Source of the DNA: Terriglobia bacterium
GTDB lineage: Bacteria > Acidobacteriota > Terriglobia > Bryobacterales > Bryobacteraceae
Assembly (NCBI GenBank): GCA_020073445.1
Contig: JAIQFE010000036.1
Location: forward strand, 1-61,118
Length of the DNA: 61,118 nucleotides
Direction of reading: 5' to 3'
Shown here in pieces: positions 1 through 61,118 of this stretch (position 1 is the stretch's first letter; each line of letters starts with the position of its first letter). The notes under the pieces were generated by a model. That model was given only the letters and a program-made list of their open reading frames with translations, ran no database searches and was not told the DNA's origin. Made by a program: the position numbers and the translations under genes.

Positions 1-141
1 CCTGGCAAACTGCGGCGACATCTCCTTCAGGATCGGATCCACTAGCCCACGGATCGCTCGCAGCGGATGGTCTTGTGGAATCCGTTCTTCCGGTGCGATG
101 TAACTGAAAACTCCGTCCTGATGTTCATCTTGTCCGCGCAT
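1..141 (-). CDS. Transposase, N-terminal part (runs off the window)
   Basis: Minus-strand reading from ATG at 141 to the window edge gives 47 codons beginning MRGQDEHQDGVFSYIAPEE and continuing with RIPQDHPLRAIR. This is the recognisable start of IS5/IS1182-type DDE transposases (pattern 'MRG..E.Q..MFSY..PE.R.P.DHPLR'). Only the N-terminal, non-catalytic part is inside the window, so intactness cannot be judged. The terminal repeat of the element lies just upstream (142-205). Family assignment is from memory of the N-terminal signature; the subgroup is uncertain. Confidence 0.7.
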   Translation of the reverse strand, partial: MRGQDEHQDGVFSYIAPEERIPQDHPLRAIRGLVDPILKEMSPQFAR

Positions 142-205
142 TACTACAAGACGTTTGCTTCTGCTTAGAGGCTACGCCCCTGCAGAGTTTTTCAGCAAGC
201 TCCTA
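142..205. mobile_element. End of the insertion sequence with terminal repeat
   Basis: Between the transposase start and about position 205 lies a non-coding stretch ending in GAGTTTTTCAGCAAGCTCC followed by TAG. This resembles the terminal inverted repeats of IS5/IS1182-type elements. The other end lies outside the window, so the exact border and target duplication cannot be seen; the CTAG at 203-206 could be part of the target site. Confidence 0.5.
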
Positions 206-271
206 GGCACTCCGGACCTTCAAAACGAAACCTACCTGCGCAAGTTAATCGGCGACCTGCTCAAACACTAG
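203..271 (+). pseudogene. Possible C-terminal remnant of a gene cut by the insertion sequence
   Basis: Directly after the IS end, an open frame of 22 codons (beginning LGTPDLQNETY and ending KLIGDLLKH) reaches a TAG stop at 269-271. Its composition is protein-like and it starts at the IS border, as expected for the tail of an interrupted coding sequence. It is too short to identify, and could also be chance. Confidence 0.3.
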
Positions 272-367
272 TGGAAGGCCGGCTCAAGCCCGGGAGCGGC
301 CTGCCGTCGGTCCGCCGGGTCGCGATGAAGTCGGGTGATGCGCGTTCGGATTCCTGGTCCGGTTCTT

Positions 368-1327
368 CTAGCGAGCGGGAACCACGGCTTCCGCCAGGCA
401 ATAGCCCGCGCGTTGCACCGGTGCCTGCTGCTGGGGCGGAGGTACCGGGATGTACGGCGTTCCGTCACTGCGGGTCAGGAAACGCTTCATCGATTCCTCG
501 CCGCCTATAGGGAGAAGTGCGTGCAGCTCTAAACCAACTTTGGCCAGAAACTCGCGCTCCTTCGTGTCCGGCAAACCGAAGATCCAGGGCTCTCCGGAAG
601 TGAGTCCTCGAAACCTTTCAAACGCTTTCTGGACGGCTTCGGGGAGCTTGCTCAAATCCGCCGTCGCCATAAATTGGATGAGCACCGCGCCCACGAAATC
701 GAAAATGATGGTGCTGCCCGGAGCCTGCGCCGCCACCCAGCGCAGCGTTTCTTCGACCGCCGCTTCGGGAAGATACATCGTGACGCCTTCCCAGATGAAG
801 AACGTCTTTTGGCTGGAGTCGTAACCCGCCGCCGCGAGAACATCGCCGAGTTTGTCGTGGCGGAAGTCGATGGCGACGTACGTCAGGTTCGGTGGCACCT
901 CGATGCCGGCTTCGCGCACGCGCCGCTTCTTGTATTCCTGAGTGGAGGATTGATCCACTTCAAAAACCCGCGCGGCTTTGAGTAGTTCTACAAGTCGATA
1001 CGCGCGGGTATCGAACCCGGCTCCGAGAATTACCAGCTGCGACACGCCGTCGCGGATCGCCTGTTCCAGCCGCTCCTCAATGAAGCGCGTGCGGATGATC
1101 ATCATCACCGCGGCGCTAAAGGCTTCCGTATTCTTGCGAGCTTCCGCGAAATCCCGATCCAGCGCCTGCACCACCGCCTGTTCGGCGATCAGGGCGCGCT
1201 CTTCGGGACCCAGCAGGCGCTCGGCGAGATAATCCGGATTGCGGATGGATACGTCGGGTTCGCGGGCGCCCAAAGCGCGTCCAGCGGCCACGTACAGACA
1301 AGTTTTGGACGGAAGATTTTTATTCAA
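368..1327 (-). CDS. Class I SAM-dependent methyltransferase (COG3315/TIGR00027 type)
   Basis: 319 residues, the usual length for this family of small-molecule O-methyltransferase-like proteins (LCMT-like fold). The early segment RNPDYLAERLLGPEER is typical. The SAM-binding loop is seen as QLVILGAGFDTRAYR, followed by the acidic FEVDQSSTQEYKK, YVAIDFRHD and WEGVTMYL motifs, all in family order. No signal peptide is seen, so it is probably cytoplasmic. The substrate is unknown. It lies about 40 bp downstream of guaB on the same strand and may be read through from it. Confidence 0.85.
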   Translation of the reverse strand: MNKNLPSKTCLYVAAGRALGAREPDVSIRNPDYLAERLLGPEERALIAEQAVVQALDRDFAEARKNTEAFSAAVMMIIRTRFIEERLEQAIRDGVSQLVILGAGFDTRAYRLVELLKAARVFEVDQSSTQEYKKRRVREAGIEVPPNLTYVAIDFRHDKLGDVLAAAGYDSSQKTFFIWEGVTMYLPEAAVEETLRWVAAQAPGSTIIFDFVGAVLIQFMATADLSKLPEAVQKAFERFRGLTSGEPWIFGLPDTKEREFLAKVGLELHALLPIGGEESMKRFLTRSDGTPYIPVPPPQQQAPVQRAGYCLAEAVVPAR

Positions 1328-1365
1328 GAGTCGCGCTGCTCAAAGCGCCACTATTCAAGATGCCA

Positions 1366-2871
<1,506 letters not shown>

Positions 2872-2914
2872 CTACTTCTTCATGGCGGGAAGAATCCAGG
2901 GTTCACCAGGGTTC

Positions 2915-3109
2915 TTATTCCGGATGAAAATGAAGAACACAAGCGATTCTGCAGCCCACAACGACGGCGCCAGGCAGAAAGTCCCACAACTCCGGAAGGC
3001 CGAGAAGAATGATCAACACGGAGGCAACGGCGGCAAGTGCTCCTCCCATGCCGCTGCCCATCGGTATTTTCGAGATGTTGATTTGCGGATTCTGTATCTC
3101 GTCGCTCAT
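2915..3109 (-). CDS. Small single-span membrane protein of unknown function
   Basis: 64 residues starting MSDEIQNPQINISKIPMGSG. A hydrophobic stretch at about residues 24-58 (GALAAVASVLIILLGL, then a second apolar run) suggests one or two membrane passes. An excellent ribosome site, AGGAGGA, lies 5 bases before the ATG, which supports the gene despite its size. It sits 27 bp downstream of the large permease gene on the same strand and may be co-transcribed with it. No family was recognised. Confidence 0.6.
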   Translation of the reverse strand: MSDEIQNPQINISKIPMGSGMGGALAAVASVLIILLGLPELWDFLPGAVVVGCRIACVLHFHPE

Positions 3110-3136
3110 GTTGCGTCCTCCTGGCTTTGCCGTTCT

Positions 3137-5575
3137 TCATTCGCTCCGCAAAGCCACTGCCGAATCGAGCTGTGTGGCGCGGCGGATAGGCCGGTAGGCG
3201 GCTAGCAGCGTTATGAGTAGAAAAAACGCGAGTACAGCGGCGTACATCACCGGTGATCCGGTCGTGAAGGTGTTCGTCAGCGATCGTATCGTCGTGCCCG
3301 CAGCCAGTCCCGAGCCAAGACCGGCGGCCAGCCCTCCGCCAACCCAAAGGCTGGTGGTTCCGAGAACCGTTTTAATGATCGCGCCGCGGCCGGCGCCCAG
3401 TGCGATTCGAATCGCGATCTCGCTGGTGCGCTGCGACACTAGGTAAGTAATCACGGTATACATGCCGCTGGCGGCCATCGCCAGCGCCAGGAGCGCGAAT
3501 GCACCGGTCAACGATACCTGGAATCGCGGCTGCGCGACTGAACTCGAGAAAACCTGGTCCATGGTCCGGATGTTGAACACCGCCTGCTCGCGGTAAGAGG
3601 AGTAAATAGCTTGTTTCACGCTGTCGACGAGTTGCGCCTGAGGCAAGGAGGAACGCACCGCCAGATAGGTGGTCGGCAGAGAAACCTGCCGGTAGGACCA
3701 GTAGGTTTCAGGAACTGGCGCAGGATCCAGATTGCGCATCCGCACATCCCCGACCACGCCGATGATCGTGGCGGTCGGGTGTTCTGCGTCAAGGCCTGGC
3801 TCCTCCTGCATGCCGACCGGGTTCTCAACGCCCGCGCGACGGGCGAATTCCTGATTCACGATGACTACCGGCTCTCGGCCGGCCGCATCGTCATCGCGAA
3901 AGGTCCGTCCGGCGATCAATGGAATGCCCAGAGTGCGAAAGTAATCCGGGCTGACCATGTTCCCCAACGCCGGATACCCCAGAGGATCACCCGCTACCGG
4001 CACTCCCACAATGCGGGTGGGTCCACCTCGCTGGGGCAGCAGCGGTGGAGCGGTAGAGATGGCAGCGGCCTCAACTCCGGGGATCGCCTGAACTCTTTCC
4101 AGGTACTCCTCAAACGCGCGCGCGCTTCTCTCCCAGGGTTTCGCCGATGGGGGCAGTGTCTCGATCCGTTGCGGTGGCAGCACGAGTTGCATGAGCGTCA
4201 CGTCTGACCCATCGAAGCCAGCCGGAGTCACCAGAAGGTTCATCAGGTTCTGTCCAATGAGTCCGGCTCCGCACAGCAGGAAAACCGATAATGCCGCTTC
4301 GAGCGCGAGCATTCCGTGACGCCACCGGTTCCCCTGGCCGATGGCGCGCGAACCGAGCGACGGCCCCAGGACGTACATGCTCCCCTTGATGGCGGGAATG
4401 ATCGCGAACAGGAGCGCCGCAAATGCCGAGAGCCCAAGCGTGAATGTAATCACCCGGGCGTCCACGCGCGCGGATTCGAAAATCGGGCTGCGCGCCGGCA
4501 GCATCCGGACCAGGAGGCGGACAATCCATACGGAAAGAAGCAGGCCGAGCGCCCCGCCGCAGATCGCCAGGACCAAGCCCTCCGTGAGGAATTGCCGGAT
4601 CAGGCGAGGGCGCGTCGCTCCGAGCGCCGCGCGGATCGCGACTTCCCGTCCGCGGCGCAACCCGCGCGCGACCAGAAGTTGAGCCGTATTTGCGCAGGCG
4701 ATCAAAAGCAATACGCAGACACCGCCTGATAGCAACCACAGCAGAGGCCGCTGTGCGCCTACAATCGCCTCCCGCAGCGGCTGGGTCACGAATGAAACGC
4801 TTATGGCTTTGCCATCTAGACGGCGAAAGTCTGCCGGATTCTCTACTACGAGCGCGTGTGCAATGTTTCGGAGCTCTGCTTCCACTTGTTGGGATGTGCC
4901 GCCATCCCGCAGCCGTGCGAGCACCCGCACTGTAGGTCCGCCTCCGTATCCGCTGGGCCGAACCGAGTACACCCGTTCGAGCGAGAAAGCTACGTAGATC
5001 CCGATCGGTTCCTGAACGTTTAGAGTCGGGTAGTCGAAATGGAATCCTGGCGGAAGTACGCCCACGATCCGAGAAGGTTTGCCATCCAGCCGCAGCGTAC
5101 GCCCGATGACGCCAGGATCGGCGCCCATTCGCGACCGCCAGAAACCGTCGGTTAACAGGACCACGGGATCGGCGCCAGGCAAGTTATCTTCCTCGGAAAA
5201 CGTCCGGCCCTTGGACGGGCTTACCCCCAAAAGCGGGAAGAAAGAAGCCGTGACGCGCCCGGCCAGAACACGCAGCGGCTCGTCTGTCCCGGTAAGCTGC
5301 ATGTCCTGGAGTTGAAGAAACGCCGGCTGTTCGAGCTCCCGGCTGCGCTTGCGGATTTCTACAAACTCGCCGACGCTGGGGCTCCAGCCGGAGTCCTCTC
5401 GTACCACGATCAACCGCTCCGCGTGACGATACGGCAGCGGGTCGAGGAAGGTGGCCTTGAGCAGCGTGAAGATCGCCGAGTTTCCGCCGATCCCCAAAGC
5501 GAGTACCAATACAATCAGGGCGGAGACGTCGGCTTCGCGCCACAGCAGACGCCATGCTAACGGCAGGTCTTTCAT
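3137..5575 (-). CDS. MacB/FtsX-like duplicated permease (ADOP family)
   Basis: 812-residue inner-membrane protein with the layout of 'acidobacterial duplicated orphan permeases'. It has an N-terminal membrane helix (about 18-40), a MacB-type periplasmic domain (SGWSPSVGEFVEIRKRS, GRTFSEEDNLPGADPVVLL), a three-helix FtsX segment (about 275-420), a second periplasmic domain (GYPALGNMVSPDYFRTLGI, then IAGRTFRDDD) and a final FtsX segment with SEIAIRIALGAGRG. No ABC ATPase is adjacent, as is usual for this family. It follows the slipin gene by 9 bp, so it probably belongs to the GntR-slipin operon. The transported substrate is unknown. Confidence 0.88.
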   Translation of the reverse strand: MKDLPLAWRLLWREADVSALIVLVLALGIGGNSAIFTLLKATFLDPLPYRHAERLIVVREDSGWSPSVGEFVEIRKRSRELEQPAFLQLQDMQLTGTDEPLRVLAGRVTASFFPLLGVSPSKGRTFSEEDNLPGADPVVLLTDGFWRSRMGADPGVIGRTLRLDGKPSRIVGVLPPGFHFDYPTLNVQEPIGIYVAFSLERVYSVRPSGYGGGPTVRVLARLRDGGTSQQVEAELRNIAHALVVENPADFRRLDGKAISVSFVTQPLREAIVGAQRPLLWLLSGGVCVLLLIACANTAQLLVARGLRRGREVAIRAALGATRPRLIRQFLTEGLVLAICGGALGLLLSVWIVRLLVRMLPARSPIFESARVDARVITFTLGLSAFAALLFAIIPAIKGSMYVLGPSLGSRAIGQGNRWRHGMLALEAALSVFLLCGAGLIGQNLMNLLVTPAGFDGSDVTLMQLVLPPQRIETLPPSAKPWERSARAFEEYLERVQAIPGVEAAAISTAPPLLPQRGGPTRIVGVPVAGDPLGYPALGNMVSPDYFRTLGIPLIAGRTFRDDDAAGREPVVIVNQEFARRAGVENPVGMQEEPGLDAEHPTATIIGVVGDVRMRNLDPAPVPETYWSYRQVSLPTTYLAVRSSLPQAQLVDSVKQAIYSSYREQAVFNIRTMDQVFSSSVAQPRFQVSLTGAFALLALAMAASGMYTVITYLVSQRTSEIAIRIALGAGRGAIIKTVLGTTSLWVGGGLAAGLGSGLAAGTTIRSLTNTFTTGSPVMYAAVLAFFLLITLLAAYRPIRRATQLDSAVALRSE

Positions 5576-5584
5576 GGTGTTTCC

Positions 5585-6454
5585 CTATTGGTTTTTTGCG
5601 AGCGTCGAGGTGGCCAGCATGCCGCCCAGGCCCATGGTTTCGACCGCCGAAGAAGGCACGATCACCATGGCGCCCTTCTCTTTGATCGCTTCATACAGCA
5701 TGTTCATGGCACGCAGATGCAGAGCCACGGGATTATCGCGATAGACCTCTGCCGCTTGGGCAAAGTTGGCGGAAATCTGCGTTTCCGCTTCGCCCAGGAT
5801 GATGCGGGCGTGGCGTTCGCGATCGGCCTGCGCCTCGCGTGACATCGCGTCTTGCAGTGCCTGAGGTATCTGCACGTCGCGGATTTCCACGGACTGCACC
5901 GTAATCCCCCACGGATTCGTTTTTTCATCGAGGATTCGCTGCAGCTCTTTGCCCAGCGTTTCCCGCTCCGATAACATCTGCGCCAGGTTGTGCCGGCCGA
6001 TCGACTCCCGCAGCGCCGTCTGCGCGCTCAGCGTGATGGCGTCCGTATAATTGGATACTTCGAGGATCGATTTCTCCGCGTTCCACACCATCCAGAAGAT
6101 AATCGCGTCCACGTTCACCGGCACCGTGTCGCGGGTCAGAGTCGATTCCGCTGAGACGTTGCTGACCCGGATCCGCTGGTCCACATAAGGGCTCAGCGTA
6201 TCAACCACCGGAATCAGCCAGAAGACACCGGGACCCTGCAGATGTCTGAATTTGCCGAAGCGCAGGACCGCTACTTTCTCCCATTGACGAACGATCTTGA
6301 TCGAAAATAGGAAATAGAGTCCGATCAGGACGCCGGCGATCGCCGGGATCGGATTGTGTATTGCCGCCGCGGTGACCACGCCCGCCACCAAAAAAACCGC
6401 GAACAGAGCTCTGCCCGGACCGCTCTGCTGTCCCATCAAAGGTGCGTAGTTCAT
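5585..6454 (-). CDS. Slipin / stomatin-like SPFH-domain membrane protein
   Basis: 289 residues. Two hydrophobic segments near the N-terminus (about 12-50) are followed by an SPFH domain. Typical segments are QWEKVAVLRFGKF, GPGVFWLIPVVDTL and DTVPVNVDAIIFWMV, then the coiled region ISREAQADRERHARII-like. Such proteins organise membrane microdomains or chaperone proteases; the partner here is unknown, and no NfeD gene is adjacent. The start ATG overlaps the stop of the GntR regulator by 4 bp, so translation is probably coupled. Confidence 0.87.
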   Translation of the reverse strand: MNYAPLMGQQSGPGRALFAVFLVAGVVTAAAIHNPIPAIAGVLIGLYFLFSIKIVRQWEKVAVLRFGKFRHLQGPGVFWLIPVVDTLSPYVDQRIRVSNVSAESTLTRDTVPVNVDAIIFWMVWNAEKSILEVSNYTDAITLSAQTALRESIGRHNLAQMLSERETLGKELQRILDEKTNPWGITVQSVEIRDVQIPQALQDAMSREAQADRERHARIILGEAETQISANFAQAAEVYRDNPVALHLRAMNMLYEAIKEKGAMVIVPSSAVETMGLGGMLATSTLAKNQ

Positions 6455-6858
6455 TTGGTCCTCTTTTCCGGTTCCGGCAGCCGTTCCCGTAACCTGTCCA
6501 ACAATTCCTTCACCGTAAATCCACCTGCGCCCGCGCGGGCCACGAACTCGCTCACCAGTTGCGTCAGTTGCCGATCATGCTCCGCATCGTCCTTGGTGAC
6601 CTTGCGGTCCGAGATGAACGTGCCGGTGCCCTGCAGCGTATCCAGGACGCCGCGGATTTCAAGCTCCCGGTACGCCCGGAGCACCGTGTTGGGATTAATC
6701 GCCAGATCCACCGCCACTTGGCGGACGGTGGGGATCTGCTCGCCGCTGGCCAGGTTCCCGGATGCGATTCCAGCCTGCACCTGGTCGATGAGCTGGCGGT
6801 AAACCGGCACGCCGCTGCGCGGATCCAGCTTGAACAGAAAAGGTTCCGCCCTAGTCAT
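6451..6858 (-). CDS. GntR-family transcriptional regulator, YtrA subfamily
   Basis: 135 residues. The winged-helix DNA-binding domain occupies about residues 10-80 (SGVPVYRQLIDQVQAGI, EQIPTVRQVAVDLAINPNT, GVLDTLQGTGTFI) and is followed by only a short helical tail, which defines the YtrA subgroup rather than ligand-binding FadR/HutC types. YtrA regulators usually repress their own operon of transport genes. Here it leads slipin and the ADOP permease, and its promoter carries a matching dyad. The message would be nearly leaderless. Confidence 0.88.
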   Translation of the reverse strand: MTRAEPFLFKLDPRSGVPVYRQLIDQVQAGIASGNLASGEQIPTVRQVAVDLAINPNTVLRAYRELEIRGVLDTLQGTGTFISDRKVTKDDAEHDRQLTQLVSEFVARAGAGGFTVKELLDRLRERLPEPEKRTK

Positions 6859-6864
6859 CTGTAA

Positions 6865-6897
6865 ATCTAGTGTACTAGTGTACTAATACATTGTCAA
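6865..6897 (-). promoter_or_regulatory. Sigma-70 promoter with YtrA-like operator before the GntR gene
   Basis: On the minus strand TTGACA (6897-6892), a 17-base spacer and TACACT (6874-6869) form a near-consensus promoter. The spacer and -10 consist of the repeated dyad sequence TGTATTAGTACACTAGTACAC, written here in two parts as TGTATTAGTACAC and TAGTACACTAG, which resembles operators of YtrA-type GntR repressors. Only 10 bases separate the -10 from the ATG at 6858, so the transcript should have a leader of about four bases. Autoregulation is inferred. Confidence 0.7.
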
Positions 6898-6949
6898 GAA
6901 GGAAATCGGGGAATTTCCGAGGGGGTTTGCTAAACTGAAGTTTCCCTAT

Positions 6950-7510
6950 ATGCAGATCCCTGCAACACAACTCCGCCCGGGCATGGTGGTGAAGTTCAAC
7001 AACGACCTCTTCTCGGTCTTCAAGATGGAACACCGCACGCCTGGCAACCTGCGCGGCTTCGTCCAGGTGAAGATGCGCAATTTCAAGTCTGGAACGATGA
7101 TCGAACACCGGTTCTCATCGGAAGACAAAGTAGAGAAAGCCTCGCTCGATGAGCAGGAGATGGAGTACCTGTACGACGACGGCGAGTACTACTATTTCAT
7201 GAACACCGAGACGTTCGAGCAAATGCACCTGGTGAAGGACCTGCTCGGAGACGCGACCGATTATTTGACGCCGAATCTCAAGGTAGCGGTCGAGTTCTAC
7301 GAAGGCAAGCCCATCAGCGTGGAGCTTCCCGCCACCGTGGATCTGACTGTGGCCGAAACCGAGCCGGGCATTAAGGGCGCGTCGGTTTCCAACGTCACCA
7401 AGGCCGCGAAGATGGAAACGGGTCTGGTGGTGCAGGTGCCTCCGTTCATCAACGAAGGCGAGAAGATCCGGGTTTCCACGTCCGACGCGTCTTATCAAGC
7501 ACGCGCGTAA
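6950..7510 (+). CDS. efp: Translation elongation factor P
   Basis: 186 residues in three beta-barrel domains; relieves ribosome stalling at proline runs. The N-terminus MQIPATQLRPGMVV and the C-terminal signature (GLVVQVPPFINEGEKIRV) are standard. The loop that reaches the peptidyl-transferase centre reads RTPGNLRGF, so Asn33 stands where most EF-Ps have the modified Lys/Arg. No modification gene (epmA/epmB, earP) is nearby. A possible -10 (TAAACT, 6931-6936) implies a very short leader. Confidence 0.95.
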   Translation: MQIPATQLRPGMVVKFNNDLFSVFKMEHRTPGNLRGFVQVKMRNFKSGTMIEHRFSSEDKVEKASLDEQEMEYLYDDGEYYYFMNTETFEQMHLVKDLLGDATDYLTPNLKVAVEFYEGKPISVELPATVDLTVAETEPGIKGASVSNVTKAAKMETGLVVQVPPFINEGEKIRVSTSDASYQARA

Positions 7511-7514
7511 AACC

Positions 7515-8666
7515 TCACACTCCGCGAATTGCAACGACGGTGACGTCGTCCATCCTGGAGGCTCCGCTAAACTCAGAGACTGCGTTGACGATTTCGCGCA
7601 CCAGATCGGCCGTCGTGGAAGCACCCGTTTCGCGCAGAACCCGAACCAGGCGATCCTCCCCGAATTCATCGCCGGCCGAGTTCGTGGCTTCGGTCACGCC
7701 GTCCGAATAGAGCAGCAGGGTATCGCCCGGATCGAGCCGCACTTCGTCTTCGGCGCAGTCCCATTCTTCAAACGCCCCGAGCATCGGTGCCGTTGGCTCG
7801 AGCTTGGTCATTTCGCCGTTGGCGCGCAACAGAAGAGGCGCGCAGTGGCCGCAATTGGAGTAGCGCATCCGCCTTGTGCGGTCGTCATAAGAGCCGAAAA
7901 ACAGCGTGGCAAACCGGTCGGATCCGGTGGAAGAATAAAAGTGCTTGTGGACGGCCTCCAGCAACTCGGCCGGCCGGCGTACGCCACTCGCCGCTTGGGT
8001 CCGGAAGCAAGCTTGCAAATTCGCCATCAGCAGCGCCGCGGGAATGCCCTTCCCCGATACATCGGCGAGCACAAAACCCAAGTCCTCGCCCAGGTCGAGG
8101 AAGTCGTAGTAGTCGCCGCCGACTCCTCGTGCGGCCACACACTGTCCGGCGTAATCGATGGTGCGCAGGCGCCGCGCCTCCCGTGGGAAGAGCTTCTGCT
8201 GGACGGTCGCCGCGATTTCCAGCTCCGACTGCCTGCGCCTTTCCGAATCGGCCTGCTTGCGAATCGCCGCCAGCACACGCTCGTTATCCCAAGGCTTCTG
8301 GACAAAATCGCAGGCCCCTCGGCGCATAGCCTCGACCGCCAGGTCGATGCTGCCCCACGCAGTCATCACGATCACGGGTGCGGTATTACCCTGCGATTCC
8401 AATCCCGCGAGCAAGTCCAGGCCTTCTTGACCCGACGTAGTATCGCGCGTGTAGTTCAAGTCGGCCAGGATCAGATCGAATTCGTCCGATCGCGCTTCGC
8501 GCAATAACGCGCGGGGAGAGTCGACGGTCACAGCCTCGTACCCCTGGCCCTTAAGCAGAAGCTGTAAAGCGTGCAGCACGTCGGGCTGATCGTCACAGAT
8601 CAGGACACGATAAGGCCGTGCGGCCGCGGAAACTGCTGTCACCGGAAACTCCAAGGTGGCCGTCAT
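7515..8666 (-). CDS. Response regulator with PP2C-type (SpoIIE/RsbU) phosphatase output
   Basis: 383 residues. The receiver domain (about 18-140) has acidic residues D25/D26, phospho-acceptor D69 (in LILADLNY), the MTAW threonine and the conserved lysine in VQKPWDN. An insertion (TRDTTSGQEG) follows D69. After a short linker (EIAATVQQKLFP) comes a PP2C/SpoIIE domain with the metal motifs GVGGDYYDF, DVSGKGIPA, YSDGVTEA and MDDVTVV. Such proteins typically dephosphorylate anti-sigma-factor antagonists in partner-switching stress pathways. No cognate kinase or anti-sigma pair is seen. It converges on efp with a 4-bp gap. Confidence 0.92.
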   Translation of the reverse strand: MTATLEFPVTAVSAAARPYRVLICDDQPDVLHALQLLLKGQGYEAVTVDSPRALLREARSDEFDLILADLNYTRDTTSGQEGLDLLAGLESQGNTAPVIVMTAWGSIDLAVEAMRRGACDFVQKPWDNERVLAAIRKQADSERRRQSELEIAATVQQKLFPREARRLRTIDYAGQCVAARGVGGDYYDFLDLGEDLGFVLADVSGKGIPAALLMANLQACFRTQAASGVRRPAELLEAVHKHFYSSTGSDRFATLFFGSYDDRTRRMRYSNCGHCAPLLLRANGEMTKLEPTAPMLGAFEEWDCAEDEVRLDPGDTLLLYSDGVTEATNSAGDEFGEDRLVRVLRETGASTTADLVREIVNAVSEFSGASRMDDVTVVAIRGV

Positions 8667-8780
8667 AATCTACTGACGAAACTAAGGCAGGTTTCGTGCC
8701 GTGAAGAAGTCGTGTGGATTCAGCGGGTATGGCCGAAGGGGAGTGTTCGGCTATGGGACCTGGTGCGCGTGAGTGGGACG

Positions 8781-9350
8781 CTATTCGGTTGCCCGGACTT
8801 CGGCGAGGCGTTGGCGCAGAGGCTCAGAAAGACTCTTCTCGATTTCCGGCGTGATCAGTCCGACTCCATCGAGGTCTTGAATGTGAACCTTGTCTTTCAG
8901 CCGGAAGCTGGTGAGCTTCATGCGGACCAGGTCGGCGACCGGGGCGATGAGAATGCCTTCTTTGGTGCGCACGGGTTCGGACGCCGGCACCGGCTCAAGA
9001 TACTCGGTTCTTACTTTTTCATTTACGAAGACAAGACGAACAGCCGACCGAGCTTGTGGTTTTTCCTTGTCTACCAACATGTCAATGCCCGCGACATGCC
9101 TAAATCGGAACTCTGCCATCTCCGCAGCAGCCTTGATACGGGGTAAATCTGACCGATCCAAAGCAGCGTCTACATCGTTTGTAAGTCGGGCCCTGAGGGG
9201 ATCCTTCTCAAACACGTGAATGAACACTGCCAAGCCACCAATGATGCGGTATGGAATACCGACGGCCGTGAGCGTAGCGTGGAAACGCCGCATCTTCTCC
9301 AGGAGCTGCTCCACATGAATATCGTAGGCGGCAGCGGTCAACATTCTCAC
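8781..9350 (-). CDS. Nucleotidyltransferase-like protein
   Basis: 189 residues. The segment YRIIGGLAVFIH followed by RLTNDVDAAL matches the GG...G and D-x-D motifs of nucleotidyltransferase-fold proteins of the AbiEii/MNT-like group. DLVRMKLTSFRLKDKVHIQDL is the conserved C-terminal helix region of such proteins. There is no obvious antitoxin partner beside it. It lies 16 bp after xerC on the same strand and may be the last gene of that operon. Toxin function is not shown. Confidence 0.6.
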   Translation of the reverse strand: MRMLTAAAYDIHVEQLLEKMRRFHATLTAVGIPYRIIGGLAVFIHVFEKDPLRARLTNDVDAALDRSDLPRIKAAAEMAEFRFRHVAGIDMLVDKEKPQARSAVRLVFVNEKVRTEYLEPVPASEPVRTKEGILIAPVADLVRMKLTSFRLKDKVHIQDLDGVGLITPEIEKSLSEPLRQRLAEVRATE

Positions 9351-9366
9351 CTCGGTTGTAGCGCCT

Positions 9367-10287
9367 TCATCGATTTTTGGCCTTCGGATGCGAGCGATCG
9401 TACACCGCCATCAAATCCGTCAGCGATACTTGCGTGTACTTCTGCGTGGTCGCCAGGCGTGCGTGCCCCAGCAGTTCCTGGATCGCGCGAAGATCCGCGC
9501 CATCGGCGAGAAGATGCGTCGCGAAAGCGTGGCGCAGGCTGTGCGGATGCATGGACGCATCGCCTGAAATCAGGCGGGCGTACAGCTTCACGATGCCGCG
9601 TGCGCCCCGATCGGAAAGCCGCGTGCCGAGATGATTCGCGAACAATCCCTTCTCCCGCGGTTTAGTGACGCGCACCGCGAGATACTTGTCGAGCGCAGCG
9701 GCGGCGGTCGCGCCATAGGGAACTTGGCGCTCCTTGCGGCCCTTACCGCGCACGCGAATCCACTGCTCGCGATAATCGAAATCCTCCAGATCGAGCCCGA
9801 CGAGTTCGCTGATGCGCAGGCCGCAGCCATATAGCAGCTCGAAAATCAGGCGGTCGCGTTCGGGGAACGGACGCTCCAGGCGATCCTCGGCGACCGCATT
9901 GATGAGGTCATTGGTCTGCTCGGCGGTCGGCACGGCGGGCAGGCGTTGCGGAGCCTTGGGAGTCTTCACCAGCCGCGCGATATTCGAAGGCACGCTGCCC
10001 TGCTTCGCGAGAAACTGAAACAGCGAGCGGACAGCCGCCAGCTTTCGACGGACAGAGACCGGACTCAGGCGGCGTTGGTACAGATCGCCCAGCCATTCGC
10101 GAATCTGAAGCACCGTGAACTCGGCGGGCGCCGGCGGATGCTGGCCCGGAGGTGAGAAATACCCGGCGAACTGTTCCAGGTCGCTCGCGTAATTGCGTAC
10201 GGTATGGGCCGAAGCGTTCTGTAGACGGAGATCCGCGAGGTAGCGGCCGATCGCAGTCGCCAACGCGGACGCCGGGACGTCAGGCAT
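9367..10287 (-). CDS. xerC: Tyrosine recombinase XerC/XerD type
   Basis: 306 residues from ATG 10287. An N-terminal SAM-like core-binding domain (ATAIGRYLADLRLQNASAHT) precedes the catalytic domain, where Arg (YGCGLRISELVGLDLED), the HSLRHAFATHLL and GHARLATTQKYTQV motifs place the R-K-H-R-H-Y residues. It probably resolves chromosome dimers at dif. A longer frame to 10494 exists but that extension is trmFO in another frame. The start overlaps the end of trmFO by 8 bp (ATGCCTGA). The trmFO(gid)-xerC pairing is also known in Firmicutes. Confidence 0.93.
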   Translation of the reverse strand: MPDVPASALATAIGRYLADLRLQNASAHTVRNYASDLEQFAGYFSPPGQHPPAPAEFTVLQIREWLGDLYQRRLSPVSVRRKLAAVRSLFQFLAKQGSVPSNIARLVKTPKAPQRLPAVPTAEQTNDLINAVAEDRLERPFPERDRLIFELLYGCGLRISELVGLDLEDFDYREQWIRVRGKGRKERQVPYGATAAAALDKYLAVRVTKPREKGLFANHLGTRLSDRGARGIVKLYARLISGDASMHPHSLRHAFATHLLADGADLRAIQELLGHARLATTQKYTQVSLTDLMAVYDRSHPKAKNR

Positions 10288-11605
10288 GTGAGTACAAATG
10301 CTGCTCGAGCGCAGCCAGTGCCCTGCGGCATACTTCGGCGTGCCGAAGCTTGCGATCGCGCGGCGCGTTTTCGAGCTTCGGCAGCAGATCGAACGTGATG
10401 TTCGCGGGCTGATAATGCGTTGGATCCGCGCCGGATACGTACGCGCATAGCGAACCGAGGGCGGTTTCGCGCGGGAACGCTCGAACAGGTTCACCTGCCG
10501 CGAGTGCGGCCGCGCCGATCCCGGCGATCAATCCTGTGGCGATGGATTCGACATACCCTTCGACACCCGAAATCTGTCCGGCGAAGAAAACTTTGGGCTG
10601 CGTTCGCAACTGCAGCGTCGGAGTCAGCAGAGCAGGAGCATTGATATAAGTGTTCCGGTGCACTTGGCCATAGCGCAGAAACTCGGCGTTTTGAAGTCCC
10701 GGGATCATCCGGAGCACGCGCTGCTGCTCGCCGAAGCGCATGTGATTCTGGAATCCGACCAGGTTGAAGCTCCCCGAACGCGCGTTTTCACTGCGAAGCT
10801 GCACGACGGCGTAAGGCCGGCGGCCTGTGCGCGGATCGGTCAGTCCCATGGGCTTCATCGGGCCGAAGCGCAGCGTGTCGCGGCCCCGCCGCGCGATCTC
10901 TTCTATTGGCAGACAAGCTTCGAAATAGTTCACTTTGTCTTCGCCGATATGCGCGGGCACACTCTCGGCGGCCAGAAGCGCGTCCAGGAACGCCTCGTAC
11001 TCGGCCTTGTCGAAGGGGCAATTCAAATAGTCATCGGTTCCATCTAGCGATTTGCCGTAGCGCGATGCCGCGAAGGCAATCGAGGTGTCGATGGATTCCG
11101 CGTCGACGATCGGACTAATGCTGTCGTAGAAGAACAGCCGCTGCGATCCAGTCAGCCGCCCGATCTCCGCTGCCAGCGCGTCAGATGTCAGCGGTCCGCT
11201 CGCGATGATCCAGATGTGCTCGGGATCAAGTGTAGTCACTTCTTCGCGCCGGATCTCGATGGCCGGGTCCTCTTCGAGCGCGCGCGTAACTTCGGCGGCG
11301 AACAGGTCGCGATCCACCGTCAGGGCGTGGCCCGCGGGGACTCGCGTTCGCGGTGCAATTTGCCCGATCAACAACGACCCCAAGCGGCGCAGCTCTTCCT
11401 TAAGCAGCCATGGAGCGCCGTTTTCCTGCTCGCTCTTGAGGGAGTTGCTGCACACCAGTTCGGCCAGCGCCTCGGTTTTATGCGCAGGCGTGGACCGCAC
11501 GGGGCGCATCTCATACAGAACAGCCTTGCCGCCAGCGCGAGCCACCTGCCAGGCCGCTTCGCAGCCGGCCAACCCTCCACCGACAATGTGAACTTCAGCC
11601 CTCAC
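10280..11605 (-). CDS. trmFO: Folate-dependent tRNA (uracil-54-C5)-methyltransferase TrmFO
   Basis: 441 residues, GTG start. Uses methylene-tetrahydrofolate and FADH2 to make ribothymidine at U54 of tRNA. The N-terminal dinucleotide fold reads [18 protein letters not shown] with [15 protein letters not shown] following, the family signature. [15 protein letters not shown] near residue 340 and [10 protein letters not shown] at the C-terminus are also characteristic. The start overlaps the mutase stop by 11 bp and the end overlaps xerC, so these genes form one operon. Confidence 0.95.
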
Positions 11606-13112
11606 GATACTCCCCGAAAACCTTCCTTAGGCAGTCCGAAATCTCGCCGACGGTCGCGTGAGCCTCGCAGGCGGCCATGATCCTAGGCATCAGGTTATCG
11701 GACCCGCGGGCGGCATCTTCAAGGACTTCTAAATGAGACCGTACCGATTGGTGATCCCGCGAGGCGCGCACTTCGCGCAAACGCTCCACCTGTTGCCGCT
11801 CGATCTCTGGGTCGATTCGCAAAGCCGTCAAGGACTCACCATTCTCTTGCTGAAACCGATTGACGCCGACCACGATTTTCTCACCGCGTTCCACCTGCTG
11901 CTGGAATTCGTACGCGGCATTTTGAATCTCCGCTTGGATCCAGCCCTTTTCGATCGCGGCCAGCGTTCCGCCCAGTGCATCGATCCGGCCGAGATAGTCT
12001 TGTGCTGCGCGTTCGATCTTGTCGGTCAGCTCTTCGATATAGAAGCTTCCGCCAAATGGATCGGCGACCTTGGTGATCCCGCTCTCATGCGCGATGATCT
12101 GCTGCGTGCGCAGCGCAAGACGCGCAGACTCCTCGGTCGGCAACCCCAGCGCCTCATCGCGCCCATTCGTATGCAGCGATTGCGTGCCGCCTAGCACTGC
12201 CGACATCGCCTGCAGCGCCACGCGAACCACATTTACATCGGGCTGTTGCGCGGTCAGCGTCGATCCGGCGGTCTGGGTATGAAACCGCATCATCATCGAC
12301 CTCGGATCCTTCGCTCCGAAGCGTTCTTTCATGATGTGCGCGTACAGCCGCCGCGCCGCCCGATACTTGGCGATCTCCTCCAGGAAATCGCTGTGCGCGT
12401 TAAAGAAGAAAGAAACTCGCGGCGCGAACGCGTCCACATCCAGCCCGGCGCGAATCGCCGCCTCGATATACGCGATGGCGTTGGCCAGCGTGAACGCGAC
12501 CTCCTGAATCGCGGTCGAGCCGGCTTCGCGAATGTGATAGCCGCTGATCGAAATGGTGTTCCACTCCGGCAGCTCCGTGCCGGCCCACGCGAACAGGTCG
12601 GTGACAATGCGCATCGCCGGGCGCGGCGGATAGATATAGGTCCCGCGCGCGATGTACTCCTTCAGGATGTCGTTCTGGACCGTGCCCGAGAGTTTCTTGA
12701 GATCGGCTCCCTGACGCCGCGCGACCAACGTATACAACGACAGCAGGATCGCGGCAGTGGAGTTGATGGTCATCGAGGTGGTGACCTGATCCAGCCGGAT
12801 GCCCTCAAAGAGCCTTTCCATGTCGGCCAGCGAACAGATCGCCACGCCCACGCGCCCGACTTCGCCCGCAGCCAAGGGATGGTCCGAGTCCATGCCCATC
12901 TGGGTGGGCAGATCGAAGGCCACAGAGAGTCCGGTGATCCCTTGCGAGAGCAGGAAGCGGTAACGGCGGTTGCTCTCTTCGGCCGATCCGAATCCCGCGT
13001 ACTGGCGCATGGTCCAGAGACGGCCGCGGTACATGCCTGGGTGAATGCCGCGCGTGTACGGATACTGGCCCGGCAGCTCGCCCGGGTCTGTCTTGCCCAT
13101 GTGCCCGCTCAT
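11595..13112 (-). CDS. Methylmalonyl-CoA mutase family, large (substrate-binding) subunit
   Basis: 505 residues from ATG 13112; the frame extends to 13634, but the upstream part is antisense to other genes. TIM-barrel catalytic chain: [41 protein letters not shown], and [15 protein letters not shown] are hallmark motifs. The protein ends after the barrel and has no B12-binding domain, so a separate small subunit must exist elsewhere. Whether the substrate is methylmalonyl-CoA or isobutyryl-/other acyl-CoA cannot be settled here. Start overlaps the previous gene by 4 bp. Confidence 0.92.
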
Positions 13113-13384
13113 GAGCGCGAGGCTTTGCGGGCCCGCAGGAATGAGGTGATTCCGAAATACGCCATCAAGATCGGCAGGAAGAACGACGCCGCCAACCGCA
13201 GCATACTGACTTCCTCGGACTGCAGCAAACGAAAGTTGCGGATGGCCGAAGATCCGAATATCACGGCCAAAACGATGAATATAAAGCCGATGATTTCGTG
13301 CCACAGAACGCGCAGCGGGCGAACTACGCCCGGCACCACGTGCTCCATAAACCGGCCCAGTGTACTGCGTTTGTCGATTGGCAT
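13109..13384 (-). CDS. Small two-span membrane protein
   Basis: 91 residues with two hydrophobic segments, roughly 30-46 ([15 protein letters not shown]) and 63-82 ([15 protein letters not shown]), separated by a charged loop. It has a positively charged end (LRARKASRS). No family was recognised. The stop codon overlaps the mutase ATG (ATGA), making it the first gene of the mutase-trmFO-xerC operon. Confidence 0.65.
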
Positions 13385-13533
13385 CGGCCCGAAATCTCAT
13401 CCTAACAGACCATGCCGCGGCTGCCGATATTGAGGTATGATGCAACCGTTCGACCTCCCGAAAAACGGGTGGTATGCTGAAGGTGGCATCGAACCCGCAG
13501 GCGTGGGTTCGCTCGGTAGAAACGAGGAATGAA

Positions 13534-13851
13534 TTGGACGATCGCTTGCGAGATCTCATGCAGGAATTGGGAAACGCGATCAATGAATCGCTTTCCGATT
13601 CCGACCGTATAGCCGCCGCGATTGGAGAGATCAAACGCGCCGGTTACGATGTCTTCCTGGTTCTGGAAGCCACCATCGGATTCAACAAACGCGCCGAGGG
13701 CGACGAGGGTGACGAATCCGAGGAAACGGTGGAACTGGAATCCCAGCCCGAAACTGGACGGCGTCGCCGGGTGGGGAAGATCCAACTCACTTCGCAGGAT
13801 CAGAAGTTCCTGCGCGCGCTAAAGATCGCCATCGACGACGATAGCCGCTGA
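13534..13851 (+). CDS. Conserved-looking small protein of unknown function
   Basis: 105 residues if started at TTG 13534, which has a GAGGA ribosome site 5 bases upstream; an ATG at 13474 in the same frame would add 20 residues. The first half ([19 protein letters not shown], then [19 protein letters not shown]) is helical, the middle is very acidic, and a basic patch GRRRR precedes a C-terminal helix ([13 protein letters not shown]). No membrane segment or known domain. It is divergent from the mutase operon and 20 bp upstream of the acylase gene. Confidence 0.6.
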
Positions 13852-13871
13852 GGGCTCTCCCCGCTAAGCCG

Positions 13872-15341
13872 GTGCGCGCTCTCCTGCTGGGCTTGCTTAT
13901 AGCCGCTCCTTCTTTCGCAGAAACCATAGAAATTCTCCGCGATAATTTCGGCACCCCGCACATCTTCGCCCACACTTCTGCCGGAGCTGCTTACGCCGCC
14001 GGATACGCCCAAGCCGAAGACCGGAAAGACGCTCTGCTGCGAAATCTGCGCAGTGCTGGAACGGATGCCTCTCAGCCCGCTCCGCGAATCCGCGCGATCG
14101 TCGAAGCATACTCTGCCGGCATAAACCGCTACTTGACCGAACACGGGGACGCAGGCGCAATTACGCCAGCGATGGTGGTCGCATTCAGCCGCCGCGCATT
14201 CATGACCATCCACGGATCGAATGATGTGCTGATCGGTCCGGCTCGCAGTACCACCGGAAACGTCGTCGCCATTCTCGATCCACTCAGCGGATGGAATGAC
14301 GACGGGCGTCCTTATGAGATGCGATGGTATGCGTCCGACGAGCAGATTGCGCTATCCGGCGTCGCGCCTCCGGGCGTTCCCTTTCCTTTAATTGGCCACA
14401 GCATTTCGGTGGCGATCAGCTGGGGCGGATCGACCGAAACCGCAGGTCCACGCGCGTTGGAACAGGCCTGGGCGATGATCACGGCCCGCAGCTTGACCGA
14501 GGTGCAAGCCGGGCTTCGCATGGGGCAGATCCCCGGCAGCGCGCTGGTCGGAACCGCGCAGGGCGAAATATTCGACAGCTCGGGAAGGATGCCGGAGGAC
14601 GGAATACTTTTGCGGCCGAGGATCGTGCCGCAATCGGAGGCCATGACTCTTCAACTCCTGGCCGCGCAGAATAAGTGGCCCTTCGGGCGCGCCGTGGATG
14701 TAGCGTTTTCGACGGCGGTGTACAAGGCCGAAACCTGGCAGACGCGCTTGGTCAAGGTGGCGCCGGAGTTGCCTTTCGTCCAGATGCTGACCGGCTGGAG
14801 CCGCCGCAGCGATCCGACTTCCAGGGAAGCGCTGGCCTTCTATCTATTTAAGATGGCTCTGGGCAAGCCCGATGCATCGGCTCTCGAACCGGCGGATTCG
14901 CTGAGCAACAATCGTATCCGCGCGGCGCTCCGCAAAGCCCAGGACCAGGTCGAAACGGAGTTGCCCTACCAGGCCGATTACGGCACGATGTTTCGCGTGA
15001 CTCGCGATGGCGCTTCGCGGTCGAACCCGGCCGGCGGAGGAATCGTGGCTGAGGCCGGGATGATCACGCCCCGCGCGATCCACTTCGAGCGGCGCGGCGC
15101 CGTCGTGATCGGTACCGGCGGGCAGACGGCGACGCAAATCGTGGAACTTTCGAAGACTCCCAACGCCGTTTCTATCCTGATCCCAGGCGAGAGCGACCGG
15201 TCCGACTCCGGGCATTTCGACGATCAGGCTCGCGACCTGTTCAGCAAGGGAACCGGCAAGCCGACGTATTTTTTGGACCGCAAGGAGCTCGAAAAACACA
15301 TCTCGCCTAAGAAAGAAACGACGAAAGAACTGATATTCTGA
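13872..15341 (+). CDS. Penicillin-acylase-family Ntn hydrolase, short secreted form
   Basis: 489 residues, GTG start, with a signal peptide (about 1-17: MRALLLGLLIAAPSFAE). The alpha-chain hallmark ILRDNFGTPHIFAHT and AGYAQAEDR are present. The likely autocatalytic nucleophile is Ser116 in HGSNDVLIGPARSTTG, followed by the conserved ILDPLSGW. Family members cleave amide-linked acyl groups (penicillins, acyl-homoserine lactones). At 489 residues it is well below the usual 700-850, mainly in the beta chain. The natural substrate is unknown. Confidence 0.82.
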   Translation: MRALLLGLLIAAPSFAETIEILRDNFGTPHIFAHTSAGAAYAAGYAQAEDRKDALLRNLRSAGTDASQPAPRIRAIVEAYSAGINRYLTEHGDAGAITPAMVVAFSRRAFMTIHGSNDVLIGPARSTTGNVVAILDPLSGWNDDGRPYEMRWYASDEQIALSGVAPPGVPFPLIGHSISVAISWGGSTETAGPRALEQAWAMITARSLTEVQAGLRMGQIPGSALVGTAQGEIFDSSGRMPEDGILLRPRIVPQSEAMTLQLLAAQNKWPFGRAVDVAFSTAVYKAETWQTRLVKVAPELPFVQMLTGWSRRSDPTSREALAFYLFKMALGKPDASALEPADSLSNNRIRAALRKAQDQVETELPYQADYGTMFRVTRDGASRSNPAGGGIVAEAGMITPRAIHFERRGAVVIGTGGQTATQIVELSKTPNAVSILIPGESDRSDSGHFDDQARDLFSKGTGKPTYFLDRKELEKHISPKKETTKELIF

Positions 15342-15364
15342 CTCGCTGCCGCCACTAATTTGGC

Positions 15365-16843
15365 GTGGGCCAACTGCCAGCACGAGACGCGATCGAAGAC
15401 TTTCTAAAGACCGCCGCCCAGCCGGCCCTCATCGAACCCGGCGAAGATCCGCTTCCGGTTCATCCAGATAAGTTCGTGCTCGGAAGCCGAGGCGACGCCT
15501 GCACGCTCGAATGCTGGGATGAGTCACGCAACCTGGTGCGCCGGATTCGCGCGGTCGGCAAGGCCCGGCGGGGCTTCCTGGAGCTGGAAGTCGAACGCTT
15601 TGGAGGACGCACCGGCTCGCTGCTGATGATCGACTTGGCACAGGCGTCGAATACATCGGCCACCAGGCATGGGGCCAGGCTTAAGTATCGAGAGCAGTTC
15701 CGGATGTCGCTTCGCCGCCAATATAGCGGCTGGAAGCTGGTGGAACTGAGCACGGAGCCCGACCTCCACCACAGTCTTTCGCCGGCGTACCCAAGGGCCC
15801 TGCTTCGCCGCGGCAATCAGGCAATCGCTGCCATCGGCGCCGGCGAAGATGCCGTCGATGTTGACGGCGTTCTGAGCTTCGGGCTGATTTGGCTCGATTA
15901 CCTGCGCGGCAGAGAGACGCGTTTATCGGTCGGCACCCTGGCGATATTCGTCCCCATCGGTTCGGAAAACACCACCTGCCATCGCGTTCGCTATCTGAAC
16001 CGTGACGCCGCGCGGTACAGGGTCTTCGTCCACGGGGCCGGGATTCTGGAGGAACCGGTCGAGCCCGGAGACTATACGAATTTCTCCACCAGGCTCGACC
16101 CCTTTTGCGCGCCCTCGCTGAACAATGAGTCCGATCCCGAACTCGCCACATGGGTGGACCGCCTGGGGGCGATCGACGGTGTCGAGCGTCGGCCGCGCCC
16201 GGACGGATCCGTCAGTCTGGCCGTGCGAGGACTGGAATTCGCGCGAACCTCCGGGTCGACCTTACTCTTCGGAATCGATGAACACCATGTGGCTGGCGCG
16301 AGGCAGCTTCCCGAGATCGAGAATCTCGCGCGCGGGCTTGTCCGCCTGCGCGGCGCCGCCGCGCCCGACCGGACAAATCCACTGTACAAACGCCATCCGG
16401 AGGCGTGGCTCGAATCGCAGGTTCGCGCCTCACCCAGCCGCCTGGACGCCAGCATTCGCGACACGCCCCTCTACGGCCAAGCCCCGCAGTTCGCCGCGGG
16501 TTCACGTGGCATCCTGGACCTCCTGGCTGTCGATTACGATGGCCGGTTGGTGGTGATCGAGGTAAAGGCTAGCGAGGACATCCACTTGCCGCTCCAGGCG
16601 CTGGATTACTGGATGCGCGTCAAGTGGCACCTGGAACGGGGCGACTTCGAAGGCCGCGGATACTTCCCGGGCATCCCGCTGCGTGCCGATCCCCCGCGCC
16701 TGCTGCTGGTCGCGCCCGCGCTTGAGTTCCATACCGCCAATGAGACGGTACTGCGGTACTTTTCCACAGACGTCCAGGTGGAACGCGTCGGTGTCGGGAT
16801 ACAATGGAGACAGGAGTTGCGGATAATGTTCCGGGCTCCCTAA
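15365..16843 (+). CDS. PD-(D/E)XK nuclease-like protein, function unknown
   Basis: 492 residues, GTG start. The first ~330 residues match nothing I recognise. The C-terminal part (about 350-490) looks like a restriction-nuclease fold: GILDLLAVDYDGRLVVIEVKA gives Asp near 385 and the E-x-K pair near 398-400, followed by the LPLQALDYW glutamine motif. A similar arrangement occurs in NucS/DUF91 nucleases. It starts 23 bp after the acylase and is followed almost directly by the next gene. Nuclease activity is inferred from motifs only. Confidence 0.6.
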   Translation: MGQLPARDAIEDFLKTAAQPALIEPGEDPLPVHPDKFVLGSRGDACTLECWDESRNLVRRIRAVGKARRGFLELEVERFGGRTGSLLMIDLAQASNTSATRHGARLKYREQFRMSLRRQYSGWKLVELSTEPDLHHSLSPAYPRALLRRGNQAIAAIGAGEDAVDVDGVLSFGLIWLDYLRGRETRLSVGTLAIFVPIGSENTTCHRVRYLNRDAARYRVFVHGAGILEEPVEPGDYTNFSTRLDPFCAPSLNNESDPELATWVDRLGAIDGVERRPRPDGSVSLAVRGLEFARTSGSTLLFGIDEHHVAGARQLPEIENLARGLVRLRGAAAPDRTNPLYKRHPEAWLESQVRASPSRLDASIRDTPLYGQAPQFAAGSRGILDLLAVDYDGRLVVIEVKASEDIHLPLQALDYWMRVKWHLERGDFEGRGYFPGIPLRADPPRLLLVAPALEFHTANETVLRYFSTDVQVERVGVGIQWRQELRIMFRAP

Positions 16844-16857
16844 GCCCTGTTGCAGCC

Positions 16858-17721
16858 ATGGCCCTCGCAGTGTTTCGGCAGATACGACAAGCGCTCGTGA
16901 ATCTGAATCCCGCTGAAGTGCGGGCACAGGCCGATCGGCCGGTGCGTGTGGGCTTGGTGGCAGCCTCCCGCGAATCGCTGGGCCAGATGGAGCAGTTCTT
17001 CGCGCCGCACCATCTCTCTCCAGAGCGCCGCGCGGAAGCGGTCCAGATCCTGATCCGCGGCGGCGGCCCGTCCTGCGACGTGCAGATCTACGAGTCCTCC
17101 CTGCTCCGGCCCGCCAAGTCGTTTTCCTTCGATCCGGAATCACCGGAAGATTGCGTCCGCCAGATCGTCCGCAAGCGCGAGGATCTGATGCTGCCGCTGG
17201 CTAGGCGGCTGGACCCGTTTCGCAAGGAAGTTTCGCACCACGTGATCCGCGCGGTCGCAAAAGAAAATGCTCTATTCGCCCTGGTGACGGCCCTGCCGGA
17301 TGTCGTTCCCAGTCTGGCTTCGCTGCCTTGGGCTGTCGGAGAATATGGCTCCGACGCGGCGTTCCTCACCATGAACCAGATCCGCATGGGATTCCTACTG
17401 GCTGCGGCCAGCGACCGTTCCGTGGGATATCGCGAGCAGAGGTCGGAAATCGCCTCCATTGCTATGGGCGCATTCGGGTGGCGAGCCCTGGCGCGCGAGT
17501 TGGTCGGGAAAGTACCGTTCGGCGGCGGGCTGATTCCCAAGGCGGCCATCGCCTGGACGGGAACCTTCGTGGCCGGGTTATCGCTGGAGCGGCTGTATCG
17601 CTTGGGATATGGTTTCACGCGGGTCGAACGGCGCAGGGTCTACGAAGACGCTTTCGACAACGGGAAACAAATCGCCGGCATGCTGCTTGAAGGCCTGACG
17701 CGCCAGCGCAAGGCTGTATAG
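16858..17721 (+). CDS. Unknown protein with hydrophobic C-terminal region
   Basis: 287 residues from ATG 16858, 14 bp after the nuclease-like gene; an ATG at 16804 would overlap that gene by 40 bp. The N-terminal half is soluble (RPVRVGLVAASRESLGQME looks like a Rossmann-type beta strand and turn). The region from about 150 contains several apolar helices (ENALFALVTALPDVVPSLAS, GGLIPKAAIAWTGTFVAGL) reminiscent of DUF697-like domains, but the match is weak. Likely co-transcribed with the nuclease-like gene. Confidence 0.6.
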   Translation: MALAVFRQIRQALVNLNPAEVRAQADRPVRVGLVAASRESLGQMEQFFAPHHLSPERRAEAVQILIRGGGPSCDVQIYESSLLRPAKSFSFDPESPEDCVRQIVRKREDLMLPLARRLDPFRKEVSHHVIRAVAKENALFALVTALPDVVPSLASLPWAVGEYGSDAAFLTMNQIRMGFLLAAASDRSVGYREQRSEIASIAMGAFGWRALARELVGKVPFGGGLIPKAAIAWTGTFVAGLSLERLYRLGYGFTRVERRRVYEDAFDNGKQIAGMLLEGLTRQRKAV

Positions 17722-17753
17722 CGCCGCGAAATCGAACCCTGCGAAATCAAACA

Positions 17754-19049
17754 ATGACGGACATCACCGACGCTTCCGGCTACGCCGGCCGGGCCGAGCA
17801 GGTTTTTACCCCCCGCAGCGAAGACGAGCTCGCGGCGATTCTTGCCCGCGCATCGTCTGAAGGCGTCCCGGTAACGATCATGGGCGCGCTCACTGGATTG
17901 GCTGGCGGCGCGGTGCCGAAAAGCGGATGGGCGATTTCAATGGCGCAGTTCCGTAAGTTAGATGTGTACCCTGGCAAGGCCAGGGTAGGCACGGGAGTCT
18001 TGCTGCGCGATGTTCAAGGCGCCGCCACTACCTCCGGGCAGTTCTACGCACCTGATCCCACCGAGAATACGTCGTCCATCGGCGGCAACATCGGAGCCAA
18101 CGCCAGCGGCTCGCGAAGTTTCATGTACGGGGCGACGCGCCGGCATGTCCAGGCAGTGCGGGTAGTTCACATGGACGGGAGAATCACCGAGTACCGGCGC
18201 GGCCAAAAAGTCGACTTCGACGTTCCGCGCATTCCCCTGCCCCGCACCCGCAAGCATTCCGCAGGTTACCGGCTCGAACCCGGCATGGATTTCATCGACC
18301 TCTTTGTAGGCAGCGAAGGGACACTCGGCGTGGTAACCGAAGCCGAGCTTCAGTTGCTGCCGGCGCCGGGCGAAATCCTCGGTGGCGTGGTCTTCTTCCC
18401 GACCGAGGAAGCCGCGCTCGATGCGGTCGATCGCTGGCGCCCGACGCCGGGGTTGCGCATGCTCGAATTCTTGGATTCCCGATCCATCAAGCTGATGGAG
18501 CAGCCCTACGGAGCCGCAGTCTTGGTGGAGATGGAAGGGGACGCCGAATTGGACATGACGGGCGCCCTCGAAGATGAATCCTGGTTCGGATCGTCAGCCG
18601 CCGATCGCGAGCGATTCCGCCAGTTCCGCCATCGCCTGCCGGAGCGCATTCATGAGCGCCTGCGGCGCGGCGGATTCGTGGTTCTGGCGACCGACTATGC
18701 GGTCCCCCTGGAACGCAATCGCGATATTCTGGCGATCTATCGCTCCGTGCTGACCCAGAATTTCGGCGACAAGTTCGTGATGTTCGGACACATCGGCGAT
18801 GCGCACGTCCACACCGAGGTTTTGCCGGAGACGACCCAGGAATGGAAGCTCGCCACCGACATCGCGGTCGAACTGGCCAAAGAGGTCGTGGCCATGGGTG
18901 GCACGGTGGGCGCGGAGCACGGCTTGGGCAAGCGCAAGGCGCATCTTTTGTCGATTCAGTACAATCCGGAGCAAATCGAGGCTATGCGGTCGGTCAAGCG
19001 GCGTTTCGACCCGCAACAGTTGCTGGGGCAAGGGAATCTGTTCGTATAG
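17754..19049 (+). CDS. FAD-linked oxidase, glycolate/D-lactate dehydrogenase type
   Basis: 431 residues. An N-terminal FAD-binding (PCMH/FAD_binding_4) domain shows PVTIMGALTGLAGGAVP, the DPTENTSSIGGNIGANASG loop and VGSEGTLGVVTEAELQL. The C-terminal oxidase domain has FGHIGDAHVHTEVLP and the metal/substrate motif GTVGAEHGLGKRK. It oxidises a 2-hydroxy acid such as glycolate or D-lactate; which one cannot be told. No iron-sulfur partner (glcF-like) is adjacent. No signal peptide is visible. Confidence 0.88.
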   Translation: MTDITDASGYAGRAEQVFTPRSEDELAAILARASSEGVPVTIMGALTGLAGGAVPKSGWAISMAQFRKLDVYPGKARVGTGVLLRDVQGAATTSGQFYAPDPTENTSSIGGNIGANASGSRSFMYGATRRHVQAVRVVHMDGRITEYRRGQKVDFDVPRIPLPRTRKHSAGYRLEPGMDFIDLFVGSEGTLGVVTEAELQLLPAPGEILGGVVFFPTEEAALDAVDRWRPTPGLRMLEFLDSRSIKLMEQPYGAAVLVEMEGDAELDMTGALEDESWFGSSAADRERFRQFRHRLPERIHERLRRGGFVVLATDYAVPLERNRDILAIYRSVLTQNFGDKFVMFGHIGDAHVHTEVLPETTQEWKLATDIAVELAKEVVAMGGTVGAEHGLGKRKAHLLSIQYNPEQIEAMRSVKRRFDPQQLLGQGNLFV

Positions 19050-19073
19050 AAGGCTTCAAAGTGTCACGCGCGC

Positions 19074-19079
19074 TATAAT
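19074..19079 (+). promoter_or_regulatory. Probable -10 box of the greA promoter
   Basis: A perfect TATAAT lies 14 bases before the greA ATG, inside the 44-bp gap after the flavoprotein gene. No good -35 is visible at 16-18 bases upstream. If used, the leader would be only about 7-8 bases. Confidence 0.4.
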
Positions 19080-19093
19080 TTACCTGAAGCAGT

Positions 19094-19567
19094 ATGCAAG
19101 AGCTCATAAAGAAATTGCAGGACGAAATCGCGGCGCTCGAAAACGAGTTCCGCATTGAGCTCCCCCGGGAGATCCTGAAAGCCCGCGCCCACGGCGATCT
19201 CAAGGAAAATGCCGAGTATCACGCGGCCAAGGAGCGGCAGGGCATGGTCAACGCCCGCCTGAACCAGCTCAATGCCCGGTTGCGGGAACTCTCGATGATC
19301 GATATGTCCAAGATCCCGCACGACCGAGCGGGGCTGGGCTCTATCGTAACCGTGCTCGACCTCGACAAAGACGAGAAGATCCGTTATAAGCTGGTGACGA
19401 GCGAAGACGTGGATGCCAAGAAGGGTATGATTTCCACCACCTCTCCGATCGGCCGTGGCTTGCTGGGCAAGCAGGTCGGCGATACCGTGAAAATCCAGAT
19501 TCCCGGCGGCGCCCGGGAAATGGAGATCGTGGAGCTGATCACCATTCATCAAACGGAGGCGAAGTAG
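19094..19567 (+). CDS. greA: Transcription elongation factor GreA
   Basis: 157 residues, full length. The N-terminal coiled coil that enters the RNA-polymerase secondary channel carries the acidic tip (LENEFRIELPREILKARAH) and the signature GDLKENAEYHAAKERQ. The C-terminal FKBP-like domain ends with SPIGRGLLGKQVGDTV. It rescues backtracked polymerase by stimulating transcript cleavage. The phosphatidyltransferase gene starts 3 bp after its stop. Confidence 0.96.
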   Translation: MQELIKKLQDEIAALENEFRIELPREILKARAHGDLKENAEYHAAKERQGMVNARLNQLNARLRELSMIDMSKIPHDRAGLGSIVTVLDLDKDEKIRYKLVTSEDVDAKKGMISTTSPIGRGLLGKQVGDTVKIQIPGGAREMEIVELITIHQTEAK

Positions 19568-19570
19568 TCC

Positions 19571-20209
19571 ATGAGCTGGACCGGCGCCATCGGCTGGGCG
19601 TGCAACAAGGTCATCCGGCTGATCGTGCGCGGGCTTGCGCTCTCCAAGATCCATCCCAACGTGCTCACCTTCGTGGGCCTGGTGATCAACGTTGGCGCTG
19701 CGGTTCTTCTGGCGTCGGGACAATTCCGCTGGGCTGGTGTCGTGATCATCGGCGCAGGGCTGTTCGACATGGTGGACGGGCGCGTGGCCCGCGAAACCAA
19801 TCGCGTCACACGCTTCGGCGGATTCTTCGATTCCGTCCTGGACCGCTATTCGGATCTGGCGCTGCTGATGGGATTGCTGGTTTGGTACGGAACGATCAAC
19901 CGGCCGTTTTACGTGGTGCTGACCGCGCTGGTGATGGCCGCCTCGGTGATGATCAGCTATGCTCGCGCGCGGGCGGAGAACTCAATTCCCACCTGCAAGG
20001 TCGGATTCATGGAGCGGCCCGAGCGCGTCGTGCTGCTGATCATTGGCGCACTGTTCGACCGCATGGCTCCGGTGCTATGGGTAATCGCGGTGCTGGGAAA
20101 CCTGACAGTGGTCCACCGCATGGTATTCACATTTCAGCAAGCCAAGCTTCTGGAAGAAGCGCAACTGCACGCCGCACCTGCCGTTCGCACGGCCGAGAAC
20201 GGCCGCTAA
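19571..20209 (+). CDS. CDP-alcohol phosphatidyltransferase
   Basis: 212-residue membrane enzyme with about five to six hydrophobic segments. The catalytic signature D-G-x2-A-R-x8-G-x3-D-x3-D is complete in FDMVDGRVARETNRV plus RFGGFFDSVLDRYSD. Enzymes of this class join CDP-diacylglycerol to an alcohol such as glycerol-phosphate or inositol-phosphate in phospholipid synthesis; the acceptor cannot be read from sequence. Its end overlaps the end of the convergent MmgE/PrpD gene by 4 bp. Confidence 0.92.
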   Translation: MSWTGAIGWACNKVIRLIVRGLALSKIHPNVLTFVGLVINVGAAVLLASGQFRWAGVVIIGAGLFDMVDGRVARETNRVTRFGGFFDSVLDRYSDLALLMGLLVWYGTINRPFYVVLTALVMAASVMISYARARAENSIPTCKVGFMERPERVVLLIIGALFDRMAPVLWVIAVLGNLTVVHRMVFTFQQAKLLEEAQLHAAPAVRTAENGR

Positions 20210-21477
20210 AAGATCAAGCCCACGTTCTCCAGCTGATCCAATTTGTCGACCTTCTGCTCGATTCCTATTGCTGCCGCGCCGGCAGCGCTGCGGAATCGCG
20301 CGCGGATCTGATCGGGCGTAGCCGGAACCAGGTCGGACAGTTTCTTTCGCAGCACTTTACCATCGCTTAAAGTGACGATCACTTCCGACCCCTGCACGCC
20401 CGGATACGCTTGCGTGAGTTGCGGGTCTTCTTCCAATTTCGTCACGCTTATCAGCCGCGCGATCTCGGGATCGTCGAGCCGGCGATAGTTGCTCTCCTCG
20501 ATCGACCGCCGCGCGAGTGTCGCCGCGACGCAGAAGTGGATGCTCATCTTGGCTTGTAAGACCCGCTCGAATGGACCTGCCGCGTTGCAGCCCGGGTAGT
20601 GGATCGCCGCCGCGGTGCATTTCACATGAACGGCGGTGACGTCGTGGCTATCGACTCCTATGGCCAGCGCAGCCTGACACGCCGTCTGCGCGTAATTACA
20701 GGCCGGCGCGGGCTTGTGATACACGGAGAATATTTCGAGGTCTCCCGAGAACGGTGTGACGGCAGAAACGCGATCTCGATGCCGAAGAGCCGCGAATAAT
20801 CCCGCGGGTCCGTCCAAGGCGGTTTCCGATCCAAACGCGCCCAGCTCGGCCAGTTCGACCGCAGTGACTGCGTTGCGCGCGGCGAATCCCGCGTGAAAGA
20901 ACATGTCGTCGGCGCCCGACGCGGGCCATTCATTCAAGCCTGCGGTGGCATTCGCCGCGAGTCCAAGCGCACTCACGCCCGCGTCTTCCGTGAACCCGAG
21001 CATCCGGCTTCCGGCGACAGATGCGCCCAGCGGTCCGGTGATGCCAGTGGGCCGGAAGATCCGCACCGTCTCCTGATCCATCAGCGCACGGCCAACGGAC
21101 GCGCCTATTTCGTATCCACACACCGCTCCGGCGATAAAATCGCGCCCGCTCACTCTGCGCGACTGCGCCAGCGCTAGAAGAGTCGGGAAGATCACGATCC
21201 CCAGGTGGCTGACCGATCCGGTATGCATGTCTTCCCGAACCAGCCCATGGCCCAAGACAGCGTTGGCGAAGGCTGCTTCCGCAGCCGATGCTCGCGTCTG
21301 CGCGCCGATCACCGACGCCGGGCCGCTACCTGCGCGTCCAGCAATCTCAATTGCCTGTCGGCTCGGAGAAAGATTCAGCGATTCATACGCGCAGGATAGA
21401 AAATCCAGCAGCGCGATTTTGACCTTCGCGATTGCGCCGGGCGACAGATCAGTAAATTCGCGCGCCGCGCGGACCAA
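20206..21477 (-). CDS. MmgE/PrpD-family protein (2-methylcitrate dehydratase-like)
   Basis: 423 residues with the PrpD all-helical domain (KVKIALLDFLSCAYESL, GHGLVREDMHTGSVSHLG) and the smaller C-terminal domain (HVKCTAAAIHYPGCNA). Members include 2-methylcitrate dehydratase, iminodisuccinate epimerase and cis-aconitate decarboxylase, so the reaction is not certain. No ATG fits: the best start is TTG at 21477, 20 bp after the DUF6152 stop on the same strand, which suggests co-transcription with the secreted-protein module. Confidence 0.85.
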   Translation of the reverse strand: MVRAAREFTDLSPGAIAKVKIALLDFLSCAYESLNLSPSRQAIEIAGRAGSGPASVIGAQTRASAAEAAFANAVLGHGLVREDMHTGSVSHLGIVIFPTLLALAQSRRVSGRDFIAGAVCGYEIGASVGRALMDQETVRIFRPTGITGPLGASVAGSRMLGFTEDAGVSALGLAANATAGLNEWPASGADDMFFHAGFAARNAVTAVELAELGAFGSETALDGPAGLFAALRHRDRVSAVTPFSGDLEIFSVYHKPAPACNYAQTACQAALAIGVDSHDVTAVHVKCTAAAIHYPGCNAAGPFERVLQAKMSIHFCVAATLARRSIEESNYRRLDDPEIARLISVTKLEEDPQLTQAYPGVQGSEVIVTLSDGKVLRKKLSDLVPATPDQIRARFRSAAGAAAIGIEQKVDKLDQLENVGLIF

Positions 21478-21497
21478 TTTTCGAGAAAGAGTCAGAA

Positions 21498-21929
21498 CTA
21501 TTTACCCGGACCGGGATCTGCCGGAGCGCCCGTACCCGACGATCCCAAGAACAGCTTCTTTCCGTCCGGATACGTGATGTTCGAGCCGTTGGCGCGATTC
21601 GACCCGTCCTTGGCCTGGAAGCCGTCGACGGCGATCTTCTGGCCCTTTTCGAGCGAACCCTTGTTGAAGCCGCGGCGCAGGAGAATGTTCGGACTGCCGC
21701 CTTCGACCATCCAGCTGGTCACCTTGCCGTCCGGTTCGGTGACGTCGATATGGATCCAGGTGTGGGGGTTGATCCATTCCATCTGCGTGACCACTCCCTC
21801 CAGATGGACCTGCTTCTTGCCGTCGTACTCCGCCGCGAAAGCATGATGCGCCTGCACCGGCGACACGACCAGCGACATACCAAACAAGCAGCCCACAGTC
21901 GCGATCGCAATCGAGAGGCTTTTTCGCAT
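21498..21929 (-). CDS. DUF6152 secreted protein (copy S1)
   Basis: 143 residues. A signal peptide ends VSPVQA and the predicted mature protein starts HHAFAAEYDG. The conserved core follows: a beta-rich fold with WINPHTWIHIDV, WMVEGGSPNILL and DGFQAKDGSNRANGSNITY. The four histidines (HH, NPH, WIH) and absence of cysteine in the mature part are shared with the two other copies at 26341 and 26867. No biochemical role is known to me. It is the third gene of module one (B-A-S), 27 bp after the A-type gene. Confidence 0.83.
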   Translation of the reverse strand: MRKSLSIAIATVGCLFGMSLVVSPVQAHHAFAAEYDGKKQVHLEGVVTQMEWINPHTWIHIDVTEPDGKVTSWMVEGGSPNILLRRGFNKGSLEKGQKIAVDGFQAKDGSNRANGSNITYPDGKKLFLGSSGTGAPADPGPGK

Positions 21930-21956
21930 GAGATAGTCTCCTGTCCTGAATCGATC

Positions 21957-23000
21957 TTACTTCTTGCCGGCCTTGGCCGCTTCCTCGGCGGCCTTTTCTT
22001 CCGCCCGAGCGCCCTTCAGCATGTTGAACATCGCGTAGTTGCCTTCGTGGCAGGCGTACTCATACAACGGAAACTCCGGATTCAACCGCAGCGGCATCCG
22101 GATGGTCCACGGCCGGACCCATGTTTTCGGATCGTTGATGGTGGCGGTGTATTCCATCATGTCGGGCGCGGTGCGCGTCCACTTTTCCGTGAGAACCATG
22201 TCGGCGCTATGGGGAGTGCCGCCACCGTTCAGCCCGATCCCGTTCTTATCGCCCAGGAAATTGGTGGTTTCGATCACCAGCGTGTTGCCTTCCCAATGGC
22301 CGCGTGAATCGCCCATATAGGACTTGATGTTCGAACCTTCATGCGGGCGCCCATCGAGCGGAACGATCTTGGTCTCGTGAATCATTTCGTAGCGGATCGC
22401 CACGTAGCCGGGACCCTGCACGATCTGCGTTCCGTTGTTATAAATCACCGGCAGGATCGATCCCATCACGCCGCGCGAGATGCAGCGGTCATACAGGCTC
22501 TGGTCTTCCCACGTTTCGTTGGGACCGTGCCCTTGCTTCGCCTGCTTGGCCTGCGCTGCTTTCTGCTTGGCGAGATCGGTCAGCTCGGGAATTCTGCCAT
22601 TCGGAGGATCGACCACCAGCGACGTGATCTTCTGGGGCCTTCCGTGCTCCAGCCAGTATCCGGGAGGATTGATGCCGACTTTCGAATCCTTGGAAACGTA
22701 CGCAACCCTGTCGTTCTCGGCGGTTCGCTCCGCCTTAGCTTGACGCTGCGCGAATTCCTCTTCGGTGACGTCGGTGCGATCTCCTGCCTTGAGGTCGCGC
22801 TGCAGGGGCACCTCAATCAGGTCGGTTCCGGGCCACAGGCCCTGAAGATCGGGATCGCCCCAGGGAAGCTTGGGCGGTGTGTAGGCAGACTTCTTAGCCT
22901 TGGTTGTTGGGGCTTGACCCACAATGGGCAGGGTAGCCAGCAGCACGGAAACAAGTACTGCCGTCAGCACCATCAGAGACGTTAGGACACGCTGCCTCAT
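21957..23000 (-). CDS. Secreted GHWEG-motif protein, A type (copy A1)
   Basis: 347 residues, signal peptide ending LPIVGQ. The A-type layout is PKLPWGDPDLQGLW near the N-terminus, LVVDPPNGRIPEL, LYDRCISRG, IVQGPGYVAIRYEMIHE, the motif RGHWEGNTLVIETTNF and a C-terminal YEYACHEGNYAM. The mature protein has exactly two cysteines (in DRC and YAC), as do all four paralogues in the window. The lysine/alanine-rich tail is extra. Function unknown. It starts 16 bp after copy B1. Confidence 0.8.
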   Translation of the reverse strand: MRQRVLTSLMVLTAVLVSVLLATLPIVGQAPTTKAKKSAYTPPKLPWGDPDLQGLWPGTDLIEVPLQRDLKAGDRTDVTEEEFAQRQAKAERTAENDRVAYVSKDSKVGINPPGYWLEHGRPQKITSLVVDPPNGRIPELTDLAKQKAAQAKQAKQGHGPNETWEDQSLYDRCISRGVMGSILPVIYNNGTQIVQGPGYVAIRYEMIHETKIVPLDGRPHEGSNIKSYMGDSRGHWEGNTLVIETTNFLGDKNGIGLNGGGTPHSADMVLTEKWTRTAPDMMEYTATINDPKTWVRPWTIRMPLRLNPEFPLYEYACHEGNYAMFNMLKGARAEEKAAEEAAKAGKK

Positions 23001-23016
23001 ACGGGGTCTCCTTTAC

Positions 23017-23865
23017 CTACTTTGTAGTCGGCTGTTTCTTGTACTTACCGTACAGCAATTCCTCGGCGAACTCGACGCACTTGAACTCCAGAATCTGGGC
23101 GTTCTTCTCGGCTCGTTTGTACAGCGGCAAGCTGATCTTCCAAGGCTTGGTGAACACGCTCGCGTCCTCAATGGTCGCCTCATAATCCATGACGTCGTTG
23201 CTGCGGCGCTTGTAACGCTCCACCACGTGCAGCTTGTCACTGGCGTAATTCCCTGCCCGATCGAACCAGCTAAGCCCGTTCAAACCAGTGACATCCACCA
23301 CCAGGGTGTCGCCTTCCCAGTGGCCGTTCGACGTTCCCATCCAGGTGTCGGAGCCGGCTTCGATCGGTTTCCCCATGTTGATCAGCTGGTTGGCGCTCGC
23401 GTACTCGTACGCCATTAGAATGTCTTTGTTGGACTGGATGATCTGGAACGGATACGGCATGTAGGTCGCGCGGGGGATCCCGGGCATATAGCACTTGGCT
23501 TCGGGATCCTCGGCGGGCCAGTTGGCCTTGTTCTGCTTCTTCTTTTCAAGCGCCGCCGGCTTGTAGGGGATCTCGTTGCCTTCGACCACTCCTTGGCCGG
23601 CAGGGATCGCGCCAATCGCGCCAAGCTGCCAGAATGGTCCGGGCGCCGGAGAATGATCCTGGATGTCCCAGTTGGCCGTGCCGATGTACTCCCACACGCC
23701 GTTCAGATTAGGCTTACCGTCGGACATCCGAAGTCCCTTGCCGACCGCTTTGGCAACTGCTTTCGCGGGAGCCGCTGGGGCCTGGGCTCGACCGGGAGTC
23801 AGCGTGAGCGAGACACAGACAACCGCAGCGGCGGCCGTGGATAGGAAAGCGAGCGTGTTGCGCAT
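23017..23865 (-). CDS. Secreted GHWEG-motif protein, B type (copy B1)
   Basis: 282 residues from ATG 23865 (a longer frame to 23973 is promoter DNA). The signal peptide spans about residues 1-27 and ends TPGRAQA. B-type layout: [75 protein letters not shown] and [17 protein letters not shown]. Two cysteines in the mature part align with those of A-type proteins, so both types are probably one superfamily. It is the first gene of module one and has its own promoter at 23918-23946. Confidence 0.8.
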   Translation of the reverse strand: MRNTLAFLSTAAAAVVCVSLTLTPGRAQAPAAPAKAVAKAVGKGLRMSDGKPNLNGVWEYIGTANWDIQDHSPAPGPFWQLGAIGAIPAGQGVVEGNEIPYKPAALEKKKQNKANWPAEDPEAKCYMPGIPRATYMPYPFQIIQSNKDILMAYEYASANQLINMGKPIEAGSDTWMGTSNGHWEGDTLVVDVTGLNGLSWFDRAGNYASDKLHVVERYKRRSNDVMDYEATIEDASVFTKPWKISLPLYKRAEKNAQILEFKCVEFAEELLYGKYKKQPTTK

Positions 23866-23917
23866 ATAGAGAGTCGAGAATGTCCGCGACGAGACGCGGG
23901 TGCGCCGTCGGCATTTA

Positions 23918-23946
23918 ATCGTACATTTGAACCGAGTGGGTGTCAA
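23918..23946 (-). promoter_or_regulatory. Sigma-70 promoter of module one (before B1)
   Basis: Minus strand: TTGACA (23946-23941), 17-base spacer, TACGAT (23923-23918), about 46 bases of leader. The -10 surroundings (AAATGTACGATTAAATGCC) are nearly identical to the promoter before copy B2 at 29230-29258, which points to shared ancestry or shared regulation. Confidence 0.65.
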
Positions 23947-23956
23947 TCTGCGGCCT

Positions 23957-25308
23957 CTAAGGAACACCAGCAACGGAGGGTTTGGTAGAAAGCGGAGCGG
24001 TCACAGGGAAGTTCGGATGAATTAGAAATCTGTAGGCCCCGCAAGCACCCGCAGCGGCCGGCTGGGCACAGGCCAGAGTTAGTGTGTTGAACATCAAATC
24101 GATACGAGTATTGAATGAGCCGTGCGGATCTGAGAGATCGTCGAATGTCGCTGCCAGAAGGCCCGCCTGACCAGTCACCATGCTCAATTTCGCCAATGCT
24201 CCCGCGCCAGCATAGGGATCGAATCCAGCGCCCAGCATCAACATCATTCCGAAGAGATCAGCATCCTGCTCGACATTAGCGATTAGCAAAGTCTTGCCAC
24301 GTTGAAATTGCGCGACATGACCCAGTTCATGCCCCACAATAAACGCGAGTTCACTCGAAGAATCACTGATCAGCTCCGATACGCTCAAATTAATTTGGAT
24401 GCTTCCTGGCCGGCCGAACGCGTTTATGACTTGGTCCGGGCTGATTACAAGATTCGCCGCGTTTGGTGCGTTGAGATTTACCCCGGTCAACCCAGCGCTT
24501 GCGACGAGTGAGGGCGCCGCAGCCAAGAGCTTCCAGTAAACATTCCAGATCCGATCGAAGTGATCTATCGGCCAAACCAAACGGCCCGGCGGCAGCGTCG
24601 ACAGCAGAGGGCCGTTGACGTTCAGAGTCCACGCCAGAAACTGATCTGTTCCCGAAGTTGTCGGGAAGATCCGTATGGAGCCGGTATAGCCTAATGGGAG
24701 GCTGGAAATCTTCTGAGCGAGACCAAAGGCCGAGTATTCGTTCGGCCCCAGATTGATCGCGGCGGTCCCGACTATGACGCCATTCGAGTCCAACGCCGTG
24801 ATCTGAAAGCTTCTGGCCACGGAGTAGATGTTCACCATCGCGATGCTGAGATCCCGGTTGGCCGGCGAGAAATATTGCTGGGACGGAAGCGTCGCGGGAG
24901 CGGATAGCTCCACTGTGGCAACGCCGTTATCGATCCGTCTGAAGAACACCGTTCCTTGCAGGGGAAGACTGGCCGTGGCAACCGCGTAACCGGTAACCGT
25001 CTTGGACGAAGCGATCGTACTGCGAAGGGTAAGGGAGCCAGCAGGAGGAATTATGAATAACTGAGTACTGAGCGGTCCCGAGCCCAGATCCAATGGGAGA
25101 GCCTTACCGTCATCCCCAAAGGTAAACAGAAATACGGCGGCGGGAAGCGTCAGATGGGGATTTACGAAGACGAACGAAGTCTGCCACTTCTGGACCGCAT
25201 CTCCACCATCGGCCAGATGCGGAAAATACAAATTGACTGGGCGCCGTCAGGGTCAAATTGAGCAAAGCAGGACGCCGCCAGGAGCAGGAAATAGGTGAGT
25301 TTGAGCAT
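23957..25308 (-). pseudogene. Secreted M48-type metalloprotease with beta-rich N-terminal domain; apparent frameshift
   Basis: The main frame (25231-23957, 424 codons) starts without an ATG at LYFPHLADGGDAVQKW. It has about 210 residues of beta-rich sequence, then an M48-like zinc site: HELGH with the downstream Glu in EQDADLFGM. A signal peptide in another frame starts at ATG 25308 (MLKLTYFLLLAASCFAQ). The catalytic frame has a TGA at 25249-25247 and the signal frame stops at 25162, so joining them needs a one-base shift in between (a missing base near 25240 would restore it). It may be a recent mutation, a sequencing error, or frameshifting. Confidence 0.6.
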
Positions 25309-25325
25309 GGGAAGAATCTTCCCAT
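25307..25325. promoter_or_regulatory. Inverted repeat covering the start codon of the M48 gene
   Basis: ATGGGAAGA, one central base, TCTTCCCAT: perfect 9-base arms. On the minus strand the first arm carries the only purine-rich ribosome-site candidate (GGGAAGA) and the second arm ends in the ATG of the signal-peptide frame. It could be an operator or an RNA fold that hides the start. Confidence 0.5.
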
Positions 25326-25393
25326 CAATTCTAAAAAAAACCTGCGAATTATTCCACGAAATAAAGCGAACGCGCGAGTGAAACTTGGGCGTA

Positions 25394-26344
25394 CTACTTG
25401 GATGCGGCCTTTTTTTCGTCGGCGCGGGCGCCGGCCAGCATGCCTTCCATCGCGTAATTGCCCTCATTGCAGGCGTATTCGATGATGGGACCCTCGGTTC
25501 GCTTCATCGGGATCTGCGCGGTCCACCGCTTGGTGAAAGCCGACGGATCGTCCACCGTGAACTCGTACATAACGGTGTCCGGCGCAGTGCGCGTGAAGCG
25601 CTCGACCAGGTGCATGTCCTGACTCGCGCGCTGAAAGCGGGTTTTATCGTTGAAGTTGGTGGTTTCGACCACCAGCGTGTTGCCTTCCCAGTGGCCGCGC
25701 GAATCTCCCAGCCATTCCCGAATCTTGGCATCCACGTGAGGCCGCGGATCGATGGGGATGATCCTTGCGTCGTGAATCATTTCGACCAGGATGACCACGT
25801 ATCCCGGGCCCTGCACGATCTGATAGTTGTTGTTGTAAAAGCTCGGCATCATCGGCGGACCAGCGGTCGGCCAGAGGATGCAGCGTTCGGGCAAGGACCG
25901 GTCTTCGGGACCTTCCGGCGGCCTGTTGAATCCGACTGGAGGGCCTGCGGGCGCGCCGGCCTTGCGCGGAATGTGTCCATCGGGCGGGTCGATCACCAGG
26001 GAAGTCCGCAGCGTCTCGACCACTTTGGTCCCGCGGTCGTACCAAGCATCGTTATAGGCGCGATTGAGGTCGGCTTGCGCGCCGCCATCCCGGCGATCCG
26101 CGTTGTTGCGATCGACGGTGTCCTTCTCATACTGGCGTGCTTCCGCCGGAGTAAAGAACTCCTTGCCTGCGAGATTGGCGGGGCGCTCCAGCGGAGTGAT
26201 CGTGACGTTAGTCCAGACGCCTTGCAGATCGGGTTGGCCATCGGGCGTGCGCGGCGGATTGTACTTACCCTGGCCGGCCTTACTCTGTGCTGCGAGCGTG
26301 CCCGTCAGAATCACGACCGCCAGCGCGATAACTTTGCCGCTCAT
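25394..26344 (-). CDS. Secreted GHWEG-motif protein, A type (copy A2)
   Basis: 316 residues; signal peptide about 1-19 (ALAVVILTGTLAAQ). A-type landmarks: PRTPDGQPDLQGVWTNVT, LVIDPPDGHIPRKAG, PERCILWPTAGPPMMP, YQIVQGPGYVVILVEMIHD, RGHWEGNTLVVETTNF and IEYACNEGNYAMEGM. Two mature cysteines at the shared positions. Compared with A1 it lacks the long lysine-rich tail. It is the last gene of module two and its start overlaps the stop of the preceding DUF6152 gene by 4 bp. Confidence 0.8.
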   Translation of the reverse strand: MSGKVIALAVVILTGTLAAQSKAGQGKYNPPRTPDGQPDLQGVWTNVTITPLERPANLAGKEFFTPAEARQYEKDTVDRNNADRRDGGAQADLNRAYNDAWYDRGTKVVETLRTSLVIDPPDGHIPRKAGAPAGPPVGFNRPPEGPEDRSLPERCILWPTAGPPMMPSFYNNNYQIVQGPGYVVILVEMIHDARIIPIDPRPHVDAKIREWLGDSRGHWEGNTLVVETTNFNDKTRFQRASQDMHLVERFTRTAPDTVMYEFTVDDPSAFTKRWTAQIPMKRTEGPIIEYACNEGNYAMEGMLAGARADEKKAASK

Positions 26345-26751
26345 TTCGCGTTCGGTTGTTCGTCGGGATTCGATCCACCCACGAACAGCTTCTTGCCGTC
26401 GGCGAAGGTAATGTCCCTGCCGTTTGCTCGATTGGACCCGTCCTTGGCCTGATAGCCGTCGACCAGAATCTCGGTTCCCTGCGGCAGAGCATCCTTGTTG
26501 ACACCGCGGCGAAACAGCGCGTTCGGGCTGCCGCCTTCCACCATCCAGCGGGTCACCTTGCCGTCGGCATCCTTCACGTCCATATGGATCCAGGAGTGTG
26601 GATTGATGAACTCGACTTTGACGACGGTCCCCTTCAGCTTCACCGGCTTCTGCGCATCGAATTCCGCCGCAAAAGCGTGATGCGCCCGCATCGGCGCGGC
26701 CGACATCAGCAGCCCTGCGATCCCCAACGCAATGGCCAGTCTATTCCACAT
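26341..26751 (-). CDS. DUF6152 secreted protein (copy S2)
   Basis: 136 residues from ATG 26751, which has an AAGGAG site 8 bases upstream; a longer frame to 26886 is not used. Signal peptide ends APMRA and the mature start would be HHAFAAEFDAQ. Core motifs FINPHSWIHMDV, WMVEGGSPNALFRRGV and DGYQAKDGSNRANGRDIT match the other two copies. There is no mature cysteine. It lies between copy S3 and copy A2 in module two; the gap to S3 is 115 bp and contains a GC-rich hairpin (GCGGCCGC repeats at about 26825-26845). Confidence 0.82.
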   Translation of the reverse strand: MWNRLAIALGIAGLLMSAAPMRAHHAFAAEFDAQKPVKLKGTVVKVEFINPHSWIHMDVKDADGKVTRWMVEGGSPNALFRRGVNKDALPQGTEILVDGYQAKDGSNRANGRDITFADGKKLFVGGSNPDEQPNAK

Positions 26752-26866
26752 AAGATTGCTCCTTCGTGCTTGGAACCATCGTACTCCTTCGGCTGCGTTC
26801 CCGCAGGCCCAGAAAATGAGAAAGGCGGCCGCGTTTGCGGCCGCCCGTGGATCCACACACCTGCAG

Positions 26867-27283
26867 TTATTGTTTGCCGTCGCCATTGGAGCCAGGAGCC
26901 GAGCCGCCCATGAACAGCCGCTTACCGTCCTTGGCGTAGGTCAGATTGGCGCCCACCGCCCGGTTGGCACCGTCCTTGGCCTGGTAACCTTCGACGATGA
27001 TCTCGGTTCCTTCGGGCAAAGATTCCTTGCTGAAGCCGTTGCGGAACAGCGAATTGGGGCTGCCGCCCTCCACCATCCAAGGAGTGATCTTACCGTCGGC
27101 GCCCTTCACATCAAGATGGATCCAGGAATGCGGATTGACCAGTTCCCACTTGGTGACGACGCCCTGCAGTTTGACCGGCGCCTTCTCGTTAAATTCCGCC
27201 GCGAAGGCGTGATGCGCCCGGACCGGCGCTACGGCGATCAGCATTCCTGCGCCAGCAAGGACAAGGGCTAGCTTCGTTCGCAT
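26867..27283 (-). CDS. DUF6152 secreted protein (copy S3)
   Basis: 138 residues from ATG 27283. Signal peptide ends APVRA; predicted mature start HHAFAAEFNEK. Core LVNPHSWIHLDV, WMVEGGSPNSLFRNGF and EGYQAKDGANRAVGANLTY. It is closer in wording to S2 than to S1, which suggests a local duplication after the module itself was copied. The start lies 19 bp after copy A3. Confidence 0.82.
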   Translation of the reverse strand: MRTKLALVLAGAGMLIAVAPVRAHHAFAAEFNEKAPVKLQGVVTKWELVNPHSWIHLDVKGADGKITPWMVEGGSPNSLFRNGFSKESLPEGTEIIVEGYQAKDGANRAVGANLTYAKDGKRLFMGGSAPGSNGDGKQ

Positions 27284-27302
27284 TGTCTTAGCTCCTACTT
27301 CT

Positions 27303-28328
27303 TTACTTCTTTTCAGTGGCGCGGGCGCCGCTGAGGTTGTTGGCCATTCCGTAGTTGCCTTCATGGCAGGCGTACTCATAGAGGCCGCCATCGATATGGA
27401 CCATATTGTACTCGCCCGAGAACGGCTTCACCCAGGTCTTGGGATCGTCCACGGTGAATTGGTAAGTGATGGTGTCGGCATCGATGCGCGTGAAGCGCTC
27501 GGTGACCTTGGCGGCATCGCTAACCGGCGCACCCTGGATCACAACCTGAGGATTGTAGTTGACGGTCTCGACGACAAGCGTGTCGCCTTCCCAATGGCCA
27601 ACGGAATCTCCCATCCAGCGTTTGATTTCCGCGGGCCCGTGCGGACGGCCGTCCGTCGGAATGACGCGGGTGTCATGAATCATTTCCTGGACGATCGCGA
27701 CGTAACCCTGGCCCTGAACGATTTCGAGCGTGGAGTTGTAGCCCACCGGCATCATTGGCGGACCTTCAAATCCCCAGGTAATGCAGCGTTCGGCGAGCGG
27801 ACGGTTCTGGGCGCTGTCCCACTGGTGCGCCTGCTGGTAGGCGCGCTTTTCGGCGACCATCTTCTGGACTTCGGGAAGCATCGCGGGCACGCGGCCCTCG
27901 GGTCCGGTGATGATGGAGGTCCGCAGGCTGGCGGCTCTCTTCACTGTGGGTCCGCCCAGACCGAACTGGCTGGTGTCATAGTGAACGGCGAGGCCGTTGC
28001 CTTCCAGATCCGCGGCCGCAGCCGGGCGCGGCGCAGCGCCTGCGCGTCCGCCTCTGCCTGCAGCTGCTTGTGCGGCAGATGCGACTTTGTCGGCTTCATC
28101 TGTGTAGAACTCTTTGGCGCCAAGGTACGCGGGCCGCGCGACGGGAACCGTCGTGGCGTTGGAATACACACCCTGCAGGTCCGGCTTGCCATCGGGAGTT
28201 CGCGGCATGATCCAGGTCTTCGCAGCGGGAGCCGGCTTGGCGGTTACCGGCGCTTGCGCGAATGCCGGCGCCGAAACCAGCGATACGACGGCCAGAGCGA
28301 TGAGTGAAGAGAGAACGTATCGTCTCAT
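27303..28328 (-). CDS. Secreted GHWEG-motif protein, A type (copy A3)
   Basis: 341 residues; signal peptide about 1-25 (ALAVVSLVSAPAFAQ). Landmarks: PRTPDGKPDLQGVYSNATT, an alanine/glycine/arginine-rich insert (AQAAAGRGGRAGAAPRPAA), AERCITWGFEGPPMMP, LEIVQGQGYVAIVQEMIHD, VGHWEGDTLVVETVNY, and YEYACHEGNYGMANNL. Two mature cysteines at the shared places. The start overlaps the stop of B2 by 4 bp (ATGA), so B2 and A3 are translated together. Confidence 0.8.
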   Translation of the reverse strand: MRRYVLSSLIALAVVSLVSAPAFAQAPVTAKPAPAAKTWIMPRTPDGKPDLQGVYSNATTVPVARPAYLGAKEFYTDEADKVASAAQAAAGRGGRAGAAPRPAAAADLEGNGLAVHYDTSQFGLGGPTVKRAASLRTSIITGPEGRVPAMLPEVQKMVAEKRAYQQAHQWDSAQNRPLAERCITWGFEGPPMMPVGYNSTLEIVQGQGYVAIVQEMIHDTRVIPTDGRPHGPAEIKRWMGDSVGHWEGDTLVVETVNYNPQVVIQGAPVSDAAKVTERFTRIDADTITYQFTVDDPKTWVKPFSGEYNMVHIDGGLYEYACHEGNYGMANNLSGARATEKK

Positions 28329-29176
28329 TTACTGTCTCCTTTTCCTTGCAGCGGCTGCTTCCGAAGATGCCCGTACAGAACTTCTTCGGCGAACTCCACA
28401 CACTTATATTCTAAGATCTGCGCGTTCTTTTCCAGGCGGCGATAGAGCGGCATGCTCATCTTCCATTGGCGCGTGAACACTTTGGGATCGTCAATGGTGG
28501 CCTCGTACTGTAGCGCGTCCGGTCCGATGGCGGTATAGCGCTCGATCACGTGCAGCGCGTCGCTGTGCCAGTTCCCGGCGCGATCGAACCAGGTGGAATC
28601 GTTCAGGCTGGTGACATCGACCACCAGTGATTCGCCTTCCCAATGACCGTTCGACCATCCCATCCAGCTATCGGCCGGGGCCTTGGTCGGCGCACCCATA
28701 TTAATAACGCGCACCGCGCCGGCGTATTCGTACACAAACATGATGGTGCCGGTTCCCTGTACGATCTGGAACGGATACGGCATGTACGTCGACCGCGGTA
28801 CTCCGCCCATGTAGCACTTGATCTCGGGATCGAGCTTCAGGCGGTTGGTGAAATTTTCCTTTTGTTTGGCGGCGGCTTCGGGCTTGTAGGGAATCTCACC
28901 GCCCTCCACAACGCCCAGTCCGGCCGGCGTCGAATAGGCCGCGCCCAGAGCGGAAACCGGTCCGGCATAAGCCGCATGCGGGCGAATATCCCAATTGGCC
29001 TCGTTGTTAGCCTGCCAGATGCCGTTCAGGTTGGGCTTCCCATCCTTGGTTTTCGGGGCCTTGTATGCAGGAGCTTGCGCGGGGGTGGGGAGCACGGCTA
29101 GGGATAAAAGCGCCATTCCCGCAGTAGCCACTACTAACCAGCCTCCCAACCGACTTTTTCCCAGCCCAATCCGCAT
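28325..29176 (-). CDS. Secreted GHWEG-motif protein, B type (copy B2)
   Basis: 283 residues; signal peptide about 1-34 ([16 protein letters not shown]). B-type landmarks: [74 protein letters not shown] and [17 protein letters not shown]. Strongly similar to B1 along its length, with both cysteines conserved. It heads module two (B2-A3-S3-S2-A2) and is divergent from the copper ATPase gene. Confidence 0.8.
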
Positions 29177-29229
29177 CCTGGCAGTCTCCTATTGGCCCGC
29201 AGCGCAGCGGGTACCCGACACCGGCATTG

Positions 29230-29258
29230 ATCGTACATTCAAACACATACGAAGTCAA
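29230..29258 (-). promoter_or_regulatory. Sigma-70 promoter of module two (before B2)
   Basis: Minus strand: TTGACT (29258-29253), 17-base spacer, TACGAT (29235-29230), leader about 47 bases. Same spacing, same -10 and the same flanking words (GAATGTACGATCAATGCC) as the promoter before B1. The copA ATG lies only 34 bp away on the other strand, so the two transcription units share this control region. Confidence 0.65.
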
Positions 29259-29291
29259 GGCGGTACTAAAGCAGTCGTGCGAACATCAATT

Positions 29292-31616
29292 ATGGGCGGA
29301 TCACATGGACCAACCCCAGTGAGTTCGAACAACCCGTTCCAGATCCACCCGGCGTCGTCTGGCCCCTCGGGCCCTAAAGTTAAGGACCCGGTTTGTGGCA
29401 TGGAGGTTACCCCAGCCAAGGCCGCAGGCAGTTTCGAGTATGGAGGCCAGGCCTACTACTTCTGCGCCAAGAGCTGCCTGGCGAAGTTCCAGGCCGACCC
29501 GCTGAAATTCCTCGCGCCGAAGCCGGCCGTTTCGGCAGCCCACGCAAAAGACGTTGAATACACCTGTCCGATGCACCCCGAGGTGGTTCAAATGGGACCC
29601 GGGACCTGTCCGATCTGCGGCATGGCGCTGGAGCCGAAGGAGATCCAGGCCGGAGATACTGAAAATCCCGAACTGGCGGATATGCAGAGGCGGTTCTGGA
29701 TCAGTGTCGTCCTGACTCTGCCTTTGTTCGTCTTATCCATGACCATGCTCGCGCCGCATGGCGCAAGGAGTTGGATCGAGCTGGCTTTGGCGACCCCGGT
29801 GGTCCTATGGGCGGGCTGGCCGTTCTTCGTGCGCGCCTGGCAGTCGATTCTCACCCACAACCTTAATATGTTCACGCTGATCGGACTCGGGGTCGGCGTG
29901 GCGTACGTCTTCAGCCTGTTCGCGACCTTCTTCCCGCCGGCGTTTCCGTTGGAATTCCGCGACGATATGGGTCAGGTCCCGGTCTACTTCGAAGCGTCCG
30001 CGATGATTGTGACGCTGGTACTGCTGGGACAGGTTCTGGAACTCAAAGCCCGCAGCCGGACAGGAGCTGCTATCAAGGCTCTGCTCGGGCTCGCACCCAA
30101 GACCGCACGCCTGATCGGCGCCGATGGAACCGAAACGGACGTGCCTCTCGATCAGATCCACGCTGACAATCTCCTGCGAGTGCGGCCGGGCGAAAAGATT
30201 CCAGTGGACGGTGTCGTGGTGGAAGGCGCGAGCGCTGTGGATGAATCAATGCTCACGGGCGAGCCGATTCCGATCGAGAAAACTGTCGGCAATAAGGTTA
30301 CGGGCGCGACGGTGAACGGCAACGGATCGCTGATCGTCAAAGCCGAGCGCGTGGGATCGGAGACGCTCCTGGCGCAGATTGTCCGAATGGTATCCGAAGC
30401 CCAGCGCAGCCGGGCACCGATCCAGAAACTGGCCGATCGGGTGGCCGCCTACTTCGTGCCAACGGTGGCGGCGATCGCGATCGCGACGTTCTTCGTGTGG
30501 AGCTCGTGGGGACCGCAGCCGCGCCTCGCGCACGCCCTGGTGAATGCGGTCGCGGTCTTGATCATCGCCTGCCCGTGCGCGCTGGGACTGGCGACACCGA
30601 TGTCGATCATGGTCGCGATGGGCAAAGGCGCGACCATGGGCGTGCTGTTCAAGAACGCCGAAGCGATCGAGCTGCTACATCAGGCCGACACCCTGGTGGT
30701 CGATAAAACCGGGACGCTTACCGAAGGCAAACCGAAGCTGGTGGCGATCGAACCGGCACAGGGGTTCGACGAGAAACGCCTGCTCTATCTCGCCGCGAGT
30801 CTGGAACGGGCCAGCGAGCATCCGCTGGCGCACGCGGTAGTGACAGGCGCACAGGATCGCGGCATTTCACTTGGCGCAGTAGATGGGTTTCAGGCGATTC
30901 CCGGCAAAGGCGCTCGCGGGCGGGTCGACGGTGCCGACGTCGCGGTTGGCAATCTGGCCCTCATGCAGGAAGCCGGTGTGACTGTCACCGGATCCAGCGC
31001 GTTGTTTGTCGCGGTGGACGGCAAGTTCGCAGGACGGCTCAGCGTCGCCGATCCGATCAAATCAACTAGCGCCGAAGCCATCCGGCAACTGCACGCGGAA
31101 GGGATGCGCATCGTCATGCTGACCGGTGACAGCCGTGCTACGGCCGAAGCTGTGGCGAAAAAGCTGGGAGGCACTTTGAATACGATAGAAGTCGTCGCCG
31201 AAGTGCTGCCGCAGGACAAACGCATGCACGTCCAGCGGCTCCAGGAATCAGGCCGGTTCGTCGCGATGGCGGGCGACGGGATCAACGACGCCCCGGCACT
31301 GGCGCAGGCTCAAGTCGGAATCGCCATGGGAACCGGCACCGACATCGCCATGGAGAGCGCGGGGGTGACCCTGGTTCGCGGAGACCTGCGCGGCATCGCG
31401 CGGGCGCGCAGGCTCAGCCGGGCCACCATGCGCAATATCCGGCAGAATCTATTCTTCGCCTTTGTTTACAACTCCCTGGGGGTACCGATCGCCGCAGGAG
31501 TGCTCTATCCCGTGTTCGGACTATTACTTAGCCCCATGATCGCCGCGGCCGCGATGAGCTTCAGTTCGGTCTCCGTGATCAGCAACGCGTTGCGGCTGCG
31601 GACCACCAAAGTCTGA
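29292..31616 (+). CDS. copA: Copper-type P1B ATPase with YHS and metal-binding N-terminal domains
   Basis: 774 residues from ATG 29292 (a frame back to 28995 is antisense to B2). N-terminus: a YHS domain ([28 protein letters not shown]) and a Cys/Met/His-rich domain ([19 protein letters not shown]) in place of the usual HMA. The ATPase core has the CPC motif at 427-429, phosphorylated D471 in DKTGT, SEHPLAH and [10 protein letters not shown]. The last helices have YN (FVYNSLG) and MSFSS, the Cu(I) signature of the P1B-1 group. It exports copper from the cytoplasm. Confidence 0.92.
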
Positions 31617-31684
31617 TCGGTCGCTTACGTGCAGTAACTCCCGTGGGCGGCCCTCAAGGCAAGAGCCCGGAAGGAGCAAGGCGT

Positions 31685-32557
31685 ATGAAAGTACTCGTAG
31701 CAGTTGATCATTCCGAGGCGAGCCAATCTGTCCTTAAGGAAGTCGCCGCCCGGCCTTGGCCGGTCAAGTCCTGTGTAGAGGTCCTCAATGTGGTGGAACC
31801 GGCGCATATGTGGACCATGTCGGAGACGGTGGAAAATGCGATTCAGCGGTCCACCGACCTGGTGCATCGGGGAGCGGAAGAGCTTCGCGGCTGGGATCTG
31901 GAAGCAGGCGGCGTGTCTCTGAAGGGTGACGCGAAGCGCGTGATTCTGGACCGCGCCAAAGAAACGAATGCGGATTTCGTCTTCGTCGGTTCGCAGGGCG
32001 TTTCAGCCCTGACGCACTTCCTTCTGGGGAATGTGGCATCGGCAGTTGTAAGCCACGCTCCGTGCTCGGTGGAGATCGTCCGGACAAAGGAAGGCAAGCT
32101 GCCTGGGGTACATAAGATTCTTTTGGCAACAGATGGCTCCGAGTTTTCGGAGCGCGCGGCGCGATCGATCGCGGAACGGCCTTGGCCCAAGGGGACCGAG
32201 ATCGAAGTACTGAGCGTGGTAGAGCTCCATCTGGCCACCACTCAGGCCTTGTTCGAGCCGCCTTTTGTAGATAACGATCAGTTGGAGCAGCAGCGCGCAC
32301 AGGGCATGAAGCGTGCCGAGGAGGCCGTTGCGAGCGCGGTTGAGATTCTCTCGAAGAGCTTTCCTAAAGTCTCCGAGTCTATATCCGTGCTGCTGGGCGG
32401 ACCCAGATCGGTGATCATCGACGAAGCCGACAAGTGGGGCGCCGATCTGATTGTGGTCGGTTCGCACGGGCACCGCGGATTCGAACGATTCTTGTTAGGT
32501 AGCGTATCCGAAGGAGTCGCGCGGCATGCGCACTGCTCGGTGGAAGTGATCCGGTAG
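31685..32557 (+). CDS. Tandem universal stress protein (two UspA domains)
   Basis: 290 residues from ATG 31685, with AAGGAG 8 bases upstream. Two UspA repeats: MKVLVAVDHSEASQSVL to about 145, then HKILLATDGSEFSERAA to the end. Each has the ATP-binding loop: GSQGVSALTHFLLGNVAS in the first, GSHGHRGFERFLLGSVSE in the second. Usp proteins bind ATP and help survival under stress. It lies 68 bp after the copper ATPase on the same strand and is probably co-transcribed. Confidence 0.9.
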   Translation: MKVLVAVDHSEASQSVLKEVAARPWPVKSCVEVLNVVEPAHMWTMSETVENAIQRSTDLVHRGAEELRGWDLEAGGVSLKGDAKRVILDRAKETNADFVFVGSQGVSALTHFLLGNVASAVVSHAPCSVEIVRTKEGKLPGVHKILLATDGSEFSERAARSIAERPWPKGTEIEVLSVVELHLATTQALFEPPFVDNDQLEQQRAQGMKRAEEAVASAVEILSKSFPKVSESISVLLGGPRSVIIDEADKWGADLIVVGSHGHRGFERFLLGSVSEGVARHAHCSVEVIR

Positions 32558-32561
32558 GAAC

Positions 32562-32668
32562 GTGGGGTCAGGCTTTCTAGCCTGCCGCCGGCTTTCCAGC
32601 CGGCGAGTTAGATCGTGCACATGTGGCCGGGCGGAAGCCCGGCTGCAGCCTTGAAAGGCCGACCCCAC
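32562..32668. repeat. 107-bp nested inverted-repeat element
   Basis: The ends are exact complements (GTGGGGTC 32562-32569 and GACCCCAC 32661-32668). Between them are four smaller hairpins: AGGCTTTCTAGCCT (32570-32583), GCCGGCT-TTCC-AGCCGGC (32587-32604), GCCGGGC-GGAA-GCCCGGC (32626-32643) and GCCTT-GAA-AAGGC-like (32648-32659). The whole can fold into a clover-leaf. It fills the gap between the convergent usp and dioxygenase genes. It looks like a mobile REP/MITE-type palindrome, not an ordinary terminator. Confidence 0.75.
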
Positions 32669-32673
32669 AATCC

Positions 32674-33858
32674 CTAGTGCGTGACCGACAACGCTACGTC
32701 GTGCGACATCACGGCAGGTGTCCGCATCGCGCGCTTTTCCTGCTGCAGGACGTGGACGGCCATCAACGCCCCAACCGGATGGGCGCCCATGCGTACTGCA
32801 GGTTCGGCGTCCAGCGCGGGGCGGTCTCCGTCGAGGTGCTGAAACTCGAAGACCGCTCGCATCGCGCTGGCTTCCTCCATCCCCAGGCCGTATTCCATGC
32901 ATACGGCATCCAGGTCGCGGAACATCCGCTGTCTCAGTGCCGGTTTATGGCGCGACTCATAGAGCAGCTTGTTCAACCGGTACGCCGAGATCGGAGGGTG
33001 GTCGTAGTAGTGAAACGGGTGGCTCTGGAACTGATACGGCTGCGACGGTACCGCATTGCGCTTTTCGCCGGGAAGAAAGCGCGCCACCGCGTGGCCGTGA
33101 TGCGAGGTTTCCTGGTACGACAACAATTCCATGTGTTGTGCGCCAACCGCGCCGAGCACGATCGCCCAGGGCAACATCTCGGTATTGCCCACTTCGTCCA
33201 GTTGCTCCGGCGTCAGGTTCAGGAACGAACCCGTGTGGCTGTTTTCCAACTCGCGAATGCACCACCGGTCGAAATCGTACGCGGGCTGATAGTACTTCGC
33301 CGTACCAGGGTAGTGGGACATTCCGCCGCTGGCGAGGAGCGCGACGCGCTCCGGCTTGGCAGCCACGATTTCCGCGATCGCCCGGCCCAAAGCGGCACAG
33401 CGCTGAGGCCGTGGCAGAGGAGGCAGATACGTGTTCACGAAAATCGGCACCACGGGAATGTCCCGCGTACCCAGGATCCATTCGAAGGGCGCGGCGAAGG
33501 AGTGTCCCAACACCGCATCCTGCGAGTACGCCATATCGAAATCGCGGCGAACCAAGCCTTCGAGAATATCTTCGGACAGCTTCTGGTGAATTGCCGGATT
33601 CCAGGTTCGGCCCGCGAAGGCAGTTTTCGCGCGCTCTCCAGCAATCACCGCGAACGTCGGGACGGATTGCAGGAAGAACGTTTCCAGATGGTCGCTGGCG
33701 AAAATCACCAGCGCGTCCGGCTTGGTCTCATCCAGCACCTGGCCCAGTTTTCGCATGGCTGCGATTCCCGCGTCGAGCTGTTTCGGATCCTCCTCGGGAG
33801 GGCGCGTAAACAGCTGCGGTGCGTGCATGGTGGCCATGGCTGCCACGATTTTTCCCAT
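32674..33858 (-). CDS. Class III extradiol dioxygenase, LigB-LigA fusion
   Basis: 394 residues from ATG 33858, which has GAGGTG 6 bases upstream (GTG at 33867 is a poorer start). The LigB-type catalytic domain covers about 1-275: iron-site candidates include MATMHAPQL, FASDHLETF and the conserved SGGMSHYPG. The C-terminal part contains NKLLYESRHKPALRQRM and AVCMEYGLGMEEASAM, the small LigA fold normally encoded separately. Such enzymes open aromatic rings of protocatechuate or gallate type. The real substrate is unknown and no aromatic pathway genes are nearby. Confidence 0.82.
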   Translation of the reverse strand: MGKIVAAMATMHAPQLFTRPPEEDPKQLDAGIAAMRKLGQVLDETKPDALVIFASDHLETFFLQSVPTFAVIAGERAKTAFAGRTWNPAIHQKLSEDILEGLVRRDFDMAYSQDAVLGHSFAAPFEWILGTRDIPVVPIFVNTYLPPLPRPQRCAALGRAIAEIVAAKPERVALLASGGMSHYPGTAKYYQPAYDFDRWCIRELENSHTGSFLNLTPEQLDEVGNTEMLPWAIVLGAVGAQHMELLSYQETSHHGHAVARFLPGEKRNAVPSQPYQFQSHPFHYYDHPPISAYRLNKLLYESRHKPALRQRMFRDLDAVCMEYGLGMEEASAMRAVFEFQHLDGDRPALDAEPAVRMGAHPVGALMAVHVLQQEKRAMRTPAVMSHDVALSVTH

Positions 33859-34116
33859 GTGGTTCACCTCGCGATAGTCGATGAATAATCAGCACTTTTC
33901 GCTCCAAAACGGAACGATTGAAAACGCAGGATTACCCGCCGGGATGCCGCTCCCGCCAGCGAATGCCTGAGTGATATCCCCCAGGTCGCATCGTGGACGC
34001 GGGCGATCTAGCGCATCCCGTCATGAACGCAAGACGGCGATCTCCCGTATTTGCTAATCTTCGGGCGAGCCGGAGTGTGGTCCGGCACCTGCAACCGAGC
34101 TTATCGAGAGGGGCTA
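33859..34116. other. Divergent intergenic region
   Basis: 258 bp between the dioxygenase and the cytochrome gene. A short CGCGGGCGATC run and mirrored GATATC words are present, but I see no convincing promoter, RNA gene or repeat. It should hold promoters for both neighbours. Confidence 0.4.
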
Positions 34117-34518
34117 ATGTTAACCAGATTCCTAGTGTTGGGATTGATTGGAGTTGCGAGTCTTTGGGCGCAAGGGTCCGATCAAAAGGCCCCTCCCAAA
34201 AAAGCCAAGGCCGACGCGGTGAACTACTATCGCGACATCGAGCCGATCCTGAACGCGAATTGTGTGTCCTGCCATCAGGCATCGATGGCGGCTGGCGGGT
34301 TGAGAGTGGATGCTCCCGAGAACCTTCTGCAAGGTGGGGCATCCGGCAAGGCGGTGATCCCCGGAAAAGCGGAGCGCAGTCTGCTCTACACGCGCCTCAC
34401 CGTCACTACCGACAAGCGGATGCCTCCAGTGGGTATGGTGACCGAGGAGCAGTTGGCCCTGATTCGCGCCTGGATCAACTTGGGGGCAAAGATCGGGCCT
34501 GCGCCGCCAAAACGTTAA
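34117..34518 (+). CDS. Secreted cytochrome c-like protein (planctomycete-type domain)
   Basis: 133 residues from ATG 34117 (GAGAGGGG ribosome site). Signal peptide MLTRFLVLGLIGVASLWAQ. One haem-binding CVSCH motif follows YYRDIEPILNANC, the typical lead-in of PSCyt1-type c domains. A possible distal Met ligand is in TDKRMPPVGM, and the segment EEQLALIRAWINLGA closes the fold. Usually this domain is fused to larger DUF1549/DUF1553 proteins; here it stands alone. Electron partner unknown. Confidence 0.83.
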   Translation: MLTRFLVLGLIGVASLWAQGSDQKAPPKKAKADAVNYYRDIEPILNANCVSCHQASMAAGGLRVDAPENLLQGGASGKAVIPGKAERSLLYTRLTVTTDKRMPPVGMVTEEQLALIRAWINLGAKIGPAPPKR

Positions 34519-34662
34519 TATTCCTTGACATTTTGGCCGAGTCAGGCGCCCCGCTAACCTTTTCGGTGTCCTTGCGTCCAATGGATTGAGACCACAATCC
34601 CGGCTGAAACCGGAGACTGCGGCCGGTTCCAAGTCGTTGGAACTCATTCTTTTGGAGGTGCT

Positions 34663-36168
34663 ATGAGCAGAGATGCGTTTGGGCGGGGGCGCGTGGCCGC
34701 CGCCATAGTTGTCACGTTGGCGTTGGTGTTGGGTGGCTTAGGCGTCGCGCATGCGCAAAAGGGCTCGCAAGCGAACCCGCCAGCGACGTTTAAGTTTGCC
34801 GATGCCAAGGTGGTGCCGAGCCGCACAGGCTTCGCGCCAGTGGTGAAGGCGGTGGTGCCCACCGTCGTGAGCATCAAGTCATCCAAGGTCATCAAGACCG
34901 GGGCGCTTCGCGGACGACGGGGCCAAGATCAAGGCCAGATACCGGATCAGTTGCGCCAATTCTTCGGCGACCAGTTCGGCGGCCAGTTCTCTTTTCCGAA
35001 TATTCCGGAAGAGCAGCGCTCCGAAGGTCTCGGTTCCGGTGTGATCGTGAGCCCGGAAGGCTACATCCTGACCAATAACCATGTGGTCGATGGAGCCACG
35101 AGCGTACAAGTCGTTCTCTCCGACCGCCGCGAATTCAAAGCTCGCGTGATCGGCAAAGACGACAAGACCGACGTCGCCGTAGTGAAGATCGACGCCGGCA
35201 ACCTGCCCGCCATTACCATCGGCGATTCCGACCGAGTGGAAGTGGGCGACTATGCATTGGCGGTCGGCAATCCGTTCGGCGTGGGCCAGAGCGTGACGCT
35301 GGGTATCGTGAGCGCCACCCATCGCGGGATGCGCAACGAGATCGAAGGCTATGAGGACTTCATTCAGACCGATGCTGCGATCAACCCCGGCAACTCGGGC
35401 GGCGCGCTGGTAAACGACCGCGGCGAGCTGATCGGCATCAACACGGCCATCATCGCGCACGGTTCGGAAGGCAATCAGGGCATCGGATTCGCGGTACCGG
35501 TGAACCTGGCCCGCAACATCATGGACCAGATCCTGAAGAACGGCAAGGTGACCCGCGCACGGTTGGGAATCCTGCCGCAGGATGTGACGCCGACCATCGC
35601 CCGGCAGTTCGGAGTGAAAGACTCCCAGGGCGCACTGGTAGGCGAAGTGGAAGCCAACAGTCCGGCTTCAAAAGCCGGCCTGAAGACTGGCGACATCATC
35701 CTCGATGTGAACGATCACCCGGTCTATGACGCGAACCAGCTGCGAAACATGATCTCGAGCATGCAGCCGGATTCGAACGTGACCCTTAAAATCTGGCGGG
35801 ATGGTGCGCAACACACACTCCCTGTCACACTAGGCGAGTTGAATCCCGAGGAGGCTACGAATCGGGGCGGCGCGGGCCGCGACAACGGCTCCGGTGATGC
35901 GCTCGACGGAGTCTCGGTCGAGAATGTGACTTCGCAAATGGCGCGTGAACTCAAACTCCCCGCAGGCGCCACGGGCGTGGTTGTGAGTCAGGTCAGCCCG
36001 GGCAGCGCGGCGGCCAGCGCGGGCCTGCAACGCGGTGATGTGATCCAGGAAGTCAACCGGCGGCCGGTGAAAAACGTCGCCGAGTTTGAAGCGGCTGTCA
36101 GAAACTCCAAAGACGGAACCCTTCTGCTTGTGAATCGAGACGGGCACACGATCTACGTGGGCGTCTAG
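34663..36168 (+). CDS. HtrA/Do-family periplasmic serine protease
   Basis: 501 residues. An N-terminal signal or membrane anchor (about 1-32) leads into a trypsin-like domain with His140 (TNNHVVDG), Asp170 (DKTDVAV) and Ser245 (GNSGGAL), then two PDZ domains (ARLGILPQDVTPTIARQFG and GVSVENVTSQMARELKL onward). A HtrA/DegP-type quality-control protease/chaperone for the cell envelope. GGAGG ribosome site 5 bases before ATG. A strong terminator follows. Confidence 0.93.
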   Translation: MSRDAFGRGRVAAAIVVTLALVLGGLGVAHAQKGSQANPPATFKFADAKVVPSRTGFAPVVKAVVPTVVSIKSSKVIKTGALRGRRGQDQGQIPDQLRQFFGDQFGGQFSFPNIPEEQRSEGLGSGVIVSPEGYILTNNHVVDGATSVQVVLSDRREFKARVIGKDDKTDVAVVKIDAGNLPAITIGDSDRVEVGDYALAVGNPFGVGQSVTLGIVSATHRGMRNEIEGYEDFIQTDAAINPGNSGGALVNDRGELIGINTAIIAHGSEGNQGIGFAVPVNLARNIMDQILKNGKVTRARLGILPQDVTPTIARQFGVKDSQGALVGEVEANSPASKAGLKTGDIILDVNDHPVYDANQLRNMISSMQPDSNVTLKIWRDGAQHTLPVTLGELNPEEATNRGGAGRDNGSGDALDGVSVENVTSQMARELKLPAGATGVVVSQVSPGSAAASAGLQRGDVIQEVNRRPVKNVAEFEAAVRNSKDGTLLLVNRDGHTIYVGV

Positions 36169-36187
36169 AATACAGCGGCTCTTAAAT

Positions 36188-36235
36188 GGCCGGTTCGGCT
36201 CATGCGTTACGCATGACGCTCGGACCGGCCTTTTT
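36188..36235 (+). terminator. Rho-independent terminator of htrA
   Basis: GGCCGGT (36188-36194) pairs with ACCGGCC (36224-36230); an inner CATGCGT-ACGCATG stem extends the structure. A TTTTTG run follows immediately. It lies 20 bp after the htrA stop, so it clearly ends this transcript. Confidence 0.85.
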
Positions 36236-36321
36236 GTTTGCTCCCCTATCTCTTTTCTTCACTTCACCTTAGGACCTCAAGTGGCGGGATCGTCCCGCCG
36301 ATCAACTTAAAGGCCCGGACT

Positions 36322-37353
36322 ATGATCTCTTTGCGCAAGGCGGCGACGGAACTGGAACGTCTGGAAGAATTGCAGCAGACCCTGGCCAAGTGTTACGCCC
36401 TGGCGATCAAATCGTCCTCGGAATACGCGGTGGAACTGGACCCTCACAGCACCGAATATTTCCGCCAGCGCTTGCTGCTGCTGGACACGCAGTGCGGCCA
36501 GGCATCCGCTCCCGAGCATTACAACGCCGTGCAGGCATCCCTGCGGGGAGAACTCCGCAACTATCGCGATCAGGCTCGCGAGCAACTGGGCCGGATGCGC
36601 AAGGATCTGCAAAACGCGGCCTCCGCGATGAGGGTGTTCGCGGAAAGCGTCTCGACCAGCGGGAACGACTGCGACCTTCAGCTTCGCCGGGAGGTAGAGC
36701 AACTGGAAGCCTTGGCCGCGAGCGATGACATAGAGAAGATCCGCTGCGGGATTGAATCCGCAACCGGGGCGATTGTCCGCAGCTATGGCCAATTGCGCCG
36801 CAGTCACCAGTTGGTGGTGACGCAGCTCCAGGACGAAATTCGCACGCTGCACCAGGCCATGGACAATGAGCGCAGCCGGATGGACCGTGATCATGTGTCG
36901 GGCGCCTGGAACCGCCAGAAACTAAATCAGCGCATCGACCAGTTGCTTCAGCGCAACGATCCGTTCTGCGTGCTTCTGGTAAGCGCGCGCAACCTGCGCC
37001 GGCTGGAACGGCAGTACTCGTCGGCCGTGATCACCGATGCCTTGCGGACTCTGGTCCAGCAATTCGATAGCATCCTGGGCGGGGAAGCCATGATCGGCAG
37101 GTGGAGCGAGGACGTCTTTAGCGCGATTCTCGAGTTGGATCCGGGCAGCGCCATGGCGCTTTCCACCGAAATCAACCGCAAGCTTTCGATGTCGTTTCCG
37201 GTCTGGACCAGCGGCGTTGCGCAGATGCTGACCATTGATACCACCACTGGGATCGTGGATCGCCGCAAAGATTCAGACTCGTCGAAGTTCTATCGCAAGC
37301 TCGAACAAATGGCCGCGGCGATGGCGGGTCCGGAGAATAAGCCGGCGGCGTGA
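36322..37353 (+). CDS. Coiled-coil protein with degenerate GGDEF domain
   Basis: 343 residues from ATG 36322. The first ~210 residues are charged helices with coiled-coil character (AATELERLEELQQTLAK, LRGELRNYRDQAREQLGRM). The C-terminal 130 residues have the diguanylate-cyclase outline DHVSGAWNRQKLNQRIDQLL, LVSARNLRRLE, but the active-site loop reads RWSEDVFSAIL in place of RxGGDEF, so cyclase activity is unlikely. It may bind a ligand or partner. It converges on fliJ of the flagellar operon, so a role in motility is plausible but unproven. Confidence 0.75.
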   Translation: MISLRKAATELERLEELQQTLAKCYALAIKSSSEYAVELDPHSTEYFRQRLLLLDTQCGQASAPEHYNAVQASLRGELRNYRDQAREQLGRMRKDLQNAASAMRVFAESVSTSGNDCDLQLRREVEQLEALAASDDIEKIRCGIESATGAIVRSYGQLRRSHQLVVTQLQDEIRTLHQAMDNERSRMDRDHVSGAWNRQKLNQRIDQLLQRNDPFCVLLVSARNLRRLERQYSSAVITDALRTLVQQFDSILGGEAMIGRWSEDVFSAILELDPGSAMALSTEINRKLSMSFPVWTSGVAQMLTIDTTTGIVDRRKDSDSSKFYRKLEQMAAAMAGPENKPAA

Positions 37354-37360
37354 GGGTTTC

Positions 37361-37380
37361 GGGCGAAGCATGCTTCGCCC
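37361..37380. repeat. 20-bp perfect palindrome between convergent genes
   Basis: GGGCGAAGCATGCTTCGCCC, a complete 10+10 dyad, ends exactly at the fliJ stop (37381). It lacks a T-run on either strand, so it is a weak terminator at best. Its form resembles dispersed REP-type palindromes. Confidence 0.7.
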
Positions 37381-37842
37381 CTACAGCTCGGCGGATTTGT
37401 TTTCCAAGTCCTCGCGGCTCCACTTGGAAAGGTACACTTCGGCGGCGGTATCTTCCTGTTCGCGATCGTTGAGATACACCCACTGCCTCCAACGTCGTTC
37501 TTTGAGTCTTTCGAGAACACGATGGTCGGTCCGGGCTTTCAGCAGCCTCTGGCGTTGCTCGAAGGTCAGCTTCTCGCATTGCAGAAGCTGCGTCTTCAGG
37601 AGTTCTTGCTGCTTCACCAGGCGCGCCTGATAGAGGGCCCAGGACTGCAAGTCCGATCCGGCCGCGGTGCCGGATGCGAACAATTGCGATTGGGAGCGAT
37701 TCCGCTCCGCCGACAGCTTCTCCCGTAGCCCGAGCAAGGAAGCGAGCTGCTGCTGCAACCCCGCGAGTTTTTCTTCTTCCACACGCAACTGGAGCGCGCG
37801 CCACTCCAGCACCCTTTGGAGCGGAAAGCGGAAGGTCTTCAT
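37381..37842 (-). CDS. fliJ: Flagellar export protein FliJ
   Basis: 153 residues, almost all alpha-helical and highly charged. The start MKTFRFPLQRVLEWRALQL is the usual FliJ opening, followed by long coiled-coil heptads (EEEKLAGLQQQLASLLGLRE). FliJ is the central stalk of the flagellar export ATPase, binding FliI and FlhA. It overlaps the end of fliI by 4 bp and is the last gene of the flgB-to-fliJ operon. Confidence 0.85.
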   Translation of the reverse strand: MKTFRFPLQRVLEWRALQLRVEEEKLAGLQQQLASLLGLREKLSAERNRSQSQLFASGTAAGSDLQSWALYQARLVKQQELLKTQLLQCEKLTFEQRQRLLKARTDHRVLERLKERRWRQWVYLNDREQEDTAAEVYLSKWSREDLENKSAEL

Positions 37843-39173
37843 GCCAGTTCCTTAGCCAGGGCGAACATCCGGTTGGTAGTCTCGTTCTGAGATGTGTGCG
37901 TGTCGGCTGATTGTTTGAGGAAATCGAGAAGCTGTGGACGCATGCGAAGACTCTGGTCGAGCTTGGGATTGGTGCCCTGCACGTGGGCGCCGAGCTGGAT
38001 CAAATCGGCGGACTGCTGATAAAGCGCCAGAGCTTCGCGGATCTTCTGGGCCGCCGCGGTTTCCTCCGGCGTGGCGACTTTGTTCGCCAGCCGGCTGACG
38101 GAACTGAGTACATCGATAGCCGGATAATGCCCGGTTGCCGCGAGATCGCGCGAGAGAATCAGGTGTCCGTCCAGGATGCCGCGCGCGGCATCGCAAATGG
38201 GTTCGTTGAAATCGTCGCCTTCCACCAGGACTGTAAAAAACCCGGTGATCGAGCCAGACTCGAAGTTTCCGGCGCGCTCAAAGACTTTGGGCAGCAGCGT
38301 ATACACCGAAGGCGGATAGCCCTTCTGGCTAGGCGGCTCTCCGGCAGCCAATCCGATTTCGCGCTGCGCCATGGCGAGCCGCGTCACCGAATCCATGACC
38401 AGCAGCACATCCTTGCCCTGATCGCGAAAATATTCCGCGGCGGCCAGCGCTACGTATGCGGCGCGAATGCGAAGCGGCGCGGGACGGTCGGAGGTCGCCG
38501 CGACCACCACCGAACGCTTCATGCCTTCCGCGCCGAGTTCCTGATCCAAGAACGCCTTGACCTCGCGGTTGCGCTCGCCGATCAGCGCGATCACGCTGAC
38601 TTGCGCCGAATTCTGCCGCGACATCGCGCCCAGTAGGGTACTTTTGCCGACGCCGCTGCCGCCGAACAGGCCGATTCTCTGGCCCTTCCCGCACGTCAAC
38701 AGGCTATCGATCGAACGGATCCCGGTGACCAGGCGTTGGGTGATATGTTTCCGCGAGAGTGGGTTGGGAGGTGGGGCATACAGCGGATAGGTTGCTACCG
38801 CCTCCACCGGCGGACCGCCATCCATCGGCTGTCCGAATCCGTCCAGCACGCGGCCCAGCAGGCCGGGTCCGACCGCCAGCCGCGCATCCGATACGCGCGC
38901 GATCACGCGGCTGCCCAGCTGCAAGCCTTCAGGCTCTTCCAGGGGCATCGAGAGAACACGCCCGTTGCGGAATCCGATCACCTGCGTGCGAATGCTATGC
39001 CCTTTGGTGGTGAACACTTCACAGAAGTCGCCGATCGCCACGGCTGGGCCTTGCGATTCGATCAGCAATCCCACGGTCGCGGTGACTTTTCCGCACCACG
39101 GCAGCAGATCGAGCTGCTCCAGATCCTGCAGGTACGGCTTCAGGACGTCTTGATCGGGAACTTCCACGCTCAT
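37839..39173 (-). CDS. fliI: Flagellum-specific ATPase FliI
   Basis: 444 residues from ATG 39173; a longer frame to 39386 is antisense-like extension into fliH. F1-beta-like ATPase: Walker A GLFGGSGVGKSTLLG, Walker B VLLVMDSVTRLAMAQREIG, and the type III ATPase signature GEPPSQKGYPPSVYTLLP. It energises export of rod, hook and filament proteins at the basal body. It begins 5 bp after fliH. Confidence 0.95.
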   Translation of the reverse strand: MSVEVPDQDVLKPYLQDLEQLDLLPWCGKVTATVGLLIESQGPAVAIGDFCEVFTTKGHSIRTQVIGFRNGRVLSMPLEEPEGLQLGSRVIARVSDARLAVGPGLLGRVLDGFGQPMDGGPPVEAVATYPLYAPPPNPLSRKHITQRLVTGIRSIDSLLTCGKGQRIGLFGGSGVGKSTLLGAMSRQNSAQVSVIALIGERNREVKAFLDQELGAEGMKRSVVVAATSDRPAPLRIRAAYVALAAAEYFRDQGKDVLLVMDSVTRLAMAQREIGLAAGEPPSQKGYPPSVYTLLPKVFERAGNFESGSITGFFTVLVEGDDFNEPICDAARGILDGHLILSRDLAATGHYPAIDVLSSVSRLANKVATPEETAAAQKIREALALYQQSADLIQLGAHVQGTNPKLDQSLRMRPQLLDFLKQSADTHTSQNETTNRMFALAKELA

Positions 39174-39178
39174 AAAAC

Positions 39179-39814
39179 TCACCGGCCGATCCTGTCGGCG
39201 AAACCGCGTTCGATTTCCTGCAGCTGCGCTTCGATGGAACCGTCGAGAGTACCGTGAGCGGTTTCGAACAGGACGTCTCCGCTCTGCAGTGTCGGATCGG
39301 GGATCAATTCCACGGGCGCGGCCGAGAAGCGGGCCAACAGTGTCCGAATGATGGGTTCCTGGTCGGGATGCACGCGCACCCGGCATAGTTCGCGCGATTC
39401 CAGCTTCTCCAGAGCCACGCGGATCAGCCCTTCGATCGACCCGGGGTCGAGCGTCAGTTCGCGATGGATCACGCGGCGCGCCACGGCGATCGCCAGCTTG
39501 AGCAGATCCGATTCAGCGGTCTTGCGTACATGGGAACGCACGGTGGCCAGATCGGCGAGGGAGCGCGAAAGGCGGTCCATCATCGGCGCGATCTCCGCCA
39601 CGGCTTGCTCGTGGCCCACATTTCGGCCTTCCGAAAATCCGCGCTGATAGGCTTCTTTCTTTACTTCGTCCTGATCTGCCGATGGACCTGCGTCCACGGC
39701 CGGGGCCCGAACAGGCCGCGGAGCCGGAGGAGCGGTGCCGGTGCTGCGCCACGCCATCGGCGTCACCGCCGAAAGCTCGCCGTCGCGAAGGATCTTAGAC
39801 GATGTACTGCTCAT
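39179..39814 (-). CDS. fliH: Flagellar assembly protein FliH
   Basis: 211 residues. A proline/alanine-rich start (APPAPRPVRAPAVDAG) is followed by the helical stalk (YQRGFSEGRNVGHEQAVAE) and the C-terminal domain (LAIAVARRVIHRELTLDPG, VRVHPDQEP), equivalent to V/F-ATPase peripheral stalk subunit E. It binds and regulates FliI. Its start overlaps the fliG end by 20 bp. The identification rests on position as much as on sequence. Confidence 0.88.
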   Translation of the reverse strand: MSSTSSKILRDGELSAVTPMAWRSTGTAPPAPRPVRAPAVDAGPSADQDEVKKEAYQRGFSEGRNVGHEQAVAEIAPMMDRLSRSLADLATVRSHVRKTAESDLLKLAIAVARRVIHRELTLDPGSIEGLIRVALEKLESRELCRVRVHPDQEPIIRTLLARFSAAPVELIPDPTLQSGDVLFETAHGTLDGSIEAQLQEIERGFADRIGR

Positions 39815-40817
39815 CGCCGCCTCCCTTCAGGCTCACGACGCCTTCCATTTCGAGCTGCCGGAGTAGCGCGATCATCATTTGTTGTGCAGCTTCGACTTCC
39901 TTGATCTTCACGGGACCCAAAGCTTCCATATCTTCCAGAAGCATGGAGGCGCCGCGCTGGGACATGCCCTGCAGCAGGTGCTTACGCAACTCGTCGCTGC
40001 TGCCTTTGAGAGCGATGGTAAGTTGCTTGCGGTCGGCCCGGCCCAGAAGTTCCTTGATGCCGTTAGCGTCGATCATCATCAAATCGTCGAACACGAACAT
40101 CTGCTGGCGGATGGATTCGACCAGCGCCGAGTCGCGCTCGCCGACCTGCGAAAGGATATCGTTGCTCATCTCTCCATCGAGCTGATTGAAGATTTCCGCA
40201 ACCGCGCGCAGGCCGCCGGACGATTCGCGCTTGACCTCGCCCAGCGTTTGCAGCTTGCGCGAGATCACAGCCGAGATCTTGTTCATCACCACCGGCGAAA
40301 TCTGGTCCAGGCTCGCGAGCCGGATGGTGACTTCACCCCGCAGTTCGGCCGGCATGGAACGCAGTACGGCGGCCGACTGGCCCGCGCTGAGATGTGCCAG
40401 AACCAGCGCGATGGTTTGCGGATGCTCACTTTCGACGAAGCGGGCGAGCAGTTGCGGATCGAGTTTCTGCAGGCGCTGGCCGGCATCGGAGCTGCGGCCG
40501 GCCGCTTTGGGCAGCCGTTCCACGTGTTTCTTGCTGCCTTCGGCCCCGAATGCAGAAGTCAGAATGCGTTTGGCGAAATCCACACCGCCGTGACCCTGTC
40601 CGGAATGCGACGTCGCGGAACGGAATTCTTCCAAAACCGCTTCCGCCTGTTCGCGCGAAATGGCCGGGAGACTGGCGATGGCGGCCGTGACCGCCTGGAC
40701 TTCGTCGTCACCCAGGCGTTTGAGCAGCTCGGCGGAAACCTGGTCGCCCACCGAGATCAGTAGAATGGCAGCTTTCTGAATGCCGGAAAGAACGGGAGCG
40801 TGCGCGGGAGCAGCCAT
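39795..40817 (-). CDS. fliG: Flagellar motor switch protein FliG
   Basis: 340 residues with N, middle and C domains. The first helix GIQKAAILLISVGDQVSAEL, the middle EHPQTIALVLAHL motif that binds FliM, and the C-terminal torque helix (DANGIKELLGRADRKQLTIAL) with its charged residues are all present. It couples the rotor to the MotA stators encoded at 48801. It follows fliF by 3 bp. Confidence 0.95.
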   Translation of the reverse strand: MAAPAHAPVLSGIQKAAILLISVGDQVSAELLKRLGDDEVQAVTAAIASLPAISREQAEAVLEEFRSATSHSGQGHGGVDFAKRILTSAFGAEGSKKHVERLPKAAGRSSDAGQRLQKLDPQLLARFVESEHPQTIALVLAHLSAGQSAAVLRSMPAELRGEVTIRLASLDQISPVVMNKISAVISRKLQTLGEVKRESSGGLRAVAEIFNQLDGEMSNDILSQVGERDSALVESIRQQMFVFDDLMMIDANGIKELLGRADRKQLTIALKGSSDELRKHLLQGMSQRGASMLLEDMEALGPVKIKEVEAAQQMMIALLRQLEMEGVVSLKGGGDEQYIV

Positions 40818-40820
40818 GGC

Positions 40821-42482
40821 TTAGGTTTGTTCCTCGCGGAGCCATCCACGCAACACGCCGGCGCAGACCTCTCCGTCCTTCTGCGCGGTTTCGCGAATCT
40901 GATTGGTCAGCACTTCGATCCGGGCCGGAGCCAGCGCGGGCAACGCGGAAGCTCCCCCCGAGGAAAGTGTCGACGGCGACCAGCTGTCGGCCCCGCCTAC
41001 TCGTGCGGCTGCTTCGCCACTCGCGGGAGGCAGCGATTCGGGCTGGCGTACCTGCGCCGGCGGAGGCGGTGATTTCTTCAGCATCTTGAAAACTAGAAAG
41101 AACAAGCCTGCCAGGACCACGGCAGCGCCGCCGGCCCCACCGTAGAGCATTTTCGGGTTTTTCTTCAGCTGCTCGACGAGTGTGAGCGGAGCCTCCGGCG
41201 CGGCGGGCGCTGCTCCCGGCGGCTCCAGGTTGACGGTCGATTCGAACGGAAGGCTTTCGACGATCAACTGATCGCCGCGCTCGCTGTTCAGTCCTACAGC
41301 GGCGGCGGCCAGATCGTGGATCGCTTTGAGGCGTTCGGGCGGCGGCGCGTTCAGAACTCGCTTGATCTGCACACCCGATCCTTCGAAATGCACTTCGTGG
41401 TCGATCAGGACGGAGACCGATATCCGCTTGATGCCGCCTTGGGGAAGCACCGTGCGCTTCACCGTCCGGCTGGACTGGTAGTTCGCACTCTCCGTCTTGC
41501 GCGATGAGCCGCCACCGATGGTGACGGGGGCAGGCGCCGGATCCGGCAGGTTCGAAGCGGTTCCCGGAATCCCGCCGGCGGTGCGCGACGGCGACGAGAC
41601 ATCTTCGCTCTTCTGCGAACTCACCATGACGGATTGTGTCGGATCGAAATGTTCCTCGCTCTGCTCGCCGCTGGTAAGATCGGTGTCGGCGGAGACGGCT
41701 GCGCGGAAACGGCCCGAGCCCACCAGAGGCTCGAGGGTCGCATTCAGTTTGGCGGTAAGGTCCTGCTCGACGCTGTGCCGGTATTCGAGCGCCGCTTCGG
41801 AAGTTCCTGAACTGGAGCCGGAATCGGTGTTCACCTGCTTGGCGCGACTCAGAAGATTGCCGCGCATATCGAGAACGGACACCGCATCCGGCGCGAGGCC
41901 TTCCACAGCGCTCGAGATCAGGTGGGTAATCGCCGGGATCGCGCTTTCGGGCAGTTGCGAACTCCCGCGGAGACGCAGCAGCACGCTGGCCTTGGCGGGT
42001 TGGCGGGCTTCCTGAAACACCGATTCCTGCGGAAAGGATATGTGAACCCGGGCCTGTTCCACTTCGGTCAGCGCCATCACGGAACGTTCCAGCTCGCCTT
42101 CCAGCGCGCGGCGATAATTCACGTGTTCGGCGAAATCGGTCATGCCGAGGTTGGTTTTGTCGAAGATCTCGAAGCCGATACGCCCGCTCTTCGGAAGGCC
42201 GGCGCCCGCCATATCCAGGCGCAGCTCGGCGACTCGGTCCTCGGGCACGGAAATCATGGTTCCGTTGGTGGAAATACGATACGGAACGCCGCTCTCTTTC
42301 AGCCGTTGCACCACCAGCGCGGCGTCTTCAGGTGCCAGGGTGGTGTAGAGTGGGCGAAATCCGGCTTCACGCTGATATTGCGTGAACTCGTAAATTCCGC
42401 CGGCGACCAGCGCGGCCACCAGGAGGATAGTGGTCAGCTGACGGGCTGACAGAGTTCCAAAGATTCGTTTGACTTGGTCCAT
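40821..42482 (-). CDS. fliF: Flagellar MS-ring protein FliF
   Basis: 553 residues. A first membrane helix (about 15-32, LTTILLVAALVAGGIYEF) and a second (about 445-470, AGGAAVVLAGLFFLVFKML) enclose the periplasmic ring-building domains. GRIGFEIFDKTNLGMTDF and QARVHISFPQESVF are classical FliF signatures; YQSSRTVKRTV fits the middle region. The C-terminal cytoplasmic tail ends AGVLRGWLREEQT, which contacts FliG. It forms the base on which the flagellum assembles. Confidence 0.95.
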   Translation of the reverse strand: MDQVKRIFGTLSARQLTTILLVAALVAGGIYEFTQYQREAGFRPLYTTLAPEDAALVVQRLKESGVPYRISTNGTMISVPEDRVAELRLDMAGAGLPKSGRIGFEIFDKTNLGMTDFAEHVNYRRALEGELERSVMALTEVEQARVHISFPQESVFQEARQPAKASVLLRLRGSSQLPESAIPAITHLISSAVEGLAPDAVSVLDMRGNLLSRAKQVNTDSGSSSGTSEAALEYRHSVEQDLTAKLNATLEPLVGSGRFRAAVSADTDLTSGEQSEEHFDPTQSVMVSSQKSEDVSSPSRTAGGIPGTASNLPDPAPAPVTIGGGSSRKTESANYQSSRTVKRTVLPQGGIKRISVSVLIDHEVHFEGSGVQIKRVLNAPPPERLKAIHDLAAAAVGLNSERGDQLIVESLPFESTVNLEPPGAAPAAPEAPLTLVEQLKKNPKMLYGGAGGAAVVLAGLFFLVFKMLKKSPPPPAQVRQPESLPPASGEAAARVGGADSWSPSTLSSGGASALPALAPARIEVLTNQIRETAQKDGEVCAGVLRGWLREEQT

Positions 42483-42507
42483 GGGAATAAAAGGTAGTCA
42501 GCGCGCT

Positions 42508-42807
42508 TTACATCTGCATGCGCATGACTTCTTGGTAAGCGGAAACAACTTTGTTGCGGACCTGCATCAGCATGTCGAATTCGAGACTGGCGCGCTGCAC
42601 GGCCAGCACGGTGGAATGCAGATCCTCGCCATCGCCGGATAAAAACTGCTGGACGCTCTGATTGGCGTTGTTGCTGGCGCCTTCCACCTGGTCGATCGCG
42701 CCTTGCAGAATATTGCTGAATTCGCTGCTTCCGGAGGAGGGAGCAGCGCCGCCGATGTCGATGGGCCCAACGGGCTGAATAGACGGCTGGATGGGAGATA
42801 TGTTCAT
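42508..42807 (-). CDS. fliE: Flagellar hook-basal body protein FliE
   Basis: 99 residues. The C-terminal two thirds carry the family pattern: FSNILQGAIDQVEGASNNANQ, DLHSTVLAVQRASLEFDM and VRNKVVSAYQEVMRMQM. FliE links the MS ring to the rod and is among the first exported proteins. Low-complexity N-terminus (IQPSIQPVGPIDIG). Placed between flgC and fliF as in many bacteria. Confidence 0.93.
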   Translation of the reverse strand: MNISPIQPSIQPVGPIDIGGAAPSSGSSEFSNILQGAIDQVEGASNNANQSVQQFLSGDGEDLHSTVLAVQRASLEFDMLMQVRNKVVSAYQEVMRMQM

Positions 42808-42831
42808 GACGATCGTTTACCGGGAAGGGTT

Positions 42832-43269
42832 CTATTTGAACAAGTCCAGCGAGTGATTAATCATGTCTTTCACTGCGCTGATCGCGGCCACGTTGGCCTG
42901 ATATCCGCGCGAGGCGCTCAGAAGATCCACCATGTCTTCGGCCGGATTCATGCGAGGATACGCTACGTAACCGTCCTTGTTCGCGTCCGGATGACCGGGC
43001 ATGTAGCGCATTTCGGGATCGCGCTGGTCGGTGACCACCTGCGCCACGCGCACGCCCGAACTGGTCGGATTGACCTGGGATTCAAACATCGCCGAGAACT
43101 GGCCTACCGAGGGATCCGAGGCGAACACAGCGTCCTTGCGGCGATACGGGCCGCCTTCCGGAGTCCGTGTGGTGTCGGCGTTGGCAAGATTTTCGACCAG
43201 CAGTTCGGTGCGGGCCCGCTGGGCGGACATGCCCGAAGCACTCACAGAGAGGGCTGAAAAGAGACTCAT
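42832..43269 (-). CDS. flgC: Flagellar proximal rod protein FlgC
   Basis: 145 residues from ATG 43269. The rod-protein N-terminus reads MSLFSALSVSASGMSAQR with VENLANADTTRTPEGGPYRR, and the C-terminus DLLSASRGYQANVAAISA. The longer frame to 43467 runs through flgB and is not used. It overlaps the flgB stop by 4 bp. Confidence 0.95.
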   Translation of the reverse strand: MSLFSALSVSASGMSAQRARTELLVENLANADTTRTPEGGPYRRKDAVFASDPSVGQFSAMFESQVNPTSSGVRVAQVVTDQRDPEMRYMPGHPDANKDGYVAYPRMNPAEDMVDLLSASRGYQANVAAISAVKDMINHSLDLFK

Positions 43270-43628
43270 GAGTTTGCACTTTCCTGAATGGCGCTGCGGA
43301 TCGAGTGCAGCTCGGATTGGGCCAGGCTGGTCGCCACCTGGAAGCGCATCGCGTTCTCGGCCAGCATGCGAGACTCGCGGTCCAGGCTGACGTTGTTGCC
43401 GTCGGCTTTGACCGGCAGGCCGTCCGGCTCGATGGTTTGCGGACCGGTCGCCGGGGGCCCACCGCATTCCTGGCTCTGCATCTGTTGAGCGAACTCGGCG
43501 CGAAAATCGATGTCTTTGGTCTTGTAGCCGGGCGTATCGGCGTTGGCGATATTGGACGCCACCAGCTTCTGCCGGGTACTCAGCAGATTCATGTATCGTT
43601 CGAGACTTCCAGCGACGGCTTCAAACAC
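43266..43628 (-). CDS. flgB: Flagellar proximal rod protein FlgB
   Basis: 120 residues, GTG start with AGG upstream. Typical FlgB: FEAVAGSLERYMNLLSTRQ, then VASNIANADTPGYKTKDIDF, and the C-terminal LAENAMRFQVATSLAQSE. It is the first gene of the flgB-flgC-fliE-F-G-H-I-J operon. The 116-bp gap upstream has a hairpin at 43720-43737 and no clear promoter. Confidence 0.94.
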   Translation of the reverse strand: MFEAVAGSLERYMNLLSTRQKLVASNIANADTPGYKTKDIDFRAEFAQQMQSQECGGPPATGPQTIEPDGLPVKADGNNVSLDRESRMLAENAMRFQVATSLAQSELHSIRSAIQESANS

Positions 43629-43719
43629 GATACCTGCGCTAAAGCAGTTCCATCACCAACCTGTAAACCATTGATTCCAGAAGGAAGAAATTCAGCGGGA
43701 TGTCTCAATTTGAACGATT

Positions 43720-43737
43720 CCGTCAGATCTCTGACGG
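43720..43737. terminator. Hairpin between the fliT-like gene and flgB
   Basis: CCGTCAGA-TC-TCTGACGG: 8-bp arms, 8 bases beyond the stop of the fliD-distal gene. On the minus strand the following bases (AATCGTTC) are only mildly U-rich; on the plus strand TTTT follows. It could separate the fliD unit from the flgB operon. Confidence 0.5.
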
Positions 43738-43744
43738 TTTTCGG

Positions 43745-44053
43745 CTACGCGTCCAAGCCGCGATACGGGTTGGTGGGATTCGGCCTGGCGTATGCGTGCC
43801 GGCGATTCAGACGGTTCAGACGATCTTGCGCGTGCTCGCGCGAGGTGATGGTCATCGCACGCGCCCACTGCAAGAAGCCGGTCACGTTCTCGGAGATCGC
43901 ACGGCGTTCCTGCTCGGTGGCCGCTGCTTGCCAGGATGTTTCCACTTCCAGGCGAAATGCCGCCAGCAATTCCTGCGCGGTGCTCCACGCCCCGCTCTGA
44001 ATCGCGGCATGCAGCTGATCGCTAGTTCGTCTTGGTGCCGTTGATGTTTCCAT
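43745..44053 (-). CDS. Small helical protein after fliD, possibly a FliT-like chaperone
   Basis: 102 residues, overlapping the end of fliD by 32 bp. Mostly helical and charged (DQLHAAIQSGAWSTAQELLA, SWQAAATEQERRAISENVT), with an arginine-rich tail (RLNRLNRRHAYARP). Its size, helical content and place directly after fliD match the FliT/FliS class of export chaperones, but there is no clear sequence signature. Identity is inferred from context. Confidence 0.5.
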   Translation of the reverse strand: METSTAPRRTSDQLHAAIQSGAWSTAQELLAAFRLEVETSWQAAATEQERRAISENVTGFLQWARAMTITSREHAQDRLNRLNRRHAYARPNPTNPYRGLDA

Positions 44054-45374
44054 TGATGCTCGCGAAGAGGGTTGTGAAGTAGGTTTGTTGCTGCTCCAGC
44101 GAAGCGATTAAGGCGTCCGCCGCGGATATTTTCGCGGTCAGGCCCATTGTTATCGCGTCGATGCGGGTTTGCTCGTCGGAGATCTTCTGGTTCTGGTTGT
44201 CGATCGCCGTCTGCGCACTGGTTACCGTAGTCTCGATGGCGCCGGTGGCGGGGTCTGCCAGGCTGCTGAGGATATCCGTCGCATCCTTCAGAAAGCCGCC
44301 CGTGGACGGTGAGCCCAAGAAAGCGCTCAAGTCGCTGGGATGAGCCGTGGACGCGTTGCTGAACACCGTCTGGTCGAACGAAAGGTGGCCCGTTTTATCG
44401 AAGATCAGGCCGAGGTCGCTCAGATTCTGAACCGAACCGGCTCCTCCGGCGAACCCGCTCATATTCCGGAGCGATTGCGACAGCGTGTTGATGAGAGCGT
44501 CTCCCGTCAGCGCGCCGCCGCCCTGGCCGCGGTTCTTGCCAAGTTCGTCCACGGCCGCGTTGTAGGCCGCCACAAAGGAGGACAGAGCATTTGCCTGGGC
44601 CGAGGTGCTTTGCGACACTATCACGTTTGAATCGCCGGTGTTGAGTAGATCCACGGTTACGCCCGGGGTAATCGTCACCGTGCTGGAATCCGTGGAAATG
44701 GGGATGGCGGGGTGTCCATTGACCTGATATTGGGTTTGCGATCCCGCGGAGAGCGTACCCATCAAATCCTGGGATCCATCGTTCAGTTGAATGGCGATAT
44801 TGCCTAGCTTGGTGCTTTGCAGCGACAGTTTGTAGTCTGGCGCGGAAGGCGAGCCTAAGTTAATGATGGTCGCCGTGACATTCGCCCCGGAGGAGTTGAT
44901 TGCATCCGCCAAAGCGCTCAAGGTATTTCCCGAGGGGGTGACGGTGACGGGAGTTCCGTCTACGGTCAGCGTAAACGAGGTTGCCGGCGAGATGGATTGC
45001 GTGGAGGGATCCTGAACCGCCGGCAGTGCGTCCAAGCTTAGCGCGCTGGAAGGGGCGCCTAGGCTCGCGACGTGAATCGCGTAGTTGCCCGTCGCCGCAG
45101 TGGAACTGCTTTGGGCCGTAAGTACGGTGCTGTTCGACACCTGAACGGAAGTGGAGACTGCAGAGTCCGAAACCGCGTGCAACGCCGATTGAAGCGCCGA
45201 GAACCTTCCGTTTAGAGAGTTCAAGGCCGTGGACCGGTTCTGGAGTGTGGTCAGCTGACTGTTGAGCTGGTTCAACGGAAGCGAGGCAATCGCAATAGCA
45301 CGGCTGAGGACCTGCTGAAGATCGGCGGAGTACTTGCTCGTGGAGGCCGGCGAAGTCGAGGGCGTGGAACTCAT
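44022..45374 (-). CDS. fliD: Flagellar filament cap protein FliD
   Basis: 450 residues, serine/threonine/alanine-rich as usual for filament proteins. N-terminal segment KYSADLQQVLSRAIAIASLP, LNQLNSQLTTLQNRSTALN and the C-terminal coiled region (AIDNQNQKISDEQTRIDAI, ALIASLEQQQTYFTTLF) are FliD_N/FliD_C features. It caps the growing filament and folds flagellin in place. AGAAGG ribosome site 6 bases before ATG. It follows fliC on the same strand, after a terminator. Confidence 0.94.
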   Translation of the reverse strand: MSSTPSTSPASTSKYSADLQQVLSRAIAIASLPLNQLNSQLTTLQNRSTALNSLNGRFSALQSALHAVSDSAVSTSVQVSNSTVLTAQSSSTAATGNYAIHVASLGAPSSALSLDALPAVQDPSTQSISPATSFTLTVDGTPVTVTPSGNTLSALADAINSSGANVTATIINLGSPSAPDYKLSLQSTKLGNIAIQLNDGSQDLMGTLSAGSQTQYQVNGHPAIPISTDSSTVTITPGVTVDLLNTGDSNVIVSQSTSAQANALSSFVAAYNAAVDELGKNRGQGGGALTGDALINTLSQSLRNMSGFAGGAGSVQNLSDLGLIFDKTGHLSFDQTVFSNASTAHPSDLSAFLGSPSTGGFLKDATDILSSLADPATGAIETTVTSAQTAIDNQNQKISDEQTRIDAITMGLTAKISAADALIASLEQQQTYFTTLFASINGNINGTKTN

Positions 45375-45404
45375 TTTTTACCTTCTGGCGTGACCGGTCT
45401 GCTA

Positions 45405-45445
45405 ACAAACAGAACTGGGCCGCTCTCCGTTGAGAATCGGCCCAG
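45405..45445 (-). terminator. Rho-independent terminator of flagellin gene
   Basis: On the minus strand CTGGGCCG (45445-45438) pairs with CGGCCCAG (45422-45415), and TTCTGTTTGTT follows. It is 37 bp after the fliC stop. The loop contains a second small dyad (CTCTC/GAGAA). Confidence 0.75.
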
Positions 45446-45482
45446 ATCGTTCAATACATTAGACTGCGAACTTCAGGCCGCT

Positions 45483-46967
45483 TTATTGCAGCAGCTTGAG
45501 GAGCGCCTGCGGCGCCGAGTTGGCCTGCGCCAGAGCCGCGACCGAGGATTGCTCCAGGATCTGCGCCTTGGTCAGGTTGGCCGCTTCGGTCGCGACGTCC
45601 GCATCGCGGATCGCCGACTGGGCGGCCGAGAAGCTGGAGATCTGCGATTGCGCCAGCTGGCTGGCGTAGCTCAGCATGTTCTCGCCCGCACCGACCTTAC
45701 CTTGGACGGTGCCAAGCAGGCCAATGGCCGTAGTGATCGCCGTCAACGCCAGCAGCGCATTGCCGTTCGCGCTGGCATTGGCCACCGGCGCCGTGATGGC
45801 TTGCGCCGCGCCCGTGTTGGTCGCGAACACACCGGTGATGCCGCTGCCGCTCGAAGTGAGCGTGAAGGGGGTGGTTCCCTGTATGTCGACTCCCGTACCG
45901 GCCGTATTGAGCAGTGCATGCACGCCGAGAGCTCCCACGGCGGCGTTGATCTGGGCGACCGCCTGGGAGGCCGAACTGACGCCAACCGCCAGGCTGACGT
46001 TGGTCGTGTTGCCGCCGATCGTGAAGGCCAGAACTTCGGGCGCACCCGCGACCGTCACGAACGAGGCCTGGCCGCTGGCGCTGGTCAGAGCGGTATTGGC
46101 CGCGACGCCGCCAGTGCCGACGATCGCAGTGCCGCCGCCTACGGCAGCATTCGCAATCACGTTAAATGCAGTGGAGCCGCCGTTGAAGTTCAGTTTACCG
46201 GTCGTAGCATCGATCGAGGCCGAGATTCCGTGTACGCCAATCTGCGTATTGAGCTGATCCACCAGCGCCTGGCCGCCAAGACCAGCCACACCGCCGCCCA
46301 CTGTGGCGGTTACGGTGCTACCGGCAAAGTTGAACGTAAAAGACTGTGTGCTTCCGACCAAGAACGTTCCGACGCGGAGGTCCACCCCGTTGGTGATGAG
46401 ATTGGTGCCACCGCCGAGCACGGAGCTCGAACCGATACCCAAACCATTGGCGTCCACCTGGTTATTGTTGCCGCTTAAATCGACGGACACGTTTCCGTTC
46501 GCCAGAACGCCCGCGCCGCCACCGATGTAAATGCCCAGGTTGCCGTTGAAGCGGCCACCGACGGCGCCCGTCGAAAGTCCGACGTTGGCAGCCTGGCGAG
46601 TGATTTCGGACAACAGCGATTGGTACTCGTTGTTCAGCGTGGCGCGGTCACCCGAGAAGGTGCTCGAAGCCGACTGGGTCGCCAGCGTCTTGAGCCGGTC
46701 CAGGATGTTGGAAATGTTGTTCAGGCCGCCATCGACGATCTGCAGAATGCTGATACCGTCGTTGGCGTTCCGAACGCCCTGGGTTAATTCGGCGGTGTCG
46801 CTGCGGAGTTTGTTGGCAACGGCCAAGCCCGCGGCGTCGTCGCCGGATGAGTTGATACGGTAACCTGAGGTCAAACGGGTGATGGTTCGGCTTTGAAAAT
46901 CGCTGTTCGTGCGAAGATTCTGCTGAGCCAGCAACGAGGTTACGTTTGTCTGAAATGAATATGACAT
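45483..46967 (-). CDS. fliC: Flagellin
   Basis: 494 residues from ATG 46967, with AGGA 9 bases upstream. Conserved terminal domains that build the filament core: SYSFQTNVTSLLAQQNLRT, RLTSGYRINSSGDDAAGLA, and at the end SALAQANSAPQALLKLLQ-like. The central 250 residues are a surface domain very rich in Ala, Gly and Val (AAVGGGTAIVGTGG). No glycosylation or FliW gene is adjacent. Several inverted repeats precede it (46999-47136). Confidence 0.95.
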   Translation of the reverse strand: MSYSFQTNVTSLLAQQNLRTNSDFQSRTITRLTSGYRINSSGDDAAGLAVANKLRSDTAELTQGVRNANDGISILQIVDGGLNNISNILDRLKTLATQSASSTFSGDRATLNNEYQSLLSEITRQAANVGLSTGAVGGRFNGNLGIYIGGGAGVLANGNVSVDLSGNNNQVDANGLGIGSSSVLGGGTNLITNGVDLRVGTFLVGSTQSFTFNFAGSTVTATVGGGVAGLGGQALVDQLNTQIGVHGISASIDATTGKLNFNGGSTAFNVIANAAVGGGTAIVGTGGVAANTALTSASGQASFVTVAGAPEVLAFTIGGNTTNVSLAVGVSSASQAVAQINAAVGALGVHALLNTAGTGVDIQGTTPFTLTSSGSGITGVFATNTGAAQAITAPVANASANGNALLALTAITTAIGLLGTVQGKVGAGENMLSYASQLAQSQISSFSAAQSAIRDADVATEAANLTKAQILEQSSVAALAQANSAPQALLKLLQ

Positions 46968-46998
46968 TGCGCCACGTCCTTTTTTCTTAATTGAAATC

Positions 46999-47136
46999 TT
47001 CGGCTCCCGCCGAATCCGCCCATCCAACTTCCAGGAGCGTGCTAGTCATGTCGCACCGCTCCTGAAATATTTCAGACTTTTTTGTTAAGAAAATGCAAAC
47101 AGGCCACTTTTGGTACTTGGAACAGCTGGGTTCCAA
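46999..47136 (-). promoter_or_regulatory. Four inverted repeats in the flagellin upstream region
   Basis: Between the flagellin ATG and the divergent gene are four dyads: TTCGGC-TCCC-GCCGAA (46999-47014); GGAGCGTGC...GCACCGCTCC, one bulge (47034-47062); the perfect 14-bp CTGAAATATTTCAG (47062-47075); and TTGGAAC-N6-GTTCCAA (47117-47136). The first two are probably in the 5' leader and could fold in RNA; the others may be protein sites. I see no clear sigma-28 or sigma-54 promoter for fliC. Confidence 0.6.
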
Positions 47137-47144
47137 AAAAAATC

Positions 47145-47171
47145 TAAACTGAGCGCCCATCAGTACGATAT
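47145..47171 (+). promoter_or_regulatory. Sigma-28-like promoter of the orphan gene
   Basis: TAAACTGA (47145-47152), 11-base spacer, TACGATAT (47164-47171), compared with the consensus TAAAGTTT-N11-GCCGATAA. It shares TAAACT and CGATAT with the flbD promoter. The ATG lies 18 bases downstream. Confidence 0.5.
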
Positions 47172-47189
47172 GTCCTGCGGTCCTTCTCC

Positions 47190-47504
47190 ATGATGATGAA
47201 AATGAAATCCGCGGCAGTCTCGGAGCAACGCGCGCGAGTCCTTCTTTCGGCCTGGAATAGCGGCGACTTGAGCCGTCTTCAAGAGACGTTAACGCAAGGT
47301 TGGATCTTCGGCTCGCCGGACGGCTGGCCGCTTTCAGGCGAAGCCGAGCGCGAGCGCTTGGAAATGTTGGCCACTATCGCCGACGCCATGCGGAACTGGT
47401 TGCGGCGCGGGGGCGACGCTCCCGCCGAAGATTTGCAGGTTTCCGTGAAGCTGCTGCGGCACTTGGCAGGAACTGAGTCGATGTGGCGCCAAAGCCGGGC
47501 CTGA
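47190..47504 (+). CDS. Small orphan protein in the flagellar region
   Basis: 104 residues, possibly 100 if started at ATG 47202 (the start is a run of Met/Lys codons with no clear ribosome site). Mostly helical: SEQRARVLLSAWNSGDLSRL, ERERLEMLATIADAMRNWL. The segment TQGWIFGSPDGWPLSGE may be a loop. No family recognised. It is divergent from flagellin, with a sigma-28-like promoter upstream, which suggests a late flagellar function such as a chaperone or regulator. Confidence 0.6.
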   Translation: MMMKMKSAAVSEQRARVLLSAWNSGDLSRLQETLTQGWIFGSPDGWPLSGEAERERLEMLATIADAMRNWLRRGGDAPAEDLQVSVKLLRHLAGTESMWRQSRA

Positions 47505-47521
47505 ATCGCTGAAATCGATCC

Positions 47522-48415
47522 CTAGGGCAGCGTCACGATCTGGAACGCCCGCTTTTTTCCCGAACTGACTACCGCGCCTTCCATACTGAGCGCTCCATTG
47601 ACCACGCCGCGCAGGGGTTGATCCAAAGGATGGTCCAGCTTGATCACTTGTCCCGGGGTCAGATTCATGAGGTCGGCCACCGGCAGGAACGGTCCGTCCA
47701 GCCGGACTTCCAATGACACACCGGCTTCCGCCAGCAGCGCTAATTTCTGCCGCGCGTCGGGCTCCGGTGTTTCGCCGACCGCTTTCTGCTCCGGGGCATC
47801 ACCCGCGGAAGAGTCGAAGAACGACTGGGGCGCCGCGATCTCCAGCACACCGGAGTGTTCGCCGCATTGCAGATGGAAGGCCAGGCGGATCAGGGGCTGA
47901 TTCGGGGGCTGCGTGGGATCGTTCTGCGCCACCAAGCCAGGTTCGCTGACCAGCGACTCTACTTCGAACTCGACAGTCGCGAAGGTCTGCCACGCCTCGC
48001 CCAAGGGACGCACCATCACCCGGACGATTTCCTCCAGCAGGCTCCATTCGATTTCGGTCAGGTTCCGCGAGGCTGCGGGCTCGGCGCCGCACTTGCCGCC
48101 CAGCAGCAGCTCCAGCAATCCGAACACGGTGGCGCAGTTCATGTGCAGATACATGCGCTCTTCACGCGGGTGAAGCCGGAACACCATGAGGCAGGTGGGA
48201 TTCGGCAGAGCGGCCTGAAACCCGCCGCTGGTCTGAATCGAGAGGTCCTCGAAACTCACCTGGAAATCGGAACGCAGAAACGCCGACAAGGCCGTCGCCA
48301 GGCTGGGCGCGAACCGTTCGTGGACCGCGTGAAGGGTTCTGAAACGCGGGCTGGCGGAGTCCGGCTGGCCTATTTCGAACTGTTTAGCTCCGGCGGGCGG
48401 GCGTGTAGCGAGCAT
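47522..48415 (-). CDS. fliM: Flagellar motor switch protein FliM
   Basis: 297 residues. The middle domain (LHAVHERFAPSLATALSAFL, DLSIQTSGGFQAALPNP, LLLGGKCGAEPAA) and the C-terminal SpoA domain (VRLDGPFLPVADLMNLTPG, IKLDHPLDQPLRG) identify it. The N-terminus MLATRPPAGAKQFEIG lacks the LSQ-EIDALL peptide that binds CheY-P in most FliM. The AGGACCAGGA site supports this start. It stands apart from fliN, convergent with the orphan gene. Confidence 0.88.
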   Translation of the reverse strand: MLATRPPAGAKQFEIGQPDSASPRFRTLHAVHERFAPSLATALSAFLRSDFQVSFEDLSIQTSGGFQAALPNPTCLMVFRLHPREERMYLHMNCATVFGLLELLLGGKCGAEPAASRNLTEIEWSLLEEIVRVMVRPLGEAWQTFATVEFEVESLVSEPGLVAQNDPTQPPNQPLIRLAFHLQCGEHSGVLEIAAPQSFFDSSAGDAPEQKAVGETPEPDARQKLALLAEAGVSLEVRLDGPFLPVADLMNLTPGQVIKLDHPLDQPLRGVVNGALSMEGAVVSSGKKRAFQIVTLP

Positions 48416-48492
48416 TCCTGGTCCTAAGAAAACATCGGCGCACTAAGGGGATTCCTTTAGTCGCCAGAACCTGCGGTCCATGCAAGTTCAGG

Positions 48493-48519
48493 TAAACTTT
48501 CCTGTTTTTCCATCGATAT
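48493..48519 (+). promoter_or_regulatory. Sigma-28-like promoter of flbD-motA-motB
   Basis: TAAACTTT (48493-48500), exactly 11 bases, ATCGATAT (48512-48519). The -35 matches the FliA consensus at 7 of 8 positions and the -10 keeps CGATA. ATG follows 29 bases later. Confidence 0.65.
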
Positions 48520-48548
48520 GGACTCTGCCCCCTACCCGGGTAACGCCG

Positions 48549-48794
48549 ATGATACGACTAACCAGGCTGAATCACGTTCCCATGATCCTCAACGCCGACT
48601 TGATCGAACACATCGACATGACCCCTGACACGATCGTGACCCTTACCTCCGGGCAAAAGTATACGGTGCTCGAATCGGCTGACGAGGTGGTGAACAAGGT
48701 GATCGTGTTTCGTCAGAAGCTGCTCAGTCAGGATCCGGCCAGGTTGACCGCACCGCGCGAACACAGCTCAGAATCCGAGTCGCGGAGTAGATAA
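48549..48794 (+). CDS. flbD: FlbD-family small flagellar protein
   Basis: 81 residues from ATG 48549; a frame back to 48480 would run across the promoter. The family pattern MIRLTRLNHVPMILNADLIE, TPDTIVTLTSGQKYTV and ESADEVVNKVIVFRQ is complete. This is the short FlbD found before motA in many bacteria, not the sigma-54 regulator of Caulobacter. Exact role unknown. motA follows 6 bp later. Confidence 0.9.
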   Translation: MIRLTRLNHVPMILNADLIEHIDMTPDTIVTLTSGQKYTVLESADEVVNKVIVFRQKLLSQDPARLTAPREHSSESESRSR

Positions 48795-48800
48795 GCATCC

Positions 48801-49664
48801 ATGGCAGACAAGCAGGAAGCAGCCGGCTCCAAATCCAACCTCAAGAGCTCAAAGCCCGACATCGCGAGCTTCGCGGGCCTGGTGATCGCCCTGGGCGGCA
48901 TCATCGGCGGACTGATGTGGGAGGGCGGCAAGATCAGCGATATCGTGCAGATCTCGGCCGCGATCATTGTACTCGGGGGAACGCTGGGGGCGGTGATGGT
49001 AACCTCGCCGCTCTCCGCTCTCATCGCGGCGTTAGGTGGCGTGAAGGGCGTATTCTTCGAAGAGAAACTGGACCCTGAGGCGGCCGTGAACGAGATCATC
49101 GCCTACGCCACCAAGGCCCGCAAGAGCAGCATCGTTTCGCTGGAAGAAGATTTGGAAAAAGCCGGCGACAAGTTCCTGCAGAAGGCGCTCTCCTTGGCTG
49201 TCGATGGCACCGATCTTCAGGAACTCCGCAAGATGATGGAACTCGAGATCGCCCAGTCTGAACATCACCGGGAATCCGCCGCCAAGGTGTTTGAAGGGGC
49301 GGGCGGATACGCGCCGACCATCGGCATCATTGGCGCGGTCCTGGGCCTGATTCAGGTGATGAAGCACCTGGAGAACATCGAGGAAGTCGGCAAGGGAATC
49401 GCTGTGGCCTTTGTGGCGACGGTGTATGGCGTGGCGGTCTCCAATCTTGTCTTCCTGCCGGCTGCGAACAAGCTGAAGGCTCGCATCCGCCAGGACGCAC
49501 AGGATAAAGAGCTCCTGCTGGAGGGAGTCTGCAGCATCGTGGAAGGGATGAACCCGAAACTGATCCGGGTGAAGCTGGAAGCTTTCCTGCAGCATGCCGG
49601 CAAGAGCAAGAAGAAGGCCGATGCGGAAGCTCCTGCCGGAGCCCCGGCGGCGGCCAAGGGCTAG
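48801..49664 (+). CDS. motA: Flagellar stator protein MotA
   Basis: 287 residues with four membrane helices: two near the N-terminus (FAGLVIALGGIIGGLMW, ISAAIIVLGGTLGAVMV) and two after a cytoplasmic loop (APTIGIIGAVLGLIQVM, GIAVAFVATVYGVAVSNL). The conserved prolines in GYAPTIGI and NLVFLP correspond to those needed for torque. The C-terminal tail is rich in Lys/Ala. A proton-type stator with MotB is likely. Confidence 0.94.
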   Translation: MADKQEAAGSKSNLKSSKPDIASFAGLVIALGGIIGGLMWEGGKISDIVQISAAIIVLGGTLGAVMVTSPLSALIAALGGVKGVFFEEKLDPEAAVNEIIAYATKARKSSIVSLEEDLEKAGDKFLQKALSLAVDGTDLQELRKMMELEIAQSEHHRESAAKVFEGAGGYAPTIGIIGAVLGLIQVMKHLENIEEVGKGIAVAFVATVYGVAVSNLVFLPAANKLKARIRQDAQDKELLLEGVCSIVEGMNPKLIRVKLEAFLQHAGKSKKKADAEAPAGAPAAAKG

Positions 49665-49683
49665 GCCCGGAACGTTATAAGAA

Positions 49684-50493
49684 ATGCCCCGCCCCAAGCA
49701 CGCCGAGCATGAGAATCACGAGCGCTGGTTAGTCTCCTACGCTGACTTCATCACGCTCCTCTTCGCGTTCTTTGTGGTGATGTTTGCCTCCTCGCAAACC
49801 GACAAGGGCAAGGCCAAGCAAGTATCCGAAGCCGTTGAGAAGGCGCTTAAAGAAGGTTCCTCGGTGAGCAGCGTCCCACCCGCGGTCGCCAAAGTACTGG
49901 GCGGCACCGTGGACGACAAAGGTCAGGGGAACGCCCAGATGCATGGTCCGGGTGGAGCCCAGAAGGCCGCCAAGGAAGACCAGCCGGAAGTCATGGAACT
50001 GGGCATCTCGCTCAAGATGCTGTCGACACAACTGGCCGACGAGATCAAAGATGGCAAAGTGGAGGTAAGTATGACTCCACGAGGCATCGTCGTGAGCCTC
50101 AAGCAGGCGGCCTTCTTCCCTTCCGGAACCGATGCGGTCGAACCCGCGACCATGTCTACGATCGAGAAAGTCGCGGGAGCGCTGAAGGCCGTCGAGAATC
50201 CGGTGCGCATCGAAGGCCACACCGATTCGATACCCATCCACTCCGCCCGATTCCGCAGCAACTGGGATCTGTCGGCCGCCCGCTCCATCGCCATCATGGA
50301 AACACTGTCGAATCGCTTCCAGATTTCTACGCAGCGTCTGTCGATCGCCGGTTATGCGGATACGGTTCCCGTAGCCGATAACGACACCCCCGAGGGACGG
50401 GCCCGCAACCGCCGCGTGGACCTGGTGATCCTGAACAACTACGCGTTGTCCAGGACCGAGCCCGCGAAGGCTGTGCCTGCCAAGAAGGAATAG
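49684..50493 (+). CDS. motB: Flagellar stator protein MotB
   Basis: 269 residues. A single membrane helix has the ion-carrying Asp21 in VSYADFITLLFAFFVVMFA. The C-terminal OmpA-like peptidoglycan-binding domain reads VRIEGHTDSIPIHSARF, NWDLSAARSIAIMETL, and GRARNRRVDLVI. A linker/plug of about 100 residues separates them. It is the last gene of flbD-motAB and converges with flgL. Confidence 0.94.
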   Translation: MPRPKHAEHENHERWLVSYADFITLLFAFFVVMFASSQTDKGKAKQVSEAVEKALKEGSSVSSVPPAVAKVLGGTVDDKGQGNAQMHGPGGAQKAAKEDQPEVMELGISLKMLSTQLADEIKDGKVEVSMTPRGIVVSLKQAAFFPSGTDAVEPATMSTIEKVAGALKAVENPVRIEGHTDSIPIHSARFRSNWDLSAARSIAIMETLSNRFQISTQRLSIAGYADTVPVADNDTPEGRARNRRVDLVILNNYALSRTEPAKAVPAKKE

Positions 50494-50540
50494 CTGTCGG
50501 CGGCGTTTCTCAGCCGCGAGAGTGATCGAGCAGTCACCGG

Positions 50541-51461
50541 TTATTTCAGAAGGTCGAACAGGCTGGTGCGAGGCATGGATGCCTGGGCCTGCATCGCTGC
50601 CTGCTGGCTGAGCTGCTCCTGGGTCAGGTCCGTCGCGGCCGCGGCCACGTTGGTATCGCGCTCGTTGCTGAGCGCGGTCTGCGATTGGAGCTGGAACTTC
50701 TGCGCCACATCCAGGGCACTGGTGATTCGGTTCTGGACGGCCCCGTAAAAGGCGCCCTGCGTGTTCAGATAATCCTGCGCGGTCTGAATGGATGCGGCGG
50801 CCGCGGTGACCCCGGGCTGATCGTTATTGAGGAGCGCTATCCGTAGGTTGTTCACTGCCGCGAACACGTTATCGCTCGCGAGGCTGTCGTCGGGATTGCG
50901 ATGGTCGAAGAGATCCTGAGCAGTCTTCGCCACCGCGAACGTCTGGCCGGTGGAATCCTGAATAACCCGGGTGACCGGCGCGGTCAGCAGCCGGTTGACG
51001 CCGTTCGCATTGACCAGATTGACAGAATAGGCAGGCGCCGAGGAACTGTCTCCGCTGAAGATATATCGTCCATCGAAGGTGGCGCGGCTATCGTCTATCA
51101 GTGTGTTGAGAATCTGCTCGGCTTGCGCCGCCAGCGCGGTCCGCCCGGAAGCGTCCAGCGTGCCCGAGGCGCCCTGGGCCGCTACCGACCGGGCTTGATC
51201 CAGAATGGACACGGCGTCCTGTACGACACCGGAAGCGGTATCAACTTCGCTCTTCACGTTATTCAAATTGCTGGTCACCTGCGTAACCATGCCGACATCG
51301 GACTGAAGCTGCAATACATCTCCCACCGCCGTGGGATCATCCGAGGGTTTGCTGATCCGGATGCCGGAAGTCAGCTCGGCTTGGGTTCTAGTCATGCGGT
51401 TCTGGAGCGTCGCAAGGTCGTTCAGGAATTGGCTCCGCATCGGATCTAAGGCTTGCAGCAT
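50541..51461 (-). CDS. flgL: Hook-filament junction protein FlgL
   Basis: 306 residues from ATG 51461 (the frame to 51497 overlaps flgK). Flagellin-like ends: FLNDLATLQNRMTRTQAELT, GIRISKPSDDPTAVGDVLQL, and at the end AAATDLTQEQLSQQAAMQA plus PRTSLFDLLK. It joins the hook protein FlgK to the filament. It ends the flhA-to-flgL block and starts 32 bp after flgK. Confidence 0.93.
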   Translation of the reverse strand: MLQALDPMRSQFLNDLATLQNRMTRTQAELTSGIRISKPSDDPTAVGDVLQLQSDVGMVTQVTSNLNNVKSEVDTASGVVQDAVSILDQARSVAAQGASGTLDASGRTALAAQAEQILNTLIDDSRATFDGRYIFSGDSSSAPAYSVNLVNANGVNRLLTAPVTRVIQDSTGQTFAVAKTAQDLFDHRNPDDSLASDNVFAAVNNLRIALLNNDQPGVTAAAASIQTAQDYLNTQGAFYGAVQNRITSALDVAQKFQLQSQTALSNERDTNVAAAATDLTQEQLSQQAAMQAQASMPRTSLFDLLK

Positions 51462-51493
51462 ACTAGTTATCCCTCGGGTCTCACTGAACCATC

Positions 51494-52915
51494 TCACTGC
51501 ACCATGTTGATGAGCGTATCCGTCAGCCCATCGAGCACCGTGATCAACTTCGAAATTGCCTGGTAACCACGCTGGAGTTCCATCACGTTGATGGCTTCTT
51601 CGTTCAGCGAAACACCGGATGCCTGGGTTCGCAACGCTTGAGCCTGCGTCACGGACTGCTGGGCCACGGTTTGGCCCGACGTGGCATCCGCCGCCTGCTG
51701 ACCGAGAATCTGGGTCTGTCCGTTGAGGAAGTCCAGAATCGATTTGCCGCCGATGGTGTCGGTGGCCGCGGTCGAACTTCCCAATCCGGCCAGAGATAGC
51801 GTGATCCCGTTGGCAACCGGCGGCGGACCGGGGTCGAGGGCCGCCAAAGTATTGGCCGTGATGTTGGGGTCGATCACGAGCGAGTGGGCGGTATTCGCTG
51901 CGCTCGAAGCGTCATAGGTGAACAGCGGCGCACCCGCATTTCCAGCCGGGTCTTTTCCGGACGCCAGAAGCTGGTTTACCCGGTCGGCGACCTTCTTGGC
52001 GATCTGGTTCAAGGCGCCTGCCTGCTGGCTGTCGCCTTGGAGCGAAGGAAGCACCGAGTTGCGCACGGTCAGCAAACCGCCCAGTGACCCGCCGACGACA
52101 TGGCTGGTGACATCCTGTCCAGTCGAATCCACGATGTGGGCGGCCGGAGTCGCGTTCAGATTCACCGGGACGCCCGTGTTGAAGTAGGAGGACTGTAGAG
52201 CGTACTGACGTGATCCGATCACCAGCGGCGTTTGCCCGCCCAGCAAGAGCGTAACGCTTCCGTCGCTTTCGAATCGGGCCGTAATGCCGGCTAATCCGCT
52301 CAGGGTTTCGAGTGTATCGTGCAGGTGCGCGTCCAGTCCGGAGTCGGCAGTGCCGGTCTGGCCGTGTTCGACGTTGTAGGTTTGGACCTGGGCTGCCAGC
52401 GTGTTGATCTGTGAAACGGTGGCATCGATCTGATTATCGACGTTTCCAGTGACGCTCGAAAGCACCGATGAGGCTTGCTGGAAGCTCGCTCCCAAGTCCT
52501 GCGCTTTAGACAAGACATCCTGACGCGCCGCGGCGGAATCGGGATTGGCGCTCCAGGCCGAGAAACTTTGGAACATGCTGTTCAGCGCGGCGATAATCCC
52601 GGTCTGGCCGGTGACGTCGAAGATTGGCTCCATTCCTCCCAAAGCCCGCGCTTGAGCTTTGTAGTTCCCCAGCACACCGGCCTGATAGCGAACGGCCTGC
52701 TCCAGATATTCGTCCCGCGTGGATTGAGGAGCGCCGGCCTGAACTCCCCCCACCATTCCTGTGCCCGCCTGGAACGGGAGCGCGCTCAGCGTCGCCAGCT
52801 GTTTGGCGTATCCCGCGGTAGACGCGTTGGAGACGTTGTTTTGCGCGACCTCAAGTGACTGCTCAAACGCATTGAGCGCCTTGACGCTGGAAGTTAGGTT
52901 TGCAAACAGGCCCAT
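51494..52915 (-). CDS. flgK: Hook-associated protein FlgK
   Basis: 473 residues from ATG 52915; the extension to 53020 lies in flgN. N-terminal GLFANLTSSVKALNAFEQSL, VAQNNVSNASTAGYAKQ and C-terminal SLNEEAINVMELQRGYQA with LITVLDGLTDTLINM are standard. It forms the hook-filament junction. It begins 5 bp after flgN, its likely chaperone. Confidence 0.94.
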   Translation of the reverse strand: MGLFANLTSSVKALNAFEQSLEVAQNNVSNASTAGYAKQLATLSALPFQAGTGMVGGVQAGAPQSTRDEYLEQAVRYQAGVLGNYKAQARALGGMEPIFDVTGQTGIIAALNSMFQSFSAWSANPDSAAARQDVLSKAQDLGASFQQASSVLSSVTGNVDNQIDATVSQINTLAAQVQTYNVEHGQTGTADSGLDAHLHDTLETLSGLAGITARFESDGSVTLLLGGQTPLVIGSRQYALQSSYFNTGVPVNLNATPAAHIVDSTGQDVTSHVVGGSLGGLLTVRNSVLPSLQGDSQQAGALNQIAKKVADRVNQLLASGKDPAGNAGAPLFTYDASSAANTAHSLVIDPNITANTLAALDPGPPPVANGITLSLAGLGSSTAATDTIGGKSILDFLNGQTQILGQQAADATSGQTVAQQSVTQAQALRTQASGVSLNEEAINVMELQRGYQAISKLITVLDGLTDTLINMVQ

Positions 52916-52920
52916 GGGAA

Positions 52921-53280
52921 TTAGACCTCGAAACTCGCCTGCGGCTCGCTGGGCGGCAGGACCGGTCTTCCTTGATCGGTATAGCCCTGGCTCAGGCCCA
53001 ATTGGGCCCACCCCTGGCACAGGTTAATGGCATTCTGCACTTGAAGCACCAGCATCCGGATCCGGCGCCGGAGCCGAAGCAGGTCATTTCTGTCGGAAGG
53101 CACGGGCCGACCGGAAACCGCGGGGAGCGCGGACGAATCCGCAGGCTCACTCAGGATCGCGATCACTTCCTGGAGTTCAGCTTCGCAATGATCGAGGATT
53201 TCGGGGCGAGGATCGAGAAGTGCGTTGGAGACGTGCTCCAGTTTGGCCTCGCCGGCTTGGCAGCGCTCTTTGAGTGTCAT
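52921..53280 (-). CDS. flgN: FlgN-like flagellar chaperone
   Basis: 119 residues, helical (KERCQAGEAKLEHVSNALL, AELQEVIAILSEPA, LRLRRRIRMLVLQVQNAINL). FlgN proteins are poorly conserved; the assignment comes from size, helices and the position between flgM and flgK. It would escort FlgK and FlgL to the export gate. Confidence 0.68.
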   Translation of the reverse strand: MTLKERCQAGEAKLEHVSNALLDPRPEILDHCEAELQEVIAILSEPADSSALPAVSGRPVPSDRNDLLRLRRRIRMLVLQVQNAINLCQGWAQLGLSQGYTDQGRPVLPPSEPQASFEV

Positions 53281-53293
53281 GTCCAGTCCGTGC

Positions 53294-53584
53294 TCAGTAA
53301 CCTTTGAGCATGGCTGCGACCATGGCGCCGCTCAGTGCCGCAGGATCCACCTGGTACTGGCCGGATTGCACGAGCTGGGTCAGACGGGCAACGCGGCTGG
53401 TATCTTCCGCGCTGGGAGCCATCGCCAGGGCCCGAAGCTGATCCTGGCTATCCAAAGCCACGCCGTCCTGCAGGGCCGGCGAAGAGTTCTTCGCGGTCCT
53501 GGAAGAGACGTTGGCTTTCGTCTCATAGACCTTCTCAGACTGGGGTTTCTGAGTATTCAAGGCTTTGCGCTCGTCAATCTTCAT
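53294..53584 (-). CDS. flgM: Anti-sigma-28 factor FlgM
   Basis: 96 residues: a polar, disordered first half and a C-terminal helix pair (DTSRVARLTQLVQSGQYQVD, LSGAMVAAMLKG) that is the FlgM signature. It holds FliA inactive until the hook is finished, then is exported. Its target FliA is encoded at 54668 in the same block. Overlaps the previous gene by 11 bp. Confidence 0.87.
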   Translation of the reverse strand: MKIDERKALNTQKPQSEKVYETKANVSSRTAKNSSPALQDGVALDSQDQLRALAMAPSAEDTSRVARLTQLVQSGQYQVDPAALSGAMVAAMLKGY

Positions 53585-53864
53585 TTTCGCGCCCCTTTAT
53601 ATATCGCAGCGAACTCACGTTTGTTGAAGGAATAAATCGGGCACTTCGCCGGGAGGCGGCGGGCCGTAGTACTCGGTAGTGTTTTAACCTGAATACCTCC
53701 TCATGAATGGCTTCCGACGCGGCCGCCAGGCGCAACTCCATTTCGAGCAGGCGCATACGCCGTTTCCGGCCGGCCCGTGCGCGGCGGGCGGCGGTCCAGG
53801 CAACCACCGCGAGCACGCTCGCCGTGATACTTGCCAACACCAGCATGACGATCCGGCTGATCAC
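53574..53864 (-). CDS. Small single-span membrane protein in the flagellar block
   Basis: 96 residues. A membrane helix at about 4-24 (RIVMLVLASITASVLAVVAW) is followed by a strongly basic stretch (ARRARAGRKRRMR) and a soluble helix. The stop of fliN overlaps the start (ATGA), and flgM overlaps its end. In position it recalls FliO, which often follows fliN, but FliO motifs are not evident. Confidence 0.6.
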   Translation of the reverse strand: MISRIVMLVLASITASVLAVVAWTAARRARAGRKRRMRLLEMELRLAAASEAIHEEVFRLKHYRVLRPAASRRSARFIPSTNVSSLRYIKGRENED

Positions 53865-54667
53865 AATCTGAGTCCGTTCCCGGAGGTTTCTCCCGATACC
53901 AGCTCCAGCACACGCACTCCGTAATGGCCGTCCACCGCCACCACTTCTCCGCGTGCGATCACGCGATCGTTTACCCGGACTTCCACGTTATCGTGCAGCG
54001 CCTGGTCGAGTTCCACAACCGATCCAGCGGTCAGGTTCAGCAGATCCTTCATGCGTATCTGCGTCGCGCCGAAGGAGACCGACACGGGGACCTGGACGTG
54101 CATGAGCATATCGCTCGCCTTGGTCCGGCCGTTTGCCGAGGACGCCGGCGATGGGACGGCAGCCGTGGGCTGCGATTTCTCCTGGCTTCCCAGCGCCTCC
54201 TCGAATTCCGGACTGAGGACACAACCCGTAGCCGGCCACTCGCCGGCGGGATAGCGGATCTCGATCGCGATCCGGGTCCAGTCTTTGGACGGAGCGTCGG
54301 ACAGGCCAGAGTCCTGAGCCGCCGCGCGATTTCCAAAATGTTCTTCCACCGCTTTCGCAAAACAGCGGCTGATCAACGCCCCGGCATCTTCTCGCGTATT
54401 CCCGGAACTGCCGCCACGGCCGAGCTTCTCCCAAGCTTCCATGGGCGCACCAAGAAAGAAGTTCGCCCCGGGATGTGTGCTCAGTCCGCCGGACCACCAC
54501 GTCCAGGATTCCGTATCGTCCTGGGGATCGGGTGTCAGGGACCAGTTGATCCGGATATCTTCGGGACCCGTTTCGGCGAGCGCTTCCGATATCGCGCGCG
54601 TGAACGCGTCGAGAAGTCCGGAGATGAATTGCTGTTTGTCCATCGCTTGGTTCGCTCCGCTAGGCAT
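53861..54667 (-). CDS. fliN: Flagellar motor switch protein FliN with long N-terminal domain
   Basis: 268 residues, AAGGGGA ribosome site. The last ~80 residues are a SpoA/FliN domain: MHVQVPVSVSFGATQIRMKDL, LTAGSVVELDQALHDNVEV, and the conserved VAVDGHYGVRVLEL. The first ~170 residues (KQQFISGLLDAFTRAISEAL, ESWTWWSGGLSTHP) replace the short N-terminus of normal FliN (total about 100-140). They might serve as a FliY-like extra domain, but no CheC phosphatase motif is visible. Directly follows fliA. Confidence 0.82.
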   Translation of the reverse strand: MPSGANQAMDKQQFISGLLDAFTRAISEALAETGPEDIRINWSLTPDPQDDTESWTWWSGGLSTHPGANFFLGAPMEAWEKLGRGGSSGNTREDAGALISRCFAKAVEEHFGNRAAAQDSGLSDAPSKDWTRIAIEIRYPAGEWPATGCVLSPEFEEALGSQEKSQPTAAVPSPASSANGRTKASDMLMHVQVPVSVSFGATQIRMKDLLNLTAGSVVELDQALHDNVEVRVNDRVIARGEVVAVDGHYGVRVLELVSGETSGNGLRL

Positions 54668-55435
54668 CTAGTACGTCCCCTTCGGCGTGGGCCAATGCCG
54701 CCCCAGGTAATTTCGCAACCGCAGGATGGCCTGCGCTTTAATTTGGGAAACACGCGTGATATGCAGATTCAGGATGGGTGCAATCTCGCGAATACCGAGT
54801 TCCTGGCGGTAATACAGATCCAGCACCAAACCTTCCACTTTGGGCATCTTCTTCAAACCTTCGGCGATCAGCTTTTCCAGCTCGGAGCGCTCCAGAAGGC
54901 GCGCCGGCGAATTCTCCTCAGGCGTCGCGATGAAGTGGATCAGGCTGCGCGAGTCCTCGCGCTGCGGCGCTGCGTCCAGGCTGCCGAGGCTGATTCCGCG
55001 CAGTTCCAGCAGCGCTTCCTGATAGGCCTGCAGACTGATTCCAAGCTCGGCCGCAATTTCTTCTTCACCGGGAGCGCGCTGCAAGCGCTGCTCCAGCGCC
55101 CCGATGGTCGCCTGGATGTGTTTCAGGTTCTTGCGCTTGTGCGCGGGAACCCCATCCATGCCACGGATGCTGTCGAGAATCGCGCCGCGGATCTTGTGCT
55201 CCGCGTACGTCTTGAGCTTCACGTTGAACTGCGGATCGAAATTGTCGATGGCGTTGATCAGGCCCACGATGCCGATGGAGATCAAATCTTCCAGGCTCGT
55301 TGAGTCCGGAAGCTTCTCGTGAATCCGCGTGGCTACCCAGCGCACCTGGGGAAGGTGCTCCAGGATGAGCCGTTCCCTTTCGCTCGAGGGCTCGGCCTGC
55401 GGCGCGGAGTACGAGAGTGTGCTGAGACTGGCCAT
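54668..55435 (-). CDS. fliA: Flagellar sigma factor FliA (sigma-28)
   Basis: 255 residues. Sigma region 2: SLEDLISIGIVGLINAIDNF, KLKTYAEHKIRGAILDSIRG; region 3: LGISLQAYQEALLEL; region 4: LYYRQELGIREIAPILNLH, TRVSQIKAQAI. This is the FliA/WhiG group. It should direct late genes such as flbD-motAB, controlled by FlgM. It begins 8 bp after flhF. Confidence 0.94.
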   Translation of the reverse strand: MASLSTLSYSAPQAEPSSERERLILEHLPQVRWVATRIHEKLPDSTSLEDLISIGIVGLINAIDNFDPQFNVKLKTYAEHKIRGAILDSIRGMDGVPAHKRKNLKHIQATIGALEQRLQRAPGEEEIAAELGISLQAYQEALLELRGISLGSLDAAPQREDSRSLIHFIATPEENSPARLLERSELEKLIAEGLKKMPKVEGLVLDLYYRQELGIREIAPILNLHITRVSQIKAQAILRLRNYLGRHWPTPKGTY

Positions 55436-55443
55436 TCTTATCC

Positions 55444-56730
55444 TTACGCCGCCTTGTGCCCGCCCGCCTGGTTTGATCCAGCATGGGTCGCCCGAGCGCG
55501 GGGACGCTCCTGGACCATCTTCAGCAGATCCTCTCCGCTGGCTGCGCGAATATCGTCAGGGATGCGGGGTCCGTTCGACAGGAAAGAGAGCGCCAGCCCC
55601 GCTAGGGCCGCCTCCGAGAATACCGTGCCGAATGTCTCGGTCTCGTCCATTCTTGTGACTAATAGCTTGGAAGGTTGGAAGAGCCGATACCGCTCGATGG
55701 AATTCCGCAGATCGCGAGCCTTCATATAGGCCGGCGCCACCAGGTGCACATCGACGTGGCCGCAGGAGGCTAGCACAGCAGCCAATTTCTCAGCCGCAGG
55801 CTGTTCTTGAGGACTGTAGCCCTGCGTGTCGATGAGAACGCATTCGTTCTTACGCGCGTCCGCTACTAGTTTCGGCAGGTTTTCAAACGAATCCACGGAG
55901 GAGAAGGTGATCGCGGCGGTCGCCAGAGAACCCAAGAGCTGCTGAACTCCCGTACGTGACCGGTCGAGCGAGATCAGTCTCACCGGACGCTGCGCGCTGG
56001 CCGCTATCGCCAGCTTGGCTAAACTCGTTGTTTTACCGCTGCCCGTGGGGCCCACCACCACTGCGACGGCGCCTTTGGCTCCGTTCACACCGAGGCGCGG
56101 CCGAAGGACCACGCGGCTCTCCAGTTCGGCGCGCAGGAATTTCTCCACGCGGGCCGTATCGGATTTCAAAGTCTTCCAGCGATTTTGCGCTCCCGTGGGC
56201 TCCGGGCCCGTGGAAATAAAGAAGGCATCGGTGGCCATGGCGGCTTCCAGGCGATCGGCGATATCTTTGCTAAGAACCGGATCCACTTCCGCCGCGATCA
56301 GGCGTGCGTACAGGTCCGCGGTCTCGGGAACGGATCGCTGTGCCGCCCACGCATTCTTCGCGGATCGCACCAGCAAGCTCTGCAGCTCATCCATTTGCGC
56401 GCGGAGCTTTTCCATCTCGAAAGCTACTTCCGGGCGCGGGGCTTCGACTTGCGGCTTGGATTCCGCAGCCGCCGCGACAGCCGTACGCGTCGCCGGTTTG
56501 GGCGCAGGCACAGGCGTTGCGGCTTTGGGCGCGGGACCGGAACTCATCGCGCCGGCAGCGCCCGCCACGCCCATCACCACTTCATAGCTCGACCCGCTCC
56601 CTGTATCCGGGATCTTCCGGGTGTTCAGAAGCAAGGCTTCCGAGCCCAGCTCCACGCGAGCCTTGGAGATGGCCTCGTCGACGGTCTTGGCGAAATAGGA
56701 CTTGATCTTCATGCCGTTTGCTTCTTTCAT
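55444..56730 (-). CDS. flhF: Flagellar placement GTPase FlhF
   Basis: 428 residues. A basic B domain start (MKIKSYFAKTVDEAISKAR), a helical linker with proline/alanine-rich stretch, then the SRP-type GTPase: VVVGPTGSGKTTSLAKLA, LIDTQGYSPQEQ, KLLVTRMDETETFG. It sets number and position of flagella. The start overlaps the flhA stop (ATGA); ATG at residue 7 (MKIKSYF) is an alternative start. No flhG follows. Confidence 0.92.
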   Translation of the reverse strand: MKEANGMKIKSYFAKTVDEAISKARVELGSEALLLNTRKIPDTGSGSSYEVVMGVAGAAGAMSSGPAPKAATPVPAPKPATRTAVAAAAESKPQVEAPRPEVAFEMEKLRAQMDELQSLLVRSAKNAWAAQRSVPETADLYARLIAAEVDPVLSKDIADRLEAAMATDAFFISTGPEPTGAQNRWKTLKSDTARVEKFLRAELESRVVLRPRLGVNGAKGAVAVVVGPTGSGKTTSLAKLAIAASAQRPVRLISLDRSRTGVQQLLGSLATAAITFSSVDSFENLPKLVADARKNECVLIDTQGYSPQEQPAAEKLAAVLASCGHVDVHLVAPAYMKARDLRNSIERYRLFQPSKLLVTRMDETETFGTVFSEAALAGLALSFLSNGPRIPDDIRAASGEDLLKMVQERPRARATHAGSNQAGGHKAA

Positions 56731-58808
56731 TCAATGACTCCCCGCGACCGCACTTTAACTTCCGGCGGGATTTCGTTGTGCGAGAGCACCGCGAGGTTCG
56801 GCAGGTTGGCTTCTATCAGCTGCCGCAGGAAATAGCGTGTTCCGGAACTGGTTACGATGGCGGCGGACTCGGTCTTCTCCACCCGGCGCTTCATCCGCGT
56901 CAGGATGTCCGTGATCGTTTCGGGCGCCACGCTGGCAACGCTATTCCATTCGCCGTGTTCGACGGTCGATTCCACCGCGCGGTCCAGCGAAGCATCCAGC
57001 AGATAGGCCGACAGTTCCCCTTGCGCATTCACCAGCGGCTGCGTGATGGCGCGGCGGATCGACTGCCTGACGTATTCCGTCAGCAGCACCGGGTTCTTGG
57101 TGGTTTGAGCCGCTTCTCCCATGGCTTCCAGAATTCCTACCGCGTCACGGATTGGCACTCGTTCCCGCAGCAGGTTCTGCAATACTCTTTGGATCGTGGC
57201 TAGGGAGAGCAGTTTTGGTACCAAATCCTCGATGAGCTTGGGATTCTCCTGGGCCACGCGGTCGCAATAGTTCTTGGCGTCCTGCCTGGTGAACAATTCG
57301 TGGGCATGGCGGCGCACGATTTCCGTCAGATGGGTTCCGATGATGCTGACCGGATCCACCACCGTGTATCCCGCGCTGCGAGCCATCGCGGCCTGGTCCT
57401 GTCGAACCCATAAAGCGGGCAGTCCAAAGGCCGGATCGCGGGCTGGTTTGCCGGCGATCCCGGAGTCCGCCGTACCGCTGGAAATAGCCAGTTCATGGCC
57501 TTGCATCAGCTCATAACGTGCGATTTCCATGCCGCGCATCTGGATCACATATTCGCGCGACCGCAGGGCTACGTTGTCCTTCACTTTGACGGCCGGAAGC
57601 AGGTATCCGAGTTGGCCGGCGAGCTGCCGCCGGATGGCCCCCACCCGCAGCAGCAGAGGCGACTGCTGGCCTTGTTCCACCAGGTTTACCAGTCCCAGGC
57701 CGACATCCAGCGACAACGGCTCCAGCTTGAGCAAGCCTTCGAGATTTTCCTTGGCTTTGGGCTCCGCAGCTGTCAGAACCGCGGCTTCTTTGTCAGTTTT
57801 CTGACGCAGCCGCATGGCTGCCACGCCTACGCCGCCGCCCAGCAAAAGGAACGGGACAGTCGGCAAGCCGGGCAACAGGGCCAGGGCGACCAGCACGCCG
57901 CTCGCCAGCATCAAGGGCTGAGCGTTGCCTAAGACCTGCCTCTGGAACTCGGCGCCGAGCGTATCCTCGGAGGCCGTGCGAGTCACGATCAGACCGCCGG
58001 CAATCGAGATCATCAGTGCGGGGATCACGGTAACCAGGCCATCGCCGATGGTCAACACGGTGTAGGTTTCCAGCGCGCGGCGCAGTTCCATGCCGTGCTG
58101 CAGGACGCCGATCAGGAATCCGGCAATGATGTTGATGCCCGTGATCAGGATGCTGGCGATCGCATCCCGCTGGGTGAAACGCGAAGCGCCGTCCATGGCG
58201 CCGTAAAACTCGGCCTCGGAGGCGAGCTGCCTCCGCCGCTTGCGCGCTTCTGCCTCGTCGATGAGTCCGCCGTTGAGATCGGCATCGATCGACATCTGCT
58301 TGCCGGGCAGAGCATCCAATGTGAAACGCGCGGTGACTTCCGAGATGCGCACCGCGCCATGGTTGATGACCACGTACTGGATGGCGATTAATACCAGGAA
58401 GATCACGGCGCCGATGATGTAATTGCCGCCGACGACGAAGCTTCCGAAAGCTTCGATCACATGGCCCGCGGCCGAAATGCCGGTGTTGCCGTTTAACAGG
58501 ATCAGGCGTGCCGAAGAGATGTTCAGAGCCAGCCGGAACATCGTCAGCAAGAGCAGCGTGGTGGGGAAGACGTTGAAATCGACGGCCTTCCGGATGTACA
58601 CCGAAACCAGCAGCACAATCACCGACAGCGTGATGTCCACCACGATCAGGAAATCCAGCAGCATCGACGGCATGGGCATGATGAGCGCCACCACGATCGC
58701 CACCACGGCGAGGGGGACGGCCATCTCGCTCCACCCGATCGGTGAACCGGGTATCGCCAGAAGTTTGGGTTTCGCTGCTACCGCTGCTGTCGGACTTGCT
58801 GTCGCCAT
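56727..58808 (-). CDS. flhA: Flagellar export gate protein FlhA
   Basis: 693 residues. Eight or so membrane helices in the first 330 residues (VALIMPMPSMLLDFLIVVDI; FRLALNISSARLILLNGNTG). The FHIPEP region shows YVVINHGAVRISEVTARFTL, DALPGKQMSIDADLNGGLID. The cytoplasmic domain (LEPLSLDVGLGLVNLVEQG onwards) receives chaperone-cargo complexes. It is the second gene of the block, 15 bp after the sigma-54 activator. Confidence 0.95.
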   Translation of the reverse strand: MATASPTAAVAAKPKLLAIPGSPIGWSEMAVPLAVVAIVVALIMPMPSMLLDFLIVVDITLSVIVLLVSVYIRKAVDFNVFPTTLLLLTMFRLALNISSARLILLNGNTGISAAGHVIEAFGSFVVGGNYIIGAVIFLVLIAIQYVVINHGAVRISEVTARFTLDALPGKQMSIDADLNGGLIDEAEARKRRRQLASEAEFYGAMDGASRFTQRDAIASILITGINIIAGFLIGVLQHGMELRRALETYTVLTIGDGLVTVIPALMISIAGGLIVTRTASEDTLGAEFQRQVLGNAQPLMLASGVLVALALLPGLPTVPFLLLGGGVGVAAMRLRQKTDKEAAVLTAAEPKAKENLEGLLKLEPLSLDVGLGLVNLVEQGQQSPLLLRVGAIRRQLAGQLGYLLPAVKVKDNVALRSREYVIQMRGMEIARYELMQGHELAISSGTADSGIAGKPARDPAFGLPALWVRQDQAAMARSAGYTVVDPVSIIGTHLTEIVRRHAHELFTRQDAKNYCDRVAQENPKLIEDLVPKLLSLATIQRVLQNLLRERVPIRDAVGILEAMGEAAQTTKNPVLLTEYVRQSIRRAITQPLVNAQGELSAYLLDASLDRAVESTVEHGEWNSVASVAPETITDILTRMKRRVEKTESAAIVTSSGTRYFLRQLIEANLPNLAVLSHNEIPPEVKVRSRGVIE

Positions 58809-58823
58809 CTACTTAAACAGGAC

Positions 58824-60338
58824 CTAGGCCGCGCCCGCCAGCGTCTCCTGACCTTTCAGCTTGTAGAGCAACGTGGTGCGCTTGAGGCCCAAGGCCTTGG
58901 CGGCTTTGGCCTTGTTGCCTCCGTGGCGGCGCAGAGCCTGCTCCAGCAGGAGTTTTTCCACTTTTCCCATCAGGTCCTCGAACGGAAGGTCGTCGGTGGG
59001 TATGTCCAGCGGGAACTCGTGTTCGTTGGATGCCGGGCTCCATTCGCGCTTCGAGGATTGCAGATGCTCCTCGATATCGCCCAGGTAAATGGTTTCGCGG
59101 TCGCCGGTCAGGGCTGCCGCCATTTCCATGGCGTGCTCCAGTTGGCGCACGTTGCCCGGCCATTCGAATTCGGTCAGCTTGCGCAGGGCTTCGGCGGTCA
59201 GCTTCTTCTGCGGCAAATCCTCGCGCTGGCACACTCTTTCGATGAAGTGCGCAGCCAGCAGTGGAATGTCGCTGCGGCGCTCCCTGAGTGTCGGAACGCG
59301 AATGGGGATGACGTTCAGCCGGTAATACAGGTCTTCGCGGAAACGCCTTTGTGCCACCGCCTGGTCCAAATTCGTGTTGGACGCCGCTACGATGCGCGCG
59401 TCTACCTTCACAGTTTCCGAGCTGCCAACACGCTGTAACTCCCGCTCCTGCAGCACGCGCAGCAGTTTGGGTTGCAGCATCAACGGCGTTTCGCCGACTT
59501 CGTCCAGGAACAGCGTGCCGCGGTGGGCCTGTTCGAATCGGCCGATCCGGGCACCCACGGCGCCCGTGAACGCTCCTTTTGTATGGCCGAACAGCTCGGC
59601 TTCGATCAGATGTTCCGGCAGCGCTCCGCAGTTGACCGCCACCATCGGTGCTCCCGAACGGCGGCTGGCCATGTGGATGGCTTGAGCGACTCTCTCTTTA
59701 CCGGTGCCCGTCTCTCCGGTGATCAACACAGTCGATTGGCGCGGACCCGCCAGGCGAATGATCGCCCGCAGTTCCCGCATCGGCTGGCTCTCGCCGACCA
59801 GCAGTCTGCTCCAGGTTTCCTGCGATTCGAAGGGACACTTTGCGGCGGCCGCCTGCAGTGCCGCCAAAACACTCGCGGAGATCTCTTCTGCGGAACGGCT
59901 TCCAATTAAATGTTGAAATAAACTCAAGGACGGCCCGATAAGGGATTCGTCGAGATCGCCTTCACGATCCAGGATCACGACGGGAAGGGGACGTACCGCG
60001 TCCTGCGCCGCAGCCAACACCTCTTCCACGAATTCAGATGAAGCCGGGAGTTCAAGCACGATCACCCGGCAGCGCCGTGTGTCCCGCTTCTTCCATTCCG
60101 GTGTATCCGCAGCCGCGAGGGAGGCCTTCAGTCCGCTGAGCCGCGCTACTTCTTCTGCTAGCGCGGTGTCCCTGCCGAGACTAATCCAGAGCATATCGCC
60201 GATTTCCAACTTTCTTAGAGAAAGATTGCTACCTAGAACCTGCAGGGCTTTGGTCACAATCCGGCGACTGCACGTTTCTGTCTCGCCAGTGAGGTCCCCA
60301 CCCAGGTCCTTACCTGTGAATAAGATCGCCAGTTTCAC
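58824..60338 (-). CDS. Sigma-54-dependent flagellar activator (FleQ/FlrA-like)
   Basis: 504 residues. N-terminal ~150 residues resemble a receiver fold without phospho-acceptor motif, as in FleQ. AAA+ domain: Walker A VLITGETGTGKERVA, the sigma-54 contact loop GAFTGA at 255-260, Walker B GTLFLDEVGE, and PTLRERRSDIPLLA. C-terminal Fis-type helix-turn-helix GNKAKAAKALGLKRTTLLYK. At the head of the flhA-to-flgL block it is a likely master regulator of early flagellar genes. Confidence 0.9.
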   Translation of the reverse strand: MKLAILFTGKDLGGDLTGETETCSRRIVTKALQVLGSNLSLRKLEIGDMLWISLGRDTALAEEVARLSGLKASLAAADTPEWKKRDTRRCRVIVLELPASSEFVEEVLAAAQDAVRPLPVVILDREGDLDESLIGPSLSLFQHLIGSRSAEEISASVLAALQAAAAKCPFESQETWSRLLVGESQPMRELRAIIRLAGPRQSTVLITGETGTGKERVAQAIHMASRRSGAPMVAVNCGALPEHLIEAELFGHTKGAFTGAVGARIGRFEQAHRGTLFLDEVGETPLMLQPKLLRVLQERELQRVGSSETVKVDARIVAASNTNLDQAVAQRRFREDLYYRLNVIPIRVPTLRERRSDIPLLAAHFIERVCQREDLPQKKLTAEALRKLTEFEWPGNVRQLEHAMEMAAALTGDRETIYLGDIEEHLQSSKREWSPASNEHEFPLDIPTDDLPFEDLMGKVEKLLLEQALRRHGGNKAKAAKALGLKRTTLLYKLKGQETLAGAA

Positions 60339-60350
60339 CCAAAGGCTTAA

Positions 60351-60379
60351 CCCCGTATGATGCGGGGGGTGACACCCCC
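60351..60379. promoter_or_regulatory. Two competing hairpins between activator and fliS
   Basis: CCCCG (60351-60355) can pair with CGGGG (60363-60367), while GGGGGT (60365-60370) can pair with ACCCCC (60374-60379) around a GAC loop. Both cannot form at once. The stretch lies between two divergent genes and could act in either leader or simply be structured DNA. Confidence 0.4.
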
Positions 60380-60468
60380 ATTTGCGGGTATTCGGAGCTC
60401 AGGCAAAACAGTTTTGGCCTATGAAATCAACACGCGAAAAGCTTCAAAACCGGCTCGGGATTTGCGAT

Positions 60469-61005
60469 ATGAAGTCTGTGCAAAGCCCGGATTTAGTGCA
60501 ACAGGCCCAGCGCGACTACCTGGAGAGCCGCGTTCTCTCGGCCCAACCGGCCGAACTGGTCGAGATGCTCTACCAGGTGGCGATTCAGAGCCTGAAGAAG
60601 GCGATCGGTCATCTCAAAAGCGGCGATGCCCTGGCGCGAGCCGGCGAGATCAGCCGGGCGCAAGAGGCTGTGAATGAGCTGATGGCGGCCCTGGATCACT
60701 CGGTGGGCGCTTCCTTTACCCAAACGCTGGCGTCGCTGTACGCCTATGTTCAGCAACAGATCCTGAAGGGTCACGCCGGAAAATCCGAGGAAGCGTTGCA
60801 GCGCGCAATCGGAATTCTGACCACACTACAGGAAGGCTGGAGCGGGGTTTGCACGGAGCTGGCCAAAGCGAATCAGCCGGTTACGCCTTCCGCGCCCTAT
60901 ATCGAGCCTGAGCAACCAGAGGAACAGCCTGTGGGCGCCGGGGACCGTTCGGGCGGTTACTATCAGGAAGCCATTCCGGTCACGTCGCGCGGCTGGAGCG
61001 CCTAA
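60469..61005 (+). CDS. fliS: Flagellin export chaperone FliS with C-terminal extension
   Basis: 178 residues from ATG 60469; ATG 60421 and TTG 60382 lie upstream in frame. The FliS pattern is YLESRVLSAQPAELVEMLYQ, AIQSLKKAIGHL, ISRAQEAVNELMAALDHSVG, SLYAYVQQQI. It stops flagellin from polymerising inside the cell. The last ~45 residues (EPEQPEEQPVGAGDRSGGYY) are an extra flexible tail. Confidence 0.9.
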   Translation: MKSVQSPDLVQQAQRDYLESRVLSAQPAELVEMLYQVAIQSLKKAIGHLKSGDALARAGEISRAQEAVNELMAALDHSVGASFTQTLASLYAYVQQQILKGHAGKSEEALQRAIGILTTLQEGWSGVCTELAKANQPVTPSAPYIEPEQPEEQPVGAGDRSGGYYQEAIPVTSRGWSA

Positions 61006-61068
61006 ACCGCCTCTTTTTTGCCGGCACGATTGGCCGCGTTCCCGACGTACTGCTACCCTTAACTCTGC

Positions 61069-61118
61069 ATGCTTCGGAAGCGATTTGAATGGAAGTTCCG
61101 TAACAAGACTCTGCAACT
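61069..61118 (+). CDS. folP: N-terminal start of a gene, possibly dihydropteroate synthase
   Basis: ATG 61069 opens a frame MLRKRFEWKFRNKTLQ that runs off the window. The pattern 'RFEW+FR-+TL-LG' is how many acidobacterial folP proteins begin, so dihydropteroate synthase is a reasonable guess, though 16 codons cannot prove it. A weak TACCCT box 9 bases before the ATG suggests a very short leader. Confidence 0.35.
   Translation, partial: MLRKRFEWKFRNKTLQ

Follow-up and report, generated by a model that had tools for sequence, protein, structure and literature searches.

A genetic partnership between DUF6152 proteins and a superfamily of predicted secreted beta-barrels in an acidobacterial genome

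The stretch of DNA analysed here (the window; 61,118 nucleotides of contig JAIQFE010000036.1, assembly GCA_020073445.1, from a Terriglobia bacterium of the family Bryobacteraceae) carries two gene clusters composed of two protein families, S (DUF6152) and A/B, whose genetic partnership is well supported. In the 6.58 Mb genome that includes the window, profile searches find 62 S and 129 A/B matches (the latter with the B profile; 150 of the 223 candidates were scored, so that the true number may be higher). In the 88 stretches around these matches, gene calling yields 62 S and 128 A/B genes, four of these being S-A/B fusions, which amounts to about 3% of the genes of this genome at one gene per 1.1 kb. 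For 45 of the 62 S genes, compared with about 1.6 expected, an A/B gene lies no more than 1 kb away on the same strand. In a genome from another family (G027), with 34 S and 85 A/B, 17 S are linked versus at most 1.0 expected, in a count that took 85 of the 128 A/B rows, the weaker fragments being dropped. An earlier note on this locus proposed that the secreted families act together; their placement relative to each other, when checked, was not random, and linkage, fusions and same-genome co-occurrence strongly support the proposal. The partnership is not strictly obligate locally, given that 17 of the 62 S have no nearby same-strand A/B and 80 of the 129 A/B have no S within 1 kb. Presumably, every copy is secreted, and S and A/B may also be in physical contact.

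Organization of the locus and its two families

All genes of the two clusters are located on the minus strand, in the order B1-A1-S1 (23865 to 21498) and B2-A3-S3 followed by S2-A2 (29176 to 25394), exactly as initially described (Table 1). The description of the second cluster as joined by 4-bp overlaps holds for B2/A3 (28325-28328) and S2/A2 (26341-26344) but not for A3 and S3, which are separated by a gap of about 19 bp, nor for S3 and S2, with a hairpin between them. Terminator-like sites, identified by consensus matching only, are about as numerous in the region as in shuffled sequences. The first cluster has no gene overlaps. A shared promoter was considered and rejected: TTGAC..TACGAT-like sites occur upstream of both B1 and B2 (promoter-like sites being no more common than in shuffled sequences), but the GTACGAT/TGTACGA core does not mark the module, being found in 3 of 81 module versus 6 of 351 other upstream regions, with two of the three in the window's own array.

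Table 1 Features of the two clusters and the divergent neighbour
Feature	Coordinates	Strand	Description
S1	21498..21929	-	DUF6152 (PF19649), Pfam 4.1e-33; OB-fold predicted by AlphaFold
A1	21957..23000	-	Long member of the A/B barrel superfamily
B1	23017..23865	-	Short member of the A/B barrel superfamily; homologous to A1
A2	25394..26344	-	4-bp overlap with S2; 86% orthologue in L127
S2	26341..26751	-	DUF6152, Pfam 1.5e-32 on 26341-26757; predicted mature N-terminus His24-His25
Terminator-like hairpin	26823..26846	-	Separates S3 from S2; consensus match only
S3	26867..27283	-	DUF6152, Pfam 3.6e-30 on 26867-27280; predicted mature N-terminus His24-His25
A3	27303..28328	-	4-bp overlap with B2
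B2	28325..29176	-	A/B superfamily; start placed at 29131 by the script gene caller
P1B-type heavy-metal ATPase	29295..31616	+	Carries YHS and HMBD domains; divergent neighbour, not regarded as part of the module

The locus had been described as containing three separate families. However, A and B are homologous (A1 versus B1, BLASTP 3e-19, 32% identity over 131 aa), with a common G-H-W-E-G core and two cysteines, and therefore the module consists of two families, not three. S1, S2 and S3 belong to DUF6152 (104-114 bits versus the curated cut-off of 27), and neither DUF4198 nor DUF6702 is among their Pfam matches at E up to 1. For A1-A3, B1 and B2, there is no meaningful match in Pfam, where the only hits are to unrelated families at E 0.19 and 0.24, or in NCBIfam, and the Pfam families of the FABP/lipocalin (calycin) group are not matched. 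A PDB sequence search detected no relatives of A/B (best E 0.034, unrelated) or of S, and profile comparison of S with A/B gave no support for a common origin.

The two clusters are paralogues, in agreement with the notion of a duplicated module, but the duplication is not recent. For seven of the eight window proteins, a single other stretch from Bryobacterales (L127, which is cut at A3) contains orthologues at 86-91%; the remaining one, B2, is matched best, at 74%, in another locus (L174). The copies within the window are far more diverged from each other than from these L127 orthologues, so the duplication is old.

Occurrence in other genomes

In a sample of 60 genomes of the phylum, the same two genomes, and no others, contain S, A/B (at E of 1e-12 or lower) and the membrane protein family DUF6644; one of the two is the window's own, so that the independent evidence comes from one genome. 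A scan of a collection of 84,980 species, using a pattern that contains AHH, produced 79 other loci (best 80 of 581 confirmed), mostly from Acidobacteriota, with a few from Proteobacteria and two from MAGs labelled Acidimicrobiia. In these loci (best 80 of 581), A/B is found within two genes and on the same strand of 76 of the 83 unfused S, immediately upstream of 69 (median gap 34 bp) and downstream of 28. The order is less fixed in the window's own genome, with A/B upstream of 18 and downstream of 31 of 58 S. Linkage of the two families holds in loci from Acidobacteriota, Gammaproteobacteria and Alphaproteobacteria; the pair recurs in Vicinamibacteria and is also present on plasmids of Sphingobium and Novosphingobium. 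No relative was found in viral contigs scanned with S1 alone. A search across the order applied a threshold too strict to yield copy numbers; its first-look candidates, numbering 70, 59 and 29 for three members of the genus and 4-18 for the other 22 genomes, only hint at a genus-level expansion.

The predicted N-terminus and folds

Nearly every S protein has a predicted signal peptide followed by Ala and then His-His. The motif [ASG]HH is located near the called start in 55 of the 62 S of the window's genome. Six of the remaining seven have starts that were called too late (the gene caller was our own script, and at least nine S starts are affected), with HH following a signal-peptide-like stretch in the upstream frame, which brings the count to 61 of 62; the sole exception is a fusion, in locus L058. 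As a control, the motif is present in 3 of 821 other proteins from the same loci and in 0 of 124 A/B. In G027, where the copies were identified by the Pfam profile rather than by motif, HH comes straight after a signal-peptide-like stretch in all 34 S. In the other loci (L127-L205; best 80 of 581), 80 of the 84 S as called carry HH, a count that is biased because the retrieval pattern contains AHH. The residue at position -1 is Ala in 133 of 135 S. Judging from this cleavage-like site, mature S should start with His-His; in S1, these would be His28-His29 (codons 21848-21843), in a pattern of cleavage between A and HH. A further conserved histidine belongs to the NPH motif (residues 54-56 in S1), which is present in 61 of 62 S of the window's genome, 29 of 34 in G027 and 83 of 84 in the other loci (best 80 of 581).

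According to PMC12537917, histidines exposed by signal peptide cleavage have been used to discover metalloproteins, and an N-terminal His is present in 2.6% of proteins with signal peptides. The method described there rejects candidates with a second ligand at position 2; the main text makes no mention of DUF6152. The NPH histidine provides S with a further potential ligand beyond position 2.

Among the fold families listed, AlphaFold models match an OB-fold for S and, moderately, a FABP/NanoLuc-like barrel for A. For the structure alignments, proteins with both ends intact and of suitable length were thinned according to identity, which left 62 A-like, 16 B-like and 70 S sequences in addition to the window's own. 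In a comparison with the histidine brace, the S residues are conserved, and the predicted topology makes a monomer brace doubtful. Metal binding by S would be the most economical reading of His-His combined with the CopD-like neighbours described below, with copper being a guess among metals. Our preferred explanation, which we hold with evenly divided confidence, is that S is a secreted protein that chelates metal with its N-terminal histidine and serves ligand-binding or catalytic A/B barrels.

Membrane proteins and other neighbours

Some S genes are accompanied by genes for DUF6644 membrane proteins. DUF6644 occurs within 1.5 kb of S at three of its eight sites in the window's genome (p about 0.003; the own-locus count with a broader profile is 5 of 47) and in 19 of the 71 other loci with S (best 80 of 581); in G027, it is found within 700 bp of S at all three sites, one of which is below the Pfam cut-off. 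In Povalibacter uvarum DSM 26723 (locus L192), two DUF6644 genes come after B-A-S at a distance of no more than about 300 bp. The hhalign comparison of DUF6644 with CopD (probability 93.5, E 2.4e-7) brings a His and a Lys into register: H33 and K103 are invariant in 45 DUF6644 sequences, and their counterparts in 12 CopD sequences are H26, likewise invariant, and K107, conserved in at least 90%. DUF6644 proteins miss the CopD (PF05425) cut-off of 32.1 bits, the best scores being 22.9 in the window's genome and 21.1 among ten proteins scanned, some of which have sub-threshold Pfam matches to CopD, DUF2214 and UPF0093. DUF6644 is distantly CopD-like, a likeness that counts as suggestive because membrane proteins can inflate profile scores. 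The sole match to the CopD profile in the window's genome (E 5e-4, below the cut-off) is a DUF6644 protein encoded next to an S gene. The S protein in this pair is the weakest S copy and lacks NPH.

We also scanned against Pfam 119 of the 219 immediate neighbours (same strand, within 200 bp; long proteins cut to 450 aa). Among the families listed (25 of 125), these neighbours include esterases, tannase, metallo-beta-lactamase-fold hydrolases, PQQ dehydrogenases and c-type cytochromes, with no dominant partner. This diversity fits many different ligands for A/B. A cluster of 17 neighbour genes in 15 loci, which from its sequence we take to be a PQQ dehydrogenase, was considered as evidence of enrichment near the modules and rejected, given 89 matched stretches, perhaps 50 genes, genome-wide.

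The neighbours bear on a different division of labour, in which the A/B barrels are the working part, namely, secreted binders or lyase- or isomerase-like enzymes acting on organics from plants or soil, whereas S would be a helper unrelated to metals, for example in folding or docking, and would have retained His-His for the needs of export or docking. In favour of this view, there are twice as many A/B as S, polar residues are conserved in the barrel superfamily, and fusions join S and A/B in one chain; the esterases, tannase, hydrolases and PQQ dehydrogenases nearby also are compatible with such a role. Nevertheless, this explanation accounts neither for the His-His that falls precisely on the predicted mature N-terminus of all 34 G027 copies nor for the CopD-like neighbours, and we consider it somewhat unlikely, albeit the strongest competitor.

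Less probable still is a heme or electron-transfer module, in which DUF6644, being HemJ/CopD-like, may bind heme b, with S and A/B shuttling either heme or electrons to cytochromes and oxidases in the periplasm. HemJ proteins contain a conserved His and Lys, and so does DUF6644, with its two invariant residues; one of the ten DUF6644 proteins weakly matches UPF0093 (E 0.005) in addition to CopD, and c-type cytochromes and PQQ dehydrogenases are among the neighbours. However, the matches of DUF6644 to HemJ (UPF0093) and DUF2214 are all sub-threshold, the gene context is different, and most modules lack DUF6644 altogether. Furthermore, CxxCH is absent from all 62 S and all 124 unfused A/B of the window's genome, as well as from the 84 S and 182 unfused A/B of the other loci (best 80 of 581), and two cytochrome c families each match just 3 of the 119 close same-strand neighbours.

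The adjacent heavy-metal ATPase

Domain matches confirm that the second cluster is divergent from a gene for a P1B-type ATPase with YHS and HMBD domains, and the earlier note had linked the module to copper through this adjacency. The starts of the ATPase and B2 genes are about 120-220 bp apart, depending on the start codon chosen, as might be expected of a copper-stress system tied to the CopA-type ATPase. A search of called genes with the window's ATPase (phmmer, E up to 1e-40) does not bear out this link: the ATPase is found at 1 of 88 loci in the window's genome and at 0 of 79 others (best 80 of 581), and is missing even from relatives with a similar array (L131 and L173). On a Croceibacterium plasmid, a P-type ATPase is encoded about 9.5 kb from the DUF6152 genes, a counter-example in favour of such a system, which we regard as very improbable. 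The adjacency in the window is local and incidental to the module. We still favour a metal or copper role, for which the N-terminal His-His and the CopD-like DUF6644 near a subset of S would be the grounds.

Equally improbable is paralogue inflation without shared function, whereby drifting duplicates would be kept together by history: a relative, Solibacter usitatus Ellin6076, is reported to have 67.8% paralogues (PMC3174227), but near-invariant residues are retained in both families across divergent copies, and the linkage is re-found in three phylum- or class-level groups.

Discussion

The window contains two out of roughly 90 clusters per genome of an undescribed, presumably secreted two-family module. 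If S is indeed a metal chelator that serves A/B, the S protein, a predicted OB-fold, would be exported by means of a cleaved signal peptide, leaving His-His at the mature N-terminus, and these residues along with the near-invariant NPH histidine would most likely form a transition-metal site, with copper as the first choice and nickel or zinc possible. The A/B proteins would likewise be exported, as calycin-like beta-barrels that probably contain a disulfide and share a set of conserved polar residues, and their most likely task is the binding or conversion of small organic ligands. Because the A/B copies are so many and so divergent, each may have a ligand class of its own. Being encoded with A/B, elsewhere usually just downstream, about 30 bp apart, and sometimes fused, S most likely would supply or hold the metal needed by A/B or by a neighbouring enzyme. 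In the subset of modules with DUF6644, this protein could be the route by which the metal, or else electrons, would cross the inner membrane, by analogy with CopC, which hands Cu(II) to CopD. A more specific version, in which the paralogues are extracytoplasmic metal-dependent catalysts for diverse soil organics, with dozens of ligand-tuned calycin-like barrels each paired with an N-terminal-histidine OB-fold protein, seems to us rather unlikely, and we are similarly doubtful that it would constitute a two-subunit metalloenzyme family without a described member.

CopC adopts a beta-sandwich (cupredoxin-like) fold. Like the CopC-CopD and YcnJ systems, the DUF6644-containing subset combines a secreted protein that, given the predicted cleavage, has a mature N-terminal His with a polytopic membrane protein that has a conserved His. 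Unlike CopC, S is a predicted OB-fold rather than a beta-sandwich; A/B has no counterpart in those systems, DUF6644 is below the CopD cut-off, and most modules lack such a membrane partner. For YcnJ of B. subtilis, PMC13344008 describes the CopC site and the conserved CopD histidine as both needed under copper limitation. DUF4198, DUF6702 and the anglerases, as presented in PMC12537917, share with S a conserved His exposed by signal peptide cleavage and further potential metal ligands; these proteins are beta-sandwiches, in contrast to the predicted OB-fold, the operon with A/B and the large expansion of S. No sequence relationship was found between the A/B proteins and fatty-acid-binding proteins or NanoLuc, from which A/B differ also by long insertions, two conserved cysteines and their bacterial, secreted nature. 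In the literature searched, there was no paper on DUF6152 or DUF6644, and among the publications listed on acidobacterial paralogues, none by title describes the S or A/B families.

Two linked families, most of whose members are predicted to be secreted and for which no role is known, make up about 3% of the genes of a soil bacterium. The N-terminal His-His offers a direct, cheap test of DUF6152 function and an initial way into a large part of the acidobacterial dark proteome. If metal binding by S proves true, the OB-fold would be added to those folds in which a metal site is built on an N-terminal histidine.

Gene neighborhoods and fusions of the S and A/B families

In the window, an M48 peptidase domain protein with the motif HELGH (23957-25231) sits between the two modules; a LigB-type dioxygenase (32674-33867) and, near the array, a protein with a planctomycete-type cytochrome c (PSCyt1; 34051-34518) are also encoded. 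Some of the DUF6644-like genes in the arrays listed below are fusions that encode an additional membrane domain, containing several His residues, at the N-terminus.

Natural fusions and DUF6644-like genes at loci (L) carrying S or A/B
Feature	Locus	Coordinates	Remark
S + A/B, single chain	L040	4465-5565	
S + A/B, single chain	L058	13123-14247	without His-His
S + A/B, single chain	L068	9970-11112	
S + A/B, single chain	L094	4444-5628	
DUF6644-like genes within array	L049	10470-12865	
DUF6644-like genes within array	L060	1868-3436	

On a Croceibacterium atlanticum plasmid (L209:9929-20318), two DUF6152 genes are grouped with one gene for a TonB receptor and another for a hypothetical protein; two G8-domain proteins are encoded on either side of this group, and a P-type ATPase about 9.5 kb from the DUF6152 genes. 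In Povalibacter uvarum DSM 26723 (L192:10001-11762), the order B-A-S is followed by two DUF6644 genes, which makes this a convenient organism for testing the module.
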